64,000 nt of DNA, taken from contig JAADIG010000137.1 in the NCBI GenBank assembly GCA_013151445.1, positions 1-64,000 of the forward strand, written 5' to 3'. Shown here piece by piece: positions 1 through 64,000 of this stretch. A program made the position numbers and the translations under genes. The DNA is from Actinomycetota bacterium (GTDB lineage: Bacteria > Actinomycetota > Acidimicrobiia > Spongiisociales > UBA5794). The notes under the pieces are model-generated. The model was not told the origin of the DNA. It did no database searches and worked only from the letters and a program-made list of their open reading frames with translations. The stretch's first letter is position 1. Every line of letters starts with the position of its first letter.

Positions 1-22
1 AGCCTTGAAGGAGGAAGTCGGA

Positions 23-1965
<1,943 letters not shown>

Positions 1966-1988
1966 ACCACATCTTCACCAGATGTGTA

Positions 1989-2030
1989 GGAGAGGGGTCT
2001 CGGAGCAATCCGGGACCCCTCTCCTCTTTG
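1989..2030 (+). terminator. Intrinsic terminator of groESL
   Basis: GGAGAGGGGTCtCGG-agcaat-CCGgGACCCCTCTCC followed by TCTTTGTTTT. Confidence 0.85.
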
Positions 2031-2077
2031 TTTTGGCGTCCGTTTGGGCCGTATACCGCCCAAACGGACGCCAAAAC
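2030..2077. repeat. Long perfect palindrome, copy 1 of dispersed family
   Basis: GTTTTGGCGTCCGTTTGGGC-cgtatacc-GCCCAAACGGACGCCAAAAC; 20-bp perfect arms, 8-nt loop. Confidence 0.85.
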
Positions 2078-2089
2078 GGGGAAAAAGGA

Positions 2090-2120
2090 ATGAGGGTGAG
2101 GCTTAACGCCTCACCCTCAT
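2090..2120. repeat. Perfect hairpin
   Basis: ATGAGGGTGAGGC-ttaac-GCCTCACCCTCAT; 13-bp arms, 5-nt loop. Confidence 0.8.
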
Positions 2121-2139
2121 AACGCACTCGTAAGTGCAT

Positions 2140-2265
2140 GTAACCCCAGGCGAAGCGACGTGTCGAGGAGGATCCTTAGCGGAACTCCTTGTGAAGGGAA
2201 TGGATTACCGGCCAATGGTGGTGATGCCGGGCCGGATCCATATCGCTTCGCCGTTTCGGGGTTAC
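2140..2265. other. Candidate structured element (nested interrupted inverted repeats)
   Basis: GTAACCCC(2140-2147)/GGGGTTAC(2258-2265), GGCGAAGCGA(2149-2158)/TCGCTTCGCC(2243-2252), ATGGAT-ta-CCGGCC(2200-2213)/GGCCGGATCCAT(2230-2241). Confidence 0.5.
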
Positions 2266-2332
2266 CCGTTCGCACCTGATCTGTCGGCCACATTGGCCAG
2301 CCTTAAGGGTTTTCCTCCGGAGATGTTCCGCA

Positions 2333-3061
2333 CTATCCGTTGGCGTTTCGCCAGTCCCGGACCTGGGCTTCCCAGTCGGCACGGGTAACAATGACACAGC
2401 GCGACCCCATCGGTTCCCAGAAGGCGTTGCAGTCGCCGTTGATGCGGTACTCGGCGGAGTCCACCGAGGCGAACTGGAATACGTTGGCGTTCATTGTGGC
2501 GACAAAAAATGCCGCCTCATTCTCGTTCAAAGGACGATCAAGAAACGCCCGCGAGAACTCGACGGTGACCCGCCCGGCGTTCAGGGAAACCGCGTCGAAG
2601 GCATCGGCGGTCGACACATTGAAGAACGACCGAAATCCCGACGACTGCTCGGCCTCCGACGGACCTTTCACCAGTTCGGTGAGCGTGGCGGTCAAGGACC
2701 GATTCGTCTGCTCGACTCGCCGAACGACCGACGTATCCGCGGTGGGGAACTGCTGGGAACCACAAGTGAAGAAGACCCGTACCAACCGTCCGCCATCCTC
2801 GGCGGGACTTGGCATGGTGCAAGATCCCGCGATGGCCACCGTTGTTGAGATCGGCAATGTCGACGTGGTGATGACCGTGGGTGGAACCGTGGTGGTTGTG
2901 GTCGATGTCGCAATCACTGCGACCGTTGTCGGAGGTGCGACTGTGATGGGGTCATTGTCTTCGATGATCTTGCGGAACGCAGTAATCGCAACAAGGAACA
3001 AGACGATGGCGATAAGTGCGAAGAGCACACGTTGAGTTATGAGGACGATTGTTTCGTTCAC
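2333..3061 (-). CDS. GerMN-domain membrane-anchored protein
   Basis: N-terminal TM helix, Thr-rich linker, then VRVFFTCGSQQFPTADTSVVRRVEQTNRSLTATLTELVKGPSEAEQSSGFRSFF...VTVEFSRAFLD, GerMN-like. Confidence 0.7.
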   Translation of the reverse strand: MNETIVLITQRVLFALIAIVLFLVAITAFRKIIEDNDPITVAPPTTVAVIATSTTTTTVPPTVITTSTLPISTTVAIAGSCTMPSPAEDGGRLVRVFFTCGSQQFPTADTSVVRRVEQTNRSLTATLTELVKGPSEAEQSSGFRSFFNVSTADAFDAVSLNAGRVTVEFSRAFLDRPLNENEAAFFVATMNANVFQFASVDSAEYRINGDCNAFWEPMGSRCVIVTRADWEAQVRDWRNANG

Positions 3062-3168
3062 GGAGGCATTCTCCCACGGCTACGAAGACAAGACGTTACA
3101 CCCCGACGATTGAGTTCCCGAAGGACCCAAACCAATGGGGCCCGATTCGGTGACCGTGTGGGTGACTG

Positions 3169-3759
3169 TTACACCCACCCGCTTGAGGCGTAGCGAGATC
3201 GCTCTATCCGCCACTCCTCCTCGAGGAGCGACCAGGCCGAATGATCGAGCCATTCGTCACCGACGCGGACCTCATGTCGAAGGACACCCTCGTGAAAGAA
3301 CCCAAGTTTTCGTGCGACCTTCTCCGAAGCGAGGTTGCCGGTCGCTATGCGCAGGGTGACCTTGTGCATCTCGAGCTCATCGAATGCGACCTCAAGCAGC
3401 CGTGCGGTTGCCTCGGTGCACACTCCCTGACGCGAGGATCCTGACCGAACCCAATACCCGATCTCGCCCGTCTTGTTTGCATGGGAGGTGAACCACAGTG
3501 AAACGTTGCCGAGGTGGCGAGCAGGATCGCCGGCATTTCGAATTGAGAAATCGAACGCTCGGTTCTCGTTCCACGCATTGAGACTCTCCTTGATGTACTG
3601 CAGTGCGTCATGGCGGCCGTAGCTGCTCTGCGCCCACGGCAACCACGGTTTGAGGTCTGCCAACGACTCGTTGACGGCCTCCTCGAGCGCACCGACATCT
3701 CGGCGGCGGAACGGGCGAAGCATGAGGGCAGGTGTGAAACGTGGCGTCGTGGACAACAT
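3169..3759 (-). CDS. GNAT N-acetyltransferase (RimJ/RimL type)
   Basis: LMLRPFRRRDVGALEEAVNESLADLKPWLPWA...IGYWVRSGSSRQGVCTEATARLLEVAFDELEMHKVTLRIATGNLASEKVARKLGF. Confidence 0.85.
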   Translation of the reverse strand: MLSTTPRFTPALMLRPFRRRDVGALEEAVNESLADLKPWLPWAQSSYGRHDALQYIKESLNAWNENRAFDFSIRNAGDPARHLGNVSLWFTSHANKTGEIGYWVRSGSSRQGVCTEATARLLEVAFDELEMHKVTLRIATGNLASEKVARKLGFFHEGVLRHEVRVGDEWLDHSAWSLLEEEWRIERSRYASSGWV

Positions 3760-3790
3760 GGTGTACAGCCTATCGTCGTAAGCTGGGGAG

Positions 3791-4342
3791 ATGTTTGATG
3801 TTTGGTCAGCGGCCGAGAATGTCGGCCCAATCTACGAACACCACGATGCCCGGTCGGCGGTTCTTGTTGCGTTGTTCAAGGACGAGGAAGCGAACGTGCG
3901 GATCATCCTGACGCGCCGTCCCGACGACATGGCAACCCATCCAGGTGACATCGTGTGTCCGGGTGGCCGCCTGGAACCCGGTGAGTCGGTCGTAGAGGCG
4001 GCGCTGCGTGAGGCCTACGAGGAAGTTGGACTCGACCCGTCGCTGGTCGAGATCGTTGGTGGCTCGGAGCCGTTCTGGACGAGAAGCATCGACGAGATGA
4101 TCGTCCCCGTTGTTGGACGTATCCGCGGCGACCTACCAGTTCTGACACGAAGCGAGCGCGAGGTCGCCGAGATACTCACTCCTCGTCTCGACTTTCTCAT
4201 GTCAACAACGGATTGGCATTCCCAGCAATGGCGGGGTCACGAGATCTGGTTTCTCGAACTCCCCGAGGGCATCCTGTGGGGAGCCACCGCTGGCATGTTG
4301 CGGCACCTGTTTACGTTGTTGGCCGAGGCTGGAAAAGGGTGA
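3791..4342 (+). CDS. NUDIX hydrolase (CoA pyrophosphatase-like)
   Basis: Nudix box GGRLEPGESVVEAALREAYEEVGL. Confidence 0.88.
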   Translation: MFDVWSAAENVGPIYEHHDARSAVLVALFKDEEANVRIILTRRPDDMATHPGDIVCPGGRLEPGESVVEAALREAYEEVGLDPSLVEIVGGSEPFWTRSIDEMIVPVVGRIRGDLPVLTRSEREVAEILTPRLDFLMSTTDWHSQQWRGHEIWFLELPEGILWGATAGMLRHLFTLLAEAGKG

Positions 4343-4345
4343 AGC

Positions 4346-5176
4346 ATGGAGATTCGTAACGGGATGGCCGCTGTTGTCACTGGTGCTGCGAGCGGTATCG
4401 GCCTGGCTTTAACAAAGGCACTGTGCAGGAACGGTCTGCATGTGCTGATGGCGGACATCGACGGCGACACACTCGACACCGCTCGTGCCGGTCTCGGAGA
4501 CCTGGCGTCGCTGGCGGCTGTCAGGGTGTGTGACGTGTCGGACGAGTCTGCAGTCAACGATCTGGCGGATCTGGCATTCGCTTCGTATCCAACGGTCGAC
4601 CTCGTTGTCAACAACGCCGGGGTGAGTTCGACCGGGTCGGTCCTGGAATCCACCATTGCAGATTGGGAGTGGGTCCTGGGTGTTGATCTCTACGGTGTTA
4701 TCCACGGAATACGCGCCTTTGTCCCACGGATGATCTCCCAGGGCGGTGGATACGTTGTCAATACGGCATCGGTCGCAGGTCTCGTATCGACACCCGGGAT
4801 GGCGCCTTACAACGTCGCAAAACATGGTGTTGTGACCCTGTCCGAGACCCTGTATCAGGAACTTCAGCTTGCGGATGCGAACGTTGGTGTTTCGGTCGTT
4901 TGCCCGGCATGGGTCGCTACCCGTATCGCCGACTCCGACAGGAACCGACCCGGCGGCCCTCAGGAGGACTCGGAAACCGGAGCTCGTGTGCGTGCCGCAG
5001 TCCGCGCCGCAACCGAGCATGGACGGTCACCGGACAGCGTGGCGGACCAAATCGTTGAAGCGATCAGGCGAGACCAGTTCTATGTCATGACCCACACCGG
5101 GATGATGTCGTTCATCAAACGGCGCAACCGCGAGATCGAAACTGGTGGGAACCCCACCGTCGACACACAGATCTGA
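4346..5176 (+). CDS. Short-chain dehydrogenase/reductase
   Basis: AAVVTGAASGIGLALTKAL...VNNAGVSSTG...YNVAKHGVV. Confidence 0.92.
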   Translation: MEIRNGMAAVVTGAASGIGLALTKALCRNGLHVLMADIDGDTLDTARAGLGDLASLAAVRVCDVSDESAVNDLADLAFASYPTVDLVVNNAGVSSTGSVLESTIADWEWVLGVDLYGVIHGIRAFVPRMISQGGGYVVNTASVAGLVSTPGMAPYNVAKHGVVTLSETLYQELQLADANVGVSVVCPAWVATRIADSDRNRPGGPQEDSETGARVRAAVRAATEHGRSPDSVADQIVEAIRRDQFYVMTHTGMMSFIKRRNREIETGGNPTVDTQI

Positions 5177-5260
5177 TTGGTCCCGGTCCACCTGGGACCC
5201 GCGTTGCAGCACGACGTTGTCCGCACGACAGCAACACCGTTGCGGTTCGGTGACGGTTCG

Positions 5261-6829
5261 TTACGACTCGTACCCAGCACGCAGAAGTCCCAGCACGAGT
5301 CCTTCGACAACCGCCTGCCATGACGCATTGATGATGTTTTGGTGTACACCAACCGTGCTCCACCGGTCTTCGCCGGTCGCATGGGTGGTGAGTACGCGCA
5401 CCCGGGCGCTGGTCCCTTCGGAGGAGTCGAGATTACGAACCCGATAGTCGACGAGGCGTATGTCGAGGATTTCCGGGTAGGTATCTTCCAGCGCGGCGCG
5501 TAGCGCACGGTCGAGTGCACTCACCGGGCCGTCGCCCTCGCGGGTCATGACGATGCGTTTGCCATGGACCGTGAGTTTCACCGTCGCTTCCGATTCGACT
5601 CCGGCGCCATTGGATACAAACACCCGGTAGGACTCAAGTTCGAAGAAGGGTTGGTTCCAGCCCTGCACGTCGCGAAGCAGCAACTCGAAACTTCCGTCGG
5701 CCGCCTCAAACTGGTACCCGTGGTGTTCTAGTTCCTTCACTCGGTTGACAACGACCTGTGCGTCGGCGTCGGTCAGGGTCATCCCCCGGGCCTTCCCCTT
5801 GGCTACGACCGTTGAACGTCCAGCCATCTCGGACACGACCACCCGGGTGGTGTTGCCAACGGTCGCTGGCGGGAGGTGCTCGTAGGCGTCGGGTCTCCGG
5901 GCCAGGGCAGATGTGTGGAGCCCCGCCTTGTGTGTGAACGCCGACGCCCCCACGTACGGTAGATGGGGGTTGAGGGTGATGTTGATGATCTCCGCGAGAT
6001 GGTGCGATACGGACGTCAACCTGCTGATCTGCTCATCGGTCACCACCCTGGTGTCCATTTTGAGCTGGAGGTTCGGGATGATTGAGCAAAGGTCGGCGTT
6101 GCCGGTCCGCTCGCCGTACCCATTGATACAGCCCTGCACCTGGGTGACCCCCGAACGGACCGCAGTGAGACTGTTCGCAACGGCCATCCCCGAGTCGTTG
6201 TGGAAGTGGGCGCCAAACACGGCGTCTCCAAGCGCCTCGCCAACCTCGCCGATGACACGCTCAACTTCGTGTGAGAGCCAGCCACCATTGGTGTCGCACA
6301 TGACCAGACGTTCCGCACCTGCGGCGTGGGCCTCCCGAAGCACTGTGAGCGCAAAGTCCGGGTTGTCGCGATAGCCATCAAAGAAGTGCTCGGCGTCGAA
6401 GAAGACACGACGCCCCTTGGATCGGAGATAGGCGACTGAGTCGGCGACCATGGCTACCGCTTCATCCTCGTTTACTCGTAGTGCGTGCTCGACGTGGTAA
6501 CTCCACGATTTGCCCACAAGGCACACCACATCCGTTTCCGCATCGAGGAGCGCCTGGAGGACGGCATCATCTTCGGCCCTGACGTTGGCGTGGCGAGTCG
6601 ACCCGAAAGCGACAAGTGTTGCATTGGTGAGTTCCAACTCTGTCTTCGCACGTTGGAAGAACTCGTCTTCCTTCGGGTTTGCCCCGGGCCAGCCGCCCTC
6701 GATGTAGTGCACCCCGAGACCATCGAGGAGGTGGGCGATCTTCAGTTTGTCCTGCACGGTGAGCGAGATGCCCTCTTGTTGGATTCCGTCTCGCAAGGTG
6801 GTGTCGTAGATTTCTATCTCGGGGGTCAT
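5261..6829 (-). CDS. cimA: Citramalate synthase
   Basis: MTPEIEIYDTTLRDGIQQEGISLTVQDKLKIAHLLDGLGVHYIEGGWPGANPKEDEFF..., LeuA-like C-terminal dimer domain; RBS GGAG before the ATG. Confidence 0.93.
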   Translation of the reverse strand: MTPEIEIYDTTLRDGIQQEGISLTVQDKLKIAHLLDGLGVHYIEGGWPGANPKEDEFFQRAKTELELTNATLVAFGSTRHANVRAEDDAVLQALLDAETDVVCLVGKSWSYHVEHALRVNEDEAVAMVADSVAYLRSKGRRVFFDAEHFFDGYRDNPDFALTVLREAHAAGAERLVMCDTNGGWLSHEVERVIGEVGEALGDAVFGAHFHNDSGMAVANSLTAVRSGVTQVQGCINGYGERTGNADLCSIIPNLQLKMDTRVVTDEQISRLTSVSHHLAEIINITLNPHLPYVGASAFTHKAGLHTSALARRPDAYEHLPPATVGNTTRVVVSEMAGRSTVVAKGKARGMTLTDADAQVVVNRVKELEHHGYQFEAADGSFELLLRDVQGWNQPFFELESYRVFVSNGAGVESEATVKLTVHGKRIVMTREGDGPVSALDRALRAALEDTYPEILDIRLVDYRVRNLDSSEGTSARVRVLTTHATGEDRWSTVGVHQNIINASWQAVVEGLVLGLLRAGYES

Positions 6830-6861
6830 GGGGTTCTCCGTTGGTGATCGAGGTGAGGCAT

Positions 6862-6888
6862 AAGAAAACCCTCCGCCGGGCGGAGGGT
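6862..6888 (-). terminator. Intrinsic terminator in the cimA leader (attenuator)
   Basis: Minus strand: ACCCTCCGC-CCG-GCGGAGGGT-TTTCTTA between a short Thr/Ile-rich ORF and cimA. Confidence 0.8.
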
Positions 6889-6923
6889 GATGGGCGCACA
6901 CGCGGATGTTGAGGCGTGTACGC

Positions 6924-6968
6924 CTACGTAATAATCTCGATGCGGGTTGTGCTCGTCCAGTTCGTCAT
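6924..6968 (-). CDS. Thr/Ile-rich leader peptide MTNWTSTTRIEIIT of cimA
   Basis: ATG ACG AAC TGG ACG AGC ACA ACC CGC ATC GAG ATT ATT ACG TAG: 5 Thr and 3 Ile in 14 aa, followed by hairpin plus terminator, then cimA. Confidence 0.75.
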   Translation of the reverse strand: MTNWTSTTRIEIIT

Positions 6969-7004
6969 GACAGCCAGTATGCAGGAACCTTCGCTCAGCG
7001 TCAA
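6969..7004 (-). promoter_or_regulatory. Promoter of the cimA leader, probably leaderless
   Basis: Minus strand: TTGACG (6999-7004) - 17 bp - CATACT (6976-6981) - 7 bp - ATG. Confidence 0.65.
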
Positions 7005-7010
7005 CATCCG

Positions 7011-8933
7011 TCATCTGGCCGCATCGTTGAAACAGCTCGTTGTTGCGGCACATGATGTGACATCACCAACGACTGAGGCGATTAACTCGGCGTACGCACG
7101 TTGGCCCTCGGGGCTGAGATGGATGTTGTCGCGCCCGAGCAGGCTGCGGTCCGACTCGGCAAGCAACTTCCATTCGATGACTCGCACACTATCCGTCGAA
7201 TCGGATCGGTTGCGGATCAGTTCGTTGATCGATGATTCCCAGCGCCGATCGATTCGAATGGTGAGAAGGTAGATCCTCTTTGCGCCTGCTGTTGCGTCAA
7301 TCAGCGTATCGAGCATGTCGGAACTGACCGGGCCGTTGTACCCCAGATGCACGATCACGATGTCGTCGACGGTGCCATCCATAGAGCGGGCGCGCAGTAC
7401 ACCCACGGCGTTGGTCCACGAGCGGGCCTTGAGAGCATCAACCTCGATTGCGTCGCCGAACAGTGCCTGGAGTTCCTCCTGGGCACCAAGCATTACCGAG
7501 TCGCCGATCGCGAACACCGTCGCGGATGCCGGTGTGACTATCGGGTCGGGTGCTCTTGGTGGCATGGTGCGACGCACGGTCGTCGGCTCCACTGGCGGTG
7601 GAACAACCAGCAACGTGGTGGTCGAGGGAGGGACAGCTACGGGTTCGGACCCTGGTTGAGGGGCGGCGGTCGTCGGGATCGTCAACACGTTGGCCGACTC
7701 GATGAGGGTGGTCGTGGACTCAAAACCGGGAGTCTCCGGGGCCGGTGAAGCGAGGACGATTGCCAACGGCATCGAGAACACCGCTATGTAGGTGGTGACG
7801 ACTACCCGCCACGCCGAACGTGGGACAAGACGTTCGCGTCCGGAGCGAACCCGTTGCCACCAGCGCCCGAGCGCTCCGTTGCGGACCGGCATTTCGATCC
7901 AACGGTACGAGATCTCCGTGAGGATGAGTGCAACAGCGAGACGCACCACGGTGACGATCTTCGGGTCCCAGAACACATCGATGTTGGGTCGGGTGAACAC
8001 CACGACCGGCCAGTGCCACATGTACAGGCCGTACGACCTGAGCCCCACCCACCGCATCGGGGCAGAGCCGACGATCAACCGCAGCGACCGTGAGCCAACG
8101 ACGCCGACGATCGCCGCCGCCGATGCCACACCGGTGAGGAGGAACCCACCGCGGTAAAGCCACGGATCGAATCCGTTCACCGTCGCAACCATCCACACCA
8201 GCATTCCGAGACCCAGGACCCCAACGAGGCCGGGCCAGCGGCGCTTGTGTTCAACAACCGGGAGGCGGTGGCGGAGGAATCCGAGGGCAACACCGATGAG
8301 AATTCCCGCGGCACGCGTATCGGTGCCGTAGTACACCCGCGACGGGTCTTCGAACGGCACGAATAAGTTGGCCATCCACCACGTGGAGGCGAGTGCAATG
8401 ACCAGGACCAACGTCACGGTCAGAGCGGTCCGAACTTTTCGCAACACAAAGAACAGGACCGGCCAGACGATATAGAACTGCTCCTCGACCGCCAGAGACC
8501 ACAGATGTCGCCACAGCGAGGGTCGGGCAAAGGTCTCGAAGTACGACTCGTTGTATCCGATCAGGAACCAGTTCGTGAAGTAGCCCAACGCTGGGAACAG
8601 CTCACGCTGAACCCGGTCGACCTCCGTGGGCACAAAGGCAGCCACATAGGCGGCCGTTACGGCAAGAAAGACAAACAGGGCCGGCAGGAGGCGTCGAGCC
8701 CGGCGCTTCCAGAACTCCCTGATATCTATCCTGCCGGTCCGTTGATACTCCGCGACGAGGAGCGACGTGATGAGGTACCCGCTGATAGTGAAGAACACAT
8801 CAACACCAAGGAATCCTCCGGGGGTGGATAACCAACCGAAGTGGTAGGCAACGACGGCGAGAACGGCGAAGGCACGGATGCCGTCGACGCCGGGTTCATA
8901 GCGCAACGTTGGAGATTTCAAGGGTTCAGTCAC
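7011..8933 (-). CDS. Acyltransferase-3 (OafA-type) with C-terminal SGNH domain
   Basis: LRYEPGVDGIRAFAVLAVVAYHFGW...SLAVEEQFYIVWPVLFF..., C-terminal VFAIGDSVMLGAQEEL. The ORF track extends to 9152, but GTG at 8933 (VTEPLKSPTLRYEPG) is the likelier start. Confidence 0.88.
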   Translation of the reverse strand: MTEPLKSPTLRYEPGVDGIRAFAVLAVVAYHFGWLSTPGGFLGVDVFFTISGYLITSLLVAEYQRTGRIDIREFWKRRARRLLPALFVFLAVTAAYVAAFVPTEVDRVQRELFPALGYFTNWFLIGYNESYFETFARPSLWRHLWSLAVEEQFYIVWPVLFFVLRKVRTALTVTLVLVIALASTWWMANLFVPFEDPSRVYYGTDTRAAGILIGVALGFLRHRLPVVEHKRRWPGLVGVLGLGMLVWMVATVNGFDPWLYRGGFLLTGVASAAAIVGVVGSRSLRLIVGSAPMRWVGLRSYGLYMWHWPVVVFTRPNIDVFWDPKIVTVVRLAVALILTEISYRWIEMPVRNGALGRWWQRVRSGRERLVPRSAWRVVVTTYIAVFSMPLAIVLASPAPETPGFESTTTLIESANVLTIPTTAAPQPGSEPVAVPPSTTTLLVVPPPVEPTTVRRTMPPRAPDPIVTPASATVFAIGDSVMLGAQEELQALFGDAIEVDALKARSWTNAVGVLRARSMDGTVDDIVIVHLGYNGPVSSDMLDTLIDATAGAKRIYLLTIRIDRRWESSINELIRNRSDSTDSVRVIEWKLLAESDRSLLGRDNIHLSPEGQRAYAELIASVVGDVTSCAATTSCFNDAAR

Positions 8934-9083
8934 TGAGAGTGGTGGGAAACAGTCACGGGTTGTATCGGCACCATGCTTGCACAACCCGAGCAAACTTGCC
9001 TTTGGTGGCCCGTCGTGTCCGGATACCGTACGCCAGGGCGCCAAAACCGATCTTGTGAGGTGGCTCCCGGGGGAGTCACCGGG

Positions 9084-9095
9084 TATGCTCGGAGT
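9084..9095 (+). promoter_or_regulatory. -10 element of the trpS leader
   Basis: GGGTATGCT-cggagt-ATG; TATGCT 6 nt before the leader-peptide ATG, no clear -35. Confidence 0.45.
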
Positions 9096-9134
9096 ATGAA
9101 CACGGCAGGCACGAAATGGTGGCGGGGCAACTAG
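9096..9134 (+). CDS. Trp leader peptide MNTAGTKWWRGN upstream of trpS
   Basis: ATG AAC ACG GCA GGC ACG AAA TGG TGG CGG GGC AAC TAG; tandem Trp codons followed by an intrinsic terminator and trpS. Confidence 0.78.
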   Translation: MNTAGTKWWRGN

Positions 9135-9160
9135 GGGCCCTCCATCGCGCACGAGCTTGT

Positions 9161-9193
9161 AACGCCGCCGGAGGAAATCCGACGGCGTTTTTC
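9161..9193 (+). terminator. Intrinsic terminator in the trpS leader (attenuator)
   Basis: AACGCCGcCGGA-ggaaa-TCCGaCGGCGTT then TTTTC; 12-bp stem with one mismatch. Confidence 0.82.
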
Positions 9194-9237
9194 GTTACCA
9201 ACAATCCGTACTGCGACAATGGCACAAGGAGCACACA

Positions 9238-10224
9238 GTGGAGACGAGGCAAAAGGTCTTCTCTGGTCTACAACCGACCGGAAATATCCATATCGGGAAC
9301 TACCTGGGTGCGTTGAAAAACTGGGTGAGTTTTCAGGACTCTTACGAGACCGTGTATTGCGTCGTCGACCTTCACGCAATCACCGTTCCGTATGATCCCG
9401 TCGAGTTCAAGAAGGACCGCATCGCCGCGGCGAAGGTGCTGCTGGCCATGGGCATCGATCCCGAGCGTTCCATGTTCTATTTCCAGAGCCAGGTCCCCCA
9501 GCACGCCGAACTGTCGTGGATTCTCGGAACGATGACCCCGACCGGTGTCTTGAACCGGATGACCCAGTACAAGGAGAAGGCGGACAAGGTGGGCGCCAAC
9601 CTTGGGCTCTATTCTTATCCTGTACTGATGGCCGCGGATATTCTGCTGTTCAACGCCGATCTGGTGCCCGTAGGGGACGACCAACGTCAGCATCTTGAGA
9701 TGGCGCGTGATCTGGCCGAACGATTCAACAACCGTTTCGGTGAGGTGTTTCACATCCCGGAGGCATACATCCCTGACGTATCCGCACGGATAATGTCGCT
9801 CACGGACCCGCAGGTGAAGATGTCGAAGTCCGATGCCAACCCGAAGAGCATGGTGCTTGTGCTCGACGTGCCGGATGCAATCAACAAGAAAATCAAGTCT
9901 GCCGTGACCGACTCCGATCCTGGCGTCCGATACGATCCGACCGAGAAACCGGGGATCTCGAACCTCCTCGAAATAATGTCGGCGTGTACCGGGGTGTCCA
10001 TCGACGCCCTGGTCGATGAGTATGCAACGAGTGGATACGGGGTTTTCAAGCAGGCAGTCGCCGATGTCGTGATCGAAGAATTCGCCCCGATCCGGGTCGC
10101 ATACGAACGGCTTGACGACGCGGACGTCGCCCGGATGATGCACAAGGGTGCCCTCGATGCGCGCATCGCGGCTGAGGCCTATCAGGCGAAGGTGCGCGCG
10201 GCTGTGGGACTCGACCGAATCTAA
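9238..10224 (+). CDS. trpS: Tryptophanyl-tRNA synthetase
   Basis: SGLQPTGNIHIGNYLGALKNW, KMSKS-like signature (VKMSKSDANP); GTG start after AAGGAG. Confidence 0.97.
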   Translation: METRQKVFSGLQPTGNIHIGNYLGALKNWVSFQDSYETVYCVVDLHAITVPYDPVEFKKDRIAAAKVLLAMGIDPERSMFYFQSQVPQHAELSWILGTMTPTGVLNRMTQYKEKADKVGANLGLYSYPVLMAADILLFNADLVPVGDDQRQHLEMARDLAERFNNRFGEVFHIPEAYIPDVSARIMSLTDPQVKMSKSDANPKSMVLVLDVPDAINKKIKSAVTDSDPGVRYDPTEKPGISNLLEIMSACTGVSIDALVDEYATSGYGVFKQAVADVVIEEFAPIRVAYERLDDADVARMMHKGALDARIAAEAYQAKVRAAVGLDRI

Positions 10225-10387
10225 CCCAGACGAGAGTCCTGCTGGTGTTAGTTACCGGCACTCCAGATCCGTCATCTGCCTGGATGAGGCGGTGGGGGAG
10301 CCTCGCCGAGGTCGCATCGCGGCCAAATCAGGGGGGTGTTGGTGCTGGTAGCCTATGGCGCAGCGCTAGCCAACCCGGAGGATCTTC

Positions 10388-11545
10388 GTGGAAATCGAGA
10401 TCGGCATTGCCAAGTCAGGTCGACGAGCCTGGGGCTTCGACGATATAGCAATCGTGCCATCACGGCGGACCCGTGATCCCGAGGACATCAACCTGTCATG
10501 GGAGATTGATGCCTTCACGTTCGACCTTCCGATGATGGCTTCGGCGATGGACTCGGCGGTGTCGCCGACCACTGCCGTTGCGATCGGCAAACTCGGTGGA
10601 GTCGGCGTGCTCAACCTTGAGGGTCTCTGGACCCGGTACGAGGATCCTTCCGCGGCCTACGCAGAGATCGCAGCCGCCACCCCCGAGGATGCGACCCGCA
10701 CCATTCAAAGGGTGTACCAGGCCGAGGTCAACCCCGATCTGATCACCCAACGCGTGCAGGAGATCAAGGAAGCCGGGGTACTCGCCGCAGCCAGCCTGAC
10801 GCCGCAGAACGTTTCCAGGTACTACGACTACGCAGTCGCTGGTGGCCTCGACATCCTCGTTATCCAGGGGACCGTTGTCTCCGCCGAGCATGTTTCCACG
10901 AAGTCGGAACCGCTCGACCTGTTCAAGTTCATCGGTGGTGCCGATCTTCCTGTCATTGTTGGCGGTTGTGCGTCCTACGCCGGCGCCTTACATTTGATGA
11001 GGACCGGAGCGGTTGGCGTCCTCGTCGGTGTTGGCCCCGGGGCAGCGTGCACCTCTCGCGGTGTGCTTGGTATCGGTGTCCCACAGGCAACTGCCATTGC
11101 CGATGCCGCGGGCGCTCGGATCCGTTACCTTGAAGAAACCGGTCGGTACGTTCACGTCATTGCGGACGGTGGAATGCGGACCGGCGGCGATGTCGCCAAG
11201 GCGATTGCATGCGGTGCCGATGCCGTGATGCTCGGCTCGCCGATTACTGCTGCCGAGGAGGCGCCCGCCCAGGGTTACCACTGGGGCATGGCAACCTTCC
11301 ACCCGGAGTTACCACGGGGAACCCGGGTCCAGACGGGACGCCTCGGGACGCTGCGCAACATTCTGGTAGGTCCGGCGCATGAAAACGATGGTCGGCGGAA
11401 TCTCTTTGGTGCGCTGCGTGTTTCGATGGCCACGACTGGGTATGCAAACGTGAAGGAATTCCAGAAGGCCGAGGTCATGGTGGCGCCGGCGATTCAGACC
11501 GAGGGCAAGCATCTCCAGCAGACTCAGCACGTCGGGATGGGGTAG
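10388..11545 (+). CDS. guaB3: GuaB3 family IMP dehydrogenase-related protein
   Basis: [34 protein letters not shown]...[11 protein letters not shown]..., no CBS domains, next to guaA. Confidence 0.88.
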
Positions 11546-11550
11546 CGGGG

Positions 11551-13113
11551 ATGGCATCCCCCGCCGGACAGGCGTCGACCGGAGACTTCGACAAAATTAT
11601 CGTGATCGATTTTGGCGCCCAGTACGCCCAACTGATCGCCCGTCGGGTTCGCGAAGCTCATGTCTTTTCGGAAATCGTTCCACGAGATATTTCGGCGCAA
11701 CAGGTCCGTGACCGTGGCCCTGTCGGGATCATTCTTTCCGGCGGTCCGGCCTCGGTGTACGTTGACGGGGCACCGGAGCTCGATCCCGAGATTTTTGAAC
11801 TTGGCATACCGATCCTCGGGATTTGTTACGGGCATCAGGTCATGGCGCAGGCGCTCGGTGGGGTGGTCGAAAGCAACGATGTCGCCGAATACGGGCGGAC
11901 CGAAATCTCAGTGGAACCAGGATCCGCGATCTTCCGCGACCTTCCCGACCGCCAGGATGTGTGGATGAGTCATCGCGACGCTGTTGTCCGGGCCCCCGAA
12001 GGTTTCGATGTCGTTGCCACCACCGCGGACTCACCGGTTGCCGCGATGGCGAATCGGGAACGACAGCTCTATGGCGTCCAGTTTCATCCCGAGGTCGGTC
12101 ATACACCGCGCGGCCAAGAGCTGTTCAAGAACTTTCTCTACAACGTGTGTGATGTTCGGCCGAACTGGACCCACGTGAGCATCATCGAACGTTCGGTGGA
12201 GGCAGTACGCGAGGCCGTGGGCGACGCCCAGGTTATCTGCGGACTCTCCGGAGGGGTCGACTCATCGGTCGCGGCGGCCCTCGTCCATAAGGCGATCGGT
12301 GACCAGCTGGTGTGTGTGTTTGTGGATCACGGCCTCATGAGGGAGGGGGAGGCCGAGCAGGTCGAAGCAACCTTCGGTGCGGCCTTCCACATGAATCTCA
12401 TCCACGTCAAGGTCCAGGACCGGTTTCTTGACCGCCTCGCCGGCGTGACCGACCCTGAGGAGAAACGCAAGGCTATCGGTGAAACCTTTATCCGCGTGTT
12501 CGAGGAGGTGGCGGCCGACATCGACGGCGCCCGGTTCCTCGTGCAGGGAACCCTCTATCCAGACGTCATCGAATCTGGAACCAAGGATGCGGCAAAGATC
12601 AAGTCTCATCACAACGTTGGTGGCCTTCCCGACGATATGACCTTCGAACTTATTGAGCCGCTGCGCGACCTATTCAAGGACGAGGTGCGGGCGATCGGCG
12701 AGGAACTCGGTCTCCCCGCGGAAATCGTGCAACGTCAACCGTTCCCCGGTCCCGGCCTCGGAGTTCGTATCATCGGTGAGGTGACGAGAGAGCGGCTCGA
12801 CATCTTACGCGCCGCGGACGTAATCGTCCTTGAAGAAGTTCGGCGCGCCGGGCTCTACAACGAACTGTGGCAATCGTTTGCGGTCCTGCCAGCGATTCGT
12901 TCGGTCGGCGTTCAGGGAGACGAACGCACCTATGCCTACCCGATAGTGATCCGTGCGGTCACGAGCGACGATGCAATGACCGCCGACTGGGCTCGGATCC
13001 CGTTCGATGTTCTCGAACGGATGTCGTCCCGAGTCATCAACGAGGTACCTGGGATCAACCGGGTGACCTACGACATCACATCGAAACCCCCCGGTACCAT
13101 TGAGTGGGAGTAG
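11551..13113 (+). CDS. guaA: GMP synthase (glutamine-hydrolysing)
   Basis: GATase [15 protein letters not shown]-loop [16 protein letters not shown]-terminal [18 protein letters not shown]. Confidence 0.98.
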
Positions 13114-13115
13114 GC

Positions 13116-13529
13116 ATGTCTGGCGCATTCCACCTCGCGTTTCCTGTCACTGATATTGAGTCGACACGGGCGTTCTATCGAGATGTTCTCGGGTGTCGCG
13201 TTGGCCGCGAGACGGACCATTGGATCGACATTGACTTCTTTGGCAATCAAATCTCGGCGCACGTCACGACCGTGGTCGAACCAGCAATGACATCTGAAGT
13301 TGACGGAATCGATGTCCCGCTGCGTCATCTCGGGGCGGTGCTGGACTCCGAAACATGGCGGGCCCTTGGTGAGCGGATAGCCGCTCACGGGGTACCGTTT
13401 CTCATAGCGCCCACCATCCGATTCGAGGGCAAACCAGGAGAGCAGGGGACCATGTTCATCCTGGACCCATCGGGCAACGGCATCGAATTCAAGACCTTCA
13501 CGCACAGCGACGAGGTCTTTGCCGCGTAA
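13116..13529 (+). CDS. VOC (glyoxalase/dioxygenase-fold) protein
   Basis: HLAFPVTDIESTRAFYRDVLGCRVGRETDHWIDIDFFGNQISAHV. Confidence 0.85.
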   Translation: MSGAFHLAFPVTDIESTRAFYRDVLGCRVGRETDHWIDIDFFGNQISAHVTTVVEPAMTSEVDGIDVPLRHLGAVLDSETWRALGERIAAHGVPFLIAPTIRFEGKPGEQGTMFILDPSGNGIEFKTFTHSDEVFAA

Positions 13530-13593
13530 CATTCGGCGAACCGCCGAGGACGCGAACAGACAGCACCCATCACTGCGTGCGTACTATCTCCCG

Positions 13594-14580
13594 ATGATCC
13601 GCCCGTATCGCCCGCTCCTTTATGCCCTGGCTGCCCTTGGCGGATTTGCGGTGCTGTTCATCGGAGCCGGATTGGCGGGGTGGTGGACACCGGCCGCCAA
13701 CGAACAGGCAATCGGAGAGATCTCGCGATGGTGCGAGCGGGTCGCGGGCGGGATTCTGCGGGAACCGTCGAACACACTGGGGAACCTCGGATTCATCGTT
13801 GTGGGGTTGTCGATGTTTGCCGTCCTCGCCCGGGATACCGCCCGTGGAAAGGACCAAAACAACCGATTCATTGGAAATCAACGCACCGCCCTCCTCTATG
13901 CCTCCGCGGTAGTCTTTCTCGGTCCAGGCTCGATGGTCATGCATGGAAGCCACACCTTTTTCGGGGCATGGCTGGACAACCTATCGATGATTGCCTACAT
14001 CCTCATCCCCTGGTTGTTCAACCTTGGGATCCTCGGTCGCTGGAGGGACCGCAGATTCTTCGGTGTTTACGGGTCGATCTTGGCGGCATACGCCGTTGGG
14101 TATTGGACGCTCGGTTCCGATCTCGGTATCGGCCTTGACCTCTTCGGGCTGTCGATTGCCCTCTGGGTTATTTCCGAGGTGTTGTATCGATTCTGGTCGC
14201 CAACAATGCGGTGGGCTTCTGGCCTGGTCGGGTTCGTCGTAGCGATCGTCTTTGGGATCACACCCGCGGTGATTGTGAACGAGTTCTCCCAATACTGGTG
14301 GGTCGTCTTGTTCTGGGTCCCGTCGATGTTTGCAACACACCCACCGGTCACGCGCCGTCGTTACACCCCGTGGTATTGGGCCGGATTCGGGTTCTTCCTC
14401 GTTGCGTATGCGATATGGACGACGGGTGTTCCCGAAAGCGCACGCTGCAACCCGGATTCGATCTTCCAGGCCCATGCCGGATGGCATCTCCTGACCGCGT
14501 TAGCGACCTGGGCATTCTTCAAGTTCCTGAGAACCGAACATCGTATCGGGGCGGTCGCCAATGAGCCGACAACGACATGA
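13594..14580 (+). CDS. Multi-pass membrane protein with ceramidase/CREST-like motifs
   Basis: CERVAGGILREPSNTLGNLGFIVVGL, MHGSHTFFGAWLDNLSM, HAGWHLLTALATWAFFKFL. Confidence 0.6.
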   Translation: MIRPYRPLLYALAALGGFAVLFIGAGLAGWWTPAANEQAIGEISRWCERVAGGILREPSNTLGNLGFIVVGLSMFAVLARDTARGKDQNNRFIGNQRTALLYASAVVFLGPGSMVMHGSHTFFGAWLDNLSMIAYILIPWLFNLGILGRWRDRRFFGVYGSILAAYAVGYWTLGSDLGIGLDLFGLSIALWVISEVLYRFWSPTMRWASGLVGFVVAIVFGITPAVIVNEFSQYWWVVLFWVPSMFATHPPVTRRRYTPWYWAGFGFFLVAYAIWTTGVPESARCNPDSIFQAHAGWHLLTALATWAFFKFLRTEHRIGAVANEPTTT

Positions 14581-14606
14581 TGCCCCGGTCGGACCGAGGC
14601 ATCATG
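14577..14606. terminator. Hairpin terminator candidate after the membrane protein
   Basis: ATGATGCCcCGGTC-gg-ACCGaGGCATCAT. Confidence 0.55.
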
Positions 14607-14656
14607 GGTTAGAGGTCTATCGTCCTCGTTGTTGAATCCGCTGACATGTGACCAAA

Positions 14657-14764
14657 GGGTTGCGGTCGGGTGAGCCACCGTCGGCCGAGAAGATAGCCAA
14701 ACGTGGCAAGTACATCTGACCGGAGACTGTCAGGTGCACCGGGTTGTTTTGCCGACCGCAACCC
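14657..14764. other. Interrupted 13-bp inverted repeat enclosing smaller stems
   Basis: GGGTTGCGGTCGG (14657-14669) / CCGACCGCAACCC (14752-14764); interior GCCAC/GTGGC and CTGAC/GTCAG. Confidence 0.45.
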
Positions 14765-14783
14765 GTCGGTTCTTGCCCCGGCC

Positions 14784-17267
14784 TCAGGGAGCCAGGTTTC
14801 TTGGAGCGAATGACATGGTTTCCTTCAGGTCGGTGGTGCCGATCTTCTTCACGGTCCCGGCCCCGAGTTTGAAGTTGTTCCGCAAGCTCAATGGCTGGAG
14901 ACTCGTGTCTGCGGACGTGATGGCGTTCGTCTCGCTGCCGGGGAAGTTCATGTAACTGAACGTCACCCCGGGTGGGACGATGTCAGATACATACGCAACC
15001 GCAGAGAACGATCCAGTGACACGCTCGCCGACCGGGCTCAACACGTTCTCGGACGTGATGCTCAGTAGGTCACCTGATTCAACACCCCACGCTTGGGCAT
15101 CTTCGGGGCTTACCTCAAGGAAGTTGGCGGGCCAACGCTCGGTGGACAACTCTCGGCGGACGTTGTCCGAGAGGTTGTTCCAGAGTGCGTTGACTCTTCC
15201 GTTCAACACCCATACCTGGCCATCGAGTGGTTTGAGGATGGCGTTGCGCTCATCGACCGATTCCCAGTCGGGGAACACGAAGTTCGCCTTCTTGGAATCC
15301 GTCTTGAACTTCAGATCGGAATGGAGTCGTTCCGTCCCGACGAGCTCCCCACCCTCATTCTTGATCGGTGTCTGGATACCGGTCGTGCCGTACGTCTTGA
15401 GGAGGTCGTGACCGCGCATGCCATCGGCCTGCGCCTTCTTGACCAGCTCCTCAAAGTTTCGGCGACCGCCCGCGGACTTTGGTGCCGCTTCTTCGAAGAT
15501 TTCGTTGGTGTCCTTCCAATCGAATCCTTCGAAACCCATCTTCTTTGCCACGGCAGCGAAGATCTGCCAGTCCGGCTTTGCATCACCGGGGGGATCCATG
15601 ATCTTCTCGTAGAGACGAAGGCGACGTTCGGCGTTGTTGCGGGTGAAGTCATCTTCACCCCATGTTGCCGCCGGCAAGATGATGTCGGCGACACCAGTCG
15701 AACCGTTTGCGTACGCTTCCTGGTGGACAATCACGGTGCCACCCTGGTCCATGCGGTCCTTCAGTTGCGCAAGTGTGCGTTCGTACTCGACCGTGTCGAC
15801 GGGGTCCCCAATGCTGATCAGCTCGTTGACCCGGCGACGCATGTCCTGGGATGCACCCATTGCACCGATCCAGTTGGTGCCAATGATCCAGCGGAACCGG
15901 GTGTTGCCCTCATAGAGCCACCGTTCGGTGTCCATCTCGACCTTTTGCTCCGGTGTTTCGAAGAAATGAGGCGACTTGTCCTTCGGATACCCCGCCGCCT
16001 TTTGCCCGCCGCGTTGGTGTCCACCCATACGACCGGTGGCACGGCCCGGGCGTCCGGTTGCTCCAAGGACAAGTCCCAGGTTTCCGATCGCCGCCGTGTT
16101 CTCGTAGTTGTGGGACCAGTACACGCCCTTTTCGAACAACACCATTGTCTTGGGGCGGTCGAAACCGCCTCCGGTCATGAGCTCGGCGGCCCTGATGAGC
16201 TTCTCGACCGGCACACCAGTGATCTCGGAAGCACGATCGAGTTCGAATGCGGGTTGGGCGTCCAGGTCGGCCCTGAGGCCGTCGAAGGAACGTCCGAAGC
16301 GGGCTCGACGCCACTTGCCTTCCGCCGCAACCTCGTCGGTTGATGCGATGTAGGCGTCGATGAATTCGGTATCTTGCCAACCCTGATCAATGATGTACTT
16401 CACCAGCGCGCTGTACAGGACAACGTCGGTGCCCGGTTTGATCTGGAGGTGGATTCCGCCGTTGTTCTCCGCGTAATTTGCAGTGAACGTCCGGCGCGGA
16501 TCCACGTAGATGATCTTTGCCCCACCGGCTACCTGCCATGTTGTAAACCGGACTGTCTTCGTTTCATACGGATCTGATCCGGAGATGAAGATGACGTCGG
16601 CTTCCTTGTCATCGGCGAAGCTCGACCCGAATGCGTCGATGCCGCAATCGGAGAGTCCCGGCACGTCATCACCCTCGGCGGGTGCATGGTGGGGTGAGTA
16701 GTTCGGTGTTCCGATCATGCCAAGACCGAGCTTTGACGCAGCAAAAACGTTCTCGTAGAACTGGTACGAGTAAATCTTCACACCCCATGCCAGTTCGTCC
16801 CACGTCTCGATCGTGTAGGTCGAGAGTGCGGCGACCAGATCGGTTGCCATTTCCCACGAGATGGGAACGTGGTCACCGTTGACCTTGAGCAGCGGTGTCT
16901 TGAACCGGTCCGACGTTGGTCCGTCGGCGCGGTAGAGCTTTTGGGCGAGGGCACCGCCGCGCACCGAGTGGGTGCCACCAAGGTTGACTGCCTCGGTCTC
17001 GTAGTCGGGCATGATGATGACGTTCGTGGCGACACCCTTGATGTCAACAACGGTGTGCATGTTTTCAGATACCCAACGTCCCGATAGCGGTGACGTGGGG
17101 AGGTCGACACTTAGGGCGTTGTCAGCGGCGGTCGTTCCACCCTGGGAACCGACCGGCCACATCAGGACTTTATAACCACACGCCACGGGGCAGTATTCGC
17201 AGCAGATCTGCTTGACCTCGGCATCCACAGGAGGGATGGGGACGAGTGATGGCAATGCGCTGTTCAT
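14784..17267 (-). CDS. Arsenite-oxidase-like (Aio/Idr clade) molybdopterin oxidoreductase, large subunit
   Basis: N-terminal C-x2-C-x3-C (CEYCPVAC), ADVIFISGSDPYETKT, GRMGGHQRGGQ, EGFDWK; 827 aa, AioA-sized; Rieske partner upstream. Confidence 0.75.
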   Translation of the reverse strand: MNSALPSLVPIPPVDAEVKQICCEYCPVACGYKVLMWPVGSQGGTTAADNALSVDLPTSPLSGRWVSENMHTVVDIKGVATNVIIMPDYETEAVNLGGTHSVRGGALAQKLYRADGPTSDRFKTPLLKVNGDHVPISWEMATDLVAALSTYTIETWDELAWGVKIYSYQFYENVFAASKLGLGMIGTPNYSPHHAPAEGDDVPGLSDCGIDAFGSSFADDKEADVIFISGSDPYETKTVRFTTWQVAGGAKIIYVDPRRTFTANYAENNGGIHLQIKPGTDVVLYSALVKYIIDQGWQDTEFIDAYIASTDEVAAEGKWRRARFGRSFDGLRADLDAQPAFELDRASEITGVPVEKLIRAAELMTGGGFDRPKTMVLFEKGVYWSHNYENTAAIGNLGLVLGATGRPGRATGRMGGHQRGGQKAAGYPKDKSPHFFETPEQKVEMDTERWLYEGNTRFRWIIGTNWIGAMGASQDMRRRVNELISIGDPVDTVEYERTLAQLKDRMDQGGTVIVHQEAYANGSTGVADIILPAATWGEDDFTRNNAERRLRLYEKIMDPPGDAKPDWQIFAAVAKKMGFEGFDWKDTNEIFEEAAPKSAGGRRNFEELVKKAQADGMRGHDLLKTYGTTGIQTPIKNEGGELVGTERLHSDLKFKTDSKKANFVFPDWESVDERNAILKPLDGQVWVLNGRVNALWNNLSDNVRRELSTERWPANFLEVSPEDAQAWGVESGDLLSITSENVLSPVGERVTGSFSAVAYVSDIVPPGVTFSYMNFPGSETNAITSADTSLQPLSLRNNFKLGAGTVKKIGTTDLKETMSFAPRNLAP

Positions 17268-17968
17268 GTGTTGTCTCCGACGAGTTGGGATCCTTCGAGT
17301 GTGTTGGCATAGCCATAAACCAGGCGGAACACGCCGTCGGCAGCAACATCACCGGAATCGTTGACGCTCAGCAAAACCTGGGGAAGGTTCTGTGTTGCCT
17401 GGCCCATGGAGACGACACCACCATGGACGAGGTCGAACGTCGTGTAGTGACACGGGCAGGGTCCCAGCACCTTGTATTCATGTTTGTAGTCGGGAACGGT
17501 GCACCCCATGTGGGTGCAGATTCGGCTGAACGCAACAATGTCTTCGTCGGGTCCAACACCGCCGATGACCGGCTCACCCATCTTCACGAGGATGTTTGAC
17601 TGTCCAACCTGTGGATAGTCAAAGTTGATCGGTACGCCGTCCTTGAGGTCGGCAAGATTCGTCACCGTGATGCTCGGAAAGAATCCGACCATCGCGGCAC
17701 TCGCATCAACTTCGGGCGCCATGGTCGTAGTCGTGACGGGTGCCGTTGTGGGTGGTGTGCCAGTGTCTGGCGGTGTTGTGGGCGCGACCACAACCGTCTC
17801 GCCATCGCTTGCGATTGTCATCGGGATCAGAACCCCGATTGCGGCGACTGCACCGCCCGCCATACCGGCGAAGAAAAACTCTCGACGCGTAAGTCCCAAG
17901 ATGAACCCTCTCCTCGTTTCCAGCCAAGGTACGAATTTCGTAGATTCCCGGTTAGGGCCGAACGGCAC
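17264..17968 (-). CDS. Rieske 2Fe-2S small subunit with Tat signal (AioB-like); start uncertain, possible TTG at 17899
   Basis: LTRREFFFAGMAGGAVAAIG twin-Arg signal; Rieske CTHMGC...CPCHYTTFD. Confidence 0.78.
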   Translation of the reverse strand: MPFGPNRESTKFVPWLETRRGFILGLTRREFFFAGMAGGAVAAIGVLIPMTIASDGETVVVAPTTPPDTGTPPTTAPVTTTTMAPEVDASAAMVGFFPSITVTNLADLKDGVPINFDYPQVGQSNILVKMGEPVIGGVGPDEDIVAFSRICTHMGCTVPDYKHEYKVLGPCPCHYTTFDLVHGGVVSMGQATQNLPQVLLSVNDSGDVAADGVFRLVYGYANTLEGSQLVGDNT

Positions 17969-18013
17969 TAGTGGGCGACTGGCTGGTGATGTTTCCTAGG
18001 ATATCAAGAGAAC

Positions 18014-18029
18014 GTCCTCGAACAAGGAC
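18014..18029. promoter_or_regulatory. Dyad in the divergent aioB-like / cytochrome c intergenic region
   Basis: GTCCTCG-aa-CAAGGAC. Confidence 0.4.
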
Positions 18030-18066
18030 ATTGAATTCGTGTTTTCGAAGAGGGAAGTGTGCCTGG

Positions 18067-18585
18067 ATGGCTGACGAGCAAACTGACGAGATGCAGGTAT
18101 CCAAGGGAGGTTGGATCGCTCTCGGCGCCTTTGCCGGGATCGCGGCAACCGTTGCGGTCGGGCTTATCGCCCTTGCGGTAGTCGTAGGTACGTCTGATAG
18201 TTCCGATGCTGTTGCATCATCTCCGACCTCAACCGTTGCTGTCACCACGACGGTGGTTACCTCATCGGAACCGGTTGCGTCGGGTGGAGGTACTGCCCTC
18301 GATGGGGACGCCGGCAACGGTGAGGCACTTTACGGTGCGTCGTGTGCCGCGTGCCACGCCGCGGGCGCTGTCGGTGTCCCGGGTCTCGGGAAACCACTCG
18401 TCGGTTCGGACTTCATCGACACGCTCGCCGATTCAGAGTTGGTTGCGTTCATCTCCGTCGGTCGTGATCCCTCGGACCCGGCGAATACGACCGGTGTTGG
18501 TATGCCGCCAAAAGGTGGCAACCCGTCGTTGAACGATGCAGACCTGGCGGACATCGTCGCCTACATTCGCTCCCTCAACCCGTAG
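18067..18585 (+). CDS. Membrane-anchored monoheme cytochrome c
   Basis: N-terminal TM helix; GEALYGASCAACHAAG heme motif; later Met in VGMPPKGG. Confidence 0.85.
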   Translation: MADEQTDEMQVSKGGWIALGAFAGIAATVAVGLIALAVVVGTSDSSDAVASSPTSTVAVTTTVVTSSEPVASGGGTALDGDAGNGEALYGASCAACHAAGAVGVPGLGKPLVGSDFIDTLADSELVAFISVGRDPSDPANTTGVGMPPKGGNPSLNDADLADIVAYIRSLNP

Positions 18586-18611
18586 GTTCGTACTCCACGT
18601 CGAGTAAGAAC

Positions 18612-18652
18612 GAACCCGCTCCGAGCCTCCGCTCGGAGCGGGTTCTCCTTTG
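18612..18652 (+). terminator. Intrinsic terminator of the cytochrome c gene
   Basis: GAACCCGCTCCGAGC-ctcc-GCTCGGAGCGGGTTC-TCCTTT; 15-bp perfect stem. Confidence 0.88.
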
Positions 18653-18795
18653 GGCACCGGTCACCGTCGTTGCGCCGGCCAGGATATGGCATTTACCGTG
18701 CTGAGGACGCCTCGAATATGTGTTTGAAGCCTTAAGGGCTGGAGTTCTGGGGTCGATAGACAGAACGTGGCAATCAAGCAGAAAGATTCGGTTAC

Positions 18796-20988
18796 GTGAC
18801 CTGGGCCGCAGACCCCGAGTTGCTGGAAATGTTCCTTGGCGAAGTCGAGGAACGTTCGACGCGCCTTATCGCGGGCAGCACAGCAATAGTCGAAGGGACG
18901 CTGACCGAACAGCTGGCGGGGGAGATGGTTCGCCAAGCGCACACGATCAAGGGCACTGGACGCGTCATGGGCTTCGACGCCATCGCCCGGGTTGGTGATG
19001 TGCTCGAGCGGCTATGGCGTGAGATTCAACAGGGATCACGTCCCGCCGACGAAAAGCTTGGTGCCCTCATCAAAAGGCTTGTCGAGGAGTTGATACCATC
19101 GAGCCGTGCAAACGCCAAGATCGGTACCCTTCGCCTCTGGAAGAAGCTCAACGCCGTCGAAGAGGCGATCGAATGGGAGCTTTCCGAACCCGAGGAGGAC
19201 GAGGTTGATGCCGACACCTCCGAACTCCCAGAGGACGGTACCTCCACGGCCGGAGCCGACACCCAGGACATTCTTGATCTGCTCGACAAGGCCGTCGCCG
19301 GACTCACACCACCCACTGTCGAGCCGGATGAATTCATCGATCGTCGTCTTGCGGAAACAAAGGCGTCGTCCCAGCTCCTGCGATACGCGGATACGAGCGA
19401 CCTGGGTGGGTTGCTCGGAGCGTTAAACACATGGGCAACTGAACAGGCGGTCAACGTCAACGCTGGCTCCCTCTACCGGATGATCAACAACGTTGCAAGC
19501 ATTCGTCTCAGCCTGCAAGCCGCCTTCACCGAAGCCGCCGCGGACACCTCGAACGCCATCCCCGACTCGATGATCGAGGCGCTCGCCGGCCTCGACCGGG
19601 CGGCCGTGAGCCTCGAAGCGGATGCCCTCGCCCTCGCCTCGGTTCCCCTGAGTGATGTCACTGCGACTCTCAACCAGTTGGTTCGCTACCTGTCCAAGAA
19701 ACTCGGCAAGGACGTCTCATTCGAAATTAACGCCGACACGGAGATCTTCGTCGATCGGCAGGTCCGCGAACGCATCGCCGACCCGCTGCGTCAGATGGTT
19801 GTCAACGCGGTCCTGCACGGCGTCGAGCTTCCGGCCGAACGTGAAGCGGCAGGTAAGCCAGCCAGCGCAAAGGTGGTGGTGCATGCGGTCCTGAAGGAAA
19901 ACCGGCTGGAGCTGCTGGTTGCCGATGATGGCGCTGGCATCGATTGGGAAGGGGTTCGCAAGATTGCCGTAGACGCCGGTTTGTATACCGCCGGGCGTGG
20001 TGCCGACCCGAAGGCGCTGACCCCAATATTGTTTTCGAAGGGGTTCACAACGATCGATGTCAACGAGGTCGGTGGCCGCGGGGAGGGGCTCTCCCGAGTC
20101 GCAGCCGCAGCCGAAGACCTGTACGGGCGTGTGACGATCGAGTCGGAACCAGGCAAGGGCACCGGGATCTCGCTGGTTGTGCCAACTACCCGTGCGTTGC
20201 AAAGCGTGCTGATTGTCCGCACCGGCGAACAGATGTGGGGTTTCCCCGAGGCGACTGTCGATGACACCATGCCACTCGCCGAGGTGGTACTCAGTGGCTC
20301 CAATCCCGAGACGATGGTGTGGAAGAGAGCGTCGCTACCCGTCGTCCACCTCGCTGACGTCGTCGGCTCGGAGAGCGTCGGCGGTCCAGGTCAGCAGCTT
20401 GTCGTAGTCACCGCTCGGTCGGGGACCGTTGCTTTTGTCGTCGACTCTTTGGCCGACGTCAAGGAAGTGGTAGCAAAAGAACTGGGACCGATCGTTGCCG
20501 GACCATCTCACATCACTGGAGCAGCTTTGCTCGGCGGTGGCGAGGTGGTACTCCTGCTTGACACCGTCGAACTGGTCGACCGTGTGAGTCGTGGACCAGT
20601 CGAACGTGTTGCCGGGAGTCGCATCCTGGTCGTCGACGATTCTCAAGGTGCACGAGCGGTTGTCTCCGGAGCCCTCGCTTCGGTGGGGTACGCAACCGAC
20701 GTTGCTTCCAGCGCCGCCGAGGCGATAGAGAAACTCGCTGCCCGCGGTGCCGACGCTCTTGTTGTAGATTTCTCCATGCCGGACGCCGATGGTGTCGCCC
20801 TCGTCGACGAAGTCCGTGCCCGGTTTGATCGCCTCCCGATCGTTATGTTGTCCGGCGTCGCCACCGACGAGGATCAGGGTCGCGCCCGTGCGGCCGGTGT
20901 CGATGTCTTCTTAGACAAGGATGATTTCCGCGAGGGAGCCCTTGCGGATGCCCTCTCGGAACTTCTCTCCAAGGGGGATAACCGATGA
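18796..20988 (+). CDS. CheA-type hybrid histidine kinase (Hpt-HATPase-CheW-REC)
   Basis: Hpt AHTIKGTGRVMGFD; NAVLHGVE N-box; CheW-like region; C-terminal receiver SRILVVDDSQGARAVV...LVVDFSMPDADGVAL. Confidence 0.85.
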   Translation: MTWAADPELLEMFLGEVEERSTRLIAGSTAIVEGTLTEQLAGEMVRQAHTIKGTGRVMGFDAIARVGDVLERLWREIQQGSRPADEKLGALIKRLVEELIPSSRANAKIGTLRLWKKLNAVEEAIEWELSEPEEDEVDADTSELPEDGTSTAGADTQDILDLLDKAVAGLTPPTVEPDEFIDRRLAETKASSQLLRYADTSDLGGLLGALNTWATEQAVNVNAGSLYRMINNVASIRLSLQAAFTEAAADTSNAIPDSMIEALAGLDRAAVSLEADALALASVPLSDVTATLNQLVRYLSKKLGKDVSFEINADTEIFVDRQVRERIADPLRQMVVNAVLHGVELPAEREAAGKPASAKVVVHAVLKENRLELLVADDGAGIDWEGVRKIAVDAGLYTAGRGADPKALTPILFSKGFTTIDVNEVGGRGEGLSRVAAAAEDLYGRVTIESEPGKGTGISLVVPTTRALQSVLIVRTGEQMWGFPEATVDDTMPLAEVVLSGSNPETMVWKRASLPVVHLADVVGSESVGGPGQQLVVVTARSGTVAFVVDSLADVKEVVAKELGPIVAGPSHITGAALLGGGEVVLLLDTVELVDRVSRGPVERVAGSRILVVDDSQGARAVVSGALASVGYATDVASSAAEAIEKLAARGADALVVDFSMPDADGVALVDEVRARFDRLPIVMLSGVATDEDQGRARAAGVDVFLDKDDFREGALADALSELLSKGDNR

Positions 20989-21977
20989 GAATCCTCATCG
21001 CCGATGACTCCCCAGTTCTGCGGATGGCGGTCTCCAAACTGCTTGAGGCCGAGGGGTTCGAAGTCTCGACCGCCGCCGATGGTATCGAGGCGGTGACCAG
21101 TGTGTACGAGTCGCCACCGGACCTGGTCTTGCTCGACGTCAAGATGCCCCGACTCACCGGCTACGTGGCCTGTCGGCTCATCAAGGAGGATCCGCTTACC
21201 GCACAGATCCCCATCCTTATCCTCACCTCATTGGACTCGGAGGAGGATCGCTATTGGGGTCAGAACTCCGGGGCGGACGGTTATGTCACGAAGGATTCTC
21301 TCGGCGCTGGCCTAGTCGCAGCGATCAACTCAGCACTCGCGACCCGAGCGTTGACCGACCTGACGAGTAGACCGAGCGTACAAGTTGTGCCATCGATGGG
21401 TGCCGCCGATGTGCTGACCCGAGTGTGCGAGATGCTTGACCGCAAGTTGTTCGAGATGACCGTCGTGAACTCGATGACGGCGATCAGTATGCGCTCATTG
21501 AGTGTCCCGGTGTCGATCGAGCAGGTGTTTGCAGAAGTGAGACACGTGGTCCAATACGATGTTGGCGCCGTTTTGACCTTGGAAAACCGCCTGATCCATT
21601 TCTGGGCCGCGGAGACGATTGGCCAGGATGGGCTAACCCGCCTCAAGCAAGTGGCCGTCGACAGTGTGGCGCGGTTCTCGGGAAGCGAGCCTCATATCGA
21701 TGCGGTACGTCTCGTCGAAGTTGGGAAGTCCGGTGATCGGATCACCGAAGGAAAGTCGATCGAGTCCGTGTATACGGCACCGCTGCGCGGACACGGCACC
21801 TTGATAGGGGTACTTGTTCTCGCATCGACGCGACCCACGGCCTTCCCCGATCAGGTTCTCACCACCGTGCGAACTCTGGTGCCGGCTATCGCCGGTGTGG
21901 TGGAGTCGGCCCTGACGTTCCGCCAGGCTATGCAGCAAGAGGTTCAGTCGAACCTGACAGCCATCAGCGGTATGTAA
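20985..21977 (+). CDS. Response regulator with C-terminal GAF-like domain
   Basis: MRILIADDSPVLRMAVSKLLEAEGF...DLVLLDVKMPRLTG; ATGA overlap with the upstream kinase. Confidence 0.8.
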   Translation: MRILIADDSPVLRMAVSKLLEAEGFEVSTAADGIEAVTSVYESPPDLVLLDVKMPRLTGYVACRLIKEDPLTAQIPILILTSLDSEEDRYWGQNSGADGYVTKDSLGAGLVAAINSALATRALTDLTSRPSVQVVPSMGAADVLTRVCEMLDRKLFEMTVVNSMTAISMRSLSVPVSIEQVFAEVRHVVQYDVGAVLTLENRLIHFWAAETIGQDGLTRLKQVAVDSVARFSGSEPHIDAVRLVEVGKSGDRITEGKSIESVYTAPLRGHGTLIGVLVLASTRPTAFPDQVLTTVRTLVPAIAGVVESALTFRQAMQQEVQSNLTAISGM

Positions 21978-22111
21978 CGCACCATTGTGCAACCCGCTCA
22001 GTGCGCGACCGGTCGTGGTCGTGATAGACGCCTGTTTGTCGTCCAGGCCCAACGGCCCTCAAATGACATCGCTGTAATCAGGTCCGACGGACATCGTATA
22101 CTTCGGGTCTC

Positions 22112-24316
22112 ATGACTGACTCCCCCCTGCTCGAAGACCTCAATCCCTCCCAACGCGAGGCCGTTGCCGCAACCGAAGGCCCCGTTCTGGTTGTTGCCGG
22201 CGCTGGTTCGGGGAAGACCCGTGTATTGACTCGGCGGATAGCGCATCTGATTCGCGACCTCGGGGTGTCTCCACAGGCGATTCTGGCGATCACCTTCACG
22301 AACAAGGCCGCATCCGAGATGAAGGAGAGGGTGAGCGAGCTTGTCGGCCCGATGGCCGAACGGATGTGGGTGTCGACATTCCATAGTTCCTGTGCCCGGA
22401 TTCTGCGTGCGGATGCACACAACCTCGGCTACCGGTCTGCCTTCTCGATCTACGATTCCGCTGACTCCCTCAGGCTTATCACACTGTGTATTCGTGATCT
22501 GGACATGGATCCGAAACGATTCCCTCCACGCAACATTCGGGCAACGATTAGCTCAGCCAAGAACGAGCTGATGGACTACGAGACTTTCGCTCAGACGGAC
22601 AGCGGGTTTTTCCACGAGCAAGTCGCCGATATCTATCGGCTCTATCAGCAACGCCTGATCGAGGCGTCGGCGATGGATTTCGACGACCTCTTGATGTTGA
22701 CCGTTGAACTCCTCACCGCGTTCCCCGATGTTCTTGCCAAGTACCAGGACCGGTTCCAGTACGTCCTTGTTGATGAGTACCAGGACACCAACCATGCGCA
22801 GTACATGATGGTGAAACTGCTCACCGAACGACACAAGAACCTGTGTGTCGTCGGTGACTCCGACCAGTCCATCTATGCGTTTCGCGGTGCGGACATTCGC
22901 AACATCAACGAGTTCGAGAAGGACTACCGCGATGCGCGCATCATTCTGCTCGAACAGAACTATCGGTCAACACAGACGATTCTCGAAGCTGCGAATGCCG
23001 TTATTTCCAACAACGGAAGTCGTAAGCCGAAGCGTCTTTGGACCGATGTCGGGTCGGGTGAAAAGATCGTGACGTTCGAGGGCGAAGATGAGCGCGACGA
23101 GGCTGCGTTCATCTCGGAAACCGTCGGTGCCTTGCAGGACTCGGTGGCGCTGTCGAAGATGGCAGTGTTCTACCGAACCAACGCGCAGGCGCGGGTCATC
23201 GAAGAAACCTTCGCCCGCTACCAGGTGCCGTACCAGGTAGTTGGTGGCCTGAAGTACTACGACCGACGCGAGGTGAAGGATGCGCTCGCTTACGTGCGTG
23301 GCATTGTGAATCCTGACGACCAGGTAGCGTTGCGGCGGATCATCAACGTGCCTAAACGTGCGATAGGGGACACCTCGGTTGCCCATGTTGACCGGTTCGC
23401 CGAGGAGAGAGGGATCGGGTTTTGGGAGGCCCTCCAGCATTCGGCCGACAACGATCGCCTATCGGCTCGGGCCAAGAAGGCGATCGCCGAATTCGTGGCC
23501 CTCATGGACCAGCTTGCCTTTGAGTCCGCCATGGGGCCCAAGGCAGCGTTCGAGGCCGTCCTGAACACCACCGGCTATCTCGACGCGATCCGGGCGGAAC
23601 GTTCGATCGAAGCGATGGGTAGGGAGGAGAACCTGCGCGAGCTGGTTGCGGCGGCGGCGGAGTTCGAGGAGACCGGCCCCGCATCGCTTGGCGACATCGA
23701 CTGGGACAAGCTCGACGGGCCGCGCAAGTTAGAGATGTTCCTGGAAACGATCGCCCTGGTGACCGATGTCGACTCGATGGACGAGACCGAATCGGTCACC
23801 CTGATGACACTCCACAACGCCAAGGGCCTGGAGTTCCCGGTGGTTTTCATGAGCGGGATGGAGGACGGCGTTTTCCCACACATGCGTGCGCTGGGAGATC
23901 CCGCAGAGCTTGAGGAGGAACGCCGCCTCTGTTACGTGGGTATCACCAGAGCCCGCCAACGTCTGTATATGACAGGCGCGTCGAGCAGGAACATGTTCGG
24001 CACGAACAACTACAACTCGCGGAGTCGGTTCTTCACGGAGATCCCCTCACACCTTCTTGAGGAGGCCCGGCGATCGCGGCGTCGGTCGACCTTGGAGGCC
24101 GCTCCCGCATCGGGACGGCGTGCGCTGGTACCAAACGCGGGTGCACTTTCATCGGATGAGATCACGGCCGGGGATCGGGTGCGTCACAAACAATGGGGCG
24201 CCGGCGTCGTTCGTGAGGTACGGGGGGTTGGGGACTCCGCCGAGGCCTACGTCGTGTTTGATGCCACCGGTACCAAGCGGCTGTTACTGGCGTGGGCCCC
24301 ACTCGAAAAGGTATAG
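22112..24316 (+). CDS. uvrD: UvrD/PcrA superfamily I DNA helicase
   Basis: LNPSQREAVAATEGPVLVVAGAGSGKTRVLTRRIAHLI, LVDEYQDTN, FRGADIRNI. Confidence 0.96.
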   Translation: MTDSPLLEDLNPSQREAVAATEGPVLVVAGAGSGKTRVLTRRIAHLIRDLGVSPQAILAITFTNKAASEMKERVSELVGPMAERMWVSTFHSSCARILRADAHNLGYRSAFSIYDSADSLRLITLCIRDLDMDPKRFPPRNIRATISSAKNELMDYETFAQTDSGFFHEQVADIYRLYQQRLIEASAMDFDDLLMLTVELLTAFPDVLAKYQDRFQYVLVDEYQDTNHAQYMMVKLLTERHKNLCVVGDSDQSIYAFRGADIRNINEFEKDYRDARIILLEQNYRSTQTILEAANAVISNNGSRKPKRLWTDVGSGEKIVTFEGEDERDEAAFISETVGALQDSVALSKMAVFYRTNAQARVIEETFARYQVPYQVVGGLKYYDRREVKDALAYVRGIVNPDDQVALRRIINVPKRAIGDTSVAHVDRFAEERGIGFWEALQHSADNDRLSARAKKAIAEFVALMDQLAFESAMGPKAAFEAVLNTTGYLDAIRAERSIEAMGREENLRELVAAAAEFEETGPASLGDIDWDKLDGPRKLEMFLETIALVTDVDSMDETESVTLMTLHNAKGLEFPVVFMSGMEDGVFPHMRALGDPAELEEERRLCYVGITRARQRLYMTGASSRNMFGTNNYNSRSRFFTEIPSHLLEEARRSRRRSTLEAAPASGRRALVPNAGALSSDEITAGDRVRHKQWGAGVVREVRGVGDSAEAYVVFDATGTKRLLLAWAPLEKV

Positions 24317-24398
24317 CTTGTGACACGCTGCCATCAGTTCTGAGGGGGGCGGTGGCGGGATGGGTAGATCGCTGTGGACGGGCTAACCTCCGTGGGTT

Positions 24399-24794
24399 AT
24401 GCCAGCACGTGTTCTTATCGCAAAACCGGGTCTCGACGGTCACGACCGTGGAGCGAAGGTGGTGGCGAGGGCGTTGCGAGACGCCGGCTGCGAGGTGATC
24501 TATTCGGGTCTGCATCAGACACCGGAACAGATCGTTGAAATCGCCATCCAGGAAGACGTAGACGGGATCGGATTATCGGTCCTTTCGGGTGCCCACCTCA
24601 CGGTGTTCCCCCGAGTCATGGAAATCCTCAAGGAACGAGGAATCGATGACATTGTCGTATTCGGTGGCGGGGTTATCCCCGACCAGGACATCGAGACCCT
24701 TAAGCAGGCTGGCCTGGCTGAGATCTTTACCCCCGGGACATCGTTGCACGATATTGCCGAGTGGGTCCGTAACAACCTTCACAATGACGAATGA
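24399..24794 (+). CDS. Stand-alone cobalamin-binding subunit of methylmalonyl-CoA-type mutase
   Basis: [43 protein letters not shown]; DxHxxG-type B12 motif. Confidence 0.92.
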
Positions 24795-24851
24795 CCAGCA
24801 TGCCCGCCCGGTACGAGACCGTATCAAGCGAGAACGTGCCGAGGAGGCCTC

Positions 24852-26075
24852 TTGAAGATTCATGAGTACCAAGCCAAGGAGCTGATGAAGGCTCGTGGCA
24901 TTGCCGTCCCAGTGGGAACGATGGCGACGACCGTCGAAGAGGCGGTCGCCGCGGTGCGCCCACTCATTGAGAGTTCTGGTAATCCCGTGGTTGTCGTGAA
25001 GTCGCAGATCCACGCCGGAGGGCGTGGCAAGGGCCGCTTCAAGGAGCACCCGGATCTCGGTGGCGTAACGGTGGTGCTCGACGGCCTCAAGGGTGGTGTC
25101 GAGGCGACCGAGGCGAAGGTCCGTGAGCTTGCCGACAAGATGCTTGGCGCGACTCTGGTAACGATTCAGACCGGACCCGAGGGCAAACAGGTGAACCGGC
25201 TGTACGTGGAGCAGGGTATCGATATTGCGACCGAATTGTACGTGTCGGTCGTGCTTGACCGGTCCAGTTCCCGCAACATCGTGATGGTGTCTACCGAGGG
25301 CGGCACCGAGATCGAAGAGGTGGCTGCCAACACCCCGGAGAAGATACTCAAAGAGGAGATCACCCCCGGGTTCGGCCTCCTGCCGTTCCAGGCTCGAGCC
25401 ATTGCCTACGGTCTTGGTCTCGAAGGAGCGGCGTTCAAGAACGGTGTGAAGTTCATGCACCTGCTCGCCGACGCGGCCGTCGAGCTCGACACGGACATGA
25501 TCGAGATCAACCCGCTTGTCGTCACGACCGACGGTGACGTGATGGCGTTGGATGGCAAGATGAGTTTCGAATCGAATGCGCTGTTCCGCCATCCGGATGT
25601 CGTGGCGATGCGCGACGACTCCGAGGAGGACCCTGCGGAGCTAGAAGCGAGCGGGTATGACCTTTCCTTCATCAAGCTCGATGGATCTATCGGTTGCATG
25701 GTGAATGGTGCGGGGCTTGCGATGGCGACGATGGATATCATCAAGTACGTCGGCGGCGAGCCCGCCAACTTCCTCGATGTCGGTGGCGGTGCAACCGCAG
25801 AGAAGGTCACGGCTGCATTCAAGATCATCACTCGCGATCCCAGCGTCAAAGGCATTTTTGTCAACATCTTTGGCGGCATTATGAAGTGTGACACGATCGC
25901 CGAAGGGGTCGTGACCGCGGTGAAGGAAGTCGGACTTGAGGTGCCGCTCGTGGTACGTCTTGAGGGCACCAATGTTGAGCTGGGTAAACAGATCATCAAT
26001 GAATCCGGGTTGAACGTGGTGAGTGCCGAAGACATGTTGGATGGCGCAAAGAAGATAGTGGAGTTGACCGAATGA
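24852..26075 (+). CDS. sucC: Succinyl-CoA ligase beta subunit
   Basis: [22 protein letters not shown]...[13 protein letters not shown]. Confidence 0.98.
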
Positions 26076-26998
26076 GTGTGTTGGTCTCGAAAGACACAAA
26101 GGTTCTCATCCAGGGCATGGGGAAGACCGGCCGGTTCCATACTGATAAGGCAATTGCCTACGGCACGCAGATGGTTGGGGCGGTGCATCCGTCACGGGCC
26201 GGACAGACGGAGGCGTTTTCCGGCGAAACCGACCACTCTGGCGTGCAGGGTCGCCCCGACACCTACGCCGCGGACATTCCGATCTTTCGCACGGTCACCG
26301 AGGCGATCGACGCCACCGGTGCGACCGTTTCGGTTGTGTATGTGCCGCCGCCGTTTGCAGCCGACGCAATCATGGAGGCCGCCGACGCCGGTCTGGAGCT
26401 TGTGATTTGTGTGACCGAGGGCATCCCAGTCGCCGACATGGTGAACGCCAAACAGTTCCTCGCTGGTACGAACACCCGTCTGGTGGGGCCGAACTGTCCG
26501 GGTGTTATCACGCCGCAGGAGTGCAAGATCGGCATCATGCCGGGGTACATTCACACGCCGGGGAAGATCGGCGTGATTTCGCGCTCGGGCACACTCACTT
26601 ACGAAGCTGTGTTCCAACTCACCAACAATGGTCTCGGGCAGACAACTGCCATCGGGATCGGTGGTGACCCGGTGAATGGCACTAACTTTGTTGACTGTCT
26701 CGCCCTGTTCAACGATGATCCCGATACCGAGGGTGTCATCATGATCGGAGAGATCGGAGGCACCGCGGAAGAGGAAGCCTGCGAGTGGATCAAGGCCAAC
26801 ATGACGAAACCGGTCGCTGGTTTCATTGCGGGGACAACGGCCCCTCCCGGCAAGCGCATGGGTCACGCCGGTGCAATCATTTCCGGAGGCAAGGGCACGG
26901 CCGCTGACAAAATTTCCGCGATGGAGGCTGCCGGCGTTGTGGTTGCTCCGACACCGACCGACATGGGTGCGGCCATGCTCCAGGCGTTAGATCGCTGA
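26072..26998 (+). CDS. sucD: Succinyl-CoA ligase alpha subunit
   Basis: [30 protein letters not shown]...[20 protein letters not shown] overlap with sucC. Confidence 0.98.
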
Positions 26999-27049
26999 GT
27001 CTCGTTTCGGCACCGTCGACCGATGACCGTGGGGACTGATCGTCACAAC

Positions 27050-27085
27050 TTGACGTTTAGTTGACCGACCATCTAGTATGCCCGC
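27050..27085 (+). promoter_or_regulatory. tetR-type gene promoter with embedded operator
   Basis: TTGACG (27050-27055) - 18 bp - TAGTAT (27074-27079) - 6 nt - ATG; operator TAGTTGACCGACCATCTA at 27058-27075. Confidence 0.65.
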
Positions 27086-27682
27086 ATGGGTAGAACAAGT
27101 GACGCCAAGGAACGCCTCCTGAGAACCGGAGGTGAGCTGATTCATCAACGTGGTTACTCCGCGGTGAGCATCAGCGATGCTTGCGCCGAAGCGGGTGTCA
27201 AGAAGGGCAGCTTCTATCACTTCTTCCCGTCGAAAGTGGACTTCATGGCGTCCGTCATTGCGGACTATTCGGCGCGTACCGCCACCGCCTACGATGAGGT
27301 AGCCCACGGTGACGCCCCACCGCTGGACCGGCTGGCGTACTACCTCGACGGCATCAAGACCTATCACATCGAGCTGCAGGGTCTCTACGGCAAGGTTGTT
27401 GGGTGTCCGATCGGAAACCTTGCTCTTGAGATGAGCACGCTCGAGGCGGAGCTGCGTACCAGCGTCCGTGACGAGTTATCCGCCAATCGGGCATCCTTTG
27501 AGATGTGTGTTAGAGAAGCCATCGACAGGGGTGACATCCCGGCGATGGATCCCGGTGCGGCCGCAAGGGCGATCCAGGCACAGATTCAGGGAATGGTCAT
27601 GCAGGCCAAGGTCGAGGACAATCCGGACGCGCTGGACGGCCTCCGTGCGTCGGTGTTCCAACTTCTTGGTGTTGTCGGGTAA
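27086..27682 (+). CDS. TetR family transcriptional regulator
   Basis: GGELIHQRGYSAVSISDACAEAGVKKGSFYHFFPSKVDFM. Confidence 0.95.
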   Translation: MGRTSDAKERLLRTGGELIHQRGYSAVSISDACAEAGVKKGSFYHFFPSKVDFMASVIADYSARTATAYDEVAHGDAPPLDRLAYYLDGIKTYHIELQGLYGKVVGCPIGNLALEMSTLEAELRTSVRDELSANRASFEMCVREAIDRGDIPAMDPGAAARAIQAQIQGMVMQAKVEDNPDALDGLRASVFQLLGVVG

Positions 27683-27733
27683 ACCAGGATCATCGGGACC
27701 ATCAACACCACCCTCCTTTTTTTTCGAGATCAA

Positions 27734-27751
27734 TAGACAACCGGTCAACTA
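27734..27751. promoter_or_regulatory. Second TetR operator, upstream of the SDR gene
   Basis: TAGACAACCGGTCAACTA; reverse complement TAGTTGACCGGTTGTCTA matches the site at 27058 over TAGTTGACCG and TCTA. Confidence 0.65.
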
Positions 27752-27777
27752 AGACCACAATGAGAGGAAAACCAACC

Positions 27778-28527
27778 ATGCAAACTAGGAAGATTTCGGA
27801 CTCGGTGGCCTTTGTCACCGGCGCAAACCGAGGAATTGGGCGGGCCATCACCGAAGCACTGCTCGAGCGAGGGGTCCAAAAGGTGTATGCCGCAGTTCGT
27901 GACACAGGGACGGTTGGCGATCTCGTCGGCCGCTATGGCGATCGGGTTGTGCCGCTTGCTCTCGATGTCACCGATGCTGCCCAGGTCGCCGCAACGGCCG
28001 CTGTTGCAGGCGATACGACGTTGCTCGTCAACAATGCGGGTGTAGCGCTCGGAGGGGACCTGGTGAGCGGTGATATCGTCGCAAACGCTCGTCAGGAGAT
28101 GGAGGTGAACTACTTCGCTCCACTTGAGATCCTGCAGAGCTTCGCCCCAATTCTCAAGACCAACGGTGGGGGTGGAGTCGTGAACATGTCGTCCATCGCC
28201 GGTCTGAGCAACTTTGCCATGCTTGCAACCTACAGCGCCTCGAAGGCAGCCGTTCATTCTCTGACACAGGCGACTCGTGCGTTGCTTGCTGCCCAGAACA
28301 CGGCCGTCTTCGGCGTGTACCCGGGTCCCGTCGACACGGACATGGCAAAGGGTATCGATATGGAAAAGACCTCACCACAGCACGTCGCAAATGCGATTCT
28401 CGACGGTGTTGAGGCTGGTACGACCGATATCTATCCCGATCCGTTCGCCGAAGGATTCGGCCAGCAGTTCGAGGATTCTCCGCGCGCCGTCGAAAAGCAG
28501 CTCGCTGGGATGGTCCAGCAGGGCTGA
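27778..28527 (+). CDS. SDR family oxidoreductase
   Basis: VAFVTGANRGIGRAITEAL...LVNNAGVAL...YSASKAAV. Confidence 0.93.
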   Translation: MQTRKISDSVAFVTGANRGIGRAITEALLERGVQKVYAAVRDTGTVGDLVGRYGDRVVPLALDVTDAAQVAATAAVAGDTTLLVNNAGVALGGDLVSGDIVANARQEMEVNYFAPLEILQSFAPILKTNGGGGVVNMSSIAGLSNFAMLATYSASKAAVHSLTQATRALLAAQNTAVFGVYPGPVDTDMAKGIDMEKTSPQHVANAILDGVEAGTTDIYPDPFAEGFGQQFEDSPRAVEKQLAGMVQQG

Positions 28528-28648
28528 ACCAGTGGTGTTGTGCGGGCCTCGAACATACCGGGGCTCGCACGACACCGGTTCGCGCCGGTTGTGACAGGTG
28601 ACTCCAATAGCGGGTATTCTGCTTGCGTCGTCGAGTGGAGACCTTCGA

Positions 28649-28969
28649 ATGAGCGACCAGCATCAACGAACCTGGACCTTTCTCACGAATCATGCGCGGG
28701 TTCTCGTTCTTATTGCGGAGACACCCGGCATACGACTGCGTGATATTGCTGTCCGGGTTGGGATTACCGAACGAGCATCACAGCGTATTGTCGCGGAACT
28801 TGAGGCCGACGGGTACCTCTCCCACGAGAAGGTAGGTCGGCGCAACCACTACCACCTCCTGTCGTCGGCTCACCTCCGTCATCCTCTGGAGGACGGGATC
28901 GAGGTCGGTCAACTGCTCGATCTTTTTGTGGACCCGGACCGCTCTGAGTCGCCGCCGGTGACCACCTAA
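28649..28969 (+). CDS. Winged-helix (MarR/ArsR-like) transcriptional regulator
   Basis: RLRDIAVRVGITERASQRIVAELEADGYLSHEKVGRRNHYHL. Confidence 0.82.
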   Translation: MSDQHQRTWTFLTNHARVLVLIAETPGIRLRDIAVRVGITERASQRIVAELEADGYLSHEKVGRRNHYHLLSSAHLRHPLEDGIEVGQLLDLFVDPDRSESPPVTT

Positions 28970-29277
28970 CGCCACTCATATTCCACCCGAGCCTGCATCA
29001 CGACCGATACCGAGCGATGCATTACCGATTAACAAAGCATGATATCGTTAGCGTCTATTCGACGTAGTCGTTGGTTTCGGCGGCGAATAGCTTGGGAAAC
29101 CTGTGGTGGGTTGACCCGGTTTACGGATAGGTAGCTCGGGCCGTATGGTCCGATTGCTCGATAGGCGGGGCTCGCGGCTTTCGGCGTGCGAGATAGATCA
29201 CACCCGTTGAGAGGATCGTCGTAGGAGCGGCGTGGTCCCTCGGCCGGAACATAGAGGTACATGGCAATCTACGAGGA

Positions 29278-31083
29278 GTGGCACGGCCAGTGTTTGAAGA
29301 CCCCATCATTCAACTAGGCGGGATCGCGGTCCTTGCGTTTGCGGTGACATGGTTCGGTGATCGGATCCGGGTGCCGGTGATTCTGCCGCTACTCGTGACG
29401 GGGTTCCTCGTTGGACCAGTATTTGGTCTCGTGAACCCCGATGTTCTGATTGGCGATCTGCTCACGCCCGCAGTTTCCATTGCAGTCGGCCTCATTCTCT
29501 TCGAGGGTGGGTTGAGTCTCAAAATGCGCGAGATGGCCGGCCAGCAACGCGTGTTGTGGTTACTAGTGACGGTGGGCATGCTGATCACCTGGGCGGTTGG
29601 TGCCGCGACCGTAATGGCATTCACGGACCTGCGGCCGGGGCTTGCGGTACTTCTCGGATCGATTCTCGTGGTGTCCGGTCCGACGGTGGTCGGACCTCTT
29701 CTCGCTCATGTGCGCCCCAAGCGCTCGGTCGGTTCGATCCTGAAGTGGGAAAGTATCTTCATTGATCCGATTGGTGCCCTGGTAGCCGTCCTGGCATTCG
29801 AGGTATTCCTCGTGGGTCGTGTCGGTGCCACACCCGTCGAGATCATCAGCCAGGTCGCCCAGTTCATGTTCGCCGGTGTGGCGGTCGGTGGTATTGTCGC
29901 CGCCGGGGCGATTCCTGCGTTACGACGGCACTGGGTGCCCGAACACCTCCTTTCGCTCTTTGGGATAAGCGTTGCGTTGCTCGCCTTCATCGTCGCCGAC
30001 TCGATTGCGGCCGAGTCCGGCCTGCTGTCGACGACCGTTGTCGGACTTATCCTCGCCAACCACAAAACGATTCGCACGGAACAGATCGTCCAGTTCTCCG
30101 AAGTCGTCAGGGTCCTGCTGATTGGCGTGTTGTTCATTGTGCTCAGCGCCCGTTTGACGACCGACCAACTTCAGGTCGATCTCGGAGCTGCGGCCGCAAT
30201 CGTTGCTGCCTTGGTCCTGGTGGCACGGCCACTTGCTGTGGCTGTATCGACCTGGCGATCGAAACTCTCCTGGCAGGAGAAGGTGTTGCTCGCGGCGGTC
30301 GCCCCGCGGGGAATCGTTGCGGCCTCCATTGCGTCCGTGTTCGCCCTGGAACTCCAGCATGCCGGGATTCCGGGTGCCGACGAACTTATACCTCTGGTGT
30401 TTGCAGTGATCGTCGCCACCGTCACGATCTATGGCCTCGGAATGGGTCCACTTGCCCGCTGGTTGAAGCTGGCCGAACGCCACCAAGAGGGGGTTCTGGT
30501 TCTCGGAGCCGGAAGAGTGGAGCGGGCGATCGCTGACGCCCTCGCCGATGCGGGTGTCGAGGTTGTTCTCGCAACGACCAACCGTGATGACTATTACGAT
30601 GCCAGAGCCGCCGGTCGACGAACCTACTTCGGCAACATCCTCGCTCGCGATGTGGATCTTGAGCTCGACCTGTCGGGAATCGGGAGGCTGCTCGCGCTAA
30701 CGCCGAATGACGATGTCAACACGCTGGCGGCGAGCCGTTATGCAGCGACATTCGGCGGCGGATCGACGTTCCAGCTCGTACCTCGGCGCCGCGACGGGGG
30801 AGTTGCCTCAATCCCCGCTTCCGAATTTGGCGGACGGTTGTTGTTTGGAAGCGAGTGGGACTACAACACCGTTCTCGAGTCCCTGGAGAATGGTGGACAG
30901 GTGCTCACTAGCACTGTCTCGGATCCGGTCGAGGGTGAGGGTCTTGGTCCTGTCGAGAATGGCACAACACCGCTGTTCGTCGTCAAGTCAGATGGCAAGG
31001 TGGTCATCGTCGAAAGCGGATCAAGTGGGGTCTTGGACGGCCTTGGATCCGGCGATACCGTCATCTCGCTCAGCAACGATTAG
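29278..31083 (+). CDS. CPA-type sodium/proton antiporter with C-terminal TrkA-N-like domain
   Basis: Multi-TM; ILFEGGLSLKMREM; C-terminal GVLVLGAGRVERAIADALADAGVEVVLATTN. Confidence 0.88.
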   Translation: MARPVFEDPIIQLGGIAVLAFAVTWFGDRIRVPVILPLLVTGFLVGPVFGLVNPDVLIGDLLTPAVSIAVGLILFEGGLSLKMREMAGQQRVLWLLVTVGMLITWAVGAATVMAFTDLRPGLAVLLGSILVVSGPTVVGPLLAHVRPKRSVGSILKWESIFIDPIGALVAVLAFEVFLVGRVGATPVEIISQVAQFMFAGVAVGGIVAAGAIPALRRHWVPEHLLSLFGISVALLAFIVADSIAAESGLLSTTVVGLILANHKTIRTEQIVQFSEVVRVLLIGVLFIVLSARLTTDQLQVDLGAAAAIVAALVLVARPLAVAVSTWRSKLSWQEKVLLAAVAPRGIVAASIASVFALELQHAGIPGADELIPLVFAVIVATVTIYGLGMGPLARWLKLAERHQEGVLVLGAGRVERAIADALADAGVEVVLATTNRDDYYDARAAGRRTYFGNILARDVDLELDLSGIGRLLALTPNDDVNTLAASRYAATFGGGSTFQLVPRRRDGGVASIPASEFGGRLLFGSEWDYNTVLESLENGGQVLTSTVSDPVEGEGLGPVENGTTPLFVVKSDGKVVIVESGSSGVLDGLGSGDTVISLSND

Positions 31084-31124
31084 ACCGTCGTGCGGACGCA
31101 TCGTACGAGCAATATGATGTCCGG

Positions 31125-31682
31125 ATGATGTCCGAAGTAACCCGAGACTCAGTCGACACTGCACACCGCATCGCAGATGAGCTGTTCAGCGTCTACCCGA
31201 CGGAGTTCGGTGCGGCGAGGGCCGCTTATCACGGTCATGTGCACAGGGGCATCGATCTTGTCGCCCACCAGATGGATCTTGACGAAGCGACCGGGAAGCT
31301 GTTGGGGGTGGCGGGCTTTTTTCACGATGCGGGGATCTGGCTCGACAACACCTTCGACTATTTAGGTCCGTCGATCCGGCGGGCTCTTGATCATCTGCAT
31401 GACGTCGATGCGGGGGGTGAAGATCTGGTGCGGCTGGTTATCTTTGAGCACCATCGGTTGCGGAGGGCGAGGTCCGAGCATCCGCTCGTGGAAGCGTTTC
31501 GGCGTGCCGATCTCACGGACCTCACCGGCGGCCTTGTTCCGAGTCCCGGGGTGTCGTTTCGGGAGTATCGGCAGATCGGTGGGCGGTACCCGTCTCATGG
31601 GTTCCGTTGGAGGCTCACGGTGATCTTTTTGCGGTGGACGCTGCGGCACCCGCTGCGACCGCTCCCCATGATGAAGTGGTAA
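31125..31682 (+). CDS. HD-domain phosphohydrolase-like protein
   Basis: YHGHVHRGIDLVAHQM...VAGFFHDAGIWLDNTFDYLGPSIRRA. Confidence 0.75.
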   Translation: MMSEVTRDSVDTAHRIADELFSVYPTEFGAARAAYHGHVHRGIDLVAHQMDLDEATGKLLGVAGFFHDAGIWLDNTFDYLGPSIRRALDHLHDVDAGGEDLVRLVIFEHHRLRRARSEHPLVEAFRRADLTDLTGGLVPSPGVSFREYRQIGGRYPSHGFRWRLTVIFLRWTLRHPLRPLPMMKW

Positions 31683-31700
31683 CCCCGCCCCCATCTCCCC

Positions 31701-31752
31701 ATTTTGGCGTCCCACCACCCCATGTTTCGTGCGCAAATGGACGCCAGAATGA
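31701..31752. repeat. Copy 3 of the palindrome family (left half degenerate)
   Basis: CATTTTGGCGTCC (31701-31713) / GGACGCCAGAATG (31740-31752), one G-U; right flank CAAATGGACGCCAGAA matches copy 2. Confidence 0.6.
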
Positions 31753-31830
31753 GGATGATCGTGCTCGTTGACTTGATCAACTGCGCCGTAGCTGCGTGAT
31801 CCGCGACTCTCGCCACCACACAGAAACTTC

Positions 31831-31855
31831 TTGACATTCCTGTTGACTGGAATGT
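31831..31855 (+). promoter_or_regulatory. -35-like TTGACA overlapping a 7-bp inverted repeat
   Basis: TTG-ACATTCC-TGTTGACT-GGAATGT (arms 31834-31840 / 31849-31855). Confidence 0.5.
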
Positions 31856-31904
31856 GTACGGTGGCTGCGTGTAGCCAGATGAAACGTTCGGGAGCATCGA
31901 AACG

Positions 31905-32096
31905 ATGGAGCATGCAGGAATAGCAGTACAGGCGGAGCGCCCCCGCGGGCGTCCCGCAAAGAGGTTCATGCCGGGGAGAATCTGTATCGAACCGGAGTGT
32001 GTGACCCTCCTCAGTACGTACAATCCGAACGATATGTGTTTCCGGCACAGTCCGATCCGTTTCCCGCGGACCCGTGGTCGGGTGGATGTAGAGTGA
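31905..32096 (+). CDS. 63-aa AT-hook plus Cys/His knuckle protein
   Basis: ERPRGRPAKRFMPGRICIEPECVTLLSTYNPNDMCFRH: RGRP core, C-x4-C-x13-C-x2-H; GTGA overlap with the downstream hydrolase. Confidence 0.6.
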   Translation: MEHAGIAVQAERPRGRPAKRFMPGRICIEPECVTLLSTYNPNDMCFRHSPIRFPRTRGRVDVE

Positions 32097-33019
32097 CTGA
32101 TTTCTTGACGGCCGTCACGGCGATGCGAGGCGATGAGACTCGCTCGGATCATGATCATCCACGTTCGGCAGCTACCAAAACGAAACGCCGACCGGTACGT
32201 GGCTCGTTGGATGAATTGCACACATCGACGGTCGGCGGCCAGATTCGGCAGGGGCAGACGCCGTTCATATTCCTGCACGGGCTTGGCGGGACCCAGGTGT
32301 ACTGGACCGCAGCCGACAGTGACAGGTACCTGCCGCCACAGTCGACTCTCGTCGATCTTCTCGGGTTTGGCCAGTCACCCAGACCGTTCAAGAAGTACAC
32401 CCTCGACACGCATCTCGCCGCACTGGAGGCGGCGTTGGCTGGGCAACCTCCAGCGATCCTTGTCGGGCATTCCCTCGGGGCCGCTCTCGCATTGGCCTAT
32501 GCCGTGCGCAATCCCGAGAGTGTGAAGGGACTGGTGCTGATCAGCCTCCCGTCGTACGGCGGCACCCAGGGGGCGATCCGTTGGCATCGACGACGGCTCA
32601 GCGGCTGGTTTCTCACCAACATGGTGCTTACTGGCCTGGCGTGTGTGACATCACGTCGACTGTTGGGGCCTCTGCTTCCCTTGATACTGCGCGACATACC
32701 CCGCGAGGTGGCTCGTGACCTTGTCGAACACAACGTCATGTCGTCGACTACGTCGCTGTGGAATGTGTTGTATCGCCGTGATGCGGTCGACGACCTCGAT
32801 GCGCTCGCTCCCGACCTTCCGGTTACGTTCATCCACGGGACCAAGGACGGCACCGCTCCGATCGACTCGATTCGTGCCGTCACCGACGGGTACGAGAATC
32901 GGAAGCTGATCGAACTCGAAGGAGTTGACCACCACCCCTGGTTGCGAGCCCCCGGCGCATGCGCTGCGGCCATCGCCGACGCCGGGCGCGCCATTCAGAC
33001 AGCACCACCAAAAGCATGA
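32093..33019 (+). CDS. Alpha/beta hydrolase
   Basis: FIFLHGLGGTQVYW, nucleophile elbow VGHSLGAALALAYA, terminal His in LEGVDHHPWL; GTG start overlapping the upstream stop. Confidence 0.88.
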   Translation: MTDFLTAVTAMRGDETRSDHDHPRSAATKTKRRPVRGSLDELHTSTVGGQIRQGQTPFIFLHGLGGTQVYWTAADSDRYLPPQSTLVDLLGFGQSPRPFKKYTLDTHLAALEAALAGQPPAILVGHSLGAALALAYAVRNPESVKGLVLISLPSYGGTQGAIRWHRRRLSGWFLTNMVLTGLACVTSRRLLGPLLPLILRDIPREVARDLVEHNVMSSTTSLWNVLYRRDAVDDLDALAPDLPVTFIHGTKDGTAPIDSIRAVTDGYENRKLIELEGVDHHPWLRAPGACAAAIADAGRAIQTAPPKA

Positions 33020-33050
33020 CAGGTGCTCGGCACCGGTCGAAAGTTGTGGA

Positions 33051-33668
33051 CTACTCGGGTGGGCGGAACCCGATCGCCGCACGCTCGGTTCGTGATCTCT
33101 TGAGTTCCCAGAAACCCGGTGTGGACCCCGCGGCGTGAACGCCATCCCACAAGCGCAGGGCTGCATCGATTTCGAGTTCGCGAGAAATCACCGGTCCGAA
33201 GATGGCGACCGGTTCGCCCTCAGCGTCATCAAATCCGATGATTGGTGTTCCGACGTCTTCACCGGTCAGTGCAAGAGCTTCGGCCATGCTTGCCGAGATC
33301 GTGTCGTCCCACGAAACATCGTCGGCCGCGAGCGCAAACTTACTGTCCAGACCGACGGCATCGAGGGCTTGCGCGGGATCGAAGTCGATATCCTGACCGA
33401 GGTGGATATGGCGGCCGTACTCGGTGTAGAGGTCACCGATGACCGCATCGCCCTTTTCGGAGCGAACGGCCTCAAGGACTCGCAGAAGCCGATGACTCTT
33501 GGTGTAGATGCCGGTGAAGGGGTGGTCCGGGTTATCAACGTTTTTCATCTTGAGACTGATTGACCGCCATCGAACGTCCAGGTCGCGGTGCGGTGCCACG
33601 TTGACGATCCAGCGCGATGTCATCCAGCACCATGGACAGATCGGGTCGAGCCAATAGTTCACTCTCAC
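33051..33668 (-). CDS. DsbA-like thioredoxin-fold protein (mycothiol-dependent Rv2466c-like)
   Basis: MRVNYWLDPICPWCWMTSRWI; CPWC active site. Confidence 0.82.
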   Translation of the reverse strand: MRVNYWLDPICPWCWMTSRWIVNVAPHRDLDVRWRSISLKMKNVDNPDHPFTGIYTKSHRLLRVLEAVRSEKGDAVIGDLYTEYGRHIHLGQDIDFDPAQALDAVGLDSKFALAADDVSWDDTISASMAEALALTGEDVGTPIIGFDDAEGEPVAIFGPVISRELEIDAALRLWDGVHAAGSTPGFWELKRSRTERAAIGFRPPE

Positions 33669-33885
33669 GTGATTCTCCTGATTCTTGTTGATAGGGGATA
33701 CAAATTTGGTCGGGTCTCATGGACTGACACCGCAGTTTGCTCGAAGAAATAGTATCAACGAATCAGTCACTCTATTCCGGTCGGGTTGTCGTCCTGGTTC
33801 TGCCCGAGTAACGCCTGTCCGTGGTGGTGAATATCAATGAGAGGGACATCGATGAGATCGTTTCGCACTGCCCTCGGCCTGTCTC

Positions 33886-33897
33886 TAGGGTATCTGC
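33886..33897 (+). promoter_or_regulatory. -10 candidate of leaderless purN
   Basis: TAGGGT (33886-33891) - 6 nt - GTG. Confidence 0.4.
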
Positions 33898-34527
33898 GTG
33901 ATCGCTGGCACGACAGCGCGGACGCGTATAGCTGTCCTGGTATCTGGGAGCGGGTCAAACCTGCAGGCCCTTATTGACGCATCTGTCGACCCTCATTTTG
34001 GTGCCGAGATCGCTGTCGTTGTTGCTGACCGGCCGAACGCCGGGGCACTCAAGCGTGCGGCGGATGCCGGGATTGCTCATGTGGTGGTTTCGTGGTCCGA
34101 CTACTCCGACCGGGAGACATTCACGACCGCTATCTGCGATGCAACCCACACCCATGACGTCACCGGGCTGGTCCTTGCCGGCTTCATGCGGATCCTTTCA
34201 CCCGTGGCGATAAGACGGTATCCGGATGCGATCATCAACGTTCACCCGGCCCTGCTGCCGGCGTTCCCGGGAGCCGATGCCGTTGGCCAGGCGCTCGCCC
34301 ACGGGGTGACAGTGACGGGTGTGACGGTTCACTTTGTCGATGAGCAGGTCGACCACGGGCCGATTATCTTGCAAGAGTCGGCTGCGGTCCATCCCGACGA
34401 CACTATCGATATCCTCCATCGTCGAATCCAGCAGATCGAACACACGGTGCTCCCGCTTGCGGTCGACGCTTTTGGCAAGGGTCTCCTCAGGGTCGTGGGT
34501 CGGCGCGTCGAGTGGTCTTCGTTATGA
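33898..34527 (+). CDS. purN: Phosphoribosylglycinamide formyltransferase
   Basis: RIAVLVSGSGSNLQALIDA...NVHPALLPAFPGADAVGQAL...GVTVHFVDEQVDHGPII. Confidence 0.96.
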   Translation: MIAGTTARTRIAVLVSGSGSNLQALIDASVDPHFGAEIAVVVADRPNAGALKRAADAGIAHVVVSWSDYSDRETFTTAICDATHTHDVTGLVLAGFMRILSPVAIRRYPDAIINVHPALLPAFPGADAVGQALAHGVTVTGVTVHFVDEQVDHGPIILQESAAVHPDDTIDILHRRIQQIEHTVLPLAVDAFGKGLLRVVGRRVEWSSL

Positions 34528-34555
34528 ATCTATGCCACGTTGAGGGGGTACCAAG

Positions 34556-36109
34556 ATGGGAGCCAACATGACCAGACAACCGGTTCGGCAAGCACTGATA
34601 TCCGTCTTTGATAAAACGGGTGTCGTAGATCTTGCTACCCGCCTCGTGGCCGGGGGAGTCGTGATCATCTCCTCTGGTGGGACCGCGAAACATCTTCGGT
34701 CCCACGGTGTGTCGGTGGTCGACGTTGCCGACCTAACCGGCGCCAAGGAGATGCTCGGAGGTCGGGTGAAGACGCTGCACCCGACTATCCATGGTGCGAT
34801 TTTGGCGGACCGTTCCCTGGCGAGCCATGTTGATGAGCTGTCCGATCGTGGGATTTCGCCTATCGACCTCGTCGTCGTAAATCTCTACCCGTTCGAGGCG
34901 ACCGTGGCCGATCCGAACGCGACCGTATCGGAGATCATTGAGAAGATCGACATAGGGGGCCCCACGATGATCCGGGCTGCGGCAAAAAATCACGCCCACG
35001 TGGCCGTGGCCACCGACCCGGATGACTACCCGGGAATTGCCGCAGCAGTCGAACAGGGGGGAACGTTGCCGGAGGAACGCCAGGTACTTGCTCGCAAGGC
35101 CTTCGCCCACACGGCCGGATACGATGCGGCGATTGTCCGGTGGTTTGATCGAGACGATTCGCTACCTGGGTTGCTTCCTCTCACTCTTGAACGCGTCGAG
35201 TCCCTGCGTTACGGGGAGAATCCGCACCAACCCGCAGCAATTTATACCGAGCGTGGAGCCCAAGGGTGGTGGCGTGAGGCGACGATTCATCAGGGTAAGG
35301 CGATGTCTTTCAACAACTACGCCGATACCGAGGCTGCGTGGCGTCTCGTAGGCGACCTCTCGCGCCCCGGTGTTGTTGTCATGAAACACATGAACGCCTG
35401 TGGCGCAGCGGAAGGGGCAACACTCTCAGAAGCGTTCGGCACTGCCTGGGAGTGTGACCCAAAGTCTGGTTTTGGTGGCATCGTGGCCCTCAACGAGGAG
35501 TTGGACGAAGACACGGCCCGAAGGATTGTTGCGAACTTTGTCGAGGTGGTGATCGCACCGGGTCTCACCGAGGCCGCTGCCAACCTCCTTGCAAGCAAGA
35601 AGAATCTTCGTGTCGTTACCGCACGGTTCCCCGAAACGGGAGGTCTCGACATGCGACGCGTCGAGGGGGGCATGTTGGTCCAATATCGAGACTCGCTTGC
35701 CACCGCTGGAGGAGATGTCCCCGCCGAGTGGCGTGTCGTTTCCGAGCGCACGCCGACAGATGAGGAGATGGCCGCATTGCGTTTCGCTTGGACGGTGGCC
35801 GGGCACACCAAATCCAACGCAATCGTCATCGCCAACGGTCGTGCCGCTGTCGGTGTGGGCGCCGGTGACCAGAGCCGGGTTGGTGCCGCCGAGAGAGCGA
35901 TCGTGAAGGCCGGTGACCGCACGGTGGGAGCCGTTGCTGCCAGCGATGCTTTTCTGCCATTCCGAGACACCCTCGACATCCTCGCTTATGCGGGGGTGCG
36001 TGCGGTTGTTGAACCGGGGGGATCAAAACGCGACGATGAGGTCATCGCCGCCGCCGACGAGAGCGGCGTTTCGCTCGTATTCACCAACAAAAGGCATTTC
36101 CGACATTGA
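34556..36109 (+). CDS. purH: Bifunctional AICAR transformylase / IMP cyclohydrolase
   Basis: [19 protein letters not shown]...[16 protein letters not shown]...[13 protein letters not shown]...[13 protein letters not shown]. Confidence 0.97.
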
Positions 36110-36966
36110 GCGCACAAATACTTTCAGGACGTGATGTAGCCGCCGTCGTGCGGGCAGAGGTGGCCGAACAGGTTGCCGCTCTCAATGGGCGTGGCAAAAC
36201 AGTGGGTCTGGCGACGGTCCTCGTCGGCGATGACCCGGCGTCGCACGTGTATGTGCGTAACAAACACCGTGCTGCCGAAAAAGCAGGGATGATCTCGATT
36301 GATGTGAATCTGCCAGCCGATGTCTCCCAGGAGGAGGTGATCGCTGCGGTTCACACCCTCAATGGTGATGATCGTGTCGACGGCATGATTGTGCAGCTTC
36401 CGCTCCCCAGCGGATTAGACGGCAACGCCGCGGTCGAGGCGGTACTCCCGGCGAAGGACGCCGATGGGTTACATCCCTACAACCTAGGATTGCTCATCCT
36501 TGATCGTCCGGGTCCACGGCCGGCGACACCATCGGGTGTTCTCCGGATCCTGGAGCACTATGGCATCACTACCTCTGGCAAGCGGGCTGTCGTGATCGGC
36601 CGATCGTTTCTCGTCGGACGTCCCATGGCCATCATGCTGGGTTCCAAGGGTGTGGATGCAACGGTTGTCCAGGCCCATTCGCGGACGCCCGATCTCGGGG
36701 CTGTCACCCTTGAAGCCGACATCATTGTTGTTGCCGCCGGTCGACCCGACCTGCTGCGTCGTGAACATGTGAAACCCGGAGCCATCGTGATCGACGTCGG
36801 GACCAACAGGGTCGATGGCAAGCTTGTTGGAGATGTCGATTTCGAGGGGGTCTCAAGTGTTGCCGGCGGGATCACTCCAGTCCCCGGAGGTGTTGGACCT
36901 ATGACGATTGCATCGCTGCTCGTGAACACCGTACAAGCTGCACAGAGGACGGCCACGCTCGATTAG
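36106..36966 (+). CDS. folD: Methylene-THF dehydrogenase/cyclohydrolase
   Basis: [27 protein letters not shown]...[11 protein letters not shown]...[11 protein letters not shown]...[18 protein letters not shown] start overlapping purH. Confidence 0.96.
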
Positions 36967-36975
36967 GGGTTCCAG

Positions 36976-38028
36976 TTATCGGCGGGTGAACCGGCCCCAC
37001 GCCACGGCGATCTGTTCCAGTTCCTCGACGTCGACGTCGACACCAATTCCAACCGCAGGGCGTGGCAAGATCGCCCCGCTCTCCGTCTCCCACGACGGGC
37101 GGGCGCTGTCAGTTTCGAGATAGAACGATGTCGGGGCGAGGTCCGTCGGTCCCATCTCGCCGAGCGTGGCGAGGGCAAGCGTGTGCGCGCGACCGATGCT
37201 CGACTCGATGAGGCCCGAGAGGCGTACTGCCATGTCGGTTGAGCGGAGCTGCTGATTTACCTCAAGCACCCCAGCAATTCCAATGATGCCGGGCTTCACC
37301 GTGAGCAGGTCCGCGGCTCGCAACTCGATCGCCTGTGCGATGCCGGAGCCTGAGTGAAGCGATTCGTCGAGTGCGATTGGCACATCGAGACGCTCGCGTA
37401 ACTTTGCGTGGCCGCGGAGGTCATCTCGGGGGAGGGGTTGCTCGAAGAAATCGAGATTGAGTGCGTCGAACGCATCGAAGATGTCGACGGCGGTATGGTC
37501 AAATGACGCGTTGGCGTCGATGGCGACGCCAAGGTGTGGGTAGGTGTCAACGACAGCCTTCACGAATGCAACATCGCGTCCGGGCATCACCTTCACCTTG
37601 ACCGCGGGGATACCCCACGCAACGGCGCGTTCGACCTTCCCAAGGAGGTCGTCAATCGTCGCCCCGGACACCGCCACGCGACAGGGTATTGGACGTGCGA
37701 TCCCTCCGATCGCCGCCCACAGCGGTTCCTCGGAGAGACGTGCCGCGAGATCCCATCGAGCCTGGTCGACCGCCGCTGACGCAGTCAGAGGGATGTTTGG
37801 GATCGCACCACCGAGGATGTCGTCCGCATGGTTGCCGAGGGCCTCCCAGACATCATCGATCGTCTCCGACGAATAGTTCGGGTAGGGGGCGGCCTCGCCC
37901 CAGCCGACAACTCCCTTCTCCTCAATGCCGACAAGCGCGACGTCGCGACTCCTGACGACTCCGGTTGCCGTGACAATCGGATCGACGAGTCGCAGTTTCA
38001 GCCGGGCGAGAATCAGTGATGAGAACAC
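36976..38028 (-). CDS. menC: Enolase-superfamily o-succinylbenzoate synthase-like
   Basis: GWGEAAPYPNYSSETIDDVWEAL...KVKVMPGRDVAFVKAV...AIDANASFDH...FEQPLPRDD...ALDESLHS. Confidence 0.75.
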   Translation of the reverse strand: MFSSLILARLKLRLVDPIVTATGVVRSRDVALVGIEEKGVVGWGEAAPYPNYSSETIDDVWEALGNHADDILGGAIPNIPLTASAAVDQARWDLAARLSEEPLWAAIGGIARPIPCRVAVSGATIDDLLGKVERAVAWGIPAVKVKVMPGRDVAFVKAVVDTYPHLGVAIDANASFDHTAVDIFDAFDALNLDFFEQPLPRDDLRGHAKLRERLDVPIALDESLHSGSGIAQAIELRAADLLTVKPGIIGIAGVLEVNQQLRSTDMAVRLSGLIESSIGRAHTLALATLGEMGPTDLAPTSFYLETDSARPSWETESGAILPRPAVGIGVDVDVEELEQIAVAWGRFTRR

Positions 38029-38170
38029 GACAAAAGGGTACCCATGGTGGCGCCGATTTGGGCGCACCGGTCTCGCACGGGTTCTCGAGTCGGGACACAC
38101 GGAGAGCAGCTGAAGCCGTACTACTCTTGGGTACGAATCCGACATCGCTGACTTTTTCAGGAGAATGCAC

Positions 38171-39373
<1,203 letters not shown>

Positions 39374-39417
39374 TCATGGTTCCAACAGTCGGACCGTGAC
39401 AGCAGCAAGCGGCAGCG

Positions 39418-39951
39418 ATGATCGCCGACAAAGCGGTGACCCATCTCAGCGAGCCGGTCGAGTTGGCGTCCGGTCGGATGTCGTCAGTCTTCATTGACGG
39501 CAAACACGGTCTCGCCGACCCGTCCGACCTGGAGACCGCGTGCCGGGCCATCATCGAGATGGCACAAGGTGCGGGCTGCAGTTTCGATCATGTCGGGGGG
39601 CCGACGCTTGGTGCCGACCACCTGGCGGTTGGTGTTGCCCTGCTTGGGTCAAAACGGTGGTTCATTGTCCGCAAGGAACGTAAGGATCGAGGGACCGGTC
39701 GGCTCATTGAGGGGGCCCGAGTTGGTTCGGGAGACTCCGCTCTCTTGGTGGAGGACATTTGCTCCACTGGTGGTTCGTTGCTGAAGGCTCTGCGCGCAGT
39801 ACGTGCGACGGGTGCTGTTGTTACTCACGCTGGGACACTCGTGGATCGCGGGCTGGTTGCTCATGCGGCCTTTGCAGATGAGGGTGTCGAGCTGCTGGCG
39901 GTAACGACGTGGGCAGATCTCGGGATTGACCCCATCGAAGGCTCCCCGTAA
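39418..39951 (+). CDS. pyrE: Orotate phosphoribosyltransferase
   Basis: SGRMSSVFIDGKHGLADP...GGPTLGADHLAVGVAL...RKERKDRGTGRLIEG...ALLVEDICSTGGSLLKAL (PRPP loop). Confidence 0.85.
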   Translation: MIADKAVTHLSEPVELASGRMSSVFIDGKHGLADPSDLETACRAIIEMAQGAGCSFDHVGGPTLGADHLAVGVALLGSKRWFIVRKERKDRGTGRLIEGARVGSGDSALLVEDICSTGGSLLKALRAVRATGAVVTHAGTLVDRGLVAHAAFADEGVELLAVTTWADLGIDPIEGSP

Positions 39952-39959
39952 CGACCAGA

Positions 39960-41024
39960 TCAGCCGTTGACGACGTATGCGAGCAGCGGCTTGTCGGGTC
40001 CGCCGGAGATGTTCGTTCCGCGGGGAAAGTCCCAGATCTCTACCCACATTGTGCGACCCCCGATGGAGAACAGCCCGGCGACCCGGGGAATGGACGGGTC
40101 GTCTATGGCCGTGAAGGTCCCCGACCATCCGTGGGTTGCAAGTCCCTGACGCACCAGCCCTGCCATGTGCTCGATCGAGGTGCTGTCGGTGTTCCACACG
40201 TAGTACACCGGTGCGGGGTTTGCGATGCCGGCTTGGCTTGCCAACTCGACCGCAAAGAGCGGATCCGTTGAACTGCTGTTCTCGCTCGCCGCTGGGATCC
40301 AGGGTGTCCCCCGTGTCAAGGTTGTGAGGTCGGTGTCCAACCAGTTTGTAATCCAGTCGATTCGCGAGCGTGAGATCGTGTCCTCGGCCCCGGTTGTGAT
40401 CGCGGCAACGGAGTCCGCCATGTCTTCCACCGGGTCGCTGCGTCCGTAGGCAGTTGTTCCTTTCGGGTCGGCGAGCGTCCAGGTCAACGTGTCGCCGTCA
40501 ATGAACGAACTCCACCCCGCGGCCGCGGCAAAGTCACCGACAAGACCGGATCGTTCCATGGCATTGTCCGTGACAACAAAACTTGCCTCCTTGGACTCGT
40601 CGACGAGTGCCGCAAACTGGGCGACATGGATAAGTTCGTGGGTAAGGATCGACTGCATCACAACCGGGGTATCCGCGACCTCAAACGTGTGATCAATCAG
40701 GTAGATGTCGAGTCCCTTGGAATACGCGGAGGCGAGTGACGAGACCTGACCGCCCTCGGCCACGCGGAACAGGGCGTCCGGTGATACTTTGTCGAGCAGC
40801 GGCTGGGGGATGAGGTCGAATCCTGCGGCAATCAGATCGAGCTCTTCGAGGTTGATGGCGCGACCCGACCCCGAGATTGGGTAACCCGCAACGGTGCGAG
40901 TCCAATCGATCTGTGCCGGTCGTTCCGCCACGAACTGAACGTTCGATTCACCCAGCGGGGTACCAATAGAGCATGCGGAGAGCACGATTGCGGTGGTCAA
41001 GGTAAGAGCTAGAAGGCGGCGCAT
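39960..41024 (-). CDS. Lipoprotein with HExxH motif (putative peptidase)
   Basis: MRRLLALTLTTAIVLSACSIG lipobox; VMQSILTHELIHVAQFAALV. Confidence 0.65.
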   Translation of the reverse strand: MRRLLALTLTTAIVLSACSIGTPLGESNVQFVAERPAQIDWTRTVAGYPISGSGRAINLEELDLIAAGFDLIPQPLLDKVSPDALFRVAEGGQVSSLASAYSKGLDIYLIDHTFEVADTPVVMQSILTHELIHVAQFAALVDESKEASFVVTDNAMERSGLVGDFAAAAGWSSFIDGDTLTWTLADPKGTTAYGRSDPVEDMADSVAAITTGAEDTISRSRIDWITNWLDTDLTTLTRGTPWIPAASENSSSTDPLFAVELASQAGIANPAPVYYVWNTDSTSIEHMAGLVRQGLATHGWSGTFTAIDDPSIPRVAGLFSIGGRTMWVEIWDFPRGTNISGGPDKPLLAYVVNG

Positions 41025-41132
41025 GGATGCCATTGAACCACGTCTTGGCAGGCAATCGGTCGGTGAGGGAAACGCACTACCATTGGCGTTGATCCCAGGG
41101 GTGACGTACCCCGCCTTGAAAAGGAGCATGCG

Positions 41133-42062
41133 ATGAGCAAGGTTACGGTCGTTGGCGCAGGCAAGTACGGTTCAACAACTGTCCAACGGATCGCCGAGGC
41201 GGACATTGTTGACGAGGTCGTGATGATCGACATCGTTGAAGGTTTGCCACAGGGTTTGGCGCTCGATATGAACCAGAGTCGTCCGGTTCAGCGGTATCGC
41301 ACAAAGGTTGTCGGAACCAATGATTATGTGGACACCGCCGGATCCGACGTTGTTGTAATCACGGCTGGTCTTCCCCGAAAGCCCGGCATGAGTCGAATGG
41401 ACCTGCTCCAGGTGAATGCGGGAATCGTCAAGCAGGTCACGGAACAGATCGTCGCAAACTCACCCGATGCCGTCATCGTGGTTGTTACGAATCCGCTCGA
41501 TCAGATGACCACGCTTTGTGCCGACGTATCCGGGTTCCCGAAGAATCGCGTACTCGGTCAAGCCGGCATGTTGGACAGTGCCAGGTTCGCCCACTTTATT
41601 TCCGAATCCGCCGGAGTCGATATTCTCGATGTTGAGGCGGTCACGCTCGGCTCCCACGGCGCCACGATGGTTCCGGTGCCTTCACTGTGCCGGGCCGGTG
41701 GCCGACCGCTCGAGGACGTTCTCGATAGTCACACGATTGATGGGCTTGTTGACCGTACCCGCAACGGTGGAGCCGAAATCGTCGGTCTGCTCAAGACCGG
41801 GTCGGCGTACTACGCCCCTTCTGCGGCCGCGGCAGCGATGGTCAAGGCGATCATCACGGACGCTGGAACCGAGATGCCGGTGTGTGCATGGATGACCGGC
41901 GAGTACGACATATCGGATGTCTATCTTGGGGTTATCGCCAAGATCGGCGCTGGTGGTGTGCGCGAGGTCGTGCAAAAGGACCTCACCGACACCGAACTCG
42001 CCGGGCTGCGGGAAGCCGCGGCTGCCGTGAAGGAAAAGGTCGCGGACCTCAACGCCCTCTAG
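41133..42062 (+). CDS. mdh: Malate dehydrogenase
   Basis: KVTVVGAGKYGSTTVQRIAEADIVDEVVMIDIVEGLPQGLALDMNQSRP...NPLDQMT...LGSHGATMVPVPS. Confidence 0.95.
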   Translation: MSKVTVVGAGKYGSTTVQRIAEADIVDEVVMIDIVEGLPQGLALDMNQSRPVQRYRTKVVGTNDYVDTAGSDVVVITAGLPRKPGMSRMDLLQVNAGIVKQVTEQIVANSPDAVIVVVTNPLDQMTTLCADVSGFPKNRVLGQAGMLDSARFAHFISESAGVDILDVEAVTLGSHGATMVPVPSLCRAGGRPLEDVLDSHTIDGLVDRTRNGGAEIVGLLKTGSAYYAPSAAAAAMVKAIITDAGTEMPVCAWMTGEYDISDVYLGVIAKIGAGGVREVVQKDLTDTELAGLREAAAAVKEKVADLNAL

Positions 42063-42163
42063 GGCGTTGCCAACATTGCCGGATCTGCCCGTCGGGTCCG
42101 TCGCTGAGTTGTGGGAGTGAGCCGAGGATTCGGTTTGCGGTCCGTCGCCGGCACCCGTTGTCG

Positions 42164-43078
42164 TTAGCCGCGGTTCATCGCGGCTTCGAGCTCCCGCTTG
42201 GACTTTTCTGCTGCCTCACGCTGCTTGCGAATTCGACGGTCATTCACGATGACGTCGCGACGTTTCGCCCACATCGAGATTGCACCAAGGAGGACGAGCG
42301 CCGAACCAGCGACCGCAAACAGCCACCCGCTGGTGACCTGCGTGTCCTTGTACTGTGCGGCGAGAGTGGTGAGTTCAACCTGCTCGCTCAGCAGGTTCGA
42401 GCGCAATGCTCCGGCCGAGAACGCCAGCGCGCTGAACGCACCGAGTGATCCAAGTATCAGCGTCCGGTTGGCGGCTAGCTCGATGGGGTCCTTCACCACT
42501 GAGGCGATGACGATCGCCCCTCCGATGACGGCCGTCATGGCGGCAGCGGAAAGCTGCAGGTCAGCGGCAACGAGTGCGAAGTACACACCGCCGATACTGG
42601 CGATGACGACCACACGATTTTTCCAGACGTCTGCTGTCGAGCGTTCCGACTGATCCTCATTCATGAAGCCCGTGTACCGTGCAACGAGGCGCGTGATGGC
42701 GCGTCCGATGAGAATGGCTATAAGGGCGGCGCCGATTCCCCCGAGACCCTTGGTGCGTGAGGGATCTCCGACGGCGGCTGCGATGACGACTGCCAGGACA
42801 ACAATCCCGACCGAAATCATTGGTCCCCACTTGGAGTCCTCGGACCCTTTCCACATCACAGCAACTGACGAGACAAGAAGGAGGGCTCCGATGGCGACAA
42901 AAATGACAGCGTGGTTGGACTCTGTTCCGCGCATCGCCCACGGTTCAACGAGGAAACCGTAGGCAGGCTTCATCCGGGCAAACTCCCAGAAAATAGATTG
43001 GATCACGAACAGCGATCCAATTATCGGTAGGGCCTCGAACAGTCTCTTTTTCACGGTTGCTACCTCCAGCGCCCGCAT
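42164..43078 (-). CDS. Conserved membrane protein of unknown function
   Basis: Multiple hydrophobic helices (SLFVIQSIFWEFARMKPAYGFLVEPWAM...; VVLAVVIAAAVG; ALIAILIGRAIT). Confidence 0.6.
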   Translation of the reverse strand: MRALEVATVKKRLFEALPIIGSLFVIQSIFWEFARMKPAYGFLVEPWAMRGTESNHAVIFVAIGALLLVSSVAVMWKGSEDSKWGPMISVGIVVLAVVIAAAVGDPSRTKGLGGIGAALIAILIGRAITRLVARYTGFMNEDQSERSTADVWKNRVVVIASIGGVYFALVAADLQLSAAAMTAVIGGAIVIASVVKDPIELAANRTLILGSLGAFSALAFSAGALRSNLLSEQVELTTLAAQYKDTQVTSGWLFAVAGSALVLLGAISMWAKRRDVIVNDRRIRKQREAAEKSKRELEAAMNRG

Positions 43079-43186
43079 TGTAGTGCTCTGCCTCGCGAGT
43101 TCGTACTGAACGGGTACCGGTGGCATCACTGGGTGCGGGCATTGCCGCATATACGTTTTTGATGAACACCACCGGCAGCGTTAGGG

Positions 43187-43200
43187 TTACACGCGTGTAA
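43187..43200. promoter_or_regulatory. Perfect 14-bp palindrome upstream of hup
   Basis: TTACACGCGTGTAA. Confidence 0.6.
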
Positions 43201-43240
43201 TTCGCCTCGACAATTTTCCACAGAAAAGGAACGAGACTTC

Positions 43241-43516
43241 ATGAACAAGAGTGAGCTCATTGACAACGTCGTCAACGCAACGGGAGAGTCCAAGGCTGCC
43301 GTTGGTGCGGTGCTCGATGCAACGCTCGGTGCAATCACCGGTGCGGTCAAGAATGGTGACAAGGTCCAGCTGACAGGTTTCGGAACGTTTGAACGCCGTC
43401 ACCGTAAGGCGCGTGTCGGGCGCAATCCGCAGACCGGAGCCGAGGTACAGATCAAGGCAGCGAACGTGCCGGCGTTCAAGGCTGGCAAGGCATTCAAGGA
43501 CACGGTCAACTCGTAA
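43241..43516 (+). CDS. hup: HU-family DNA-binding protein
   Basis: MNKSELIDNVVNATGESKAAVGAVLDATLGAITGAVKNGDKVQLTGFGTFERRHRKARVGRNPQTG. Confidence 0.97.
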   Translation: MNKSELIDNVVNATGESKAAVGAVLDATLGAITGAVKNGDKVQLTGFGTFERRHRKARVGRNPQTGAEVQIKAANVPAFKAGKAFKDTVNS

Positions 43517-43530
43517 CCGATTCGCCCACT

Positions 43531-43597
43531 CCCCGTTCTTGTGACGTTTCGCTTGAATAGTCCTATTCAAGCGTCACAAGAACGGGGGTTTTTCTTG
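43531..43597 (+). terminator. Long intrinsic terminator of hup
   Basis: CCCCGTTCTTGTGACG...CTTGAATAG-tc-CTATTCAAG-CGTCACAAGAACGGGG then GTTTTTC; 25 paired bases with a 5-nt bulge. Confidence 0.88.
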
Positions 43598-43599
43598 TT

Positions 43600-43995
43600 C
43601 TAGGCGGCGTACTCGACGTCCATCGTCTTGAGAGCGTTTGCGAACTCCACAAAAACATTCTGATGCATGATCAGTTTGGAAGGGTTCCCGCCGATCTTGA
43701 TCTTTCCCGTCATGAACGCCATCTGCGTATTGAGCTCGCCGCGTGAGATGCTGGTTGCGGTCTCGTAGGCACTCGTGATGGAGGCATCAAAGTCGGGAAG
43801 TGTCGTGAGACTCATCTCGGCATTTCCGTCGGCAATGGTCAACGCATAGTTGATCGTATCGCCGTCCGGTACGTCGGTGACGATGAACTGGACATCGAGT
43901 GTGAGACCGGAAATAGCGGTCTTGAACGCGTCGCTGTTATTGAGTTGCGCGGTCGCTTGTGTCATGAATTCGTCACTGAGGAATTGAACGGCCAC
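43600..43995 (-). CDS. SCP2 sterol-binding domain protein
   Basis: VQFIVTDVPDGDTINYALTIADGNAEMSLTTLPDFDASITSAYETATSISRGELNTQMAFMTGKIKIGGNPSKLI. Confidence 0.8.
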   Translation of the reverse strand: MAVQFLSDEFMTQATAQLNNSDAFKTAISGLTLDVQFIVTDVPDGDTINYALTIADGNAEMSLTTLPDFDASITSAYETATSISRGELNTQMAFMTGKIKIGGNPSKLIMHQNVFVEFANALKTMDVEYAA

Positions 43996-44106
43996 GCCGT
44001 CTCCTTTGCTGAGTAGGTCGATTCAACAAGGTTAGTCGACCGTCGGCGCAAAATTTGAGTCCCCGATCAAAAAGAACCTTGCCGCGGTCCTTCATCGAAG
44101 TGCGAA

Positions 44107-44868
44107 CTACCGTTGACCAGCGAGACGGCCCTGTTGGAACTTCGACCTGATGTAGTCCCGGTTCATCAATGCAATAAAGTCGATGCTGATGCTCTTGGGG
44201 CAGGCGGTTTCGCATTCACCATGGTTGCTACATGCACCGAACCACTTCTCCATCTCGTCGACCATGTCCGCCACCCGCGAGAACCGCTCGGCCTGACCCT
44301 GTGGGAGCAGGTTCAGGTGGGAAACCTTTGCCGAAGTGAACAGCTGGGCCGCAGAGTTGGGGCACGCCGCTACGCAGGCGCCACAGCCGATGCAGGCAGC
44401 CGCGTCCATCGCTGCTTCCGCCGCTAGTTTTGGCACGGGTATCAGGTTTGCGTCCGGTGCCGATCCGGTCGACACCGTGATATACCCGCCCGCTTCGATG
44501 ATCCGGTCGAATGCCGACCGATCGACCGTTAGGTCTCTGACGACCGGGAACCCCTCGGCGCGCCACGGCTCGATACGAATCGTGTCACCGTCTTTGAACT
44601 TGCGCATGTGGAGTTGGCAGGTCGCGGTACCGAGCTGGGGACCGTGCGCCTGACCGTTGATCATCATGCCGCACATGCCGCAGATGCCCTCACGGCAGTC
44701 GTGGTCGAAGGCTATTGGCTCTTCGTTGTTGGTGTTGAGGTTCTCGTTGACAATGTCGAGCATTTCAAGGAAGGAGGCATGATCGGGGATGTCGTTCGCT
44801 TCATACCGAACGAACTCACCTTCGGCATCGGGACCGACCTGGCGCCACACGCTGAGGATGACATCCAT
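44107..44868 (-). CDS. sdhB: Succinate dehydrogenase/fumarate reductase iron-sulfur subunit
   Basis: [47 protein letters not shown]. Confidence 0.96.
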
Positions 44869-46787
44869 TACTTGTAGCTCCTTGTCGCGAGTTTGACGTT
44901 TTCAAAGACGAGCTGTTCCTTGTGTTTCGTCTGCGGCTGGTTGGGTCCGTTCCACGCCCAGGCCGAGACGTGGGTGAAGTCCTCGTCGTTGCGCCGGGCC
45001 TCACCTTCCTCGGTCTGGTGCTCAACCCGGAAATGACCGCCGCATGACTCCTCGCGGTCGAGGGCGTCCCGACACATGAGTTCGGCGAGTTCGAAGAAGT
45101 CGGCAACCCGTCCGACCCTTTCAAGGGATTGGTTAAAGGACTCGTTGGTGCCGAGCACCTTTACATCGGTTTCGAACTCTTCCCGTAGATGTGGGATCTC
45201 GCGAATGGCTTTCTCGAGTCCCTCACGTGACCGTTCCATTCCGCATTCCGCGAGCATGATCTTGCCAAGTTCGCGGTGGAACCAGTCAGCGGACCGTGTG
45301 CCCTTGGTCGCCAAGAACTTGGCTGTTCGATCCTGCACCTGCGTGATGGCCTGGCGGAATACATCGTGGTCGGTCGGAACCGGATCGACGTTGAGGAAGT
45401 CGGCGAGGTAGTCGCCAATGGTGTAGGGGAGCACGAAGTATCCGTCTGCAAGACCCTGCATCAGCGCCGAAGCACCAAGACGGTTCGCACCATGGTCCGA
45501 GAAGTTTGCTTCTCCGATCGCGTACAACCCGGGGATCGAGGTCATGAGGTTGTAATCCACCCACGCTCCACCCATGGTGTAGTGCGGTGCCGGGTAGATG
45601 CGCATGGGTGTCTCGTACGGATTGTCGTCGGTGATGCGCTCGTACATCTCGAACAGGTTGCCGTACCGTTCGCGGATCGTGTCTTCACCGAGACGTGCGA
45701 TCGCATGTTTGAAGTCGAGGTAGACACCGTTGTTGAGGGGACCGACACCGTGGCCCGAATCCACCTGAGTTTTTGCGTTGCGCGACGCCACGTCACGAGG
45801 TACGAGGTTGCCAAATGCCGGATAGATCCGTTCCAGGTAGTAATCCCGCTCGCTTTCGAGGATGTCCCCGGCCGGACGGTTATCCCCGACGGTCTTGGGT
45901 ACCCAGATCCGGCCGTCGTTGCGTAGCGACTCCGACATCAATGTGAGCTTCGATTGCGACTCGTCGGACTGGGGAATACACGTTGGGTGGATCTGTGTGT
46001 AACAGGGGTTTGCGAAATGGGCACCCTTGCGGTGGGCACGCCAGATGGCCGTCGTGTTGCAGGCCATGGCGTTGGTCGAGAGGAAGAAGACATTCGAGTA
46101 ACCACCGGTTGCGAGAACGACCGCATGGGCAGAGTGAGCGGTGACCTCTCCGGTGATGAGATCACGCACAACAACGCCGGCGGCTTGTCCTTCGTGGGTA
46201 ACGACCTCGAGAAGTTCCGACCGGTTGATCATTTCAACCGATCCCTTTGCGATTTCCTTCGCCAACGCCTGGTACGCACCGAGCAGCAGCTGTTGTCCGG
46301 TCTGTCCACGTGCGTAGAACGTTCGAGAAACCTGGGCGCCACCAAAGGAGCGGTTGTCGAGAAGACCGCCATATTCACGTGCGAAGGGCACGCCCTGGGC
46401 CGTCGCCTGGTCGATGATGTGGTTCGAAACCTCTGCGAGGCGGTATACGTTTGCCTCGCGAGAGCGGTAGTCGCCTCCCTTGACGGTGTCGTAGAACAGC
46501 CGGTACACGCTGTCCCCGTCGTTGTGGTAGTTCTTTGCCGCGTTGATGCCGCCCTGGGCTGCAATCGAGTGGGCTCGCCGCGGTGAATCGTGGTAGGTGA
46601 TGACCTTGACGTTGTAGCCGAGCTCGCCAAGTGTTGCCGCGGCCGACGCTCCTGCCAGTCCGGATCCGATGACGATGATCGAGTATTTGCGTTTATTGGC
46701 GGGGTTGACCAGGCGAATGGAGAACTTGTGGTTGTTCCACTTGTCCTCGATGGATCCGGCGGGAACCTTGCTGTCGAGTGTTGTCAT
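44868..46787 (-). CDS. sdhA: Succinate dehydrogenase flavoprotein subunit
   Basis: [51 protein letters not shown]; 639 aa. Confidence 0.97.
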
Positions 46788-46796
46788 GAGAGACCC

Positions 46797-47534
46797 CTAC
46801 AACTTCAGAATGCCGAACTGAACGGCAAGTGGAATGCTGATATTTCCGAGAACAATGAAGGCGGTGAGGCCGTAGGCGAGTTTGTTGCGCCATTTGTTGA
46901 ACTTTGCATTGTTGATACCAATGCTCTGGAACAGGCTCCAGGCTCCGTGGCGAACGTGTGCGCCGAGTGCCAGGATCGCAACGATGTACAGGATTGCCAC
47001 CGGAACCCGTTCGAAGGTTGCAACGATGTTTGCGTACACGTCACCGTAGACAAAGTCCGGGTTGGCTGGACCCCAGGTCAGATCTGACAAGTGGAACAGG
47101 ATGAAGAGAAACACTGTGATCCCGGTATACGCCATGAATCGGCTTGCGTAGGTGGCGGCGAGATATGTCGTGCGGGTTTGATATCCGACCGAGCCACGGG
47201 CCTTTCTGTTTCTCCACCAGAGCGAGAGGGCTGCATGCACATGGATGGAGTAGGCCAGGAGCAGGCCGATCCTCATGAGCCAGAGTATCGATTGACGCGG
47301 CACGAGTTCACCGCCGAGGTCACGGAGGGCCTCGGCGTAGAGGTCAACGTTCTCGGGGCCGAGAAAGACTTTCAAGTTACCGAGTAGGTGGGCCACCAGA
47401 TACCCGAGGAGCAGAATGCCGCTCAGAGCCATGGCCCACTTCTTGCCGACGTCCGAGCTGTAGAACTCGATGATGAATGGTCGTTTGCGCCGTGCCTTTA
47501 CGCTGTCGCGCTTGTCGACCTCTGTATGTGCCAC
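46797..47534 (-). CDS. sdhC: Succinate dehydrogenase cytochrome b subunit (single-anchor type)
   Basis: SSDVGKKWAMALSGILLLGYLVAHLLGNLKVFLG...AALSLWWRN...FILFHLSDLTWG. Confidence 0.9.
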   Translation of the reverse strand: MAHTEVDKRDSVKARRKRPFIIEFYSSDVGKKWAMALSGILLLGYLVAHLLGNLKVFLGPENVDLYAEALRDLGGELVPRQSILWLMRIGLLLAYSIHVHAALSLWWRNRKARGSVGYQTRTTYLAATYASRFMAYTGITVFLFILFHLSDLTWGPANPDFVYGDVYANIVATFERVPVAILYIVAILALGAHVRHGAWSLFQSIGINNAKFNKWRNKLAYGLTAFIVLGNISIPLAVQFGILKL

Positions 47535-47748
47535 GTGCCTCTCCTTGGGTGTAACGCCCTCATTATGACCGGCTTGTGCCAACGCTGCGAGATCAGGATC
47601 TTGCTGACATAGCGGCGCCGCCCGATGGTAGTGCGTCGCAAGCAATTCTGGTTCATTCCCACTCAGATTCGCGCGGAGTGTGGTCACCCCGCGCTCGCGT
47701 TCGCGAGCATTCGCAGTGGTTCCCCTTGTATATCAACGGTTTCTCTAG

Positions 47749-47777
47749 TTGACATTCGCGCGGAGAGTTGTCAGAAT
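47749..47777 (+). promoter_or_regulatory. whiB promoter
   Basis: TTGACA - 17 bp - CAGAAT. Confidence 0.6.
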
Positions 47778-47820
47778 TACCAACGGGTAATTACGTTATC
47801 GTAATTCCACTTATGTAATT
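47775..47820. promoter_or_regulatory. Phased AATT-core operator array upstream of whiB
   Basis: AATT at 47775, 47789, 47803 and 47817 (exact 14-bp period); overlapping palindromes AATTACC-aacg-GGTAATT and AATTACG-ttat-CGTAATT. Confidence 0.7.
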
Positions 47821-47835
47821 TAGAGATATAGGGGA

Positions 47836-48123
47836 GTGTGTGTGTTCACCCAGTTGATCGAGGCCTTGAAGGGAGCCGACTACGGTTGGCAGGACCTCGC
47901 AAACTGCCGAGGCGCAAATCCGGATCTGTTTTTTCCGGAACGCGGCGCATCGACACGGACGGCCAAGTCCATTTGCCGTGAGTGTTCGGTGAGACCCGAG
48001 TGTCTTGAGTTTGCCATCACGAGTTCAGAAAAGTTCGGTATTTGGGGAGCACTCTCCGAGCGCGAACGGCGCAAGATCCGCAAGGAACGTACCGCCGCGG
48101 CTGCTGCTCGTAAGGTCGGGTAG
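47836..48123 (+). CDS. WhiB-family Fe-S transcription factor
   Basis: ANCRGANPDLFFPERGASTRTAKSICRECSVRPECLEFAI...FGIWGALSERERRKI. Confidence 0.95.
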   Translation: MCVFTQLIEALKGADYGWQDLANCRGANPDLFFPERGASTRTAKSICRECSVRPECLEFAITSSEKFGIWGALSERERRKIRKERTAAAAARKVG

Positions 48124-48170
48124 CTCTCCACCGGGAGGATTAGTCGGATCACATATATCGAGGTAGGTAC

Positions 48171-49085
48171 ATGGGTTGGGTCGTAGGTCTCGTTGTTGGT
48201 ATTGCCATCGTGGCGGTGTTTGTGTGGGTGCGGCGCATCTCGGTGGCGGCAGGACCGAGCGAGGCATCTCGCGAGGTTCCCGTTTCCGGACTGACCCTCG
48301 ACGTTCTCGAGTTCATCCCATCACTTGAACAGATAACGGTTGTTTTCGATGCTCCGCTCCCCGATGGCGATATCGGCGATGTGCTGCGTGATCTGTTGTT
48401 CGACGAGGCGCTACGAGTCGTCCGCCAGAAACGCCAGAGTGGTCTCCCTATCGACGGTATTGCAACGATCCGTGTGATCGGCATGCGCAACGGTGAACGT
48501 GTTGAGGTTGGTGTTCTCGAAGTAGAAGAACCGGGTGAGCTGCCGGAGCCGCCCGCGGTGCCGTTGCCACACATGCGAGCCACGGGGGACCCGTTCCGCG
48601 GCATGACGCAGGAGGAGTTGGATCTGGCTCCGAAGCTCAGGGACCGTTCCGGCGAGGACGGCATCGAACCGGTTGGTGAGATGTTGCGGTTCTCGGAACG
48701 AGTCGATGCCGGCCTGCGACTACGAGGTGTTGATCCATCCTCGGCTTCGCTTGCGGCGTTGACGACCACCTTGTTCGAACTCGCCGGTTACACCATCGAC
48801 ATACTGTCGCAGGACTCCTTCGTGGCGGCCCGCGACGGCGTCAAGACCTATGTTGCGATTGTGCCCCACGGCAGCGATGAACATCCCGAACTTCAGCCAT
48901 CGGAGATGACCTCGTTCGTTATCGACTTTCAGCAGTCCCGTGCGAATCGGGGGATTTTGGTCACCGACAAGTTCGGACCGTTCGACATCTATGCGATGGA
49001 AAAGCGGGTTCCCGATGTGCGGTTTGTGCCGCACGAGCGACTCCAAGCCTTCGTGGATTCGTTCGCACTCGATTGGGACAACTAA
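48171..49085 (+). CDS. Membrane-anchored protein of unknown function, possible restriction-like C-terminal domain
   Basis: N-terminal TM helix; C-terminal FELAGYTIDILSQDSFVAARDGVKTYVAIVPHG...FVIDFQQSRANRGILVTDKFGPFDIYAMEKRVPDVRFVPHERLQAFVDSFA. Confidence 0.6.
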   Translation: MGWVVGLVVGIAIVAVFVWVRRISVAAGPSEASREVPVSGLTLDVLEFIPSLEQITVVFDAPLPDGDIGDVLRDLLFDEALRVVRQKRQSGLPIDGIATIRVIGMRNGERVEVGVLEVEEPGELPEPPAVPLPHMRATGDPFRGMTQEELDLAPKLRDRSGEDGIEPVGEMLRFSERVDAGLRLRGVDPSSASLAALTTTLFELAGYTIDILSQDSFVAARDGVKTYVAIVPHGSDEHPELQPSEMTSFVIDFQQSRANRGILVTDKFGPFDIYAMEKRVPDVRFVPHERLQAFVDSFALDWDN

Positions 49086-49136
49086 CGAAGGTCGCAATCC
49101 GGGTAGAATCACCTTGTCCATCAAGGAGACCAACCA

Positions 49137-49307
49137 ATGTTCAGCAATCTCGGTGGTGGCGACTTTATCTGGATCCTTCTCATTGTCGTGGTCCTGTTCG
49201 GAGCCGCCAAGTTACCCAAGCTCGCCCGTTCGCTCGGTGCGTCTGCTTCCGAGTTCCGCAAGGGCCTCGAAGACGGTGCCGAGCAGGAACCTCCAGACAA
49301 GGAATAA
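49137..49307 (+). CDS. tatA: Twin-arginine translocase subunit TatA (56 aa, absent from ORF track)
   Basis: MFSNLGGGDFIWILLIVVVLFGAAKLPKLARSLGASASEFRKGLEDGAEQEPPDKE; AAGGAG RBS upstream. Confidence 0.92.
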   Translation: MFSNLGGGDFIWILLIVVVLFGAAKLPKLARSLGASASEFRKGLEDGAEQEPPDKE

Positions 49308-49410
49308 CCACTCGACACGCGGCGATCGTTGTTCGTCGCGCAATATTCCCGTCCGCCCGGGAACCGATCCCAAAACACCGGCGTTAGCTAGGTGGAGAAT
49401 CGGGGAAGAC

Positions 49411-49920
49411 ATGGCAGAAGAACTCGTACCCGACTGGGAAGACGTGGCTCGTCGTTATGGGCGGAAAATCTACAACTATGCGTACCGGCTTACCGGTAAT
49501 CCTGACGACTCTGCCGACCTCGTCCAGGAGGTCCTGCTCAGGGTCCGCAAGGGTCTACAACGCTACACGCCCGGATCCTTCGAGGGATGGCTGTGGCGTA
49601 TCACCCGAAACGCCTTCCTTGACGACGTCCGTCGCCGCAAGCGACGACCCACGGTTCCTCTCGGTGACGACGACCGCGGCATTGGCAATCCCAGCCCGTC
49701 TCCCGATGAGGTGCTCTCCTCCGTCCGGCTTTCCGAGGATGTCCAAGCAGCGCTGCTCAAGCTCCCGATGGACTTCCGGGAATGTGTCGTGCTTTGCGAC
49801 GTTGTGGGACTTACCTATGACGAAATATCCGACGCCGTCGACATACCGGTGGGGACTGTCCGCAGCCGTATCCACCGCGGCCGCAAGATGCTCAGGGACA
49901 CGTTGACATGGCCTCTGTAA
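49411..49920 (+). CDS. ECF sigma factor (SigE/RpoE-like)
   Basis: YGRKIYNYAYRLTGNPDDSADLVQEVLLRVRKGLQRYTPGSFEGWLWRITRNAFLDDVRRRKRR...VGLTYDEISDAVDIPVGTVRSRIHRGRKML. Confidence 0.95.
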   Translation: MAEELVPDWEDVARRYGRKIYNYAYRLTGNPDDSADLVQEVLLRVRKGLQRYTPGSFEGWLWRITRNAFLDDVRRRKRRPTVPLGDDDRGIGNPSPSPDEVLSSVRLSEDVQAALLKLPMDFRECVVLCDVVGLTYDEISDAVDIPVGTVRSRIHRGRKMLRDTLTWPL

Positions 49921-50537
49921 TACACGCGTGTGCGGTCGGGGAGTTGCTTTCGGCCTACCTCGACGGCGAACTCACGCGTGACGAGTTACATGTTGTGGTG
50001 GAACATCTCGACTCGTGTTTGGAGTGCATTGCGGAGTTCCACGAACTGCGCGATGCGCGCACCATGTTGCGCACACTGCCACGTCTTGAGGTCCCCGATC
50101 GTGCGCTCCCGGATATCCACTACGGTGCCGAACTTTCGGCGTACCTCGACGGCGAACTCCCGACTGGGGAGCAGCCAGTGGTTTTTGCACACATGGCGCT
50201 CTGTGAGAAATGCCGCAACGAGCTCTATGAGTTAGATGCGGCCCGCACGGCTGTCCGTGCGCTGCCACGCCTCGATGCGCTGCCCGACGGATCCGCCCAC
50301 GGCCGCGATGGTGATGCCAACGTAATCCCATTGCGACGCGGACGACGCTCCTGGTTAGCAGCGAGTGTTGCCGCGGCGGTCCTGGTTCTTTTCGTCTCCC
50401 TCACGAGCAGCGACCCGCAGGGCCCCGTTCTCGACCTTGAAGTGTTCAGCAACCAGCATGTCGCAAGGGAGTCGGTTCAGTCACCGGCGTCGCTGTTTAG
50501 CGCCGAGCTGACCGCCGTCGACGTGAGCAATCCGTGA
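49908..50537 (+). CDS. Anti-sigma factor with two tandem zinc-finger (ZAS-like) modules and a TM helix
   Basis: LLSAYLDGELTRDELHVVVEHLDSCLEC and ELSAYLDGELPTGEQPVVFAHMALCEKC; TM SWLAASVAAAVLVLFVSL. Confidence 0.85.
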   Translation: MASVIHACAVGELLSAYLDGELTRDELHVVVEHLDSCLECIAEFHELRDARTMLRTLPRLEVPDRALPDIHYGAELSAYLDGELPTGEQPVVFAHMALCEKCRNELYELDAARTAVRALPRLDALPDGSAHGRDGDANVIPLRRGRRSWLAASVAAAVLVLFVSLTSSDPQGPVLDLEVFSNQHVARESVQSPASLFSAELTAVDVSNP

Positions 50538-51457
50538 GTTCGCATCGTCTTGTCGCCACGCTTCTGGCGGGTCTTGTTTCGGTCGCCCTGGTTGCACCCG
50601 CCAGCGCCGATGACACCATCGCGACGGACCAGTCGCGCAACGAGATCTACAGCGGCGTTCGTGTTGTCGTGAGCATCTGGGACGGTGTTGCGTCGGCGGG
50701 TGTGTATGACATTGAGCACATTGGGGACATGGAGTATGTGTCGATCGACGGTGCGTGGCTCGTCCTGGGGGAAGGCTCCGCGACCTCCGGTGGTGGTGGC
50801 ATGGCACTCGCCGGTTGGTCCGACATTGCCCTGTCGGATAAGTATCAGGTTCGATCTGCGGTGGGGAAGTCGATGCTGGGACGGACCACCCGAATGGTGG
50901 AGGTCATGGAGGGGGATCTGGTGCGAAGCAAGTTCCGCTTCGATATCCGGACCGGAGCGCCGTTGTCCACAAAGATCTTCGACGGTGACGGCGAGCTGTT
51001 CCGGTCATCGACGATGGTGTCGTTCGGCAGAGCCAATCTGCGTCTGTATCGAGAACTACTGGAAACCGGCACTCAGGACATCATGATGTCCGTCGCGCTC
51101 GGTGATGCGCTGCCCGAGAAGGTCGCGGGGTATCAGGTCGCCGACGTGTACGAAATGAACGGTGGGGGCCAGCAGGTGTTCTACTCCGATGGCCTCTTTT
51201 CGTTCTCTGTATTTACCCTTGCGAAGAACACGACCGTGAGCGAACTCGCCGAAGCTGACGAAGTCACGATTGGGTCCGGGAAGTACCGCAGGTTCGCTTC
51301 GCCAACGGTCGTTTGGGTGACTTGGACGGCTGGTGACGTGACCTACGTGCTTGTGGGTGACGTGCCACCCGACCACCTGGAGGCCGTCCTTGCCGAGCTA
51401 CCGAAACCGTCGCGGGGGAACTTCTTGACCCGCTGGTGGGGAAGAATGTTCGGCTAA
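50534..51457 (+). CDS. MucB/RseB-like sigma-E regulatory protein
   Basis: Signal peptide; YSGVRVVVSIWDG...GDLVRSKFRFDIRTGAPLSTKIFDGDGELF...; ATGA-type overlap with the anti-sigma gene. Confidence 0.65.
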   Translation: MSSHRLVATLLAGLVSVALVAPASADDTIATDQSRNEIYSGVRVVVSIWDGVASAGVYDIEHIGDMEYVSIDGAWLVLGEGSATSGGGGMALAGWSDIALSDKYQVRSAVGKSMLGRTTRMVEVMEGDLVRSKFRFDIRTGAPLSTKIFDGDGELFRSSTMVSFGRANLRLYRELLETGTQDIMMSVALGDALPEKVAGYQVADVYEMNGGGQQVFYSDGLFSFSVFTLAKNTTVSELAEADEVTIGSGKYRRFASPTVVWVTWTAGDVTYVLVGDVPPDHLEAVLAELPKPSRGNFLTRWWGRMFG

Positions 51458-51465
51458 ACGAACCC

Positions 51466-52662
51466 TTACCGGAGTTCCGCTCGTGCGACAACCATGCGGT
51501 GTACTTCGTCGGGGCCGTCGGCGATTCGCAGAGTACGTGCAAATGCGTACATGCGCGAGAGGCCAAAGTCATCACCAATACCGGCGCCACCGTGTGCCTG
51601 GATTGCCTTGTCAATCACCCACAGCGCGGAATTCGGTGCCACTACCTTGATGGCTGATACGTCAACACGGGCTGCTCGGCTGCCCATCGTGTCGATCTTC
51701 CAAGCGGCATGCATGACAAGAAGTCGGGCCTGATCGATGCGCATGCGTGACTCGGCGATCCATTCCTGGATAACCGCGTTGTCGGCCAGCGGGCCCCCGA
51801 ATGCCTTGCGTAGCTTCACCCGCTTCTTCATCATGTCGAGAGCCCGTTCGGCCATGCCGATAACCCGCATGCAATGGTGGATGCGTCCCGGTCCGAGACG
51901 AGCCTGGGCGATCTGGTAACCCGATCCTGGTTCTCCAATGATGTTTGCCGCCGGGACCCGCACATTGTTGTAGGCGATCTGGCTGTGGCCACCTCGTTCG
52001 TGAAATCCGAACACCGGGAGGTCGCGTTCAACGATCATGCCGGGAGTGTCCATGGGGACCAGGATCATGGAGAACCGCTGTTTCGGCGGTGCATCGGGGT
52101 TGGTGACACCCATCACGATCGAGATCTTGCACTCCTTCGAGGAAGCCCCGGTGATCCACCACTTGCGGCCGTTGACCACGAAGTCTTCCCCGTCGGCAAC
52201 GATCGACGTTTCCAGGTTGCGAGGGTCGCTGCTGGCAACCCGCGGCTCTGTCATCGAAAACGCCGAACGAATCTCTCCGGCGAGGAGTGGAACCAGCCAC
52301 TCCTGCTGCTGGTCATGGGACCCAAACGTTGTCAGCACTTCCATATTGCCGGTATCGGGGGCGGCACAGTTGGTTGCCTCGGGTGCGATTTCGGCCGAGC
52401 GCCCCATGATCTCGGCGAGTGGTGCGTAGTCGACGTTGGAAAGACCGGGTCCCCATTCGTCGTCGGGCAGGAACAGGTTCCAAAGACCCTTTTCCTTGGC
52501 GATCTCCTTGAGAGCCCGCAGAACCGAGGTACCGGAGTACGGATCGTCGGATGCTTCCATCTCGGCGAGGTTGGCCTTCTCGGCTCGGTAGACGTGCTCG
52601 TCCATGAATGTGAGCAATTCCTCACGTAGACCCTCACACCGCTCACTCATTCCGAAATCCAT
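51466..52662 (-). CDS. Acyl-CoA dehydrogenase
   Basis: AFSMTEPRVASSDPRNLETSIVADGEDFVVNGRKWWITGA...AYNNVRVPAANIIGEPGSGYQIAQARLGPGRIHHCMRVIG...IQAHGGAGIGDDFGLSRMYAFARTLRIADGPDEVH. Confidence 0.95.
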   Translation of the reverse strand: MDFGMSERCEGLREELLTFMDEHVYRAEKANLAEMEASDDPYSGTSVLRALKEIAKEKGLWNLFLPDDEWGPGLSNVDYAPLAEIMGRSAEIAPEATNCAAPDTGNMEVLTTFGSHDQQQEWLVPLLAGEIRSAFSMTEPRVASSDPRNLETSIVADGEDFVVNGRKWWITGASSKECKISIVMGVTNPDAPPKQRFSMILVPMDTPGMIVERDLPVFGFHERGGHSQIAYNNVRVPAANIIGEPGSGYQIAQARLGPGRIHHCMRVIGMAERALDMMKKRVKLRKAFGGPLADNAVIQEWIAESRMRIDQARLLVMHAAWKIDTMGSRAARVDVSAIKVVAPNSALWVIDKAIQAHGGAGIGDDFGLSRMYAFARTLRIADGPDEVHRMVVARAELR

Positions 52663-52742
52663 ACCGGCCTCCTTAGGTTCGGAGGCTACCCGCACAACCC
52701 GATACGACACAAAATCAGTAACGACGTTTCCGGACGAGCGGA

Positions 52743-53417
52743 TCAGTCGGCGTTCGGGAACTTTGCGGTCACGATGTACGTGACGTGTTCGCCGATATTG
52801 ACGGCGTGGTCGGCGATTCGCTCGAGGAACCGTCCGACGCGTGTGAGCGCAACCGCCGTCGTGAGGCCAATCTCATCCGCCTGCTGGCCGATCTCGGTGT
52901 AGAGAATCGACACCAGGTCATCGACCACGTCGTCCGCGGCGTCGAGGGTGATTCCGGCATCGGCTGGAAGCTCGGCGATTGCGGTCACGCACTGTCCGAA
53001 CACCGACCCGACCGCCGCCACGATGTCTGCAATGCGCGCCCGCAGCAGGGGATTGTCGGGGAATCCTCCTTCGCGTTCGAGCATCTTTGCGCAGTTCACG
53101 ACCAAGTCCCCCGAGCGCTCGATCTCATACAGCATGCGGGTCGCCGAAACGAGGAAGCGCAGGTCGCTCGCAACGGGTGCCTGGCGGGCAATTGTTTCGA
53201 ACGTCGAGGTGTCGAGACGGGTGTACATTTCGTTGATGGCGAGATCCGCGTTCTTGATCTCAGGCACGAGGTCGAGTCTGCTTTCGGCCATCGCAATACC
53301 TGCCCGGTCGAGGTTCTCGAGCACGAGCGACCCCATTGTCTCTAAGCCGGACTGGATCTCGCCGAGCAGCGACGAGAATCTGCTGCGAAGGTCATCGTCT
53401 GAGGTTGGTATGTTCAT
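52743..53417 (-). CDS. phoU: Phosphate transport regulator PhoU
   Basis: ARQAPVASDLRFLVSATRMLYEIERSGDLVVNCAKM...RFLERIADHAVNIGEHVTYIVT. Confidence 0.93.
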   Translation of the reverse strand: MNIPTSDDDLRSRFSSLLGEIQSGLETMGSLVLENLDRAGIAMAESRLDLVPEIKNADLAINEMYTRLDTSTFETIARQAPVASDLRFLVSATRMLYEIERSGDLVVNCAKMLEREGGFPDNPLLRARIADIVAAVGSVFGQCVTAIAELPADAGITLDAADDVVDDLVSILYTEIGQQADEIGLTTAVALTRVGRFLERIADHAVNIGEHVTYIVTAKFPNAD

Positions 53418-53427
53418 GGGAGCCTCC

Positions 53428-54333
53428 CTAGCCGAACCGGCCGGTGATGTAGTCCTCGGTCGCTTGCTGATTCGGGTTCGTGAAGATGGTACCGGTCCCG
53501 GCGTACTCGACGAGGTATCCGGTGCGTTGTCCCTGGTCGTCCACTCGAATATTGAAGAAGGCCGTACGGTCGGATACCCGGGCGGCCTGTTGCATGTTGT
53601 GAGTCACTATGACGATCGTGTAGTCGTGCTTGAGATCCTGCATGAGGTCTTCGATGCGCAGCGTCGCGATGGGGTCGAGCGCCGATGCGGGTTCGTCCAT
53701 AAGCAAAACGTCGGGGTTGGTGGCGATCGCTCGTGCAATGCACAGACGCTGTTGTTGTCCACCGGACAACGCGTAGGCCGAGGTCTTGAGCCGGTCCTTT
53801 ACCTCGTCCCACAATGCGGCACGCTCAAGCGCGTCGCGGACAACGTCGTCCATGTCCCCGGAGAAACCGGCGATCTTCGGTCCGAACGCAACGTTGTCGT
53901 AGATCGACTTCGGGAATGGGTTCGGTTTCTGGAACACCATGCCGATACGCCGCCGGACCTCCACAGCGTCAACACTTTTACCATAGAGGTCGACACCGTG
54001 GTAGGAGATCGAGCCCTCGATCCGTGCGATCTCGATGATGTCGTTCATCCGGTTGAAGCAACGTAGCACGGTCGATTTGCCGCACCCCGAGGGTCCGATA
54101 AGTGCGGTGATCTCGTTCTTATGGATCTCCATGGAAACACCTGCGACGGCGACGTTATCGCCGTAACGAACACTGAGGTTACGGACGTCGAACACGGCCT
54201 CCCCTGTCGGACCGGTCTCGGGTGGGTGTTTCGAGGGTGAGTCGGCGAGTGTGACCCTCGGAGTCGATCTTGCGACGACCCCCGGTTCGGGTACGGATGG
54301 GGAAATGGACATTGCTTCGGTTAGATCAGTCAC
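53428..54333 (-). CDS. pstB: Phosphate ABC transporter ATP-binding protein
   Basis: [21 protein letters not shown]...[36 protein letters not shown]. Confidence 0.96.
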
Positions 54334-55280
54334 TGTTGGTTCCGATCGAATCGGTTTCGGATAATGATGGCGGCCGCATTCGCTGTGAGGAGCATTGCGA
54401 GGAGTACGACGATCGCCGCGGGCGCCAACGTATCGGCGAACTGGACATCGTTTTGTTTGCTCCATGAAAGGATAACCACGGGCAGGGCCGTGTAACTACC
54501 GGTGACCCGTTCGACGAACGTGGCGTCCGCTGCCGCGGCGAAGAACCCGGTTGCCACACCGATGACAAGCAAAGGCGCGGTTTCGCCAAACGCCCGTGCG
54601 ATGGCCAGGACCGCACCGGTGAGGATCCCCGGCGCAGCCGACGGTATTACCTGGTGGCGAATCACTTCCCATTTGGTAGCTCCGACCCCGAAGCCTGCTT
54701 CGCGGATCGTCTGTGGAACGGCGCGGAGGGCTTCCGATGTTGTGATGATCACGATCGGTAGCACGAGCACTGCCATGGTGACACCGGCGGCGAGAATGTT
54801 ACGCCCGCTGCTTGTCCCTGACAGCCCGATGAGGTTCACGACCCGGACAAAAATCGCCAGGCCGAGGAGGCCGTAGACGATCGACGGGACGCTGGCGAGA
54901 TTGCGAACATTCGTGCGCAGCAGATTGGTGAGCCGCCCCCGCGATGCGTATTCCTCGAGATAGACAGCGGTGCCGATACCGAGTGGAAACGCGATGACAG
55001 TCACCAGCGCCGCAATGCCGGCCGAACCCACGATCCCGGACCAGACCCCGGCTGTCGCCGGATCGAGCGACAGCGGGGATGTGATGAAGTCGAGACCGCG
55101 CTCCTGGAACGTTGGTACCGCTCCGGCCGTGATGCTGGTGAGCAGGGTCACGAGGATGAGGAGCGACGTCAACAGGGCCATGAGCAGCGCTGCCCGAAAT
55201 ACGATGGAACCGATCGGTACCCGTTTGCCAGCAAGGTGTTGGGCGACGATCTCGGTCGTTGTGGGAGCTGACACGACCAT
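54330..55280 (-). CDS. pstA: Phosphate ABC transporter permease PstA
   Basis: Multi-[27 protein letters not shown]...[57 protein letters not shown]. Confidence 0.95.
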
Positions 55281-56245
55281 CAGTAGCGCTCCTGGACACG
55301 TCTGACTAGCCGATCACTAGCAATGTTGAGGACGAGGGTCATGAGGAAGAGGAGCAGCGCGACTGCGAAGAGGCTCTGGAATGCGGTCCCCTCACCAACT
55401 ACCTGATCCGATCCGGTCGCCAGTGATGCAATCGCGGCGGTCATCGTTTGTCCCGGTCCGAGAACGTTGAAGCTCCGCAATGATCCTCCGACGGCGCCAG
55501 CGGCCATGAACACGACCATTGTCTCGCCGATTGCGCGCGAGATCCCGAGAATCATTGCCGCCACGATTCCGGATGCGGCCGCCGGGTAGACCACTCGGCG
55601 GACCGTTGTCGAGCGACGCGCACCGAGACCAAAGGCGGCTTCGCGTAGATGCTTGGGAACCGCCCGCATCGCATCCTCGGCGACCGACGCAATGATCGGA
55701 ATTGTGAGGACCCCAACACCGATCCCGGCGGCCGCCATCGAGAACACCGACGCATCCGTGAAACGTTGGACGATATTCGGGCTAATCCAAACGAGTGCAA
55801 AAAAGCCGATGACCACCGAGGGTATGCCAGCGAGAATCTCGATGATTGGTTTGAGCACACTGCGAGCACGAGGACGGGCGAACTCGGAGAGGTAGGTCGC
55901 CGTTCCGAGGCCGAGAGGTGCTGCGACGACCATTGCGAGCAACGTAATGAGCACGGTGGCGCCGACGATGGTGAGCAAGTCAAAGAGGCCTCGGCGTGGA
56001 AACCAACCCAGCGTCCACAGGGGATTCCCATCGCCGAAGTCGAGGCCGGATACAAAGGTCGCGGATTCGCGGAGGAGTGTCGTGATGATGGCGATGCTGA
56101 CAGCGAGCGACACGGCCGCCATAGCGATGAGGAGTCGGCGTACCCGTCGTTCACGCCGGTGGCGTTTTGGGCTGCCGGTGAGGTCCATACCCTCCATCAT
56201 CCGCCTCCTTCGGCGTGTGGTCGTAGGCGGGAGGGACTGCTGCAT
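55280..56245 (-). CDS. pstC: Phosphate ABC transporter permease PstC
   Basis: LKPIIEILAGIPSVVIGFFAL...EDAMRAVPKHLREAAFGLGARRSTTVRRVVYPAAASGIVAAMILGISRAIGETMVV. Confidence 0.95.
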   Translation of the reverse strand: MQQSLPPTTTRRRRRMMEGMDLTGSPKRHRRERRVRRLLIAMAAVSLAVSIAIITTLLRESATFVSGLDFGDGNPLWTLGWFPRRGLFDLLTIVGATVLITLLAMVVAAPLGLGTATYLSEFARPRARSVLKPIIEILAGIPSVVIGFFALVWISPNIVQRFTDASVFSMAAAGIGVGVLTIPIIASVAEDAMRAVPKHLREAAFGLGARRSTTVRRVVYPAAASGIVAAMILGISRAIGETMVVFMAAGAVGGSLRSFNVLGPGQTMTAAIASLATGSDQVVGEGTAFQSLFAVALLLFLMTLVLNIASDRLVRRVQERY

Positions 56246-56345
56246 GTGCTCGGCCGTCTCTCCCGCCCTACGAATCTATCGAACATGGCGGTCTCCCGGA
56301 GCGGTGTCCAGGACCGCTGGTGGTGCGGGGGACAGACCCGAATGG

Positions 56346-56377
56346 CCCCGGTCGCAGCGGGCCGGCTGCGACCGGGG
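56346..56377. repeat. Perfect hairpin between pstS and pstC
   Basis: CCCCGGTCGCAGC-gggccg-GCTGCGACCGGGG; 13-bp arms. Confidence 0.75.
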
Positions 56378-56438
56378 GAACCAGTGGTGTTCCGCACATC
56401 ATGATGGGGGTACTGCGTCATTCGGGGAGCCTCGGTAT

Positions 56439-57464
56439 CTAGCGCTGGTCCCACGCCGCGATGGTCGCTTCGTAGGATGCCAGCGGGATGTACGCAGCCT
56501 CTGCAACGGAGCGGAGGCCTTCCTCCGAGAGGTAGAAATCCACGTATGCTGCGACGGCGGGTTTCTCCGCCGCTTTTTGTGTGTTGATGTAGAGATAGAG
56601 AGATCGGGCGAGTGGGTAGGTTCCCGATGCGATCGTTTCGGTCGTCGGGAACACACAGCCGTCACCTCCGTCGATCTCGATCGCTTTGACCTTGTCCTGG
56701 TTCTCGACGAAGAAGGCGTATCCGACCCATCCGAGTGAGGTCGGCGATGAGGACAGTCCCTGGATGATCACGTTGTCGTTCGGGGACGCGACGTAGTCGG
56801 GTCGGGTGGCCTTCTCGGTGTCACGAGTCTTGGCGACCGGCTTTAGTGCGAGTGAGATGAACGTGTCGTAGGTGCCGGATTCCTCGCCGGGTGCGGTGAC
56901 CGCGAGAGGTACGTCCGCGTAGGGGGCAACGGTGGATCCGAGTTGGGCTGCGAGATCGTTGGCGTCACTCCAGCTGGAGAACCCGGTCGACTCGGAACCG
57001 AGCAGGGCGTACAGGTCCACGAACGCCAGGCACTTGACGTCGTTCTCGAGACCGGTGAGCACCGAAATACCATCGATGGCGATCTCAAGTTCGATGTAGG
57101 AAATGCCGGCCTGTGAGCAGGCTTCGGCCTCGGAGTCCTTGATGCGTCGCGACGCATCGGAGATGTCGGTTTCTCCGGCACAGAACTTCTTGAAGCCGTC
57201 ACCGGTTCCGGGTCCTTCGACGGCGATGGAGACGTTCGGGTTGGTGGTGTTGAACTTTTCGGCGTTGAGTGCGGAGATTGGTTCGACGGTTGATGATCCG
57301 GAAATGAGGACCGAGCCGGTCAACGCATTGGAGTCGGATGAGGCTGGAGCTGTGGAGGCCGGGGGTGAAGTAGTCGTTGGAGAGTTGCTTGAGGTGCTGC
57401 ATGCGGCGGCCACAAGGGCAAGGGCGAGGACGAAGATGAGCGGTTTCGACAACCGGGATATCAT
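56439..57464 (-). CDS. pstS: Phosphate-binding lipoprotein PstS
   Basis: MISRLSKPLIFVLALALVAAACSTSS lipobox; GSVLISGSSTVEPISALNAEKFNTTNPNVSIAVEGPGTGDGFKKFCAGETDISDASR. Confidence 0.95.
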   Translation of the reverse strand: MISRLSKPLIFVLALALVAAACSTSSNSPTTTSPPASTAPASSDSNALTGSVLISGSSTVEPISALNAEKFNTTNPNVSIAVEGPGTGDGFKKFCAGETDISDASRRIKDSEAEACSQAGISYIELEIAIDGISVLTGLENDVKCLAFVDLYALLGSESTGFSSWSDANDLAAQLGSTVAPYADVPLAVTAPGEESGTYDTFISLALKPVAKTRDTEKATRPDYVASPNDNVIIQGLSSSPTSLGWVGYAFFVENQDKVKAIEIDGGDGCVFPTTETIASGTYPLARSLYLYINTQKAAEKPAVAAYVDFYLSEEGLRSVAEAAYIPLASYEATIAAWDQR

Positions 57465-57582
57465 TGGTGGAGTTCCTTCCATACCTATATTCAAGGTTGC
57501 ATATCGGGAGGTCCGACATGCGTCGGATCCATCCGACGTCATGGACGCTACGGAGACGAGTTGACCATGGAGGAGTGTCAGA

Positions 57583-57611
57583 GTGAACGCAATGTGAATT
57601 CTTTGTGTACC
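57583..57611. promoter_or_regulatory. PhoP-type Pho box: three direct repeats at 11-bp spacing
   Basis: GTGAACGCAAT-GTGAATTCTTT-GTGTACC; repeat starts 57583, 57594, 57605; intergenic between divergent pstS and the kinase. Confidence 0.68.
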
Positions 57612-57651
57612 CCAGCAGCGCCCCATCACCGATGTCGTATAGTTGCCCGGC

Positions 57652-58848
57652 ATGCTGATCGCCGTAGTGATTTTTGTCGTGGTCGTCACAGCGCTGGGAA
57701 GTGCCCTACTTCGCCAGCGCAAACGTCTTGATGCCCTCCTCGCAGAGTTCGGTGGTGGACCCCGGGTTCGCTCCGACCACATCACGTCGTTACGCACCGC
57801 AATGCAACGTCGCCAAAAGGAATACGACGTCGTCGTCAAACAACGCGACCTGCGTCTCGTGGCCATCGGGGCGACGCCGCTCGGTATCCAGCTCTACGAC
57901 AGCGAGGGTGCGGTAGTTGTGTCGAATGATGCCGCCCAGCAGTTGCTTGGATCCTCGAACGTCGCGCTGCGAGAGCGCCTCGCCGAGCTTGTGAGGCACA
58001 CTCGCGAGACCGGGATCGAAATGGATGAGAGAGTGCTCACCTCGAGACCAGTCGAGCGTCTCACCAGGGTTGTTGTGCGACCGGTCGGCGACCGCGAGGG
58101 TGTCGTTGTGGCGCTCGTTGACGCGACCAAGAGTCGCCGAATAGAGAAGGTGCGCAGAGACTTTATTGCCAACGCAAGTCACGAACTCAAGACACCGATC
58201 GGTGCGTTGCGTGTGCTTGTCGAGGCCTTGGTTGCGACGTCGGATGTCGCAACCAAGGGAGCGCTGGTTGAGCGGCTGTCGTCGGAAGTGGTTCGCATGT
58301 CTGCGCTCGTTGATGACGTCCTTGACCTCGCCCGGGTCGAGTCCGATGTTGACGAGGAGGCGTTCGAACGCACAAACATCGCCGACGTTGTCCAGACGTC
58401 GCTGGCCGGATTGGCGAGCGAGTCCGACCGGTATGGCGTGAAGATCGATGTTGGTGGTATCGATCCGGATCTGTGGGTGTGTGGCGACCATCGCCAACTC
58501 GAATCTGCGATCACCAACCTCATGGACAACGCCGTGAAATACACCGCGGCAGCTTCTCGGCGTGTACCGGTTGACGTTCAGGCACAACTCGTCGGAGACG
58601 CCGTCGTGATCACGGTAAGCGATGCGGGCATTGGGATCCCCGAGCGTGATATCGATCGCATTTTCGAGCGGTTCTACCGAGTCGATAGGGCACGCAGCCG
58701 CGAGACTGGCGGGACCGGTCTCGGGCTCGCCATTGTCCGCCATGTCGCTCTCAATCACGGCGGTACGGTCTCGGTTGAGTCCGTCGCCGGTGAGGGAAGT
58801 ACGTTCCGAATCGCACTGAAACAGGAGGGCCCGTGCTCCGCATCCTGA
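57652..58848 (+). CDS. phoR: PhoR/SenX3-type sensor histidine kinase
   Basis: RRDFIANASHELKTPIGALRVLVEAL...AITNLMDNAVKYT...GIGIPERDIDRIFERFYRVDRARSRETGGTGLGLAIVRHV. Confidence 0.93.
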   Translation: MLIAVVIFVVVVTALGSALLRQRKRLDALLAEFGGGPRVRSDHITSLRTAMQRRQKEYDVVVKQRDLRLVAIGATPLGIQLYDSEGAVVVSNDAAQQLLGSSNVALRERLAELVRHTRETGIEMDERVLTSRPVERLTRVVVRPVGDREGVVVALVDATKSRRIEKVRRDFIANASHELKTPIGALRVLVEALVATSDVATKGALVERLSSEVVRMSALVDDVLDLARVESDVDEEAFERTNIADVVQTSLAGLASESDRYGVKIDVGGIDPDLWVCGDHRQLESAITNLMDNAVKYTAAASRRVPVDVQAQLVGDAVVITVSDAGIGIPERDIDRIFERFYRVDRARSRETGGTGLGLAIVRHVALNHGGTVSVESVAGEGSTFRIALKQEGPCSAS

Positions 58849-59516
58849 TCGTTGAAGATGAACCGTCGTACCGCGAGGCCCTTGCCGTGGCTCTCGGAGC
58901 GGAAGGGTTTCGTGTGGAGACCGCCGCCACCGGCCGTGAGGGTGTGTCCCTGTTCCGCGCCGAGCATCCCGATATTGTGCTCCTCGATTTGATGCTTCCC
59001 GAACTCTCGGGTCTTGATGTGTTGCGGGCGATACGCGGCGAGTCCGATGTTCCGGTGATCGTCGTATCGGCCAAGGACAGTGAGAGCGACGTCGTGTCCG
59101 CGCTCGAGCTGGGTGCCGACGACTACCTGCGCAAACCGTATTCGATCCGCGAACTGGTGGCCCGCATCAGGGTTTCGAGTCGGCGTTCACAGGCTGGCGA
59201 CGTCGGTGATGATGAACCGCTGGTCTTTGGCAATGCGGTGCTGGACCCGGGTACCTACGAGGTGCGGATCGGGTCGGTAGCGATAGACCTTCCGAGGAAG
59301 GAGTTTGCCTTGCTTCGTCAGCTAATGGAGCGCAGCGGGCGCATCGTAGCGAGAGAGATGTTGCTGGAGTCGGTGTGGGGGATTCATTGGACCGACTCCA
59401 AGACGCTTGACCAGCATGTTCGCCGGTTACGGCGGAAATTCGAGGGTGCCGAGGGCGCCCCCGAGATCGTCACGGTCAGGGGTGTCGGGTACCGCCTCAC
59501 GCATCCGGAGCAGTAA
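58833..59516 (+). CDS. phoP: PhoP/RegX3-type response regulator
   Basis: LRILIVEDEPSYREALAVALGAEGFRVETAATGREG...DIVLLDLMLPELSGLDVLRAIRG; OmpR winged helix. Confidence 0.94.
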   Translation: MLRILIVEDEPSYREALAVALGAEGFRVETAATGREGVSLFRAEHPDIVLLDLMLPELSGLDVLRAIRGESDVPVIVVSAKDSESDVVSALELGADDYLRKPYSIRELVARIRVSSRRSQAGDVGDDEPLVFGNAVLDPGTYEVRIGSVAIDLPRKEFALLRQLMERSGRIVAREMLLESVWGIHWTDSKTLDQHVRRLRRKFEGAEGAPEIVTVRGVGYRLTHPEQ

Positions 59517-59540
59517 CCAGAGCGTCGCCCATCCACGGGA

Positions 59541-59568
59541 GAAGCCCCCGGGATAACCCGGGGGCTTC
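59541..59568. terminator. Bidirectional terminator between convergent phoP and the peroxiredoxin gene
   Basis: GAAGCCCCCGGG-ataa-CCCGGGGGCTTC. Confidence 0.8.
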
Positions 59569-59590
59569 CATGTTGAACTGGACTGCGTGG

Positions 59591-60052
59591 TCAGGAGAGT
59601 TTTGCGAGCGCCTCGGTATACGCGGAGAACTCGCGACCCTCACCGAGAGAGTCGGTGTTGATGACTTCGCGCACGACACCCTCGGCGTCGAGGATAAAGC
59701 TGTACCGGTTGGCGACACCGACGGCGTCGTTGAACACGCCGTACGCCTTGCTGACCTCACCGTGGGGCCAATAGTCCGCCAGGACGGGGAAGGTGAAACC
59801 TTCCTTCTCGCTCCACGCACCGTTGGTGAAGAACGTCTGGCAGGTGATCGCAACTACCTGGGTATCGAGATCGTTGAGGGCGGAGAGACTGTCGCGAATT
59901 GCGCAGAGCTCACCAGTGCAGATACCGGAGAACGCAAACGGGATGAACACGATGAGAGTGTTCCGACCCTTGAGGTCTTCGAGGCTGACCTCGGTTTTGT
60001 CGGGTGCGAGCAGGGTGAATGGTGGTGCGGGGGAACCGACAGTTGCAGCCAT
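59591..60052 (-). CDS. AhpE-type peroxiredoxin
   Basis: MAATVGSPAPPFTLLAPDKTEVSLEDLKGRNTLIVFIPFAFSGICTGELCAIRD. Confidence 0.92.
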   Translation of the reverse strand: MAATVGSPAPPFTLLAPDKTEVSLEDLKGRNTLIVFIPFAFSGICTGELCAIRDSLSALNDLDTQVVAITCQTFFTNGAWSEKEGFTFPVLADYWPHGEVSKAYGVFNDAVGVANRYSFILDAEGVVREVINTDSLGEGREFSAYTEALAKLS

Positions 60053-60118
60053 GGTGCGTTTTCCTTTTTTTGTGGGTTGATCCGGGATGGTACCCCGATG
60101 TCTTCCAGTCATGAACGT

Positions 60119-60174
60119 TCCTGTTCTGGCGTCCATTTGGGCCGTATACCGCCCAAATGGACGCCAGAACAGGA
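60119..60174. repeat. Long perfect palindrome, copy 2 of dispersed family
   Basis: TCCTGTTCTGGCGTCCATTTGGGC-cgtatacc-GCCCAAATGGACGCCAGAACAGGA; 24-bp perfect arms, loop identical to copy 1. Confidence 0.9.
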
Positions 60175-60182
60175 GGTTGGCG

Positions 60183-61277
60183 CTATTCGAGGTCGATGTC
60201 GGGCAGATAGTTGCGGGCAACCCAACCGACAGGATCGGTGAGCTCGTCAGCCGTTGGCACCGACGCCGCCGATGACCACAGCTGGTCAAGCGATTCGACC
60301 CCCCAATTGTCAACGAGCTCGCGCACGAGCCGACCGGCGTCGGCGGCAAGCCCGCGATCGAATCGCAAACCGATCATCGCGCCGATCCCGTCGTCGGCTT
60401 GTCCGGGTTCGGAGCGGCGCAGGGTGTGAGCGTCGACGATCCGGGCTAGAGACGGGAGCATGTCGGAGGCCGCATCGTTAATGACAACATCGACAAAACC
60501 CTCAATTGTTGCGAGGAGACCCTGGACCTTCTTCAGCTTGGCCGTGTCGTATGTTGCCCCGAGCAACTGCCCGATACCTGCATCACCCGACAGCAAACCC
60601 TCAAGATCCATGGCTCCGCCGGCGCCGGCCGCGGCGTCGGTTAGGCGTGACATGTCAAACTCCACCGATTCGAGGAACTCGACCACGATGGTCCGCACAA
60701 GGTCTTCAACGCCGGGTTTGGCGAGCAATGACCGATAGGCGACCGCACGGAGTGACGCCCAGAATCGCACCTCGCGAGCATCGAGTTCGTATTCCTCGGC
60801 GAACGCCTCAATAGCTGGGATGACGAGCACGGCATTCTTCTGGCCAAGCGCCGGAAGACCCGTATCGAACTGACCGAGGACCCGGTGCGACATGAAACCG
60901 ACCATCGTGCCGGACTGCATGCCGGCAAGCGCCGGTCCGAGTGGTCCCATCATTGCGGCCATCGGCCCCTCTGCCATGGCCGACATGCGTTGCGCCAACG
61001 GCAGGATGAACCATTCGAATGACCGTTCGTTGAGCTCGGCCCACGTTCGCCGGTCGACGGGCTGGAGAAGGTCCGAGGTCACCGTCGTCAGCAACCCGGT
61101 TCCCTGCATCTTGAGCTCGGCGGCACCAGCAAGGTCGAGATACTCCTCGGCCACCCTTGGTTCGATGAGATCTGGTTCACCGACGATGCTCTTCATTACC
61201 TCGTTGCCAAGCTGCCAGTTCACCGGACCAGATGACTGGAACAGTTCAAACAGCTTGTCGAAGATGCTGTCACTCAC
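60183..61277 (-). CDS. DUF2342/zincin-like actinobacterial protein without an obvious HExxH
   Basis: VNWQLGNEVMKSIVGEPDLIEPRVAEEYLDLAGAAE...NAVLVIPAIEAFAEEYELDAREVRFWASLRAVAYRSLL...VQGLLATIEGFVDVV. Confidence 0.7.
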   Translation of the reverse strand: MSDSIFDKLFELFQSSGPVNWQLGNEVMKSIVGEPDLIEPRVAEEYLDLAGAAELKMQGTGLLTTVTSDLLQPVDRRTWAELNERSFEWFILPLAQRMSAMAEGPMAAMMGPLGPALAGMQSGTMVGFMSHRVLGQFDTGLPALGQKNAVLVIPAIEAFAEEYELDAREVRFWASLRAVAYRSLLAKPGVEDLVRTIVVEFLESVEFDMSRLTDAAAGAGGAMDLEGLLSGDAGIGQLLGATYDTAKLKKVQGLLATIEGFVDVVINDAASDMLPSLARIVDAHTLRRSEPGQADDGIGAMIGLRFDRGLAADAGRLVRELVDNWGVESLDQLWSSAASVPTADELTDPVGWVARNYLPDIDLE

Positions 61278-62914
61278 AGGTCGTCAGGGCGCTCACCCAA
61301 TATCACGGGCACCGTGACCTCCTCGCCGTTGCGAATTACGTCTACCTGGATGGTGTCACCCACGGAGTAAAAGCGCAAGGCAATTATCAACGAGTCCATC
61401 GTCCGGTACTCGACACCGTCGACGGCGATGATCGTGTCGCCAATCTGGAGACCGGCCGTCTCCGCAGCGCTGTCGGGTGCGAAGTCCACGATCTCTGCAC
61501 CGCTTGGTCGCATGGAGCCATCCTCAAGATCCGCGACGTAGGTCGATCCGATGATCCCGAGGAACGCGTGGCGAACCGTGCCGGTGGCTCGCAGTTCGTC
61601 GATGATTCGCGTCATCACCTCGACTGGTGTCGCAAACCCGATGCCTTCGGGGCCACGGTCGCTCACCGCAACCGCGGTCACGATGCCAATGAGTTCACCA
61701 CGGTCATTCACCAGGGCTCCACCCGATGATCCCGGGTTGATAGCAGCGTCGGTCTGCAACATGCCAAACAGCTGGTTCGAGGACGTGTTGACCTCGCGGT
61801 CAAACGCCGAGATGACGCCGACACTCAACGAGGGACCTCCCACGAGTGCGAGCGGACTCCCGATGGCAATCGCCTTCGAGCCGATGCTGAGTTCGCTCGT
61901 GTTGCCGATCGCGATGGGGGTGAGACCGGTAGCTTCGATACGGACCAATGCAAGGTCGGTGATAGCGTCCGTGCCTTCGACGGTTGCATCGAAGATGCGT
62001 CCATCAAAAAGTGTCACCCGCACCGCCGTTGATCCTTCAACGACATGGTTGTTGGTGACGATGAGACCGCCGGCATCGATGATGACTCCAGAACCCGAAG
62101 CCACGGCCGAGAACTCGCCGTCCACCTCTTGGCCGACCTCGATCGCCACGACTGAGGGCACAACACGGTTGCCCACCTGCACGGGGTCATAACCGCCGAC
62201 GGGCGTCTGGCCCGGCGCCAGGGTTGCGACAGGGGCCGCCGAGGGAGCGGCGGTGACGGCGGGGACGCCGGGACTCGCCGGGTCGTCAAACGCACCGAAC
62301 GCCCACATGCCGCCGAGCATGAGCAATGCACCGAGCATCGATGCAACGAGGGTGAGACCAAAGATCACACCACGGCCGGGTCCGGTGGATCCCTTCGATG
62401 AACTTGGCGTAGGTACGTTCGGGGTTCGATAGCCGACCGAGTCGGTGGCGTCCTCGGTGGGGGGAAGTGTGCGGACGATCGCACCGTAGTCGGCAGGAGC
62501 GGTAGGGTCGGGAGTCCGAGTCGGATCGAGTTCGCGCTGGGTGATGCCAGCCTCGGACAGGACACTGCCGAGCGGTGTGGTGGTGTCGAGGTCCGCAGGG
62601 AATGCACGCGGTGTTGGCGGCGGGTTCACACCGGCATCGACAGTTCCTGCATCGGTGGTTGCCGTGTCAGGCGGAGTTCCAAGTGGTGGTGGGGAGGTGG
62701 CGTTCGAGGCGTTCTGCGCATCCGATGTCGCTGCGTCCACGGTGTCGGTGGTCGGTGCAGGGGCGGTGAGGTCGGACGGGTCGTCGCCGGGGACACTCTC
62801 GTCGTGTCCTGGGAGGAGTTCGGCTGTCGGTGGTTGGGTCTCCGGAGAATCTGTGAAGGAGGTGTCTTCGCTCTCCGGGTTCGTCGCGTCGTGGGGATCA
62901 GATGTAGTGTTCAT
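61274..62914 (-). CDS. HtrA/DegP-type membrane-anchored serine protease with PDZ domain
   Basis: IVTNNHVVEGSTAV, DLALVRIEA, TDAAINPGSSGGALVNDRGELIGI; C-terminal PDZ GLQIGDTIIAVDGV. Confidence 0.95.
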   Translation of the reverse strand: MNTTSDPHDATNPESEDTSFTDSPETQPPTAELLPGHDESVPGDDPSDLTAPAPTTDTVDAATSDAQNASNATSPPPLGTPPDTATTDAGTVDAGVNPPPTPRAFPADLDTTTPLGSVLSEAGITQRELDPTRTPDPTAPADYGAIVRTLPPTEDATDSVGYRTPNVPTPSSSKGSTGPGRGVIFGLTLVASMLGALLMLGGMWAFGAFDDPASPGVPAVTAAPSAAPVATLAPGQTPVGGYDPVQVGNRVVPSVVAIEVGQEVDGEFSAVASGSGVIIDAGGLIVTNNHVVEGSTAVRVTLFDGRIFDATVEGTDAITDLALVRIEATGLTPIAIGNTSELSIGSKAIAIGSPLALVGGPSLSVGVISAFDREVNTSSNQLFGMLQTDAAINPGSSGGALVNDRGELIGIVTAVAVSDRGPEGIGFATPVEVMTRIIDELRATGTVRHAFLGIIGSTYVADLEDGSMRPSGAEIVDFAPDSAAETAGLQIGDTIIAVDGVEYRTMDSLIIALRFYSVGDTIQVDVIRNGEEVTVPVILGERPDDL

Positions 62915-62946
62915 AACCCAAACAATTGTACCGAGGGCACGAATTA

Positions 62947-63402
62947 ATGAACCCGTTCGACCGGGACACCGTGGTCGTCAGCCATGAGCAAATCGATGTC
63001 ACCGCCATGCTCGCCGCGATCGGTGATGATCGGGCGGGTGCCTCGGTCGTCTTTTCCGGGATGGTTCGGAATCACGCTCCGGGAAAAACCGACATCAGTC
63101 ACCTTGAGTATGAGGCGTATGTCGGTGTTGTTGAAGTCAAGATCGCCGAGATTATTGCCGAGGCTGCTGCCCGCTGGGATGTTCTCGAAGTGAGGGCCGC
63201 ACATCGTCTCGGCGAACTTGGAATCCGTGACGTTTCGGTTGCGGTGGCTGTCTCGTCTGCCCATCGAGCGGAGTCGTTCGAAGCCGCCCGTTACGTGATC
63301 GACGAGCTGAAGAAACGCGCTCCGATCTGGAAGAAGGAGCACTGGCCCGGCGGTGCCGAATGGGTTCGCGAGGACCACTCCAACCAGGATCTGAGCAGCT
63401 AG
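62947..63402 (+). CDS. moaE: Molybdopterin synthase catalytic subunit
   Basis: GASVVFSGMVRNHAPGKTDISHLEYEAYVGVVEVKIAEI...AAHRLGELGIRDVSVAVAVSSAHRAESFEAARYVIDELKKRAPIWKKEHWPGGAEWV. Confidence 0.95.
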   Translation: MNPFDRDTVVVSHEQIDVTAMLAAIGDDRAGASVVFSGMVRNHAPGKTDISHLEYEAYVGVVEVKIAEIIAEAAARWDVLEVRAAHRLGELGIRDVSVAVAVSSAHRAESFEAARYVIDELKKRAPIWKKEHWPGGAEWVREDHSNQDLSS

Positions 63403-63418
63403 CCGGGCACTGGTGGGT

Positions 63419-63910
63419 TCAGTCGGCGAGTTCGATCGCATACCCGATAAGCGATACATCGGGAACCGGCTCCCAGTCTCGACGGGTGTCTCTGACGAAC
63501 CCCAAACTGCGATAGAGAGACTGTGCCACCACCATTGCATCCAGGGTGAAAAGAATGACACGCTGACGGCCTGCTGTGCGAGCCGCCATGACACAGGCCT
63601 CGGTGAGAGCTCTCCCTATTCCGCGACCCTGGTACGCAACATCGACGGCGAGCATCCGGATTCCGGCGGCATCGGGGTCGTCGAATTCTGCTTCCTCCGA
63701 CGTTGGATCGGAGACAAAGGTGACGGTCCCCACGAGTACACCCTCGTCTTCGGCCACAAGGACACGATTCGATTGAGCGCGCCGAGCAACATTCATGAGC
63801 ACACCGCGGTAGTCGTCGCGTAGTTCGAGGTTCGGAAGGTTGGCGTAGGCGCGAACCGTCAGTTCTCCTATCTCGTCGAATTCACTTTCTACGGCGTCTC
63901 GGATCAACAT
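63419..63910 (-). CDS. GNAT family N-acetyltransferase
   Basis: MLIRDAVESEFDEIGELTVRAYANL...RMLAVDVAYQGRGIGRALTEACVMAAR...LYRSLGFVRDTRRDW. Confidence 0.9.
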   Translation of the reverse strand: MLIRDAVESEFDEIGELTVRAYANLPNLELRDDYRGVLMNVARRAQSNRVLVAEDEGVLVGTVTFVSDPTSEEAEFDDPDAAGIRMLAVDVAYQGRGIGRALTEACVMAARTAGRQRVILFTLDAMVVAQSLYRSLGFVRDTRRDWEPVPDVSLIGYAIELAD

Positions 63911-64000
63911 GGTTACGTCTCGGACTCCTTTCTTGCCGGTGCTGAGAGCTCGAGCGGTTCCCAGTCTGGTGTGGGCCGCCCGACAACCATTTCGGCGGCC

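Follow-up and report, generated by a model that had tools for sequence, protein, structure and literature searches.

In the enterobacterial thr, ilvGMEDA and trp leaders, the ORF is short and the regulatory codons lie close to its 3' end, an intrinsic terminator follows, and the antiterminator is mutually exclusive with this terminator. The thr and ilv leaders of enterobacteria respond to several amino acids.

In Actinobacteria, leaders of ilvB, leuA, cys, trp and leuS genes have been described in which parts of the attenuator are often missing (Seliverstov 2005, PMC1262725); candidate ilvB leaders followed by terminators are listed there for Corynebacterium, Mycobacterium and Streptomyces, and candidate leuS attenuators for Streptomyces (PMC1262725). 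The ilvB-II motif of Corynebacterium was described by Narunsky and co-workers (PMC10272879). In the ilvBNC leader of Corynebacterium glutamicum, transcription starts one nucleotide from the start codon and the antiterminator and terminator hairpins are adjacent; at the hairpin bases the two compete for a GCC trinucleotide, and expression rises several-fold when this site is mutated (PMC11857589).

Here we analyze a leader located upstream of cimA, the gene for citramalate synthase, in a genome of the class Acidimicrobiia, together with its relatives; we found no paper on a cimA attenuator in the open-access literature. Like the leaders of the 2005 survey, which carry runs of Ile/Val/Leu or Leu codons before a terminator and often have no recognizable antiterminator, it is an actinobacterial branched-chain leader, but that survey covers neither cimA nor the Acidimicrobiia and does not describe a uniform first hairpin (P1 below) abutting the stop codon (PMC1262725). 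The resemblance to Corynebacterium ilvBNC is closer: a short leader with branched-chain codons, a start codon next to +1 (as predicted here), adjacent hairpins and a branched-chain amino acid gene downstream (PMC10272879, PMC11857589). The two nevertheless differ, since the Corynebacterium uORF spans most of the first hairpin whereas P1 starts here at the stop codon, since the GCC is common to antiterminator and terminator there whereas P1 and P2 do not share even a 3-nt overlap here, and since the downstream gene here is cimA, with isoleucine codons only. C. glutamicum ilvBNC, with its mutational evidence, is the nearest tested precedent for side-by-side hairpins.

Organization of the cimA leader

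All the features listed in a preliminary description of the locus, namely the promoter, the leader ORF, the 11-bp helix, the terminator, and the RBS and ATG of cimA, are present in the window (the whole 64,000-nt stretch of DNA that was analyzed), as read from the sequence and, for cimA, from the match to TIGR00977 (Table 1). The transcript folds as two hairpins, P1 and P2, with a z-score of -2.78 (3 of 200 shuffles folded equally well). P1 has no T run after it and is therefore not itself a terminator. P2 and its T tract form an intrinsic terminator between the leader ORF and cimA, which covaries in relatives.

Table 1. Features of the cimA leader in the window, and the ilvB copy of the same genome
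Feature	Position	Strand	Remarks
-35 element TTGACG	7004-6999	minus	read from sequence
-10 element CATACT	6981-6976	minus	17-nt spacer after -35; leader ATG 7 nt further on
Leader peptide ORF MTNWTSTTRIEIIT + stop, 14 codons	6968-6924	minus	ATG 6968-6966, TAG 6926-6924
Putative regulatory Ile codons	6941-6930	minus	ATC 6941-6939, ATT 6935-6933, ATT 6932-6930; GAG (Glu) between the first two
P1 hairpin GGCGTACACGC...GCGTGTGCGCC	6924-6893	minus	11 bp, one G-U; first base is the last of the stop codon
P1-P2 spacer CATC	6892-6889	minus	4 nt here; 0-7 nt in relatives
P2 terminator hairpin ACCCTCCGC-CCG-GCGGAGGGT	6888-6868	minus	9 bp, CCG loop
Terminator T-rich tract TTTCTT	6867-6862	minus	read from sequence
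cimA RBS GGAG	near 6839	minus	read from sequence
cimA, citramalate synthase	5264-6829	minus	ATG at 6829; NCBIfam TIGR00977, 670 bits (cut-off 450)
ilvB copy of the element	G000:C78:21793-21882 (L153, L240)	minus	leader MSQTLNLVILR

An 11-codon ORF (MPHLDHQRRTP; window 6861-6826, minus strand) begins just past the terminator, and its terminal ATGA overlaps the start codon of cimA. The sister genome G006 shows this arrangement too, and G007 lacks it; it possibly reflects translational coupling, or chance.

To place the locus among its relatives, homologues of cimA were drawn from 50 genomes of the family and from named GTDB genomes (Acidimicrobiia and relatives), and their upstream regions yielded 57 curated leaders. 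In every one of them, a short ORF with Ile codons at its end is closed by a stop codon and followed by P1 and then by P2 and its T-rich tail. The earlier reading of the locus as an attenuator-type cimA leader is borne out by this set: the short ORF is conserved, the terminator is kept and the codons match the gene. Further copies were sought with a DNA pattern and with a covariance model, R2, which holds both hairpins and replaced a first model built on an automatic consensus (R1) that held P2 only. R2 matched in 47 of the 50 family genomes (E <= 1) and, across the class, in 236 of 296 (E <= 0.01). Because it recurs before the 57 curated cimA loci and throughout this class-wide set, the arrangement lies far beyond what chance produces.

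The promoter is conserved as well: TTGACn, a spacer of 16-17 nt and a -10 element are found in 49 of the 57 cimA leaders, the -10 element being CATACT in 40 of these 49, and an ATG or GTG lies 7-11 nt past the -10 element in 49 of the 57. Given this distance, which is only 7 nt in the window, the leader mRNA is probably leaderless and its translation probably proceeds without a Shine-Dalgarno sequence.

Isoleucine codons are conserved, threonine codons drift

The last codons of the ORF are strikingly uniform (kinship is ignored in these counts): isoleucine occupies codon -4 in 50, codon -3 in 50 and codon -2 in 52 of the 57 cimA leaders. Within this run, ATC is used 102 times, ATT 71 times and ATA 4 times; since the third positions are free to vary, it is the amino acid that is conserved and not the RNA sequence. 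The low-GC Candidatus Actinomarina leaders (L087, L096, L102) read MKKIIIII, followed by the stop codon; there (L083, L087, L096, L102) the element is very compact, with an ORF of 7-8 codons, no P1-P2 spacer, and a terminator hairpin that ends 8-16 nt 5' of cimA. In the window, the Ile run is interrupted by a Glu codon.

The preliminary description took the leader for a combined sensor of threonine and isoleucine, and the leader of the window does contain five Thr codons. Threonine is the commonest residue at codons -6 (24/57) and -1 (20/57), is found at codon -5 in 17/57 (kinship again ignored), and is commoner in cimA than in ilvB leaders (64/342 vs 20/222, p = 0.0016); moreover, the window's genome has a threonine dehydratase (IlvA) candidate above the cut-off, which would make 2-oxobutyrate from threonine, so that cimA would be one of two possible routes to this compound. 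Yet threonine is fixed at no position, as against three for isoleucine, Thr is absent near the stop codon in several leaders, and the Actinomarina leaders all lack it. The drift is visible even within the genus of the window: G006 has Asn, Ala and Ile in place of Thr codons 5, 7 and 8, which G007 does not keep either, whereas Ile codons 12 and 13 are retained in all three genomes. The isoleucine part of the earlier claim is thus upheld by the alignment and the threonine part is not; a joint sensor appears very unlikely, and the comparison of leaders supports a cimA leader that would sense isoleucine and not threonine.

The codons follow the downstream gene

Copies of the element are not restricted to cimA. 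Of the 85 family matches obtained with R2 at E <= 0.01, 39 lie before cimA; of the other 46, 44 precede ilvB, as judged from tblastn or from the first ORF, one precedes leuS and one sits at a contig end. Nearly every genome of the family has a second copy, before ilvB, and the window's genome has exactly two clear copies, before cimA and ilvB. The latter has a leader whose start lies about 30 nt past the -10 element with AAAGGA 5' of the ATG, that is, a plausible Shine-Dalgarno sequence, which the cimA leader does not have. Where leuB and ilvE-like genes precede cimA, the element heads the operon (L164, L165, L167, L168, L171). A few relatives, such as G002 (L116), have no element before cimA. 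Four weak R2 matches in the window's genome (E 1.1-8) were set aside; the one at window positions 18559-18653 (plus strand, E 1.7) resembles the 3' end of a cytochrome c-like gene with an ordinary terminator.

Among the ilvB leaders, runs such as LVLI, LVVLI and VLVL are seen: all 37 combine Leu with Val or Ile within the five final codons, and Leu and Val make up 131 of 222 residues in the last six codons, as compared to 8 of 342 in cimA leaders (Fisher p = 2e-56, kinship ignored). A third copy, found in one genus, precedes leuS (L239, L248, L249), with the leaders MKPQTRLQLM/E and MKPYTRLQLN, in which Leu occupies codons -4 and -2. The RNA frame thus stays constant while the codons vary with the gene downstream (Ile ahead of cimA, Leu/Val/Ile ahead of ilvB and Leu ahead of leuS), which is the strongest evidence for codon sensing. 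An enzyme that serves isoleucine only would be governed by Ile codons, one that serves all three amino acids by a mixture, and leucyl-tRNA synthetase by Leu codons. Each copy very probably switches its pathway on when the cognate amino acid is scarce.

Actinobacteria of other families have related elements ahead of ilvB, and one checked copy (G374, L186) precedes cimA. In such families (L187, L193, L194, L195, L200), the element and ilvB are separated by a conserved ORF of some 105 codons (MRYEFDR...VASVLWEGPGQVTV).

An alternative is modelled on TnaC, which senses tryptophan: the nascent chain could arrest at the stop codon in response to free isoleucine rather than the ribosome stalling on codons. 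A hydrophobic Ile run directly 5' of the stop codon would suit such an arrest, and the arrested termination complex would abut P1. However, codon -1 varies greatly among leaders (T, R, D, P, I, A, E), no residue 5' of the run is fixed, and the ilvB and leuS versions exchange residues to suit the gene, as codon sensing predicts. We consider nascent-chain arrest highly improbable.

P1 and P2 are both conserved as structures

Covariation was scored on alignment A1, with P1 and P2 taken as the structure, and compared to shuffles. Two-sided changes were found in 17 of the 20 base pairs (10 of 11 in P1, 7 of 9 in P2), amounting to 95 two-sided cells vs 28 +/- 4.5 in the shuffles; 87.5% of the cells pair, and at most 59% do when the partner is slid. 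All 57 cimA and all 37 ilvB leaders fold to exactly two hairpins. The final base of the stop codon is also the first of P1 in 38 of the 57 cimA leaders and in 24 of the 37 ilvB leaders, and the spacer between the hairpins measures 0-7 nt in all 94.

Two conserved, covarying hairpins could also belong to an RNA that binds a metabolite or a protein, the ORF being incidental. No Rfam family reached its gathering score in the window, though, and a lax search of the leader returned only noise; in particular, there was no match to the Rfam T-box riboswitch model. Besides, the sequence and loop of P1 change freely among lineages, and the strongest constraint falls on the ORF codons and the position of the hairpins. 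A binding RNA is thus an exceedingly unlikely explanation.

No general antiterminator pairing is found

In a classical four-segment attenuator, P1 would act as the protector or pause hairpin and, upon stalling, its 3' arm would pair with the 5' arm of P2 as the antiterminator, perhaps as a pseudoknot or only in some lineages. This is how the enterobacterial trp and his attenuators operate. Some leaders could accommodate such a switch: the 3' half of P1 can pair with the 5' arm of P2 in L014, L015, L018, L023 and L020 (-9 to -12 kcal/mol), and L049 and L054 show competition when P1 is blocked. However, over the 57 leaders, P1-P2 cross-pairing was no better than that of shuffled arms (mean z +0.05 and +0.73), P2 formation stayed near 1.0 in 47 of 49 leaders when the 5' arm of P1 was blocked in the folds, and a ribosome stalled on so short an ORF would hide nearly all of the upstream RNA. 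We regard a four-segment attenuator as unlikely here.

Outward extension of P1 and P2 in search of an overlap gave 1 nt in 1 of 57 cimA and 7 of 37 ilvB leaders, and none in the rest. We also folded the leaders with a ribosome placed at successive codons, its leading edge being assumed to lie 11 nt past the A site. The mean predicted formation of P2 was 0.95 or more at every position; P2 being predicted to form at equilibrium wherever the ribosome sits, no pairing-based switch is visible. By contrast with P2, P1 responds to the ribosome in these folds, its predicted formation being 0.98, 0.89 and 0.54 with the A site at Ile codons -4, -3 and -2, respectively, and 0.01 at the stop codon.

A pairing-based antiterminator was therefore rejected as a general feature after negative outcomes in the blocked folds, the duplex scores, the overlap test and the ribosome-position folds. 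The preliminary description had identified no antiterminator pairing, and indeed none exists in most leaders according to the first three of these analyses. The mutually exclusive helices envisaged there did not appear, the transcript giving a P1 and a P2 that neither share bases nor cross-pair. Likewise, the likeness drawn to thr and ilv leaders does not extend to the mechanism: an antiterminator sharing bases with the terminator was not found, and since P1 and P2 do not pair in most leaders, the mechanism would be unlike that of the classical thr, ilv and trp attenuators.

Discussion

The leader ORF, its codon specificity, P1, P2 and their spacing are plain from the alignments. On these grounds, cimA is very likely controlled by a ribosome-mediated transcription attenuator responsive to charged tRNA-Ile. 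More broadly, the sequences give good support to a known principle in an unusual form, i.e. an Ile-codon attenuator of cimA that would be part of a modular set in Acidimicrobiia.

As P1 formation shifts with the position of the ribosome and P1 shares no bases with P2, we propose a block by proximity. RNA polymerase would start at about 6969 and a ribosome would load at once on the near-leaderless ORF. When isoleucine is ample, the ribosome would reach the stop codon and cover the 5' arm of P1, P2 would fold, and transcription would terminate prematurely near 6862. When isoleucine is scarce, the ribosome would stall on the first Ile codons with its leading edge at the stop codon, so that P1 could fold; with a gap of only 0-7 nt between P1 and the base of P2 and with the ribosome behind P1, P2 would not be completed in the RNA exit channel and the polymerase would read through into cimA. 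In the folding model, P1 would be formed when the ribosome is stalled and masked when it is at the stop codon, which would amount to classical antiterminator logic without shared bases. That P1 blocks P2 in exactly this manner is an inference that we put forward tentatively, as a reasonable candidate short of a probable one. We are also cautious about its generalization, which is conceivable rather than probable: a class-wide modular attenuator, in which a stop-abutting P1 antiterminates by proximity alone and the amino acid that is read is set by the last codons of the mini-ORF.

The citramalate route to isoleucine thereby gains a putative regulator, none having been found described, in the majority of the genomes sampled from a large class that has been little studied. 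Since the RNA frame is constant and the codons vary with the gene, the family of elements constitutes a natural codon-swap experiment. The missing antiterminator raises a testable question, namely whether a hairpin can block a terminator merely by adjacency. If the proximity reading is true, any amino acid could be read by changing only the last codons of the mini-ORF.

Follow-up and report, generated by a model that had tools for sequence, protein, structure and literature searches.

A probable ribosome-mediated attenuator upstream of the tryptophanyl-tRNA synthetase gene trpS in Acidimicrobiia

The stretch of DNA analysed here (the window) comprises 64,000 nt of contig JAADIG010000137.1 from an Actinomycetota bacterium of the class Acidimicrobiia (assembly GCA_013151445.1). 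The trpS gene, coding for tryptophan--tRNA ligase, is located on the plus strand at positions 9238–10224, with a GTG start codon at 9238 and a Shine-Dalgarno sequence AAGGAG at 9226–9231. It was identified with TIGR00233 at 325 bits (cut-off 177), and no other TrpS match was found in the genome. In a scan of named genome contigs, among which there are few close relatives, the nearest TrpS was that of Bacterium BMS3Bbin02, with 88% identity; the scan sufficed to assign the window to Acidimicrobiia. The gene upstream of trpS, at 7011–8933, is acyltransferase-like and divergent to trpS, and its conserved part starts near 8933 according to sequence reading. For this reason, the terminator described below cannot end the acyltransferase-like gene; its position is after the trpS promoter region and before trpS, where there is no other gene for it to serve. 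In the window, the acyltransferase-like gene sits between cimA and trpS; in a number of relatives, G007, G013, G017, and G049 among them, cimA and trpS are divergent and less far apart.

A short ORF, MNTAGTKWWRGN, is coded on the plus strand at 9096–9134 (ATG AAC ACG GCA GGC ACG AAA TGG TGG CGG GGC AAC TAG), with ATG at 9096–9098 and TAG at 9132–9134. The sequence TATGCT at 9084–9089, a putative -10 box of the TANNNT type conserved in relatives, is separated from this ATG by 6 nt. The tandem Trp codons TGG TGG at 9117–9122 would be the sensor codons, and they form the first half of segment 1 (9117–9128). Segment 2 (GCCCTCCATCGCG) is at 9137–9149 and has two possible partners for pairing, segment 1 and segment 3 (9161–9174); the latter consists of the 5' arm and the loop of a terminator. 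After a spacer of 26 nt from the leader stop codon, the terminator hairpin occupies 9161–9189 (AACGCCGCCGGA GGAAA TCCGACGGCGTT, plus T5); with its T run at 9188–9192, the intrinsic terminator 3:4 extends over 9161–9192 and has a predicted energy of -17.2 kcal/mol. Direct reading of the sequence thus placed the leader ORF, the terminator, and trpS where the first-pass annotation, made from the letters of the DNA, had them. A simple pattern scan for promoters and terminators found no sigma-70 promoter at the leader and missed this terminator, so the scan was not relied on.

TrpS was searched in 60 relatives, and 53 upstream regions were read. The same device, namely a -10 box, a short ORF with one to three Trp codons, and a terminator, was found in 32 of about 53 trpS upstreams, all from the same order of Acidimicrobiia; the comparison of related leaders that the first-pass annotation had proposed thus revealed that both the leader ORF and its Trp codons are kept in 32 genomes of the order. 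Examples of the leaders are MNTTIMQWWWQRI, MKMTGRWWWRS, MALTQSWWWLQR, MELVGSWWWRQR, and MMITTSTQWWWSAV. Over all 32 leaders, which were chosen with the presence of Trp as a requirement, the distance from the first Trp codon to the last base of the stop codon is 12–27 nt; eight leaders have a single Trp codon. An automatic screen for ORFs of 8–16 codons with Trp within the last nine and a terminator no more than 45 nt away was positive in 30 of the 53 trpS upstreams, compared with 7 of 2000 windows drawn at random from the same DNA. The device is missing from about 20 relatives within the order. In six of these upstreams (L022, L035, L038, L039, L044, and L046), a TANNNT box is located directly before the trpS start (TATGCT-cgccgg-ATG in L022), and they look as if the leader was removed or never inserted. 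A possible decayed attenuator is present in L045 (G015) about 175 to 20 nt before trpS, with an ORF ending in IVTIVTNW before its stop codon, no ATG where expected, and a weak hairpin with a long loop.

In 30 of 31 relatives, the TANNNT motif was found 10–16 nt ahead of the leader start (background, 0.6%); in the exception, L029, TACGCT lies just beyond this range. Because of the spacing of the -10 box to the leader start, we infer that the leader mRNA is leaderless, with transcription starting near 9096.

The full set of pairings known from classical attenuators was identified: the protector 1:2, the antiterminator 2:3, and the terminator 3:4. The antiterminator was absent from the description in the first-pass annotation; in the window, it pairs CCTCC at 9139–9143 with GGAGG at 9170–9174. 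When segments were permuted among relatives, with kinship ignored, the mean energy of the cognate 2:3 duplexes was -18.2 kcal/mol and that of the permuted ones -15.2 kcal/mol (sd 0.46, z about -6.6), and none of 20000 permutations was as good as the cognate set. The 1:2 duplex, again with kinship ignored, gave -19.0 versus -15.8 (0/20000, z about -6.3). The results were unchanged without five near-duplicates (z -6.3 for 2:3 and -5.8 for 1:2), and the variable part of segment 2 without its common GCGC motif also passed for 2:3 (z -6.0). Compared with dinucleotide shuffles across relatives, the z values were -7.2 for 2:3 and -7.6 for 1:2. Pairs of 2:3 that changed and still match are CCUCC/GGAGG in the window, GCCGCC/GGCGGC in L012, AGGGCC/GGCCCU in L028, CCGAGGUC/GACCUCGG in L019, and GAAUCGCCG/CGGCGAUUC in L043. 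The GCGC that recurs after segment 2 has a pairing partner in CGCC, at the base of segment 3, and this pairing would account for the conservation of GCGC. In the window alone, neither the 2:3 nor the 1:2 duplex was better than shuffles, and chance is therefore excluded only by the comparison across relatives.

These data bear on a rival reading, in which a plain intrinsic terminator, as the end of a small RNA or as a shield of trpS, happens to follow a chance short ORF, and trpS is transcribed from a promoter after the terminator. In GC-rich DNA, short ORFs rich in TGG can occur, and there are relatives that lack a leader altogether, but such a coincidence agrees poorly with the rarity of positive random windows in the automatic screen and with the covariation of both 1:2 and 2:3. 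Moreover, a trpS promoter situated only past 9193, which the first-pass annotation had named as evidence against attenuation, is not apparent: there is no TANNNT motif between the terminator and trpS in the window, and the distance from the hairpin to trpS is 28 nt or less in 13 of 32 relatives. This reading is considered very improbable. To the same low degree, leader translation could be coupled to trpS independently of Trp, for example as a general sensor of translation or growth, with TGG kept mainly for helix 1:2. The UGG codons are the 5' strand of this helix, so structure alone could favour GGUGG, and the eight leaders with a single Trp would fit as well. Against this, the single-Trp leaders hold the codon in frame and at a similar distance to the stop, and confident matches of the covariance model described below always have trpS downstream. 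T-boxes are frequent regulators of aminoacyl-tRNA synthetase genes in other phyla. That a riboswitch, either a T-box or another element binding tRNA or a metabolite, acts here in place of leader translation is hardly credible, as an Rfam scan of the entire window, T-box model included, gave no match, the element is about 100 nt long, and the ORF start, the in-frame Trp, and the stop are kept while the other sequence varies.

The trpS leader is thus very probably a ribosome-mediated transcription attenuator of the trp type, as predicted from sequence and its comparison; the earlier reading of the tandem-Trp leader and terminator as attenuation is supported by conservation, pairing potential, and covariation. 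Control codons shortly before the leader stop, a terminator before the gene, the pairings 2:3 and 1:2, and an appropriate stall geometry were all found. The window RNA without a ribosome is predicted to fold into 1:2 (UGGUGG-C-GGGGC with GCCCUCCAUCG) and the terminator, at -42.5 kcal/mol (z -2.5). In the fold predicted for a ribosome stalled at Trp before synthesis of segment 4, CCUCC at 9139–9143 pairs with GGAGG at 9170–9174; when the ribosome is placed at the stop codon instead, it covers segment 2, and the predicted fold contains the terminator. Under an assumed leading edge of 13 nt, segment 2 is free with the ribosome at Trp and covered with the ribosome at the stop.

In the proposed mechanism, transcription would start at or beside the leader ATG and yield a leaderless leader mRNA. 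When charged tRNA-Trp is plentiful, the ribosome would pass UGG UGG, reach the stop codon, and cover segment 2, so that segments 3 and 4 would form the terminator and trpS would stay untranscribed. When charged tRNA-Trp is scarce, the ribosome would stall on UGG and occupy segment 1; segment 2, left free, would form 2:3 (CCUCC/GGAGG with a GCG/CGC extension) before segment 4 is made, and RNA polymerase would read through into trpS. If there is no translation, 1:2 and 3:4 would form and transcription would stop. We infer the position of the promoter, the translation of the leader, and the response to charged tRNA-Trp. In 30 of 32 leaders, arm 3 is predicted to pair with upstream sequence at P > 0.9 as long as segment 4 has not been transcribed. 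After the synthesis of segment 4, the terminator exceeds the antiterminator in stability in nearly all relatives, and a stalled ribosome does not remove this thermodynamic advantage (mean P(terminator) 0.90); therefore, the switch must be kinetic, with the choice made during transcription.

A covariance model was built from 20 of the trpS leader sequences. In the whole genome it has one match, at 9114–9196 (E 4e-9). In a class sample of 247 genomes, matches up to about E 1e-3 adjoin trpS on its upstream side, apart from L073, which is at a contig end (G024:C29:17-105), has the same score as the trpS match of that genome, and is followed by too little sequence for trpS. Five genomes neither used in the model nor previously inspected (L086, L087, L089, L090, and L096) carry the device before trpS with a -10 box, ATG, in-frame Trp, stop, and terminator, one of them matching at E 0.006. 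The element is present in six of the eight families sampled within the order. Outside the order but within the class, 30 trpS upstreams were examined, and no comparable leader with terminator was found. In a phylum sample of 297 genomes, in which the share of Streptomyces is not established, there was no trpS-upstream match outside the family of the window. Weak matches in other orders (L094, L095, L097, and L098) and in other classes (L129–L132) have no trpS alongside and were taken as chance. A trp leader was also looked for before trpE and trpC of this genome and none was found, trpE being located 40 nt after another gene; identity with a trp operon leader was rejected, since the gene is trpS and a trpE leader is absent. 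Tentatively, and with less confidence than in the attenuator itself, the device may be an order-wide leaderless attenuator that originated separately from the Streptomyces trpS leaders, uses Trp sensing for the charging enzyme only and not for Trp synthesis, and was repeatedly lost, some losses leaving the -10 box before a leaderless trpS.

A second leader was identified in the window before cimA, on the minus strand at 6830–6985, by sequence reading and comparison. The gene codes for citramalate synthase (TIGR00977, 670 bits). Its leader ORF with Ile codons, MTNWTSTTRIEIIT, is at about 6968–6924 on the minus strand and is accompanied by the -10-like sequence CATACT; a hairpin begins at the last base of the leader stop codon, and a terminator is also present. 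An Ile-rich leader end was found in 30 of 30 cimA upstreams read from the own order and in 14 of 24 from other orders, and nearly all conserved leaders have the same stop-codon hairpin and terminator. The stop-codon hairpin covaries strongly (z -12.5), whereas pairing of the region between stop and terminator with either terminator arm was not above chance (z +1.7 and +0.7); in contrast to the trpS device with its covarying antiterminator, the cimA leader is without a detectable one. A model of the cimA leader element has matches in 71 of the 297 phylum genomes. One match in the same genome, on the minus strand (L208 3495-3591, G000:C78), has the leader MSQTLNLVILR with the same stop-codon hairpin and a terminator before an ilvB-like gene, and the one match inspected from another class is likewise ahead of an ilvB-like frame. 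Because these two matches, including this second site in the genome, precede ilvB-like genes, the cimA leader is most likely the actinobacterial ilvB-type leader placed before cimA. The mode of regulation of the ilvB-type leader of Actinobacteria was described as unclear (PMC1262725). A literature search on cimA leaders found no paper.

Attenuators of trpS itself have already been described. For Streptomyces avermitilis trpS2, an attenuator was predicted by Seliverstov et al. 2005 (PMC1262725), similarly with leader peptide, antiterminator, and terminator before an actinobacterial tryptophanyl-tRNA synthetase gene; that case is one Streptomyces gene, whereas the device in Acidimicrobiia occurs in six families of one order and has a recurrent GCGC motif at segment 2. 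In S. lividans TK24, RNA-seq revealed trpL2-trpS with a leaderless single-Trp leader peptide, MMTRTCTQLWRAA (PMC8079986). It resembles the present device, which is likewise predicted to be leaderless, in its location before trpS, and its single Trp is shared by 8 of the 32 leaders of Acidimicrobiia, but no U-rich stretch follows it (PMC8079986), while the window device has a U tract. The trp operon leaders (trpL1-trpE) of Corynebacterium and Streptomyces have two to three tandem UGG, an antiterminator, and a GC-rich terminator, and the S. lividans one is leaderless (PMC1262725, PMC8079986); tandem UGG, antiterminator, and terminator are shared with the window, but there the controlled unit is trpE or the trp operon and here it is trpS. 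Control of a tRNA synthetase gene instead of a trp operon, put forward in the first-pass annotation, holds in that the gene is trpS, but its novelty was overstated, as such attenuation has been described for trpS and leuS of Streptomyces (PMC1262725, PMC8079986). No earlier report of trpS attenuation in Acidimicrobiia was found in the collection of papers searched.

The device is a well-supported further case in Acidimicrobiia, and it extends ribosome-mediated trpS attenuation from Streptomyces to a largely uncultured class. Its comparative support, two mutually exclusive covarying helices in more than 30 genomes, is stronger than that of the earlier single-gene predictions. As its leader appears to be leaderless, the device would also offer a small natural system in which to ask how rapidly ribosomes have to load onto a leaderless mRNA to govern the polymerase in front of them.
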